The notes beneath the pieces were generated by a model, which worked only from the letters and a program-made list of their open reading frames with translations, was not told the origin of the DNA and searched no databases. The translations under genes were made by a program, and so were the position numbers. A stretch of 34,180 nucleotides of DNA from an uncultured SAR86 cluster bacterium (lineage in GTDB: Bacteria; Pseudomonadota; Gammaproteobacteria; Magnimaribacterales; D2472): the NCBI GenBank assembly GCA_902517425.1, contig CABYCI010000010.1, positions 1 to 34,180 on the forward strand, read 5' to 3'. This document shows, in pieces, positions 1-34,180 of this stretch; position 1 is the stretch's first letter; the number at the start of each line of letters is the position of its first letter.

Positions 1-257
1 GCAACAAATGTTATTGGTGAAGTTATTACTTTAGTTCCTCTTTTGATACCCGCTGCTATGCAAGCCATATGCAAGCCTGACGTCCAGCTGGACATTGCTA
101 CAGCATATTTTGCTCCAACAAATTGGGCTACAGCTTCTTCAAATTGGTCTACATTTTTACCTTGAGTTAAATTTTGATTTCTTAAAACATCTATTACTGA
201 TTTTATGTCATCTTCATCAATAAAGTGTTTTCCATAAGGTATTGGGTCCTTTTTCAT
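1..257 (-). CDS. DegT/DnrJ/EryC1-family (PseC-like) sugar aminotransferase, N-terminal fragment; continues off the left edge
   Basis: Hand translation from the ATG at 257 gives MKKDPIPYGKHFIDEDDIKSVIDVLRNQNLTQGKNVDQFEEAVAQFVGAKYAVAMSSWTSGLHMACIAAGIKRGTKVITSPITFVA, typical of PseC/ArnB-type aminotransferase N-termini. Not in the ORF track because it has no stop in the window. Confidence 0.85.
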   Translation of the reverse strand, partial: MKKDPIPYGKHFIDEDDIKSVIDVLRNQNLTQGKNVDQFEEAVAQFVGAKYAVAMSSWTSGLHMACIAAGIKRGTKVITSPITFV

Positions 258-278
258 TTCAGTATTATATATGAATGG

Positions 279-2090
279 CTAAGATTCGGTTAAAGATTGA
301 AGTTCGATCATTTTACTAAAATTAGATTCTTTATCATTACTTAAATCGGCGTATGAGCCACTTTCTGTCAGTTTTCCATCTTTTAGAACATATATTAAAT
401 CAACGTTTTTAATAGTTGATAATCTATGGGCAATAGCAATTACTGTTATTTTTCCTTTTAAATTATCTATGCTTCGTTGTATTTCTTTTTCAGATTCAGA
501 GTCCAGTGCACTTGTAGCTTCATCAAGTATCAGTAAATCAGGTTTTCTAAATAACTCTCTAGCAACAAACAATCGTTGTCTTTGCCCTCCAGATAAAAGA
601 ACTCCTCTGTCACCTACCATGCTATTGAATCCATTCTCGAGTGAATCAATAAAATTTATAATATTTGCCTGCTTTGCCGCTTCTCTTATCTTTGCAAATA
701 AGTTCTTGTCATTATTATGGTCCCCGCTCCACATACAAATATTATTTGCAATACTGTCATCGAATATAATTGTTTCCTGTGAAACATATCCAAGTTGCGA
801 TCTCCAAGAAAGCTTTGATATATCTTCTCCATTTATGCCATCGATGAACATTTTTCCATTTGTAGGTGTATGCAACAATGAAATTAAATCAACCAAAGTT
901 GATTTACCAGAACCAGATTCACCAACAATCGCAACAGACTGTTTTGAATTTATCTTCAAAGAAATATCTTCTAAAACATTTTTTTCTTTATCTCCATAAT
1001 TAAAACTAATATTTTCTAAAATAATGTCTTTTTCTAATGTCTTAATTAGTTTTGAGCCATCTTTAACTTGGTTCCTCTTTTGTCTTATAAATTCTTGATG
1101 AACTAACTCCATACTTCCAATATGTTGAAATGTGCCTTGAAAACCACTTTGAACCGCTAAAGTAGCATTTAAAGCTCTATAAAATAAAACTATAGAAACT
1201 AAAATTGGGGTAACTTCAGCCTCAAAAATATAAATTTGAATAAAAACTACCATCATAATAAACACTACTGCGATTGGCTCTCTAATAGATTGTGTAAAAG
1301 CTGCAGCGATGCCAGATTTAACCTGATTTTGGGTCAATGTATCTATAGATTTAATTATATTCTTTCTGAGTAATGGTGTTTGTCCAGTGGCAGTCAGGTA
1401 TTTAAAAGCTTGAAGGGTTTGAATTAACCATTTTGTTAGAATTCCGTTTTCAGATGCTGTTATTCTTGATAAATTGCGAACATAATTATTAAGGCTCATA
1501 AAGATTAACAATAAAAGCAATCCTACCCCAAAAGCCATTAAACCAAATTTCCAAGTCATAATGAAAGCTATACTCATCAATACAATTGTTGTAACTAGCT
1601 GGCCTCCAAAGATGGTAAGTTGACTAAATGCCTCTAAGGCTTTTGTTGGTTGCTCATTAATTAAATTAGTAAAATGTCCTGTATCTTTACTGGAATAGTA
1701 ACCAAAGGTCATAAGACTATAGTTGTCAAATAAACGGAATTTCAATTCCCTTAATAATTTTCCAATCAAGTATGCGCTAAATCCTAGGGCAGAAAAAGTA
1801 ATTAATCCTTTTAGTATGAATGCGATTGTTATTAACAAAATAATCCCAGATGTTGAATCTCTTATTCCAATTAAATTCATGAAATCAATTGCAAATTTAT
1901 TAATACCTGAGAGGTCTTCATAGGTCATAGTGCCGTCTAAGCTTTCTAACAAAGGTAAAAGTAATAAAATTCCAAAGCCCTCTGAAAGAGCTGCAAACAA
2001 ACCTAAGAAAAAAATTAAATAAATTTTTAGCCCAAGATAATCTTGGAACATCTTTGTATATTTAATAATGTCAAAAATTGATGATGGCAT
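279..2090 (-). CDS. ABC transporter, fused TM and ATPase domains (MsbA/PglK-like polysaccharide or lipid-linked sugar exporter)
   Basis: 603 aa; N-terminal TM segments; Walker A GESGSGKST, signature LLSGGQRQRL, Walker B LLILDEATSALD, H-loop AHRLST. Confidence 0.9.
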   Translation of the reverse strand: MPSSIFDIIKYTKMFQDYLGLKIYLIFFLGLFAALSEGFGILLLLPLLESLDGTMTYEDLSGINKFAIDFMNLIGIRDSTSGIILLITIAFILKGLITFSALGFSAYLIGKLLRELKFRLFDNYSLMTFGYYSSKDTGHFTNLINEQPTKALEAFSQLTIFGGQLVTTIVLMSIAFIMTWKFGLMAFGVGLLLLLIFMSLNNYVRNLSRITASENGILTKWLIQTLQAFKYLTATGQTPLLRKNIIKSIDTLTQNQVKSGIAAAFTQSIREPIAVVFIMMVVFIQIYIFEAEVTPILVSIVLFYRALNATLAVQSGFQGTFQHIGSMELVHQEFIRQKRNQVKDGSKLIKTLEKDIILENISFNYGDKEKNVLEDISLKINSKQSVAIVGESGSGKSTLVDLISLLHTPTNGKMFIDGINGEDISKLSWRSQLGYVSQETIIFDDSIANNICMWSGDHNNDKNLFAKIREAAKQANIINFIDSLENGFNSMVGDRGVLLSGGQRQRLFVARELFRKPDLLILDEATSALDSESEKEIQRSIDNLKGKITVIAIAHRLSTIKNVDLIYVLKDGKLTESGSYADLSNDKESNFSKMIELQSLTES

Positions 2091-2093
2091 AAA

Positions 2094-3374
2094 TTACAAT
2101 CTTAAGTCTGCAAATTTCTTTGGCAATATAGATTTTAGGTCATAGAGAATACCGTTGCCTTTTATAAGAGCTTTAATTTCCTCTGGTTTCATATTTTTAT
2201 ACTGTTCATGAGCTACTGTCAAAAGAACAGCATCATAGCTATTAACATTTAAATCATTTATTGGCTTTAAACCACAAGATTCTTTTGCTTGCTCAATATC
2301 TACCCAAGGATCATGAATATCGACCACTATATTTTTAGACTGTAGTTCATTAATGACATCTATAACTTTGGAATTTCTTAAATCAGGACAGTTTTCTTTA
2401 AATGTTATTCCCATAATTAGTATCTTAGAATCATTGACATTTATTTTTCTTTGAATCATTAAGTTTACAAGTCTATCAGCTACATATGCTCCCATGCTAT
2501 CGTTGAGCCTTCGGCCAGCTAATATTACTTTTGGATCGTAGCCTATTGATTGAGCTTTGTGTGTTAAATAATAAGGATCTACACCGATACAGTGACCACC
2601 AACTAGACCTGGTTTAAAAGGTAAAAAGTTCCACTTACTGCCAGCGGCATCTAAAACTGCCTCAGTGTCTATGTCCATTTTATTAAAAATTACAGCTAAC
2701 TCATTTATTAAAGCTATATTTAAGTCTCTTTGAGTGTTTTCAATAACCTTAGCAGCCTCTGCAACTTTGATACTTTCTGCTTTATAAGTACCTGCAGTAA
2801 CAATCTCTTGATACAATTTATCAACTAAATTAGCTATTTCCTCAGTTGATCCGGATGTAACTTTCGTGATACTGGAAAGTCTATGCTCTTTATCTCCAGG
2901 ATTTATCCTTTCAGGACTATAGCCACAAAAGAAATCTTTGTTAAAAGTTAAACCAGAGTTTGCTTCAAGTATAGGTACACAAAACTCTTCGGTTGCTCCA
3001 GGAAAAACAGTCGATTCATATATTACCAAATCATTCTTTTTTAGAATCTTAGATATCATCTCAGATGCTTTTTTGATAGGGTTTAAATCAGGCTTCTTCC
3101 TATCATCTATTGGAGTAGGAACTGTCACTATAAAGCAATTACTGTCTGAAATTTTTTCAGTTTCATAAGCAAATTTTAACTTTTTTGCATTTTGTAAATC
3201 TTTCTCAGATACCTCAAGGGTAGAATCATGGAAATTTTTGAGTTGATTAATTCTTTCAATATTTAAATCAAAACCAATGACATCTCTTTTCTTTCCAAAT
3301 TCAACAGCTAAAGGTAATCCAACGTATCCAAGCCCAATTATTGCCAGTCTAAGTTCTTGAAGTTTGATACTCAT
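2094..3374 (-). CDS. Nucleotide-sugar dehydrogenase, TviB/WbpA/WbpO type (UDP-HexNAc 6-dehydrogenase)
   Basis: 426 aa; [15 protein letters not shown]-terminus, [39 protein letters not shown], full C-terminal domain. Confidence 0.88.
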
Positions 3375-3379
3375 AATAG

Positions 3380-4384
3380 TTATTTATAATAATCTTTGTA
3401 CCACTCAACGAAATTTATAATTCCATCTTCAATTGCTGTAGATGGCTTATATTTAAAAATATTTTCTAAATCTGAAACATCTGCATAAGTGTCTGGCACA
3501 TCACCTGGTTGTAATGGAAGCTGCTCTTTTTTTGCTTTAATGCCAGTGGCTTTTTCAATTGCATTTATATAATCATTTAGATCAACAGGATTAGAGTTTC
3601 CAATATTGTAAACTCTCCACGGTGCAAAACTTGAGCCTGGATCAGGATCATCGCTTGACCATTTTTTATTTCGTTCTGCTCTATTGTCCAAAACCCTGAT
3701 GACTCCCTCAACAATATCATCAACATATGTAAAATCTCTTTTGTGATTTCCATAGTTAAAAACTTGAATAGTCTCACCGTTTAAAATTGCTTTTGTGAAC
3801 TTAAAAAGGGCCATATCTGGCCTACCCCATGGCCCATATACAGTAAAAAATCTAAGCCCTGTGGTTGGTAAGTTATATAAATTGCTATAAGTATGTGCAA
3901 ATAATTCGTTCGCTTTTTTACTTGCGGCATAAAGGCTTAGAGGATGATCAATATTATGATGAATTGAGAAAGGCATTTTGGTGTTTGCTCCATATACACT
4001 TGAGCTGCTGGCATAAACAAGATGTTTAACTTTATTATGACGACAAGCTTCAAGTATATTTGTAAATCCTACAATATTGCTATCAATATAAGAATGTGGA
4101 TTCTCCATGGAGTATCTTACTCCAGCTTGAGCAGCAAGATTGACTACTGTTTCTGGGTTATTTTTTTTAAAAATATCATATATTTTATTTTTATCAGAAA
4201 TGTCACAACGAAAGTGAACATATTGATCATTATCAAGAAACTGATTTAATCGATCCTCTTTTAATCTAGGTTCATAATAGTCGTTATGATTATCTATACC
4301 TATAACTTCATCACCACGTTCTAATAGCCGCTGCGTAAGAAATGAACCAATAAATCCAGCTGACCCTGTAACAAGAACTTTCAT
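3380..4384 (-). CDS. NAD-dependent epimerase, UDP-glucuronate 4-epimerase-like
   Basis: 334 aa extended [66 protein letters not shown]. Confidence 0.85.
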
Positions 4385-5316
4385 TACGAATTGTTTGCTT
4401 TTTTTCTAAATATTAACGCTATTGCTAAAAGCAGGGTAATTATGAAGCCTGTTATTGTGCCAACAATACAAATTATTGCTCTTTTAGGCTTTAATTTTAA
4501 TTCTGGGATAATTGGTTTATCAAGAATTTTAAAGACGTACTCAGGAGAAGATTGAGATAGCATAATTGTTTGTTGTTCTGTTTTAATAAGCTGTGCCATA
4601 ACCAATTTTAATTCTGGTATTGCAGTTAAATTAATTTGAGAGTTGAGATACACAAGAGAGTTTTTAGCTCTTTGAACATCGGCGTCCATTATATATTTGT
4701 TTAAGTCTGCAATAAGCCATTCAACCCAATCTTTTGATACGCTTGGCGAGAAAGTGTCTGCAGAAATTTGAGTATAGCCAGTTCTTTTGTCAGTTGAGCT
4801 AGAAACCATTTGTCTATAGTTTCTAACTGTTTCTTGCATAGAGGGCTTTAAATATTTATCATTTTTTTTAAGCCATATCTTTCTTTCAACATCATATAGT
4901 TTTTCATTAAAAATTAACTTGTTAGATTCTTTGTCCCAACCTACAGATGCCATTATCGGAACGACTAAATCGTGTTTATTAATAAATTCCTCAATGAATT
5001 GATAAGAATTAAGAATTGCCAAAGCTTCCTGTTTTTTAGCATCAGTGGTTCCAGGAAGAGATATACCAGCTAATCCTGCAATGCTTGATAATCCACCTAA
5101 ACTAGAAGAAATTCCTTGAGATTGAGCATCAGCAGGTGCTAAAAGAGCTTGGGATCTATAAACATTTGGAATAGATAAAGAATATAAAACAGACAAGATT
5201 GCAGCAATAGTAGTGAGCGAAATTATAAATACTTTCTTTCCCCATAATTCTTTTATCAGCAAAAATAAATCTATCTCATCATCACTAATCAAAGGTTTTT
5301 CAAAAGTGTTATTCAA
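4384..5316 (-). CDS. Wzz-type polysaccharide chain-length determinant protein
   Basis: 310 aa; N-terminal [13 protein letters not shown] followed by a TM segment, periplasmic domain, C-terminal [27 protein letters not shown]. Begins with TTG at 5316. Confidence 0.8.
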
Positions 5317-5337
5317 AATACTAATTCCTCTCTTTTA

Positions 5338-5360
5338 ATATATTAATTTTTTTAATATAT
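5338..5360. repeat. Perfect A/T-only inverted repeat, 9-bp arms and 5-nt loop, next to tRNA-Leu 3' end
   Basis: atatattaa-ttttt-ttaatatat read directly on the + strand. Confidence 0.6.
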
Positions 5361-5361
5361 A

Positions 5362-5448
5362 TGGTACCCGGAGCCGGACTTGAACCGGCACGCTATTGCT
5401 AGCGAGGGATTTTAAGTCCCTTGTGTCTACCAATTCCACCACCCGGGC
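5362..5448 (-). tRNA. tRNA-Leu (anticodon UAA)
   Basis: Reverse complement gcccgggtggtggaattggtagacacaagggacttaaaatccctcgctagcaatagcgtgccggttcaagtccggctccgggtacca. Stem aggga/tccct, loop cTTAAaa (anticodon TAA), class II variable arm, encoded CCA. Confidence 0.97.
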
Positions 5449-5505
5449 ATTACTAATGCAATATTTTACAAGCAAATTTAAAATAAATCTCAAAATTTAT
5501 AATTA

Positions 5506-5579
5506 TGGAGGCTGAAGCCGGAATCGAACCGGCGTAAACGGCTTTGCAGGCCGCTGCATAACCACTCTGCCATCCAGCC
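5506..5579 (-). tRNA. tRNA-Cys (anticodon GCA)
   Basis: Reverse complement ggctggatggcagagtggttatgcagcggcctgcaaagccgtttacgccggttcgattccggcttcagcctcca. Anticodon GCA, discriminator U, encoded CCA. Confidence 0.97.
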
Positions 5580-5625
5580 ATAATTGACGTATTGTATATG
5601 TCTTATGTGTGAATGTGAAAAAAAA

Positions 5626-6471
5626 CTATTTTTTTGCTAAAAAATTAATATTTTGTTCATTTTCTCTTTTAGTAGTTGATTCATAAGAGCCTCTGATTTC
5701 GTTGTTTAAATCTATTACTTTCTTTAAAACTTTCAGTGGGCTCCCTAAATATAATGAATATTCATACAAAGCTTTAGAATCTTTTGGAAAGCATGCGCCC
5801 CCAAACCCATATCTTCCATCGGGTCCTGGCACTTGCATATGTGAATTTCCAATTCGCGAATCTGATGATACTGCTGTAGTAAAATTTTCCCAACTCTCAT
5901 TTGTTTCTAATTTTTTAAATAAGCTATTTAATTCATTAAAAAAAACGACCTTAGATGCAAGAAATGAATTTATTGTATATTTGATCATGGAAGCCGAAAT
6001 TAAATCCGTTAGAATAATATTACTTGATATACATTTTGTATAATCTTTATAGAAAGATGATATTGTTTTTATATTCTTTTTATCGCCGCCGAGTACAATT
6101 AATTCTGCGTTTATAAAATCTTCATTGGCACTGCTTTCAGTTAAAAATTCTGGATTGTAGACGACGCCAGGAATCAATGACTCAACATTTGATATATTGT
6201 TTGGAAGCACAGTACTCTTTATAACAATTACAGCATCTGTCTGAAGCGTATCAATATCATTAATTATTTTATTTAATATCTCTAAATCTTGATTTCCATC
6301 ATCTTTCATTGGTGTGGGAACACAAACAAACACCACATTTGGATCAAATGCATTAATATCTGATATTTCAGTTTTGTAAATAGGGTCAACTATAAGTATC
6401 TCAACGTCATCATTGAGTCCGTTTTCTAGAGCTTTGCCAACAAAACCATGGCCAATAATTACCGCTTTCAT
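5626..6471 (-). CDS. Short UDP-glucose/nucleotide-sugar dehydrogenase-like protein without the C-terminal UDP-binding domain
   Basis: 281 aa; MKAVIIGHGFVGKAL Rossmann start, VCVPTPM, VIKSTVLP, YNPEFLTE, catalytic-Cys motif GFGGACFPKDSKAL; ends shortly after the central helix. Confidence 0.85.
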   Translation of the reverse strand: MKAVIIGHGFVGKALENGLNDDVEILIVDPIYKTEISDINAFDPNVVFVCVPTPMKDDGNQDLEILNKIINDIDTLQTDAVIVIKSTVLPNNISNVESLIPGVVYNPEFLTESSANEDFINAELIVLGGDKKNIKTISSFYKDYTKCISSNIILTDLISASMIKYTINSFLASKVVFFNELNSLFKKLETNESWENFTTAVSSDSRIGNSHMQVPGPDGRYGFGGACFPKDSKALYEYSLYLGSPLKVLKKVIDLNNEIRGSYESTTKRENEQNINFLAKK

Positions 6472-6472
6472 T

Positions 6473-7015
6473 TTATTTGCTATTCATTACATTTAACGTA
6501 TAAATGTATCCTGTATATATTGTTACTAAAACAGATAATACTAATAAGGCATCACCAAGAAGAATCAGAATCATATTATTAATTGCAAGTCCAAGCAGAT
6601 AAAGAGATATTGTAAATAATTGCACAGAGGTTTTGATCTTTGCAATATATGTAACCTTGGTGGCATTTGGTATATTTTTTCTTGAGCAGTAATCTCTTAG
6701 TGCACTTACCCATATTTCTCTTGAGATTATTAAAGAAGAACAAAAAGCTAATAAGAAACTTGATAAATTTACACTTAAAGTTACTAGTAAAAAAATTATT
6801 AATATCTTGTCTGCAATAGGATCTAGTATTTCTCCTATTTCAGATGTGGCATTATATTTTCTGGCTAGAAATCCATCTAAATAGTCACTTACTCCTGCAA
6901 TAAAGAAAAGCATCAATGCTATGATATAACTCTCTCCTAGTATAATTAACAAAGATATAATCATCGCAAGAAAAATTCTTAGAAGTGTTATTAGATTTAC
7001 AATATTAGCTATCAT
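6473..7015 (-). CDS. pgsA: CDP-diacylglycerol--glycerol-3-phosphate 3-phosphatidyltransferase
   Basis: 180 aa; CDP-alcohol phosphatidyltransferase motif SDYLDGFLARKYNATSEIGEILDPIADK; next to uvrC as in many gammaproteobacteria. Confidence 0.93.
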   Translation of the reverse strand: MIANIVNLITLLRIFLAMIISLLIILGESYIIALMLFFIAGVSDYLDGFLARKYNATSEIGEILDPIADKILIIFLLVTLSVNLSSFLLAFCSSLIISREIWVSALRDYCSRKNIPNATKVTYIAKIKTSVQLFTISLYLLGLAINNMILILLGDALLVLSVLVTIYTGYIYTLNVMNSK

Positions 7016-8791
7016 TCAAAGTTTTTTTATTTCTAGGGCTATTTTCTCATTAATACCATCAACAGTCATTAAATCTGATAAGTTCGCTGATTTGATATTT
7101 TTTATATTTTTAAATTCCTTCATTAATCTCATCTTAAGTACATTTCCTATTCCTTTAACATCATCTAATTCTGATTTTGTAATTGTTTTCCTTTTTTTAT
7201 TTCTTTGAGCTCGTATCGCAAACCTATGAGATTCATCACGAATCTCCTGAAGAAGTAAAAATGCTTTTGAGTGTTTATCTAATTGAACCACTCCACTTTT
7301 GTTAATTATGGTTTCAGTAGCCCTAATTCTATTTGAGCCTTTAACAATTGATATTACTTCTAAATGTTTATGTTTAGATTTACTGATTATATTGCTTACA
7401 AATTTTAATTGAGTCTTTCCACCATCTATTAAAATAAGACCAGGCTTTGTACTTCGATTATCGTAGTACTTTAATCTTCGACTTAAAACATGCTCCAGTG
7501 AACCAATGTCATTTCCTGAAAAATCTTTTGGTATATTAAATAATCTATATTCACTTTTTATAGGTCCTGTGTCTGTGAAAACTACACATGAAGCTACTGC
7601 GTTATCTCCAGAGATATGACTAACATCGTAACCTTCTATTTTCTTAATATCTTTTATTCCTAAGTAATTGCTCAACTCATTCAATGCAAATGTATATTTG
7701 TCCTCTTTGCTTATATGATTTTTTATAACCTGAGCTGCATTCAATTTACATAGATTAAATATTGGTCTTATAGATTTACTGGGTGAATGAATAATTTTTA
7801 CTAGCTTCTTATATTTAGTTAGAAACATATCCTCTATAATTTTCTTATCTTCCAATACATAAGCGCAAAGAATTTTTTTAGGGATATCAATTTGATTTTC
7901 ATAAAAATTATATATTGCACTTTGATAAACATCATCAAGAGAGTTGAAATGAGCTTGCTTAATAAGATGTGTTTTGGTTCCCCTGATTTTTCCATTTCTG
8001 ACAACAATTATTGAAATTCCAAGATAGCTCATTTCAGAGCTCACAGAAAATATATCAATATCATTTGCCAAGGTAACTACTGACTGCTCCTCTTTAAGAA
8101 GATTTAATCTATTGAGTCGATCTCTAATTTCTGCTGCTTTTTCAAAATCGAGTTTTGAAACTGCTTTTTCTATATCGTTTGTCAGTTTTTGGACAGTTTT
8201 ATTATCTGATGAAGAAAGAAAAGATTTAGCGCTTGTAATATCTTCGAAATAATCTACTTTATTAATTTTTTGAACGCATGGCGCTGAGCATCTTTTCATT
8301 TGAAACTCAATACATGGTCTAGTTCTATTAGCAAAGGTGTTATCGCTACAGTTCCTTACTTTAAAAATTTTTTGTATTTCTTTAATTGATTTTTTTACAG
8401 CTTCAGAGCTTACGAATGGTCCAAAGTACTTCTTATCAACAGCTCGTTTTGTTCTTTTCGAATATACGCCTGGAAATTCATGATCTAACGAGAAATAAAT
8501 ATAAGGGTAAGTTTTGTCATCTCTTAGCAAAATATTAAACTTTGGTTTATTTTCTTTGATGAGCATTTGCTCGAGCAAAAGAGCTTCTACTTCATTTTTT
8601 GTTGTGAAAGTTTCAATTTGGTCAGTAAGGAATTTTATTTGTGAGGTTTTCCTATCTTTAAACGCATTGCCAAAATAAGATGATACCCTTTTTTTTAAAT
8701 CTTTTGCTTTGCCAATATAAATGATTTCTTTGTTATTAAAAAACTTATATACCCCTGGTGTACTAGGTACTTTTTTGAGATTAACCGCCAT
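7016..8791 (-). CDS. uvrC: Excinuclease ABC subunit C
   Basis: GIY-YIG start VPSTPGVYKFFNNKEIIYIGKAKDLKKRVSSYF; UVR, RNase H-like and HhH regions. Start set at ATG 8791 (MAVNLKK...) rather than the ORF-track 8848, because the extra 19 aa lie in pgi and are not UvrC-like. Confidence 0.95.
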   Translation of the reverse strand: MAVNLKKVPSTPGVYKFFNNKEIIYIGKAKDLKKRVSSYFGNAFKDRKTSQIKFLTDQIETFTTKNEVEALLLEQMLIKENKPKFNILLRDDKTYPYIYFSLDHEFPGVYSKRTKRAVDKKYFGPFVSSEAVKKSIKEIQKIFKVRNCSDNTFANRTRPCIEFQMKRCSAPCVQKINKVDYFEDITSAKSFLSSSDNKTVQKLTNDIEKAVSKLDFEKAAEIRDRLNRLNLLKEEQSVVTLANDIDIFSVSSEMSYLGISIIVVRNGKIRGTKTHLIKQAHFNSLDDVYQSAIYNFYENQIDIPKKILCAYVLEDKKIIEDMFLTKYKKLVKIIHSPSKSIRPIFNLCKLNAAQVIKNHISKEDKYTFALNELSNYLGIKDIKKIEGYDVSHISGDNAVASCVVFTDTGPIKSEYRLFNIPKDFSGNDIGSLEHVLSRRLKYYDNRSTKPGLILIDGGKTQLKFVSNIISKSKHKHLEVISIVKGSNRIRATETIINKSGVVQLDKHSKAFLLLQEIRDESHRFAIRAQRNKKRKTITKSELDDVKGIGNVLKMRLMKEFKNIKNIKSANLSDLMTVDGINEKIALEIKKL

Positions 8792-10070
8792 TTTCTTCAA
8801 GATATTTCTTAGTGAAGATTTTACCAGCACTAACACCAAACTGATCAAATGGATTGATTCCTAACATTACAGCTGTAATATATGTTCTATGCTCCCATGA
8901 AGCTATTAAATAGCCAAGAGTGTAAGCATCAATTTTATTAAGGATAAAAAGATTTACTGGTACATTACCATTAATTTTCTCTTCTTCTTTTAATAAATCA
9001 TCTGCGCCGTTTGATAAGAGTTTTGCTTGAGTTAAAGCTTGTATATATGCCAAGCTTTTTAAATTTTCTTTACATGCAATTATGTCAGCACATAAATTTT
9101 GAGTACCTTGATGTAGTAATTGAAAATAAGAATGTTGAGCTGTAGGTCCATAACCACCAAATATTATTTGACCTGTTTTATTAAATACAGAATGCTTTGA
9201 TGGTTTTTTACCGAGTGATTCCATTTCAAGCTGTTGAACATAGTCTGGGAAAGATCTAAATTTCCATATATAAGAAAGAATAACTCTACTACTTTTCTTT
9301 TTATAATTATTAAGCCAAATATCACTAAAGGCCAAGGTTTTTACAAACTTTAAATAACTATCATCTTCTTTCAGATTTATGTCAGCATGTTTGCCGCCCA
9401 TAATAAAGTTGTTTTCCCACTCAGGATTATTTTCCCAATTAGCCGCAATAGAAATATCAGACCATATAGAATATCTTCCACCAATTTCTTTATCAAACTC
9501 AATTATATTATTAATATTATATTTCTGCGCCTCTGATTTATTTGCTGTTATTGCCAAAAACTTATTTATATCGCCAGACCAATTTATAGCGTTTTTTAAA
9601 ACGGCAATTGTTTCTTCAGTTGTAAATGATTTTGAAGAAACTATAAAGATAGTTTCATTTGGATTCAGTTTTTCAGTTTTCTCAGTAAATTCCTCTAAAT
9701 CTGAGCCAGTAATGAATACATGATTTTTTTCAGTATTGCCCTCAGCTTCAATTAGCAATTTTGGCCCTTCAAAGGACCCTCCAATACCAATAGTAACAAT
9801 ATTGCTTGCAGAGTAGAATAGTTCGATGTGCTTATGATCACCAACAGTAACAGGATATTCATCTCTTAGCTTTGTATGCCATGCAGCTAAGCCTTCTGTA
9901 TTATTTACTTTTTTACCACTAAATAAATCATCTATTTTTGATAGTAGGCCAAGCTCTTCTGATTTAGCGTTAAACTCTTGATAAATTTCATGTGTGAAAT
10001 CTTTTATATAAGATTCATAACTTAATACTTCATTCTCAAAAACATAATTTGCAGAATCAATCTCGTTCAT
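8781..10070 (-). CDS. pgi: Glucose-6-phosphate isomerase (short form)
   Basis: 429 aa; VTIGIGGSFEGPKLL, VSSKSFTTEET, GGRYSIWS, QQLEMESLGK, GYGPTAQHSYFQLLHQGT, EHRTYITAVMLGINPFDQFGV. Confidence 0.93.
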   Translation of the reverse strand: MNEIDSANYVFENEVLSYESYIKDFTHEIYQEFNAKSEELGLLSKIDDLFSGKKVNNTEGLAAWHTKLRDEYPVTVGDHKHIELFYSASNIVTIGIGGSFEGPKLLIEAEGNTEKNHVFITGSDLEEFTEKTEKLNPNETIFIVSSKSFTTEETIAVLKNAINWSGDINKFLAITANKSEAQKYNINNIIEFDKEIGGRYSIWSDISIAANWENNPEWENNFIMGGKHADINLKEDDSYLKFVKTLAFSDIWLNNYKKKSSRVILSYIWKFRSFPDYVQQLEMESLGKKPSKHSVFNKTGQIIFGGYGPTAQHSYFQLLHQGTQNLCADIIACKENLKSLAYIQALTQAKLLSNGADDLLKEEEKINGNVPVNLFILNKIDAYTLGYLIASWEHRTYITAVMLGINPFDQFGVSAGKIFTKKYLEENGG

Positions 10071-10729
10071 TGAATACTCAAATACATATTATTGAGAGTC
10101 TTGTTAATATCATTTGATGCTGTTATCGGTCTTCCAATTACAATATAGTCTGCCCCTAGATCAATTGCTTCTTTTGGAGTCATAACTCTTTTTTGATCAT
10201 CATTTGAATGATGCAATCTAATACCAGGAGTTATCGACAATAATGATTTTCTTTTTTTAACAAGTCCTAGTTCATGAGGTGAGCTTACAACTCCATCTAA
10301 ACCTGATAACTCAGCTAAATCTAACATTTTGCTCACTTGTTCTGCAGTAGTTCTTTGAAATATTTCACTTGTATCATTATCACTAAGACTAGTTAAAGCA
10401 GTTACACCAAAGATTTTTATGTCTGTTCCCGAAACTGCTTTCATGGCTGCAGTCATCATTTCTATTCCACCGGAAGCATGTATTGTAAGCATCTTAATTG
10501 GATAAGAAATAAGTCCTTCAATAGTTTTTTTTACAGTATTAGGAATGTCATGAAGTTTAAGATCAAGAAATATATCAAATCCTTTTTCTGCAGTATAAAA
10601 AATAATGTCAGGGCCAATAGAATTGAAAGCAACGCTACCTATCTTGACCATGCATTTATCTGAATCAAGATTATCAATAATACTTGATGCTTTTTTAAAA
10701 TTATTTTCGTCAATCGCTACTATAATCAT
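10067..10729 (-). CDS. pyrF: Orotidine 5'-phosphate decarboxylase
   Basis: 220 aa; FLDLKLHDIPNTV, TIHASGG, TPGIRL, ADYIVIGRPITAS. Confidence 0.95.
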   Translation of the reverse strand: MIIVAIDENNFKKASSIIDNLDSDKCMVKIGSVAFNSIGPDIIFYTAEKGFDIFLDLKLHDIPNTVKKTIEGLISYPIKMLTIHASGGIEMMTAAMKAVSGTDIKIFGVTALTSLSDNDTSEIFQRTTAEQVSKMLDLAELSGLDGVVSSPHELGLVKKRKSLLSITPGIRLHHSNDDQKRVMTPKEAIDLGADYIVIGRPITASNDINKTLNNMYLSIQ

Positions 10730-11019
10730 TTTTTTATCAATGCTTTAGAGGGTTTAAAGTGCATGGTAGCAGTTTCACCTAAATAGGATACTTTTTTTGT
10801 TTTAGGATTAATGAATTTTCTAGGTCTTATAAGTTTTTTTGAAAAGGTACCAAAACCTCTTATTTCAACTTTATCGTCCAAAGCAACCGATTCAATAATT
10901 GAATCTAATATAATGTCAATTGCTTGTGATATTTCTTGTTTTGTTAAATTAGGAAATTCTTTCTTTAAAGATGATTCTATATCCGAACGTGTAAAAGTTT
11001 CTTTATTCTTATTATTCAC
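10726..11019 (-). CDS. ihfB: HU/IHF-family DNA-binding protein, IHF beta subunit by position
   Basis: 97 aa; VEIRGFGTFSKKLIRPRKFINPKTKK; located between rpsA and pyrF. Confidence 0.88.
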   Translation of the reverse strand: MNNKNKETFTRSDIESSLKKEFPNLTKQEISQAIDIILDSIIESVALDDKVEIRGFGTFSKKLIRPRKFINPKTKKVSYLGETATMHFKPSKALIKK

Positions 11020-12319
11020 TCAATTTTAATGAAATTCTTTCTCTTTCTGCATCAATGGCAAAAACTATACACTCTAATTTTTGATCTTTCTTATATTCAT
11101 CAAGCGCTTCTTTGGGATCATCATCTTCTGATATATCAGATAAATGAATTAATCCATCAATATCGCCCTCTAATCCAACGAATATCCCAAAATCAGTTAT
11201 TGATTTAACATTACCTTCAACTTTATCGCCTATTCCGTATTTATTAGCAAATTCTGTCCAAGGATTAGATTTTGTTTGTTTTAAGCCTAAAGATATTCTT
11301 CTTTTATCATTATCTATTTCAAGTATCATGACTTTAATCTTCTGATCCATTTCAACAACCTTCGATGGATGAATATTTTTACTAGTCCAATCTAATTCAG
11401 ATAAATGTATTAATCCTTCAATACCCTCTTCTAGCTGAGCAAAACATCCATAATCTGTAATATTTGAAACTTGTGCCTCGTAGATACCTCCGACAGAATA
11501 ATTAGATTCAACATTTTCCCATGGATCATTTTGAATTTGTTTTAGGCCTAGTGAAACTCTGAGTTTTTCTTTATCAAAACTTAAAACCTTAACATCTATT
11601 TCTTCCCCAATTGTTAAATGCTCAGATGGGTTTGTTACTCTTGACCAGGATATGTCAGTTATGTGAAGTAGCCCATCAATACCACCAAGGTCAACAAATG
11701 CACCGTAATCTGTAATATTTTTTACGACTCCTTTGATTATTTGACCTTCATCAAGATTTTTAAGTAGTTCGATCTTAACTGCTGAATTATTTTTTTCTAA
11801 TACTGCTTTCCTAGACAAGACGACATTGTTTCTTTTGTAGTCTAATTTAATAACCTTAAATTCTTGGACGGTATTTTCAATATCTGGAGCTTCTTTTACT
11901 GGTCTAACATCCACAAGTGAGCCTGGGAGAAAAGCTTTAACAACTTCTACCTCAACAGAAAATCCACCTTTAACTCTATTATGAATTTTTCCTGTAACAA
12001 ATTCTCCACTTTCGAGTGCATCTTCGAGCATTTTCCATGTCGATATTTTTCTTGCTTTTTCTCTGGAGATTCTTGTTTCTCCATATCCATCTTCAACTGC
12101 TTCAAGTGCAACTTCTACATCATCACCAACATTAATATCGGTATTACCATCATTATCTCTGAATTCATCAAGTGAGATGATGCCTTCTGATTTGAGTCCA
12201 ACGTGAACTGTTACCCAATCCTTATCAACATCTAGCACTACTCCTGAAACAATAGAGCCTTGTTTCATATCAAGTGTTTCTAAACTTTCATCAAGTAAGG
12301 TTGCAAAAGATTCTGACAT
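11012..12319 (-). CDS. rpsA: 30S ribosomal protein S1 with five S1 repeats
   Basis: 435 aa; five S1/OB repeats by hand count (SIVSGVVLDV..., EFVTGKIHNR..., GQIIKGVVKNITDYGAFVDL..., GGIYEAQVSNITDYGCFAQL..., GDKVEGNVKSITDFGIFVGL...). Confidence 0.95.
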   Translation of the reverse strand: MSESFATLLDESLETLDMKQGSIVSGVVLDVDKDWVTVHVGLKSEGIISLDEFRDNDGNTDINVGDDVEVALEAVEDGYGETRISREKARKISTWKMLEDALESGEFVTGKIHNRVKGGFSVEVEVVKAFLPGSLVDVRPVKEAPDIENTVQEFKVIKLDYKRNNVVLSRKAVLEKNNSAVKIELLKNLDEGQIIKGVVKNITDYGAFVDLGGIDGLLHITDISWSRVTNPSEHLTIGEEIDVKVLSFDKEKLRVSLGLKQIQNDPWENVESNYSVGGIYEAQVSNITDYGCFAQLEEGIEGLIHLSELDWTSKNIHPSKVVEMDQKIKVMILEIDNDKRRISLGLKQTKSNPWTEFANKYGIGDKVEGNVKSITDFGIFVGLEGDIDGLIHLSDISEDDDPKEALDEYKKDQKLECIVFAIDAERERISLKLSE

Positions 12320-12979
12320 TTATATAAATTCCTTTTTTATTAAATTTTCAGCAAAACTGAATACTTCTTCTAGTGACATGTCCGATGAATCAATTATAGT
12401 TGCATCATCAGCTGGTAAGAGTGGTGACAATTCTCTTGAACTGTCCTTTAAATCTCTTGATTCAATATCAGCTATCAGAGCGGGCATATTAACTTCTTGT
12501 CCAAGATTCTGCAACTCTATATAACGTCTTTTTGCTCTTATTTCTGGAGATGCAGTTAAGAATATTTTTAGTTTTGCATCCTTGAATACCACCGTACCCA
12601 TATCCCTACCATCTGCGACCAGTCCTTTTGAGGTATAAAAGCTTCTTTGTATATTAAATAATAAGCTTCTTACTTCTTTTTTAGAGCTAAGTTTAGATGC
12701 TGTTTTGGCAATATCTTCAGACCTAAGCTGAGAGGTTATATCTTTTTCATTATTTAAGATTTGTAATCTATCTATTTTTAGATTGAAGTTTATTTCTTGT
12801 TGAATCTTTTTGGCTATCTCAGAATGAGCTATTGCTAGATTATCAAAATATGCAAAAAGTCTATATAGAACACCGCTATCGAGAATATTTATGGAAAATT
12901 TACTTGCTATTTGTCTAGCCAAAGCTCCTTTGCCAGATGCAGAAGGACCATCTATTGTTATGACATTAATTTTTTTCAT
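12320..12979 (-). CDS. cmk: Cytidylate kinase
   Basis: 219 aa; ITIDGPSASGKGALARQIA, LVADGRDMGTVVFKDAKLKIFLTAS. Confidence 0.95.
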   Translation of the reverse strand: MKKINVITIDGPSASGKGALARQIASKFSINILDSGVLYRLFAYFDNLAIAHSEIAKKIQQEINFNLKIDRLQILNNEKDITSQLRSEDIAKTASKLSSKKEVRSLLFNIQRSFYTSKGLVADGRDMGTVVFKDAKLKIFLTASPEIRAKRRYIELQNLGQEVNMPALIADIESRDLKDSSRELSPLLPADDATIIDSSDMSLEEVFSFAENLIKKEFI

Positions 12980-14276
12980 TAATTTTCATACCTAATTTGG
13001 TCATTGTAGCCTTAAATCCAGGAAAAGATGTTTCTATGTTTTGGCAATTTTTTACGCTTATTCCTTTTTTTGATCTAATACCAGCAATTAAAAAACTCAT
13101 TGCTATTCTATGATCATCAAATGAATTAATATAACCATCAAAATCTACTAAATTGTCATTTCCTTCAATCAATATTCCATCATTAAACATATCATGTTTT
13201 ATTTTTAATTTATCTAAGCCATCTGAAATTGCATTCAATCTATCAGATTCTTTCACTCTTAATTCAGATGCATTTTTGATAGAGGTGAGACCTTCAGCAA
13301 AGGCAGCAGCAATGCTTAAAATTGGTATTTCATCAATTATATTAGGAATTATTTCTTCAGGAACCTCGATACCTTTTAAGTTTGAGGACTTTACTAATAT
13401 ATCTCCAGATTCTTCATTACAGATTAACTTTTGATTTTTAATTTCAATATTTGCATCCATCATAGAAAGAACTTTAATTAATCCATTTCTAGTAGGGTTT
13501 AGTCCAACGTTTTTTATCAGGACTTCTGATTGCTTAGCTATAAGGGTTGCAACAATAATAAAAGATGCTGATGAAAAATCTCCAACAACATTATAGTTTT
13601 TTTTTGGTTTTAAATTAGATTTGTTAAGTTTTATGTATCCATTTTTATTATTGGAATACTCAAGCTTTCCTCCAAAATACTCAATCATTCTTTCAGTATG
13701 GTTTCTTGTAATCTTAGGTTCATAAATTGTGATTGAATTATGTGATGCAAGAGACGCTAGCATTAGTGAAGATTTAACTTGCGCGCTTGCAATTGGCATT
13801 TTATAGACAAAGTCATTACTTATAGATGATTCTAATATTTCGATGGGAGCTTTTCCTTTATTGCTCTTTATTAATGCTCCCATCTCTTCCAATGGCTTTA
13901 TGACTCTTAGCATTGGTCTATTTGATAAAGATGAGTCTCCTATGAGCTTTGCTTTAATTTGCAATCCTGATATTAAGCCCATCATTAATCTCATTCCTGT
14001 TCCAGAATTTCCAAGGTCTAAATCCTCTAATGAGCTTTTAAAAGAATTTTTTCTTTTCTGAAGAAATACTTTATCTTCCTGTTTCTCAATTGCAGCACCT
14101 ATTTTATTGAGTGCATTTAATGTTGAATTTGGATCATGAGCATTTAAGAAACCCTTAACTTTCATGTCGCAATTTAATAGAGATCCTAAGATAACTATCC
14201 TTTGAGATATTGATTTGTCTCCAGGACATATTACCTCTCCACTTATGAACTTTGTTTTATGCGATGTTAAATTCAA
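12966..14276 (-). CDS. aroA: 3-phosphoshikimate 1-carboxyvinyltransferase (EPSP synthase)
   Basis: 436 aa; GDKSISQRIVILGSL, LGNSGTGMRLMMGLI, RPMLRVIKPLEEMGA, ELRVKESDRL, DDHRIAMSFLIAG. Confidence 0.95.
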   Translation of the reverse strand: MNLTSHKTKFISGEVICPGDKSISQRIVILGSLLNCDMKVKGFLNAHDPNSTLNALNKIGAAIEKQEDKVFLQKRKNSFKSSLEDLDLGNSGTGMRLMMGLISGLQIKAKLIGDSSLSNRPMLRVIKPLEEMGALIKSNKGKAPIEILESSISNDFVYKMPIASAQVKSSLMLASLASHNSITIYEPKITRNHTERMIEYFGGKLEYSNNKNGYIKLNKSNLKPKKNYNVVGDFSSASFIIVATLIAKQSEVLIKNVGLNPTRNGLIKVLSMMDANIEIKNQKLICNEESGDILVKSSNLKGIEVPEEIIPNIIDEIPILSIAAAFAEGLTSIKNASELRVKESDRLNAISDGLDKLKIKHDMFNDGILIEGNDNLVDFDGYINSFDDHRIAMSFLIAGIRSKKGISVKNCQNIETSFPGFKATMTKLGMKINEKN

Positions 14277-15145
14277 AACTTATCTTCTTTGAAAGACTTA
14301 ATCTCATTAAGCTCATCTTTTAATATTTCAAGATGAGATAAAACATCCGGTATTTCTTTTGCTTCTGTTATAAGTTCCAGTAGATTATTTAAAGATACTT
14401 GCATGCCGGCTAAAGCTTTAATTAAATCCACTCTGTTCAAAGTAAAAATATCTCTCCACATTTCAGGATTAGAACCACTTAGTCTAAGAAATTCTTTTAA
14501 TCCACCTCCAGCATTATCAGCAACATCTAAAGTGGATAGCCTTATAGAATCGATAAGTGCATAAGAAACTAAATGCGGTAAGTGACTTGTCATTGCAAAT
14601 ATCAAATCATGCTCAGAAACTGACATATATGATATCTTCATATTAAGAGCCCCTTTCCAAAAATTTTCTACCCTATCTAAGTGTATTTGATCAGTATTAA
14701 AAGGATTACATATTACATTTTTTTTATTATTGAAAAGATTCGGATCAGCTGCACTTAATCCTGATTTATCCGAGCCAGCAATAGGATGAGAGAGAACAAT
14801 ATTATTAACATTTTCTAATTTGATATGATTCTTGACGCTAGAAGTATCAGTTATAGAAGTTCCAGTATTCCATATTAGATCAAGTTTATTTATAACTTCC
14901 AAAGTTTGTTTGGGTGGAACGGCAATTACTATTAGGTCTATGTCACTTACAAATTCTAAAGAATTGATATTCTCAAAGAATTCAATACTTTCATCAATAA
15001 CATTATTTTTTAACGCATCTTCGTAAACTGACTTATCTATATCAAAGGCTTTAACATGAATACCTTTAGATTTACATGCTAATGCTATAGAAGAGCCAAT
15101 CATTCCCAATCCGACAATTAATATATTACTAGCATTTATGTTCAT
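14273..15145 (-). CDS. tyrA: Prephenate dehydrogenase (monofunctional)
   Basis: 290 aa; IVGLGMIGSSIALACK, DTSSVK, SHPIAGSDKSGLSAADPNLF, TSHLPHLVSYAL. Confidence 0.92.
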   Translation of the reverse strand: MNINASNILIVGLGMIGSSIALACKSKGIHVKAFDIDKSVYEDALKNNVIDESIEFFENINSLEFVSDIDLIVIAVPPKQTLEVINKLDLIWNTGTSITDTSSVKNHIKLENVNNIVLSHPIAGSDKSGLSAADPNLFNNKKNVICNPFNTDQIHLDRVENFWKGALNMKISYMSVSEHDLIFAMTSHLPHLVSYALIDSIRLSTLDVADNAGGGLKEFLRLSGSNPEMWRDIFTLNRVDLIKALAGMQVSLNNLLELITEAKEIPDVLSHLEILKDELNEIKSFKEDKF

Positions 15146-16230
15146 GTATATTCAGGATAGGAGCCAAAATTTCTAACTATTGCTCCTGTATCGATCACAT
15201 CTTTAATGGCTAATCGAAGTTTCTGATCTTTTATATGTCCTTCGCAATCAACAAAAAAATCATGTGAATTTATATTGCCTCTTGAAGGTCTTGTTTCGAT
15301 TTTACTTAGATTAATCTTTCTTTTATCAAAAGGCTTTAGCACTGATAAAAGTGATCCCGGTTTATTTGGTGTTTGAATTAGAAATGAAGTTTTATCTTTA
15401 CCAGTTTTATTAATTTGATGTTTGCCAATTATAAGAAACCTTGTTTTGTTTTCTGAAAAATCTTGAATGTTAGTCTTAAGCAACTTAAGTTTATATTTTG
15501 CTACAGCCATAGAGTTAACAATACATAAAATGTTCTTATTATCCTTTGCGTATTTAGCAGCAACTGCAGAACTAGGCATTTCTAATCTTTTGATATTACC
15601 TAAATTCTTTTCAATCCATTTTGAACACTGTCCAAGTGCCTGAGGGTGAGAGGCTATTGCAAAAGCTTCGTCAATTTTAAATTTATTGCCTGAAGCTAGC
15701 TGATGATCAATATCTAAATTTATTTCGCCAATTATGTTTATATTCTCACTATCTGCTAAACAGTTAAGAGTTGTATTTATGACTCCTTCTGATGAATTTT
15801 CGACTGGAACAACTCCAACATTAACTTCATCATGTGTTACCTGAAAAAATACATCATCAATTGTGACTGCAGGTTTTCTTGATACTTGTGAACCAAATTG
15901 ATTATAAACTGCAGCTTCTGAATGAGTTCCCTCAGGACCAAGATAGGCAACCTTAAGAACTTCTTCTAAGGATAAACATCCTGAAATAAGCTCCTTATAT
16001 ATGGTTCTAATTTTAGAATCCGGTAATAGGCCTTTATTATTTGCTTTTAATATGTTTCGAAGTATTTTTGCTTCTCTATCAGGCTTATAAAATGAAGATT
16101 TAGGACTTACCTTGGATTTTATTTTACCAATAGCAACTGCGTGGGATGCTCTTTTTTGTATAAGTGCATAAAGTTCTTGATCAATTTTATCAATTTTACT
16201 TCTTAAGCCTTTAAGATTCTTATCAGACAT
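15142..16230 (-). CDS. pheA: Bifunctional chorismate mutase / prephenate dehydratase
   Basis: 362 aa; CM domain LRSKIDKIDQELYALIQKRASHAVAIGKIK; PDT VAYLGPEGTHSEAAV, VPVENSSEG; ACT PNKPGSLLSVLKPF ... KIETRPSRG. Confidence 0.95.
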   Translation of the reverse strand: MSDKNLKGLRSKIDKIDQELYALIQKRASHAVAIGKIKSKVSPKSSFYKPDREAKILRNILKANNKGLLPDSKIRTIYKELISGCLSLEEVLKVAYLGPEGTHSEAAVYNQFGSQVSRKPAVTIDDVFFQVTHDEVNVGVVPVENSSEGVINTTLNCLADSENINIIGEINLDIDHQLASGNKFKIDEAFAIASHPQALGQCSKWIEKNLGNIKRLEMPSSAVAAKYAKDNKNILCIVNSMAVAKYKLKLLKTNIQDFSENKTRFLIIGKHQINKTGKDKTSFLIQTPNKPGSLLSVLKPFDKRKINLSKIETRPSRGNINSHDFFVDCEGHIKDQKLRLAIKDVIDTGAIVRNFGSYPEYT

Positions 16231-16235
16231 TTTCT

Positions 16236-17312
16236 TTAGCCTTGCTTTGATTCAAAATAATCCATAAATTTTATTAATTCATTCACTCCCTCTAAGGGCA
16301 TAGCATTATATATGCTAGCTCTCATTCCTCCAACTGAGCGATGTCCTTTTAGATTTAAAAGTCCATTTTCTTCAGATTCATTGAGAAATGGAGCATCTAA
16401 AGCACTATCTTTAAGTATAAAAGGCACATTCATAATAGACCTATTTGCAGGCTTTACAGGATTCGAATAAAAATTAGACTTATCAATAAAATCATATAGC
16501 TTGGAAGCTTTCATTTTATTTTGTTCTTTAAAAAAATCTAATCCTCCAGATTTTTTAATCCATTTAAAAACTTTGCCAGCAACATACCACGAGAATGTTG
16601 GAGGAGTATTAAGCATTGAGTCTGATTTAGCATGCTCAGAGTATCTGAAAAGATTTGGTAGGTTAGAATTACATTGTTCCATAAATTCTTTTTTTATAAT
16701 TACTATCGTTAGTCCAGCTGGTCCTATATTTTTTTGGGCTCCAGCATAAATCAATGAAAAATTACCAATCTCTATGGGCTCACTTAATATAACAGATGAC
16801 ATATCAGCAACTAAAGGTTTGTTTATTTTTGGAACTTCATGGATTGCATTTCCTTCAATTGTTTCATTTGGGCAATAATGAACATATGCCGCATTTTCTG
16901 AAAGTTCCAAATTTTCTAAATCTGGTGCACAAGTAAAACTATCCTTTTCTGATGAATAAATTTCTTTGATATTCATTATTTTTGAGCCTTCAATAAGTGC
17001 TTTTTTCGTCCATGATCCTGTGGTGATGTAGTCTGCTGAACCTGTTAAGTTTTTGAAATTCATTGGGATCATTGAAAACTGATGCGTTGCTCCTCCTTGC
17101 AGAAATAAGATTTCATAATTTTCAGGTATTTTAAGAATATCTTTTAAATCTTGTTTGGCATCGAGTGCTACTTTCATATAAGTGCTTGAACGATGACTCA
17201 TTTCCATAATGGAAGAGCCTGAGTCAGGATATTCAAGTAATTCAGATTGAACTTCAGAAAGAACTTCTTCTGAAATTACTGCAGGTCCAGCACAGAAATT
17301 CCATTTCCTCAT
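16236..17312 (-). CDS. serC: Phosphoserine aminotransferase
   Basis: NFCAGPAVISEEVL, FLQGGATHQFSMIPMN, VADMSSVILSEPI, IYAGAQKNIGPAGLTIVIIKKE. Start set at ATG 17312 (MRKWNF), just after the gyrA stop; the ORF-track extension to 17354 is out-of-frame gyrA sequence. Confidence 0.94.
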   Translation of the reverse strand: MRKWNFCAGPAVISEEVLSEVQSELLEYPDSGSSIMEMSHRSSTYMKVALDAKQDLKDILKIPENYEILFLQGGATHQFSMIPMNFKNLTGSADYITTGSWTKKALIEGSKIMNIKEIYSSEKDSFTCAPDLENLELSENAAYVHYCPNETIEGNAIHEVPKINKPLVADMSSVILSEPIEIGNFSLIYAGAQKNIGPAGLTIVIIKKEFMEQCNSNLPNLFRYSEHAKSDSMLNTPPTFSWYVAGKVFKWIKKSGGLDFFKEQNKMKASKLYDFIDKSNFYSNPVKPANRSIMNVPFILKDSALDAPFLNESEENGLLNLKGHRSVGGMRASIYNAMPLEGVNELIKFMDYFESKQG

Positions 17313-17314
17313 AA

Positions 17315-19855
17315 CTATTCCTCTTCGTCTTCTTCCTGAGGTATTGTTACGCACTCCATAAGTTTTTCACCCTCTTTTGGGGTAATAATTTTTACACCTT
17401 GAGTGTTTCTGCTTAAAGTAGGTACCTGAGAAACATTGGTGCGTATCATTGTACCTTTGTCACTTATTAGCATTATTCCGTCGTTTTCTTCAACCAAAGT
17501 TGCTGCAACCATTAAGCCATTTCTTTCACTTGTTTTAATTGAGATTACGCCCTGTCCACCTCTGTTATGAGTTGGAAAATCATCTAATTGAGTTTTCTTT
17601 CCATATCCATTCTCAGATACACAAAGAATAGTTTTTGATGGATCAGCAACATTTAACGAAATTAATTTTTGACCTTTCTTTAACTTAATTCCCTTTACAC
17701 CTCTTGCAGTTCTTCCCATTGCTCTTACTTTAGATTCTTTAAATCTGATTAGCTTTCCAGCTGATGAAGCAAGTAAGATTTCTTTTGAGCCATCTGTAAT
17801 AGCTGTTCCAATAAGTCTATCGTCATCATCAAGATTTATTGCTTTAATACCAGATTTCCATTTTCTTGCAAAAAGGCTCAGATTAGTTTTTTTGGTGATA
17901 CCTTTTCTAGTAGCCATAAAAATAAAATGTTTATCAGAAAATTCTTCAACTGGAAGTATTTCACTAACTCTTTCATCATCATCAAGATTAAGCATATTAA
18001 CTAACGGTCTTCCTTTTGATATTCTTGAAGCAACAGGTATTTCATAAACCTTTAACCAGAAAACTTTACCCTTCGTTGTAAAGCAAAGTATCTGAACGTG
18101 ACTGCTGAGTACGTATAAATTCTGAATTAAGTCCTCCTCTTTCACGGCCGCAGCTGCCTTGCCTTGACCTCCTCTCCTTTGTTCACGATATTCATCAAGA
18201 GGTTGAGTTTTTGCATAACCACTTCTTGATACAGTTAAAACTCTTGTTTCTTCGGGAATTAAGTCCTCGTTAGTAATTCCTCTTCTGGTATCATTTATTA
18301 GAGTTCTTCTTTCATCACCAAAATTATTTTTAATTTCCTCAAGCTCATCGATCATCAATGTTGTAAGTGTCTCTTTGTCATCAAGGATTTTTTGAAGGCC
18401 TAGAATTTTTTCAACCAACTCTGAAAATTCTTTGCTTAAATTATCTTGTTCAAGTCCTGTTAATCTGCCAAGTCTTAATTCTAGAATAGCTTTTGCTTGA
18501 TCTGGGGATAGCTTATATTTTTTTCCTGTTAAGCCAAGATCTTTGCTAAGGCCTTTTGGTTTACATGCATCATTGCCAACTTTTTTCAAAATTGCCTCTA
18601 CCGGTCCAGACTTCCATACCTTCTTACATAATGCGGAAGCAGCTATTTTTGGATCTTTTGATTTTTTAATAATAGAAATAATTTCATCAATATTAGCAAT
18701 TGCGACCATTAGGCCTTCTACAACATGGCCTCTTTCTTTTGCCTTATTTAAATCAAATTTGGTTCTTTTGGTGATGATGTCTTTTCTATGTTTTACAAAT
18801 GCTTGAAGCATTTCTTTAAGATTAACTTCTTTTGGTTGACCCTCAGATAAAACTGTAAAGTTTATTCCAAAAGATTGTTCTAACTGAGTTTGAGCAAAAA
18901 GATTATTCTCAAGAACATCTACAGAATCTCCTTTTCTAACCTCAATAACAACCCTCAAACCATCTTTATCAGACTCATCACGAATTTCAGTAATTCCTTC
19001 AATTTTTTTCTCTTTAACCAGCTCTGCTATCTTTTCAAGCATCCTTGCTTTATTTACCATAAAAGGTATTTCATTGATTATTAATGATTGCTTGCCTGAT
19101 TTGTCCTCTTCGATAGATGTATTTGATCTTATATGAATTATGCCTCTCCCAGTTTTATAAGCCTCATATATACCGGCCTTTCCATCAATTGTTCCTCCTG
19201 TAGGAAAGTCGGGACCAGAAATATCTTTAATTAATTCATCTATAGTGATTTTTGGATTATTGATTATATTAATACATCCATTTAAAACTTCGTTAAGATT
19301 ATGAGGTGGGATGTTAGTTGCCATACCTACTGCGATACCTGATGATCCATTTACTAATAAATTTGGGATCTTCGTTGGTAAGACATCTGGAATATGCTCA
19401 CTACCATCATAGTTTGGAGAATAACTTACAGTATCTTTCTCAATATCGCCCAGCATTTGATCTGTAATTTTAGCCATACGCACTTCTGTATATCTCATGG
19501 CAGCTGGTGGGTCGCCATCGATTGAACCAAAATTACCTTGACCTTCTACAATTGGATAGCGCATCGAGAAATCTTGAGCCATTCGAACCATTGCATCATA
19601 AACGGCAGAGTCGCCATGGGGATGATATTTACCAATGACATCACCAACTACTCTTGCAGATTTTTTATAAGGCTTATTGTAGTAATTTTTTAAATCATAC
19701 ATGGCATAAAGTATTCTTCTATGAACAGGCTTTAAACCATCTCTGATGTCTGGAAGCGCTCTTCCATGAATAACGCTTAAAGCATAGCTTAAGTATGATT
19801 GTTTTAACTCATCTTCTATATTTACAGATATAATTTCTTTGGCAAAATCACTCAT
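17315..19855 (-). CDS. gyrA: DNA gyrase subunit A
   Basis: 846 aa; [70 protein letters not shown], GyrA box QRRGGQG. Confidence 0.98.
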
Positions 19856-19913
19856 TTTTTTGCTTACTTGATCCTTGATTTACGTACGAATATTCCTACT
19901 TATATAAGCAAAT

Positions 19914-19922
19914 ATTTTAACA
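19914..19922 (-). promoter_or_regulatory. Candidate extended -10 promoter element upstream of gyrA
   Basis: Minus-strand TGTTAAAAT (TGn-TAAAAT) in the 82-bp gap between pntB and gyrA; no strong -35 seen. Confidence 0.3.
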
Positions 19923-19937
19923 TATTTATGGGGTAAT

Positions 19938-21332
19938 TTATTCTTTAAATTCTGATACTAAGCCACCAATAGAGTCTTTTGCATCTCCAAAAAGCATTCT
20001 AGTATTTTCCTTAAAAAAGAGTGGATTTTGTACGCCTGCAAAACCTGAAGACATTGACCTTTTTAGAACAAAAACAGTTTTTGCATTGTGAGCTTCAATA
20101 ATTGGCATTCCATATATAGGACTCCCAGGTTCTTCAGTTGCCGATGGATTCACAACATCATTTGCACCAATTACAACTGCAACATCAACAGTATCCATCA
20201 TAGGATTTACATCATCAGGCTCCACCAAAACGTCATATGGAACATTAGCTTCTGCTAATAAAACATTCATATGACCAGGCATCCTTCCAGCCACTGGATG
20301 AATTCCGTATTTTACTTCTGTTCCATTTGATACAAGTAGCTCACCTAATTCTCGTACTACGTGTTGTGCTTGAGCAACAGCCATTCCATAGCCAGGTATT
20401 ACCAACACAGAACTAGCATTTTCTAGAATAAGATAAGCATCAGAAACATTTATAGGCTTTACTTCACCTGTTTCTTCAGATTTTGATCCAGAAGGTGACG
20501 AAGCATATCCAACAAAAAGAATATTTCCGATTGATCTGTTCATAGCCTTAGCCATAATCACTGTTAGTATTAATCCACTTGCACCAACCAAAGATCCAGC
20601 AACAATCAACACATTATTTAATAACAATAGTCCAGCAAAGGCAGCTGCAATGCCAGAAAAAGAATTTAATAATGAAATAACAACCGGCATGTCACCCCCA
20701 CCAATAGGAATAACAAAACCAATGCCACCTAAAAGAGTTAATATAAGTAAGACAGTAAAAAATTCAAAGTTAGGTGTTATGAAAGGTGTTATTAGGATTG
20801 TGTAAAGTAGAAATGCTAATGAAACATAAAAAACTGTTGTAAATAATTTAGTTATTACCGAAGTTTTTTGTATCTTTAGTTTTTCAGATAATTTTCCGTA
20901 TGCAACAATACTACCCGAGAATGTAACTCCCCCTATATAGGTGGTCAACATTATTAATACATATTGAAAGGTGTTGTCTGGGACAGAGTTAAATTCTGAC
21001 CACGCAATAAAGAAGGTAGCAAGCCCACCGAATCCATTAAAAAGAGCAACCATTTCTGGTATTGAAGTCATTTTTACTTTTAATGCTATCAGTGATCCAA
21101 CTATTGCCCCCACTCCAATGCCTGCCAAGATTAAGAATGGATTTACTTGAACATCTGGATCTAAAAAAGTAATTAATACAGCAATGAACATAGCCAATGC
21201 TGATAGCAAGTTTCCTTTTACAGCTGTATCTTCTTTGCCAAGCATCTTTATTCCAGTTATAAATAAAATTGATGCAGCTATATATATTAAATTCTGAAAT
21301 GCTGATATGTTTTCCAATATATTCATAATCAT
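19938..21332 (-). CDS. pntB: NAD(P) transhydrogenase beta subunit
   Basis: 464 aa; multi-TM N-terminus; VIPGYGMAVAQAQHVVRELGELL, GIHPVAGRMPGHMNVLLAEANVPYD, VVIGANDVVNPSA. Confidence 0.96.
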   Translation of the reverse strand: MIMNILENISAFQNLIYIAASILFITGIKMLGKEDTAVKGNLLSALAMFIAVLITFLDPDVQVNPFLILAGIGVGAIVGSLIALKVKMTSIPEMVALFNGFGGLATFFIAWSEFNSVPDNTFQYVLIMLTTYIGGVTFSGSIVAYGKLSEKLKIQKTSVITKLFTTVFYVSLAFLLYTILITPFITPNFEFFTVLLILTLLGGIGFVIPIGGGDMPVVISLLNSFSGIAAAFAGLLLLNNVLIVAGSLVGASGLILTVIMAKAMNRSIGNILFVGYASSPSGSKSEETGEVKPINVSDAYLILENASSVLVIPGYGMAVAQAQHVVRELGELLVSNGTEVKYGIHPVAGRMPGHMNVLLAEANVPYDVLVEPDDVNPMMDTVDVAVVIGANDVVNPSATEEPGSPIYGMPIIEAHNAKTVFVLKRSMSSGFAGVQNPLFFKENTRMLFGDAKDSIGGLVSEFKE

Positions 21333-21601
21333 TTTTTCTTAAACATTTTTAACATTCTATTTGTTACTAAGTAGCCACCAAAAACATTTATTGATGCAAA
21401 TGTAACTGCTAAGAAAGCTAAAATATTTTGTAATTCACCATCTCCGCCTAAAATTAAAGCTCCCACAAGAGCAACCCCTGAAATGGCATTTGCTCCTGAC
21501 ATCAATGGCGTATGAAGTGTACTTGGCACCTTAGAGATAAGTTCGAGTCCTAGGTATACTGAAAGAATTAGAACAAAACCAAGAAGAGCATAAATTTCCA
21601 T
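21329..21601 (-). CDS. NAD(P) transhydrogenase alpha subunit, C-terminal membrane part (split alpha-2)
   Basis: 90 aa; VPSTLHTPLMSGANAISGVALVGALI, FLAVTFASINVFGGYLVTNRMLKMFKKK. Confidence 0.94.
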   Translation of the reverse strand: MEIYALLGFVLILSVYLGLELISKVPSTLHTPLMSGANAISGVALVGALILGGDGELQNILAFLAVTFASINVFGGYLVTNRMLKMFKKK

Positions 21602-22719
21602 TATTTAAACCTCTCATTCATTATTTTTCCATCATAAACTAGAACGCTACTTTGTATAATTTCGTCCTCAAAATCAAAATTTATTGAAAGTGAGTCCTTA
21701 TCAAAAAAGTCAACAATCCAGTTGTTGTAATTATTTGATAATGCGAGTGATGCATGGGAAGACACCTTAGATGCCAAATTAGATATTCCAATTATCTTTA
21801 TGCCATTTCTTTCAATTATTTCATCAACTTGAGATCCTTCAACATTGCCACCAGATTCAACTGCCATATCAAAAATAACACTTCCTGGATTCATCTTATC
21901 TATTGTTTTATTATCAATTAATTGTGGTGCTGGTCTTCCAAAAAGTTGAGCTGTGGTGATTACAATATCTGATTTTTCGCATACTTTTGCTTGGAGTTCT
22001 TTTTGCATTTTTATTTGCTCTTCAGTGAGTTCTTTGGCATATCCTTGATCTGTTTCTCCAGTTTCACCTAAATCAATTTTTACAAACTTTGCACCTAATG
22101 AATTTACCTGTTCTTCTACTACATCTCTTGTATCAAAGGCTTCAACTCTAGCGCCCAATCTTTTAGCAGTCGCAATCGCTTGAAGACCAGCAACACCAAC
22201 ACCTATAACGAAAACTTTTGCAGGTTTTAAAGTTCCTGCAGCAGTCATCATCATTGGTAATGCGGTTGAAAGATGTTTAGCAGCCTCAATAACAGCAACA
22301 TATCCTGCTAGGTTTGCTTGGGAGCTAAGCACATCCATTTTTTGCGCTCTAGTAATTCTAGGTATGAATTCCATGCTAACCAAATTGACGTTTGATTTAC
22401 AACATGCATCAATTAATTCTTGGTTGCTAAACGGATTCATCATTCCTAGGATTGTTGAATTTTTTTTCATCAATCCAACTTCCTCTATAGTAAGAGGTTG
22501 ATTTGTAATCACTAAATCTGAATTTATTAAACATTCGTTTCTTGAGTGCTTTTTTAAACCCAGCTCTTCAAAAATCTCATTAGAAGTGTTGACACCCTCT
22601 CCAATATTATCTTCAAACCATATTTCGATACCGAGATCGATTAATGTTTTTGAAGTTTCTCTATGAATAGGAGATCTTTTGTCAGTAGAATTATTTGATT
22701 TTAATGCTGAGATTATCAC
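21601..22719 (-). CDS. NAD(P) transhydrogenase alpha subunit, soluble NAD-binding part (split alpha-1); GTG start
   Basis: 372 aa; AlaDH/PNT fold; VFVIGVGVAGLQAIATAKRLGARVEAFDTR, VITTAQLFGRPAPQLI, VIFDMAVESGGNVEGS. Confidence 0.94.
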   Translation of the reverse strand: MIISALKSNNSTDKRSPIHRETSKTLIDLGIEIWFEDNIGEGVNTSNEIFEELGLKKHSRNECLINSDLVITNQPLTIEEVGLMKKNSTILGMMNPFSNQELIDACCKSNVNLVSMEFIPRITRAQKMDVLSSQANLAGYVAVIEAAKHLSTALPMMMTAAGTLKPAKVFVIGVGVAGLQAIATAKRLGARVEAFDTRDVVEEQVNSLGAKFVKIDLGETGETDQGYAKELTEEQIKMQKELQAKVCEKSDIVITTAQLFGRPAPQLIDNKTIDKMNPGSVIFDMAVESGGNVEGSQVDEIIERNGIKIIGISNLASKVSSHASLALSNNYNNWIVDFFDKDSLSINFDFEDEIIQSSVLVYDGKIMNERFK

Positions 22720-22890
22720 AGTGTGGATTTAAAAAATTATGTATTTAATTTAATATTAACAGTTACTTCAAGTCAATTAAATTAAAATATCACTTAAATG
22801 AATGAAATTAGAGATTTCGATCTGAAGCTTTGCTACAGAATATATATTTTATTTATTTTTTATTAAATTTATAAAGGTTAAAATAATTAT

Positions 22891-23586
22891 ATGGATAATA
22901 TTGATAAGCAAGAAGTAAAGAAATTTTCTGAACTCGCTGAGGACTGGTGGAATAAAGATGGTGATTTTAAACCACTTCATATTATTAATCCTCTAAGAGC
23001 CAATTACATAAAAAGCAAGGCTGAACTAACTAATAAAAATATTTTAGATGTTGGCTGTGGTGGTGGGCTTTTAACAGAAGCGCTTTTTGATCATGGGGCG
23101 GTAGTAACTGGAATTGACGCTGCTGGACCAGGAATAGAGGTTGCGAAAATACATGCTAAAAAAAATAGTAAAAATATTGAATACCATGAGAAAACAGCTG
23201 AGATCTTAAATCAAGAATGCTCAGAGTTATTTGATATTGTTACCTGTTTGGAAGTTTTGGAGCACGTTCCAGATCCAGAAAGCCTTGTTAAGACATGTAT
23301 AAATCTTCTAAAACCGGGCGGGTTACTTTTTTTATCTACAATTAATAAAAATCCAAGGTCTTGGATAACTGCAATAGTAGGAGCAGAGTATGTATTCAAT
23401 CTTTTACCTAAAGGGACTCATGAATTTGATAAATTTATCAAGCCATCTGATTTAGCTTCTTATGTTAGAAAAGGCGGTGCTGAATTGATTGAAACTAAAG
23501 GCATGTTTTATAACCCAATTACACACAAAGCGAATCTCAATAATGATTTAGGTGTTAATTATTTGATGTATGCTAGAAAATCTTAA
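22891..23586 (+). CDS. ubiG: 3-demethylubiquinol 3-O-methyltransferase
   Basis: 231 aa; FSELAEDWWNKDGDFKPLHIINPLRANYI, ILDVGCGGGLLTEAL, CLEVLEHVPDPE, INKNPRSWITAIVGAEYVFNLLPKGTHEFDKFIKPSDL. Confidence 0.95.
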   Translation: MDNIDKQEVKKFSELAEDWWNKDGDFKPLHIINPLRANYIKSKAELTNKNILDVGCGGGLLTEALFDHGAVVTGIDAAGPGIEVAKIHAKKNSKNIEYHEKTAEILNQECSELFDIVTCLEVLEHVPDPESLVKTCINLLKPGGLLFLSTINKNPRSWITAIVGAEYVFNLLPKGTHEFDKFIKPSDLASYVRKGGAELIETKGMFYNPITHKANLNNDLGVNYLMYARKS

Positions 23587-24232
23587 TACTAAACTTGTGT
23601 TATTTGATTTAGATGGAACTCTTATTGATACTGCACCAGACTTTCTTAGCTCACTTAATAATGTGCTTAGCAGGTACAACAAAAGAAATGTATCAGCCTC
23701 AGGAATTAGGACATATATTTCAGAAGGTTCGTCAAAATTAATTAAATATGCTTTTGATATTGATGAGAGGGATAAGGATTTTAAAAAGTACAAAAATGAG
23801 TTCTTATTAGAATATAAATCCAATCTTGCAGCAAAATCTAATCTCTTTGACGGTATTGAAAAATTATTAAGTTATCTTAATCAAAATAAAATTATGTATG
23901 GGATTGTTACAAACAAATTTCTTGAATACGCTGATCCAATAGTAAAGTCATTTCCTCAACTCAAAGATTTAAAAATATTAATTTGCCCTGATCATGTAAC
24001 TATCTCAAAACCAGATCCTGAAGGTATATTGCTTGCATGTAATAAGCTTAATGTTGAAATTAATGAAACAATCTATCTAGGCGATCATGAAAATGATTTA
24101 AGAGCAGGAATCTCTGCAGGTGTAAAAGTTATTGGTTGCTTATATGGATATTCTCTTTCAATAGACTCTGTAGATAAATATGATTGTGACTTCGTAAATA
24201 GTGCCAATGAAATTATCTCTCACATTAAATGA
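23570..24232 (+). CDS. gph: HAD-family phosphoglycolate phosphatase-like hydrolase
   Basis: 220 aa; LVLFDLDGTLIDTAPDF, GIVTNKF, KPDPEGILLAC, YLGDHENDLRAGISAGVKVIG; directly follows ubiG. Confidence 0.85.
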   Translation: MLENLNTKLVLFDLDGTLIDTAPDFLSSLNNVLSRYNKRNVSASGIRTYISEGSSKLIKYAFDIDERDKDFKKYKNEFLLEYKSNLAAKSNLFDGIEKLLSYLNQNKIMYGIVTNKFLEYADPIVKSFPQLKDLKILICPDHVTISKPDPEGILLACNKLNVEINETIYLGDHENDLRAGISAGVKVIGCLYGYSLSIDSVDKYDCDFVNSANEIISHIK

Positions 24233-24972
24233 TGAGCAAAAAATTAGACTATCTAAAAGATAAAAATATATTGATTACTGGTGCCTCAAAGGGTATTGGA
24301 AGATCTTTGGCTATTAATTTAAGCAAGCATAAAGCTAACGTTATTCTTTTAGCAAGAAATGAAGATTTGCTGGATAGTTTATATGATGAAATTAAAGAAA
24401 AATATAACACAAACCCAATGATTATTGGATGTGATCTAAGTCAATTTGAAGAAGATAAGGCTCAAGAAATTGCAAATGTAGTTTCTAAAAATTATAAATG
24501 TCTTGATGCTTTAATAAATAATGCAAGTATTTTAAAAAAAATGTCTTCTATAAATGAATACGATTTGATGAGCTGGAAAAAAGTTTTAAATGTTAATTTA
24601 ACTAGCGCATTTCTTTTATCAAAATACTTGATGCCGTTAATGATGGACTCTAAACTGCCAAGAATAATTTTTACTTCATCAGGCGTAGCAAATAAGGGTA
24701 AGGCATATTGGGGCGCATACTCAGTAACCAAAGCAGGCATAAAAAATTTATCAGAAATCTTGAATGATGAACTTAACTCATTAACAAAGTTTAAAGTTTT
24801 TAATTTTAACCCAAAAGAAACCAGAACAGAGATGCGAGCTTTGGCATATCCAGCGGAAAACCCCTCTTCAGTTAAAGCCCCAGATGAATTAATAAATTAC
24901 TATTTATGGATGCTTTCTGAAAGGAGCACATCATCATCGAAAACACATATAAACTTTGGTGATGAAATATAG
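24229..24972 (+). CDS. Short-chain dehydrogenase/reductase (YciK-like)
   Basis: 247 aa; NILITGASKGIGRSLA, LINNAS, SGVANKGKAYWGAYSVTKAGI; ubiG-gph-SDR order. Confidence 0.85.
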   Translation: MMSKKLDYLKDKNILITGASKGIGRSLAINLSKHKANVILLARNEDLLDSLYDEIKEKYNTNPMIIGCDLSQFEEDKAQEIANVVSKNYKCLDALINNASILKKMSSINEYDLMSWKKVLNVNLTSAFLLSKYLMPLMMDSKLPRIIFTSSGVANKGKAYWGAYSVTKAGIKNLSEILNDELNSLTKFKVFNFNPKETRTEMRALAYPAENPSSVKAPDELINYYLWMLSERSTSSSKTHINFGDEI

Positions 24973-24974
24973 GA

Positions 24975-25586
24975 TTATATAGTTACATTTTCATCTTCAA
25001 GAACTCTCCACATATACAAACACATATAACTTCTAAATGGGCTGAATTCCTTGTAAAAATCCTCATTATAACTCTCTTTATCAAACATTCGGATGTGTGC
25101 ATTTTTGAGCCCAAGATCAAGAATTGAGAATACATCAGCATCGCCTATATAAAAGATTCTTGACATCTCGATCGACCAAGGGCCAATACCTTTAATTTTT
25201 ATTAAGAATTCATAAAAATCAGAATCAGACATTTTTCGTAAATCTTTTTTAGTGAGGTTTTTAATTTTCTCATCAAAAATAATTCCATTTAAATATTCAA
25301 TTTTTTGTCTAGACAGGCCCGCATTTTTAAAATTAAAATTTAGTTTATTATTAATTTTTTTGTACTTATTTTTTTTTAGGAGTATTTCTGTTCTTGCCCA
25401 TATTGCAGCTGCCGAGGCAACTGAAAGTTGTTGACCAACTATTATCTTTGAAAGATGGTCCACAAAGTTCATGTCAGATAGCTTTATTTTTAGGGGTCCA
25501 ACTTTTTTAATATGATTAGCTAAATTCTTATATTTTTTTTGGGCAGCCTTTTTATATAAAAATTCAAAGGCTTTCTTATGTTCCAT
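24975..25586 (-). CDS. DNA-3-methyladenine glycosylase II-like (HhH-GPD family)
   Basis: 203 aa; IIVGQQLSVASAAAIWAR, KIKGIGPWSIEMSRIFYIGDADVFSILDLGL. Confidence 0.85.
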   Translation of the reverse strand: MEHKKAFEFLYKKAAQKKYKNLANHIKKVGPLKIKLSDMNFVDHLSKIIVGQQLSVASAAAIWARTEILLKKNKYKKINNKLNFNFKNAGLSRQKIEYLNGIIFDEKIKNLTKKDLRKMSDSDFYEFLIKIKGIGPWSIEMSRIFYIGDADVFSILDLGLKNAHIRMFDKESYNEDFYKEFSPFRSYMCLYMWRVLEDENVTI

Positions 25587-26301
25587 AATTTTTTAAAGCA
25601 TCTATTTCCTTATTGGATAATTCCATACTTTTACCCTTCTTTAGACTTGATGGTAAGAAAATAGGTCCAAATCTTGTCCTCTTGAGCCTACTTATTTCCA
25701 TATCAACTGCATTAAATATCCTCCTCACCTCTTTATTTTTTCCAGACATAAGGCAGGCTGAAAACCATTGATTAGAAGCATTTTTTTCACCTTCGACGAT
25801 ATCAGAAAGTTTATACGTTTCTCTATCAATTGTTATTCCACTTAACATGCGTTGTCTTTTTTCTTCAGTAAAATCACCTCTTGCTCTTACTAAATATTCT
25901 CGATCGATCATTGAAGAAGGATGCATGCAATAATTGGCAAAATTTCCATCATTAGTAAATAGCATTAATCCTGATGAATTGATATCAAGTCTTCCTACTG
26001 ATATCCATCTGATCTTTGGCTTTGACTTTGGCAAAAAGTCAAAAACAATTGGCAAGTCTTTCTCTCTCTTTGATGATGAAAGCACTCCTTCTGGTTTATT
26101 AAGTATCAAAAGTTTTATTTCAGATTTAACGAAGGATAAGATTTTTCCTTCATATTCAACTATATCATCTTTATTTACTGAGCTGCCAAGCTTTGCAACC
26201 TGTCCATTTACAAAAACTTTATTTAATCTTATGAGTTCTTCGCAACCTCTTCTTGATCCTATTCCTGATCTAGCAAGAAATTTTTGCAGTCTTTCTGACA
26301 T
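25576..26301 (-). CDS. rluB: 23S rRNA pseudouridine synthase, RluB/RsuA family
   Basis: 241 aa; S4 domain ERLQKFLARSGIGSRRGCEELI; NKPEGVLSS, VGRLDINSSGLMLFTNDG, GKNKEVRRIFNAV; next to scpB. Confidence 0.9.
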   Translation of the reverse strand: MSERLQKFLARSGIGSRRGCEELIRLNKVFVNGQVAKLGSSVNKDDIVEYEGKILSFVKSEIKLLILNKPEGVLSSSKREKDLPIVFDFLPKSKPKIRWISVGRLDINSSGLMLFTNDGNFANYCMHPSSMIDREYLVRARGDFTEEKRQRMLSGITIDRETYKLSDIVEGEKNASNQWFSACLMSGKNKEVRRIFNAVDMEISRLKRTRFGPIFLPSSLKKGKSMELSNKEIDALKNYGT

Positions 26302-26304
26302 GAA

Positions 26305-26862
26305 TTAGACAACTTTAGAAAGAAAGTCATCTTCTGAATTATTTATGATATCTGGTAATTCAGGCAGATCTGAAACACTTTTTAAATTCAAGTCATCTAA
26401 AAAATCTTTTGTTGTTGAGTAAAGTGCTGGCCTGCCCGGGACATCTCTAGCTCCAGATACCTTAATCCAGTTTCTTTCTAATAATGATCTTATACTTCTT
26501 GTGCTTACACTAACTCCTCTTATGTCTTCTATGTCGCCTCTTGTAACTGGTTGCTTGTATGCAATGATTGAAATAGTTTCCATTAACGCCTTAGAAATTC
26601 TTGGCGACTTGTCATTCCAAATATTCCCTAAAGAAGAACTGTGCTCTTGTTTTATATTCAGCCTATAACCAGAAGCGACCTCTTGAACCTCAATTGAGGT
26701 ATCAGTGTATCTTCCTTCAAGCATATTTAATGATTTTTTTATATCGGATAATTCAACAATATTTCCGTTATTGCTTAGAATATTTCTTATTTCGGAGAGT
26801 GTAATAGGTCTTCCTGCTCCAAAAAGTAAAGCTTCAATAGAATTTGTAAGACTTTTGCTCAA
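26305..26862 (-). CDS. scpB: Segregation and condensation protein B
   Basis: SIEALLFGAGRPITLSEI, AYKQPVTRGDIEDIRGVSVS, PGRPALYSTTKDFLDDLNL. Start proposed at TTG 26862 (AGGAGA Shine-Dalgarno upstream, 1 nt after the scpA stop) instead of the ORF-track ATG at 26931. Confidence 0.85.
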   Translation of the reverse strand: MSKSLTNSIEALLFGAGRPITLSEIRNILSNNGNIVELSDIKKSLNMLEGRYTDTSIEVQEVASGYRLNIKQEHSSSLGNIWNDKSPRISKALMETISIIAYKQPVTRGDIEDIRGVSVSTRSIRSLLERNWIKVSGARDVPGRPALYSTTKDFLDDLNLKSVSDLPELPDIINNSEDDFLSKVV

Positions 26863-26863
26863 T

Positions 26864-27658
26864 TTATATTCTCCTAGATGATTTAATAAATAATTCTTCG
26901 CTTTTGTTTTGTATGAGTTCAACATATCCATCTTTGGCCAGTTCCAACGATGCCAATAATGTGACTACAATGCCTTTTTTACCCTCGGGCTTTTTTAAAG
27001 TTTTTGAAAAACTAATTATATTAGTCTTAGATAATAGATCTAATATTATTTGAATACGCTCTTTTGTTGAAAGTTCTTCAAAGTCTATTTGATGATTATC
27101 TTTGTAATTAGGTCTATTCAAAACTTCAAGAATTGAATCAAATATTTCATTTTTTGTAATTAAGACTTCATTGTTTTTTTGGTCTTCAAACTTTGGTAGT
27201 TTTGCTGACGCAACGTAAAAATCTCTATCAATCCTAGGTATTAAAGCAATTTTCTCAGAAACATTCTTAAACCTTTGATATTCTTGCAATCTTTTAATTA
27301 AGGAGGCTCTTGGATCATCTTCTTCTTCATCAAATGATTCTCTTGGAAGCATTAATCTAGATTTTATTTCTGCAAGTGTTGCTGCCATTACAAGATAGTC
27401 TGCTGCTAAATCAAATTTTAAAGAGTCCATAAGTTCTATATATTCGATATATTGATCTGTTATCTTTGAAACATCTAAATCAAGAATATTTATATTTTCT
27501 TTTCTAATTAAATATAAAAGTAGGTCTAGCGGGCCAGAAAATGCCTCTAGGCATATCTCAAGAGCATTAGGTGGTATGAATAAATCATCTGGTATATCCT
27601 CGAACTGACGACCCATGACAGTAGGAAGTTCAAGTTGAGCAAGATTATTATTTTGCAT
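26864..27658 (-). CDS. scpA: Segregation and condensation protein A
   Basis: 264 aa; AFSGPLDLLLYLIRKENINILDLDVSKITDQYIEYI, ADYLVMAATLAEIKSRLMLP, VVTLLASLELAKDGYVELIQ. Confidence 0.93.
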   Translation of the reverse strand: MQNNNLAQLELPTVMGRQFEDIPDDLFIPPNALEICLEAFSGPLDLLLYLIRKENINILDLDVSKITDQYIEYIELMDSLKFDLAADYLVMAATLAEIKSRLMLPRESFDEEEDDPRASLIKRLQEYQRFKNVSEKIALIPRIDRDFYVASAKLPKFEDQKNNEVLITKNEIFDSILEVLNRPNYKDNHQIDFEELSTKERIQIILDLLSKTNIISFSKTLKKPEGKKGIVVTLLASLELAKDGYVELIQNKSEELFIKSSRRI

Positions 27659-27664
27659 AAATAA

Positions 27665-27678
27665 ACACTATATAGTGT
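27665..27678. repeat. 14-bp perfect palindrome acactatatagtgt immediately upstream of scpA
   Basis: Self-reverse-complementary on direct reading; ends 6 nt before the scpA start codon. Confidence 0.55.
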
Positions 27679-27802
27679 AAGTTTTGGTTATTTTAATACA
27701 ATATCTTGTGCATTTCCTTAAAATAACTAATTTAAATAATAAAATTTTTAGTTAATTATTTTAATTAAGCTGTTTCCATTGTCTTACTTTCATTTAATAA
27801 TA

Positions 27803-27831
27803 TTCACCCATTATAGAAATAGGTATATAAC
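27803..27831 (+). promoter_or_regulatory. Candidate sigma70-type promoter for the DAHP synthase gene
   Basis: TTCACC (27803-27808), 17-nt spacer, TATAAC (27826-27831), ending 10 nt before the ATG at 27842. Confidence 0.4.
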
Positions 27832-27841
27832 ATAGAGATAC

Positions 27842-28891
27842 ATGAACTATTCGACTGACAATACAAGAATTATAGATAGGAGAAAAGTGCCTGCGCCATA
27901 TGAGCTTGTTAATAAATATCCAATCAATGAAAGTATTGCAAAACTTGTATATGGCACCAGAAATCAAATTAGCCAAATATTGCATGATAAAGATGACCGA
28001 ATATTTGTAGTTGTGGGTCCCTGTTCTATTCACGATCCGATAAGTGCTTTAGATTATGCAAAAAAACTTTCCGGCGAGTATAAGAAATTTAGTGAGAATC
28101 TTTTAATAATAATGAGAGTTTATTTTGAAAAGCCAAGAACAACAGTTGGTTGGAAAGGATTGATTAATGATCCTGACATTAATGAAACATATGATATTGC
28201 CAAAGGTCTAGAATTAGCTAGAAAGGTATTAATAGATATTGCTGATTTAGGTTTGCCAGCTGGAACTGAATTTCTTGACCCGATATCACCACAATATGTA
28301 ACAGATGTAATTTCATGGGGTGCAATTGGAGCTAGGACCGCAGAGAGTCAAATTCATAGAGAGCTTGCATCTGGTTTATCATGTCCAATAGGTATTAAAA
28401 ATGGCACTGACGGAAGCCTTAAAGCTGCCATAGATGGTATTCAAGCTGCTAATCATTCTCATGTTTTTCTTGGTGCGACAAAAGAAGCAGATATTGCAAT
28501 GTTAAAAACTGCAGGTAACAACGATGCACATATAATTCTAAGGGGAGGAAAGACACCTAACTATGATTTTGAATCAGTTAATAATACTCTTACAGCCTTA
28601 AAAGAGGCAGAGGTAAATGAGTCTATTATGATAGATGCCAGTCATGGCAATAGTCAGAAAAAATTTAAACAACAAATACCAGTAGTGGAGTCAATTTGCA
28701 GTCAGATTGCAGAAGGTAGTAAAAATATAAAAGGAGTTATGATTGAAAGTCATTTACAAGAAGGTAATCAAAAGATTTCTGATAGTTTGAACTATGGTCA
28801 GAGCATAACAGACGCATGTATGGGCTGGGACGATACATTAATATGTTTAGAAAAACTTAATGCAGCTATTAATATAAAAAGAGGTACTTAG
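27842..28891 (+). CDS. Class I 3-deoxy-7-phosphoheptulonate (DAHP) synthase
   Basis: 349 aa; VVVGPCSIHDP, MRVYFEKPRTTVGWKGLINDP, PAGTEFLDPISPQY, GAIGARTAESQIHRELASGLSCPIGIKNGTDG, IDASHGNSQKK. Confidence 0.95.
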   Translation: MNYSTDNTRIIDRRKVPAPYELVNKYPINESIAKLVYGTRNQISQILHDKDDRIFVVVGPCSIHDPISALDYAKKLSGEYKKFSENLLIIMRVYFEKPRTTVGWKGLINDPDINETYDIAKGLELARKVLIDIADLGLPAGTEFLDPISPQYVTDVISWGAIGARTAESQIHRELASGLSCPIGIKNGTDGSLKAAIDGIQAANHSHVFLGATKEADIAMLKTAGNNDAHIILRGGKTPNYDFESVNNTLTALKEAEVNESIMIDASHGNSQKKFKQQIPVVESICSQIAEGSKNIKGVMIESHLQEGNQKISDSLNYGQSITDACMGWDDTLICLEKLNAAINIKRGT

Positions 28892-28896
28892 TTTAA

Positions 28897-29694
28897 TTGG
28901 AAAAGGGAGAAAATTTATCATTCTCAAAAGAGGTTGCTGAAACGTTAGGATTAGAATGTGCGATTATTCTTAATTTATTTAAAGAAATTGAGTCAAGTGA
29001 TATTTCATCACAAGACAGATTGTTGGCTTATGCAGTCAATGCCCTTCCTTTCATTGACCCTCTAAAAATCAAAAAATCAATTGATAAGCTAAATCAATTT
29101 AATCTAATTGATTTTGATAAAGAATCATCAAAAAAAGACTATGTAATCAAAAAGCCGACTAAGAATTTAGAATCTCGACAGATAGACCCAGACTGGCAAC
29201 CGTCAGAGGATACTCTTGAAATAGTAAAAATGACTTCGATTTCTAATGATTTCATGAACCTTAAATTAAAAGAATTTAGAATCTATTGGACAGAAAGAGG
29301 ACAGAAAAAAAATAATTGGAACATAACTTTCTTAGATTTCATTAGAAGAGAATGGGCGAAAGAAAATAACTCAAATAAAGGCCTGCCATATACCATTAAT
29401 GAAAAATGGTTCCCTGATGAAGATGTCTTTGATATTTTGAACTTATCCGATATATCAAGAGATTCTGCGTTAAAATATTTAAGAGAATTTATTCTATATT
29501 GGAAAGACAAAGGAGCTGCTTTTACAACGTGGAATTCTAAATTTATTGATCACGTCAAAAGACGACACATGATTAATGCTAATATGAGTAATAATGAAAA
29601 AAATAAGGAATATATTGAGCCAGGAAAATATACAAAAGATTTCAAAACAAGAAAAAATGACACAACTTGGGCAAACGAAATTAGCCTCGACTAA
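28897..29694 (+). CDS. DnaT-like protein with N-terminal winged-helix-like region and two tandem DnaT-type ssDNA-binding domains; TTG start
   Basis: 265 aa; repeats PDWQPSEDTLEIVKMTSISNDFMNLKLKEFRIYWTERGQKKNNWNITFLDFIRREW and EKWFPDEDVFDILNLSDISRDSALKYLREFILYWKDKGAAFTTWNSKFIDHVKRRH match the W-P-(x)n-eF..YW...G....W...F DnaT-domain pattern. Confidence 0.7.
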   Translation: MEKGENLSFSKEVAETLGLECAIILNLFKEIESSDISSQDRLLAYAVNALPFIDPLKIKKSIDKLNQFNLIDFDKESSKKDYVIKKPTKNLESRQIDPDWQPSEDTLEIVKMTSISNDFMNLKLKEFRIYWTERGQKKNNWNITFLDFIRREWAKENNSNKGLPYTINEKWFPDEDVFDILNLSDISRDSALKYLREFILYWKDKGAAFTTWNSKFIDHVKRRHMINANMSNNEKNKEYIEPGKYTKDFKTRKNDTTWANEISLD

Positions 29695-30241
29695 AGAAGA
29701 TTTAATTAAATCAATTGATTCCTTGTTCTTAAAACTTGAGCTTGCGTATCATTATCAATTTTATAAAGTTTTTGGTACTGATGATAAATTAAAAGAAGGT
29801 AAAAAACTTTGGGCGGTTAGTTTAAAACATATTTCCTCAGAAATAATTCTTGAGGCAATTGAAAATGTTATAAGCTCTCAATCATACCTTCCAACGCTGA
29901 CTGATTTGCTGAAAGCTTGCAATGATATAAATAGAAAAGATGGATTTCCCTCTTTAGAAGAAGCATATTTTGAAGCAAGAAGGTCTTATCAACCTAGAAA
30001 AGATTTTAACTGGACGCATCCAATTGTTTATTTTGCTGGAAAAAAAACTGGTTGGAATATACTTGATGAAAAAGATTCTAATCTAAGCCTTCAAGTTTTT
30101 AGAAAAAATTATATGTACTTAAAAATGCAAGCACAAAATGGAACGGAATTTAAAATAAAAAGTGATTCGGATAACAATGAGAAGTTAGAGCCATTCAATA
30201 GAGATTTATTTAAAAAACTTAGAAATAAATTCAAAGTCTAA
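29657..30241 (+). CDS. Phage lambda P-like helicase-loader protein
   Basis: MTQLGQTKLASTKEDLIKSIDSLFLKLELAYHYQF...LKEGKKLWAVSLKHISSEIILEAIENVISSQSYLPTLTDLLKACND...FPSLEEAYFEARR...NWTHPIVYFAGKKTGWNIL...VFRKNYMYL resembles lambda P / P-like loaders. ORF-track start is 29594; ATG 29657 is preferred because it has the smaller overlap with the upstream gene. Confidence 0.65.
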   Translation: MTQLGQTKLASTKEDLIKSIDSLFLKLELAYHYQFYKVFGTDDKLKEGKKLWAVSLKHISSEIILEAIENVISSQSYLPTLTDLLKACNDINRKDGFPSLEEAYFEARRSYQPRKDFNWTHPIVYFAGKKTGWNILDEKDSNLSLQVFRKNYMYLKMQAQNGTEFKIKSDSDNNEKLEPFNRDLFKKLRNKFKV

Positions 30242-30256
30242 AAAATCGTTAAATAT

Positions 30257-31135
30257 ATGAAAATAACAAAAAATATTAGGATATCTTTATACATTTTAGT
30301 TCCAATTTTAATTTGGATGCTCTCAGGTATTTTTAAGACTGAAAAATTAGATGAGCCCGAGCTAACAAATGATTTATTTACCGTGCAAACAGTTGTAAGT
30401 AATTCAGTTGAATACCAGCCCTTGATTAAATTAAAGGCAACTTCAATGTCGGAAGCTCGAATTGGGGTTAAAGCAAAAACCTCTGGAGAAGTTGTAAACA
30501 TTGGAGCGGTTCAAGGTGAATATGTAAACAAGGATTTAGTTTTATGTAGTCTAGGAATAGTTGAACTGAATAGAACAGAAGTTAAAGCTCCTTTTGCAGG
30601 ATATGTTGAAAATATTGTAAAACCTGGCAATTTTCTTGAAAGAGGTCAAATTTGTGCAACTCTTATTCAACTTAGTCCTATCATTTTTATAGCTGGAGTG
30701 CCTGAGTATGAGATCAACAAAGTCGAAGAAGGACAAGAAGTCATTCTTGAATTAGTAACAGGTAAAGTAATAAAAGGATATTTAACCTTTGTTTCTAAAA
30801 GTGCATCTTCGGACACGAGAACGTTTAGTGTTGAATCTCAAGTTGCTAATTCCGGTGGTGAAATAAAAGATGGCCTAACTGCAAGTATGACGATAAGAAT
30901 AGATAAGGTTAAGGCCCATAAAATCTCACCATCCATATTACTACTAAATGATGATGGAAAATTAGGAATTAGAATAGTGGATCAAAATAAAATAGCTAAA
31001 TTTACTGAAATATCCATTTTAGAAGATTCTGAAGAAGGTTTATGGGTCACAGATATACCAGATTCTGTCGAGATTATTATCCAGGGTCAGGGCTTTGTTG
31101 AGGATGGTCAAAAAGTAATAACTAATCCTCAATGA
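30257..31135 (+). CDS. RND efflux periplasmic adaptor (membrane fusion protein)
   Basis: 292 aa; signal/TM N-terminus; ARIGVKAKTSGEVVNIGAVQGEYVNKDLVLCSL, KAPFAGYVENIVKPGNFLERGQ, SRTFSVESQ-type barrel region; overlaps the permease gene. Confidence 0.9.
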   Translation: MKITKNIRISLYILVPILIWMLSGIFKTEKLDEPELTNDLFTVQTVVSNSVEYQPLIKLKATSMSEARIGVKAKTSGEVVNIGAVQGEYVNKDLVLCSLGIVELNRTEVKAPFAGYVENIVKPGNFLERGQICATLIQLSPIIFIAGVPEYEINKVEEGQEVILELVTGKVIKGYLTFVSKSASSDTRTFSVESQVANSGGEIKDGLTASMTIRIDKVKAHKISPSILLLNDDGKLGIRIVDQNKIAKFTEISILEDSEEGLWVTDIPDSVEIIIQGQGFVEDGQKVITNPQ

Positions 31136-34100
31136 CAAAGATAATTGATTTTGCATTAAAAAAAGCAAAAACAACTTTATTAATTGCTTTCATGATTATT
31201 GTTGCCGGCTCTTATGCCCGTCAAGAAATTCCAATTGCTGCATCGCCAAACGTTCAATTACCATTTATAACTGTGTCGGTATTTCTAGATGGGGCTTCCC
31301 CTGGAGACACTTCAAGACTAATTGCTAGGCCTCTAGAGAACAGATTAAAAACAGTAACTGGAGTTAAAAATATAAGATCGACAAGTTATTTAAGCTACGC
31401 AAGAATTTTCTTGGAATTTGAAGTTGGCTTTGATATTGATAAGGCTCTTGTAGATGTTAAACAAGGTGTTGAAGAAATTAAATATCAACTTCCACTTGGA
31501 GCAGAAGATCCTCAAATAGAAGAATACAGTGAAGCAAGCTTTCCTGTAATGAATATTAGTATTGTAGGTGGTAAATCAGTAAGGCAAAAAGTTTTTTATG
31601 CACGAGAACTCAAAGATAGGATTGAGCCTATTGAGCAAATTCTTGAAGTCAATATGACTGGTGCGCCTGAGGAGGTTTTAGAGGGCGTCATAGATAAATC
31701 TAAAATGGAGTCGTATGGAGTCACCTTATCTGATATATATAATTCTGTTGCAAATAACAACTTAATTATTCCAGGTGGGAAGCAAGATACTGGTAGAGGA
31801 AGTTTTAATATAGAAGTTCCTAGCATTATTGAATCAGCTAAAGATATATATGCTATTCCTGTTAAAGTTACTAAAGATGCGATTGTTACGTTGGGTGAAA
31901 TTGCTTCTGTCAAAAGAACTTTTAAAGATTTTACTTCTTATGCAAGAGTTAATGGGCAAGATGCTGTTACTTTAGAAATTTCTTTAAGAGAAAGTGCTAA
32001 TGCTATTGATGCTTCAAATGCTATTAGAGAGGTTTTAGATAATTTTGATTCAGAACTTCCAAAAAATCTGAAGATTGTAATTTCCAATGACGATACTATC
32101 TATGCCAGTCTCATGGTTAAAGAGTTAAACGGAAATATTATTGCTGCAGTAATTTTAATTATGGTTTTAGTCATTGCCAGCATGGGTGCAAGGGTTTCGA
32201 TGTTAGTTGGTCTATCAATACCCTTCTGTTTTTTAATGACGTACTTGATATTGTATACCTTAGATATGGAAGTTAATTTTTTAGTTATGATGGGGCTCCT
32301 TCTTGGTATGGGAATGTTGATAGATGGTTCAATTGTAATTACAGAATTTGCAGACAAAAAAATTGCTGAAGGCTTATCAAGGGCCGAAGGTTATACTTTA
32401 GCCTCAAAGAGAATGTTCTACCCGATAATTGCTTCTACTGGAACAACAATGGCAGCATTTATACCTGTAATGTTTTGGCCGGGGTTTACTGGTCAATTTA
32501 TGAGGTACCTTCCGATAACAATTTTCTTTGTACTATTAGCTTCACTATTCTATTCATTAATAGTTATTCCTGTTTTGGGATCTTATTTTGGACAAAAAAA
32601 ATCAGCTCTTAATTCTGATGATGGTAATATTTCAATATTTACAAAGCTCACCGATTGGTATGGAAAATACATAAAACGTTTTGTTCAAAACCCTGTTGAA
32701 ACAGTAATTGCCGTGGTAGCGGTTTTGCTAATAATAATAATGAGTTATGGATACTCTGGAAAGGGAACGGTCTATTTTGCAATTGTTGATCCAGTTCAGG
32801 CAAACATAACTGTAAAAGCAAGAGGTAATTTTTCTGCTCTAGAAACTAAAAAAATTATTGAACAGGTTGAAGAACGATTCTTAAAAGTAGAAGGAATAAA
32901 AAATGTGTACTTAAGATCAGGAACAAATTGGTGGCAATCAGGTGCTGACAGAATTGGTGGTGGTTTTGTAGAAACCTTGGAACCTTCGCAGACAAAAATC
33001 TCTGGTTTCGAAATTATGGATCGATTGAAAGATTCAACAATTGATCTTCCTGGAATAACAGTGGAAGTTGAAGCTGATATAGGTGGCCCATCATTTGATT
33101 CTCCAATTGAACTGGATGTATATGGGGATACAGAAGAAACAGTAAATAATGCTGTTAGTCTTATAGAGAACTTCATGAGAAATGACATGATAGGTCTCAA
33201 TAATATTTTTTCTTCAAAAGCATATCCATCTGTGGAGTGGAGCGTTGAAGTTGACAAACAAAAGGCAGCTCAATTGGGTGTAAGTGTTGGGGATGTTGGA
33301 GCTTTAGTTCAAATGCTAACTAATGGTTTTAAAGTTGGTGAATATCGTCCTGACGATGCAAAGGATGAAGTAGAAATTAGGGCTAGATTTCCAGATTCAG
33401 ATAGAACCATAACAGGAATAAGAGATCTTAATGTTGTTACGAAAAAGGGAACTGTTCCAGTAAGTTCATTTGTTAAGGTTATACCTAAAGAGAATCGTCA
33501 AACTGTTAATAGAAAAAATGGTAAATATTTTCAGGAGGTAGGAGCTGGTACACTAGATGAATCAGAAGTTTCGCTAAAAGTAAGTGAATTAAATAATTGG
33601 TTAAATTCTACAGATTTAGGGCCCGGAATTTCCTATGGTTTTGGAGGTATGGCTGAAGAAACTGAGGAAGTTAATAATTTCATGATTACTGCTGGAATAA
33701 CTGCGGTATTTATGATGCTGTTGATGTTGATCACTCAATTTAATAGTTTTTATCAATCATTTATTATTCTATCTTCAGTTACTATTTCATTCGTTGGAGT
33801 TCTTTTAGGATTATTAATCACAGGTAAATCTTTTAGTACCACGATGACTGGCTTATCAATAGTCACTCTAGCGGGTATTGTTGTAAATAATAATATTGTA
33901 TTAATTGATACTTTTAATAAATTAAAGGAAGAGGCTCCCCACCTTGAGAAATCTATACATATTATAAATGCATGCAAACAAAGATTAAGACCAATTCTAT
34001 TAACTTCATTGACGACCATATTTGGTTTAATGCCACTTGCTATGGGTATAAGCTTAGATATTATTTCTCGAGAAGTATTAGTAGGAAGTAGGATAGTTGA

Positions 34101-34180
34101 TTGGTGGTCAAATCTTGCAGTTTCTATTGTATTTGGTCTTGGTTTTAGTACATTTATAACGTTAATACTTACCCCTGCTG
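31132..34180 (+). CDS. RND efflux transporter permease (HAE1/AcrB-like), C-terminus beyond window
   Basis: Hand translation from ATG 31132: MTKIIDFALKKAKTTLLIAFMIIVAGSYARQEIPIAASPNVQLPFITVSVFLDGASPGDTSRLIARPLENRLKTVTGVKNIRS... No stop before the window end, so absent from the ORF track. Confidence 0.93.
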   Translation, partial: MTKIIDFALKKAKTTLLIAFMIIVAGSYARQEIPIAASPNVQLPFITVSVFLDGASPGDTSRLIARPLENRLKTVTGVKNIRSTSYLSYARIFLEFEVGFDIDKALVDVKQGVEEIKYQLPLGAEDPQIEEYSEASFPVMNISIVGGKSVRQKVFYARELKDRIEPIEQILEVNMTGAPEEVLEGVIDKSKMESYGVTLSDIYNSVANNNLIIPGGKQDTGRGSFNIEVPSIIESAKDIYAIPVKVTKDAIVTLGEIASVKRTFKDFTSYARVNGQDAVTLEISLRESANAIDASNAIREVLDNFDSELPKNLKIVISNDDTIYASLMVKELNGNIIAAVILIMVLVIASMGARVSMLVGLSIPFCFLMTYLILYTLDMEVNFLVMMGLLLGMGMLIDGSIVITEFADKKIAEGLSRAEGYTLASKRMFYPIIASTGTTMAAFIPVMFWPGFTGQFMRYLPITIFFVLLASLFYSLIVIPVLGSYFGQKKSALNSDDGNISIFTKLTDWYGKYIKRFVQNPVETVIAVVAVLLIIIMSYGYSGKGTVYFAIVDPVQANITVKARGNFSALETKKIIEQVEERFLKVEGIKNVYLRSGTNWWQSGADRIGGGFVETLEPSQTKISGFEIMDRLKDSTIDLPGITVEVEADIGGPSFDSPIELDVYGDTEETVNNAVSLIENFMRNDMIGLNNIFSSKAYPSVEWSVEVDKQKAAQLGVSVGDVGALVQMLTNGFKVGEYRPDDAKDEVEIRARFPDSDRTITGIRDLNVVTKKGTVPVSSFVKVIPKENRQTVNRKNGKYFQEVGAGTLDESEVSLKVSELNNWLNSTDLGPGISYGFGGMAEETEEVNNFMITAGITAVFMMLLMLITQFNSFYQSFIILSSVTISFVGVLLGLLITGKSFSTTMTGLSIVTLAGIVVNNNIVLIDTFNKLKEEAPHLEKSIHIINACKQRLRPILLTSLTTIFGLMPLAMGISLDIISREVLVGSRIVDWWSNLAVSIVFGLGFSTFITLILTPA

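Follow-up and report, generated by a model that had tools for sequence, protein, structure and literature searches.

Two overlapping genes in a housekeeping neighbourhood

A segment of SAR86 chromosome carries two plus-strand genes, here called A and B, that encode a protein with tandem DnaT domains and a putative helicase loader resembling lambda P. The whole stretch of DNA that was analysed, 34,180 nucleotides on contig C10, is referred to below as the window. It belongs to a 935-kb, 60%-complete genome whose relatives are SAR86 cluster bacteria. The features of the locus are as follows.

28897..29694, plus strand: gene A, tandem-DnaT protein and O/DopC-like partner, 265 aa, TTG start (PF17948, synteny, dN/dS about 0.13-0.2)
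28921..29106, plus strand: N-terminal domain of A, about residues 9-70, predicted helical, winged-helix-type (AlphaFold)
29179..29376, plus strand: DnaT domain 1 of A (PF17948, E 9.8e-19)
29395..29568, plus strand: DnaT domain 2 of A (PF17948, E 1.7e-17)
29594..29694, plus strand: overlap of A and B, 101 nt, in different frames (ORF coordinates)
29594..30241, plus strand: gene B, lambda-P/G39P-like putative helicase-loader protein, 215 aa (PF06992, phrog_109, Foldseek)
29678..29935, plus strand: helical N-terminal domain of B, residues ~29-114, G39P-like (AlphaFold, 1no1, profile)
29954..30136, plus strand: second domain of B, with the motif W(S/T)HPIVYxAGKKxGW (alignment); deleted in one SAR86 genus (L162-L165)
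30200..30238, plus strand: C-terminal tail helix of B, LFKKLRNKFKV, proposed DnaB-binding element (predicted helix 203-212)

The original prediction had placed two adjacent plus-strand genes here, next to housekeeping genes that included DAHP synthase and an RND pump. The ORF coordinates agree, with one correction: the two genes overlap by 101 nt. An overlap occurs in every sampled locus that has both genes, and 101 nt is the commonest length. The surroundings are also as predicted. On one flank lie a rluB-like gene, scpB, scpA and DAHP synthase, and on the other an HlyD-type adaptor and an AcrB-type pump; the remainder of the window is likewise housekeeping, and no phage gene was found in it.

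A tandem-DnaT protein and its lambda P-like partner

Protein A matches the DnaT model PF17948 twice, with a full-length E-value of 1.5e-35 (121 bits, cut-off 25). Upstream of the two DnaT domains, AlphaFold predicts helices at residues 11-17, 19-31, 39-49 and 55-67, a block with pLDDT 67-88. From its sequence pattern we infer that this N-terminal domain, for which no PDB match of its own was obtained, is of the winged-helix type. The best PDB match of the A model, which is weak overall (pTM 0.34), is the DnaT84-153-ssDNA structure 4ou6 (Foldseek TM(target) 0.61, prob 1.00). In the Pfam search neither A nor B matched the DciA model PF05258 or contained an AAA+ IstB-type ATPase domain, and A did not match the Phage_rep_O model.

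The order of domains in A, an N-terminal helical domain followed by DnaT domains, is also that of the phage O-like proteins of L169 and L187. Together with that of L189, these carry one C-terminal DnaT domain and are encoded next to a P gene, which suggests that A is an O-type protein in which the DnaT domain has been multiplied. The prediction that the first gene encodes DnaT-type domains stands; its further statement that the protein is DnaT-like rather than clearly O-like is amended, in that the layout of A is O-like.

The kinship of protein B with lambda P, also predicted, was recovered by profile and by structure comparison. Window B scores just below the 26-bit gathering cut-off of the Phage_lambda_P model PF06992 (E 1.5e-5, 25.3 bits) and matches the phrog_109 family 'P-like helicase loader' with an E-value of 1.2e-14. 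When B homologues were scanned singly, all 38 matched PF06992 at E <= 0.01 (best 1.5e-11), and 10 of the 38 also matched PF11417, Inhibitor_G39P. With phage P proteins included, the profiles match lambda P at E 6e-9 and 1.2e-10, the latter with alignment A8 of the N-domain. P proteins from phage contigs share 19-31% identity with window B.

The AlphaFold model of B is of moderate quality (pLDDT 77.6, pTM 0.49) and consists of a helical N-domain (29-114, a block with pLDDT 76-92), a second domain (121-181), a linker and a C-terminal helix (203-212, pLDDT ~80). The top Foldseek matches in the PDB were lambda P in its DnaB complex, 9oa1_Z (TM 0.52/0.50, prob 1.00), for the model and SPP1 G39P, 1no1 (TM(target) 0.81, rmsd 2.0, 69 columns), for the N-domain. 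No Foldseek match of A or B passes E 0.001; the N-domain also finds G39P by profile (E 2.7e-4). Judged by its sequence profiles and predicted fold, B is distantly related to lambda P.

Marks of a resident gene pair

Is the pair a settled part of the chromosome? A was found in 51 of 60 SAR86 relatives; these 51 include members of all 11 genera and of each of the four families, f1 to f4. B is present across f1 and f3. In the f1 and f3 loci that we read, the order is constant: DAHP synthase, A, B, RND adaptor, RND pump. In the f2 and f4 loci it is DAHP synthase, A, RND adaptor; B is missing, and profile A1 found no B elsewhere in f2 or f4 genomes. Both genes, compared between the window and its relatives outside the overlap, have dN/dS of roughly 0.1-0.2 and evolve under purifying selection. 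In the B tree, SAR86 f1 and f3 form one supported clade (97/84) with one branch per family. No sampled SAR86 locus, whatever its family, has prophage genes beside A/B. Constant synteny, low dN/dS and monophyly of B are what a resident gene would show; the pair is vertically inherited and lies outside any mobile element. The preference in the original prediction for a resident chromosomal pair over a prophage remnant is therefore upheld, and its proposed checks found an order-wide, syntenic rather than sporadic distribution and no flanking phage genes.

Profile A4 found no A in the f4 genomes G044, G053 and G059. A DAHP synthase query, used without a positive control, likewise had no match in these three, which makes it more probable that a segment is missing than that A alone was lost. 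One of them, G044, is a one-contig genome of 1.0 Mb (G044:C1). A defence system was also considered and rejected, as PADLOC gave no match.

No standard helicase loader found in SAR86

The original prediction proposed to check whether the full genome lacks dciA, dnaC and dnaI; profile searches found none of them in SAR86. The DciA model PF05258 matched in 0 of 60 SAR86 genomes, many of which are incomplete MAGs or SAGs; the same model matched in 188 of 232 gammaproteobacteria, almost all of which have genomes at least 90% complete. With the IstB/DnaC ATPase profile we found no DnaC/DnaI-type ORF in SAR86. Its matches there were ORFs of the size of DnaA, Lon and ClpX, and those of the rest that we read proved to be PhoH and adenylate kinase; all were rejected as DnaC loaders. 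We thus found neither standard loader of the DNA helicase in SAR86, a group that appears from these profiles to do without both. Within the class sample of 232, all five genomes with a tandem-DnaT protein lack DciA (hypergeometric 2e-4, kinship ignored).

Shrinkage of B and a B-like tail on A

B is not the same protein everywhere. In genus g12 of family f1 (L162-L165) it has only 142-147 aa: the WSHP-containing second domain is missing, and the N-domain joins the C-terminal tail, LEKLRKKHxI, directly. G181 has a similarly shortened B of 169 aa. In G321 (L159:3871-5028) a 385-aa fusion combines two A-type N-terminal domains with a B N-domain and a tail-like end; the protein has no DnaT domains. 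The genome is DciA-negative, and such a fusion in such a genome links A with B.

What became of B in f2 and f4? The SAR86 B tail, with consensus LRKKxx[VIL], forms the extreme C-terminal end of the protein. A scoring matrix built from 47 non-redundant B tails finds a B-like tail at the end of 13 of 13 f2/f4 A proteins, with scores of 7.2-17.7. The maximum is -1.2 in a background of 1064 other ORF C-termini and -13.9 among A proteins of loci where B is still present. A PDB search with the tail sequence alone matched only designed repeat proteins and did not find lambda P.

Species relations within SAR86 were taken from two single-gene trees and the family labels; both trees, of DAHP synthase and the RND pump, place f4 together with f1 and apart from f2. 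Since B is present in f1, f3 and outgroups, it would have been lost independently in f2 and in f4, and the truncation in g12 would likewise be independent. Since two families manage without it, B itself is not required by all SAR86. In f2 and f4 the loader seems to be reduced to a short tail on its partner protein. That f2 and f4 each dropped the folded B and kept only its C-terminal DnaB-binding peptide on A, so that loading would proceed without a folded loader domain, is a tentative reading, to which we give somewhat less than an even chance.

A proposed loading mechanism and its alternatives

We consider it probable that A and B are the resident helicase-loading pair of SAR86, replacing DciA and DnaC/DnaI in the manner of DopC/DopE, with a tail hook and with A acting alone in f2 and f4. 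This proposal draws on homology, predicted fold, synteny, selection, the absence of DciA, DnaC and DnaI, and the conservation and relocation of the tail. A would coat or mark single-stranded DNA at the origin, at stalled forks or at both through its tandem DnaT domains. B would bind both A and DnaB and place DnaB on the A-marked strand, with its tail helix as the hook that engages the helicase. In f2 and f4 the tail-bearing A would recruit DnaB directly. Three published observations suggest this division of labour: a lambda P helix, tentatively assigned to the C-terminal segment, adjoins the linker helix of DnaB (PMC6391071); the LH-DH site is common to DciA, DnaC and lambda P (PMC9912922); and the C-terminal domains of DnaT form filaments on ssDNA that mark the loading site (PMC13377028).

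That the tail binds DnaB we infer by analogy with lambda P. It might instead contact A or SSB, with DnaB in f2 and f4 loading without a loader and the tail serving otherwise; those families do have no other known loader. Yet the tail outlasts the second domain of B and is found at the end of A in families that have lost B, a setting in which an A-B contact is needless, and it is the helix tentatively placed in the corresponding segment of lambda P that engages DnaB. We regard this alternative as unlikely, if still to be reckoned with.

A second alternative, which we rate lower again, confines the pair to a PriA-type restart primosome and leaves loading at oriC to DnaA with an unrecognised loader or to a self-loading DnaB. 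A does carry the DnaT domains of a protein that in E. coli acts in restart (PMC13377028), but we found no other known loader, and among its holders the pair coincides with the absence of DciA. A restart role would in any case leave A/B a helicase-loading pair; the two readings differ in where loading occurs, not in what is done. The last alternative, that A/B are phage O/P genes in decay that do nothing for the host, starts from the kinship of B with phage P and from phage contig L169, where P adjoins a one-DnaT O-like protein, and is rejected with near certainty on the order-wide synteny, the low dN/dS, the lack of flanking phage genes, the monophyly of SAR86 B by family and the finding that no phage in INPHARED encodes an A-like protein.

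Relation to known loaders

How does the proposed loading pair compare with known systems? Lambda P (9oa1, 8v9t, 6bbm) resembles B in predicted fold and in the sequence profile of the N-domain, but B is chromosomal, is under host selection and is partnered by a tandem-DnaT protein instead of lambda O. SPP1 G39P (1no1, PF11417) shares the N-terminal helical domain, and at 126 aa is about the size of the truncated g12 B; unlike B, it serves a phage-encoded helicase, and most SAR86 B proteins have an extra central domain. E. coli DnaT shares the ssDNA-binding DnaT domain with A but has only one, differs in its N-terminal domain and acts together with PriA/PriB and DnaC.

The closest parallel is DopC/DopE, which Brezellec et al. 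reportedly described in 2017 (GBE 9:1561) as a domesticated pair derived from lambda O and P in bacteria without DciA and DnaC/I. Likened by description, both systems place a resident P-like gene next to one that is O-like, in SAR86 by layout, in genomes with neither DciA nor DnaC/I. What may set SAR86 apart is the tandem array of DnaT domains in A and, in some lineages, the erosion or loss of B with retention of its tail. The pair fits a variant of the DopC/DopE kind, a domesticated helicase-loading module, rather than a proven member. A paper that cites this work puts DopE beside DciA as the alternative to loaders of the AAA+ class (PMC13326638). The paper on DciA from 2016 lists Thiotrichales and three Oceanospirillales species without both loaders (PMC5109545).

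SAR86 is among the most abundant bacterial groups of the surface ocean. In the papers searched we found no report that connects SAR86 with DnaT and none on replicative helicase loading in SAR86. In the limited literature accessible to us, we know of no report of a relocated B tail, and the erosion of B with its tail kept or moved onto A looks new. If our reading is true, phage-type genes have taken the place of loaders also in a major order of marine bacteria and in relatives of that order. The series found in nature, from full B through two-part B and A-B fusion to tail-only A, points to the part that a P-type loader cannot do without, and it opens a long-standing question to study with peptides. 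Must a folded loader open the DnaB ring, or is it enough to tether DnaB to a platform bound to ssDNA?

The pair outside SAR86 and its phage kin

A/B also occur in further marine gammaproteobacteria, among them OM182 and genomes assigned to Pseudomonadales, mostly in another, stable housekeeping setting; in G219, of a distant family, A again lies directly downstream of DAHP synthase. DciA was found in 0 of 15 genomes checked by locus, including 0 of 11 outside SAR86 (L130-L140); of the other four, two carry the name SAR86, and L128 and L129 are placed inside family f1 by the B tree. The number of DnaT domains varies among holders. A has three in f2, most of f3, G181, G219 and the non-SAR86 holders, and two in f1 and f4, so that the change follows the f1+f4 clade (A alignment: L031-L055, L131-L140, L153, L154).

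P-like genes in other contexts were also met. Those of L155, L156, L160 and L161, in DciA-positive genomes and beside an O-like protein of ~300 aa with the motif LSGLPYxxQ, probably lie in mobile elements and were set aside from the pair. A different pair, O-like (325 aa) and P-like (262 aa), lies among seemingly chromosomal genes in the DciA-negative genome G371 of family f91 (L157:3458-5210 / L146) and may be another domesticated O/P lineage. Lastly, a phage P-like protein with no DnaT partner (L168:3016-3588, IMGVR_UViG_3300003318_000003) branches with weak support beside the SAR86 B clade and is possibly kin of the donor.
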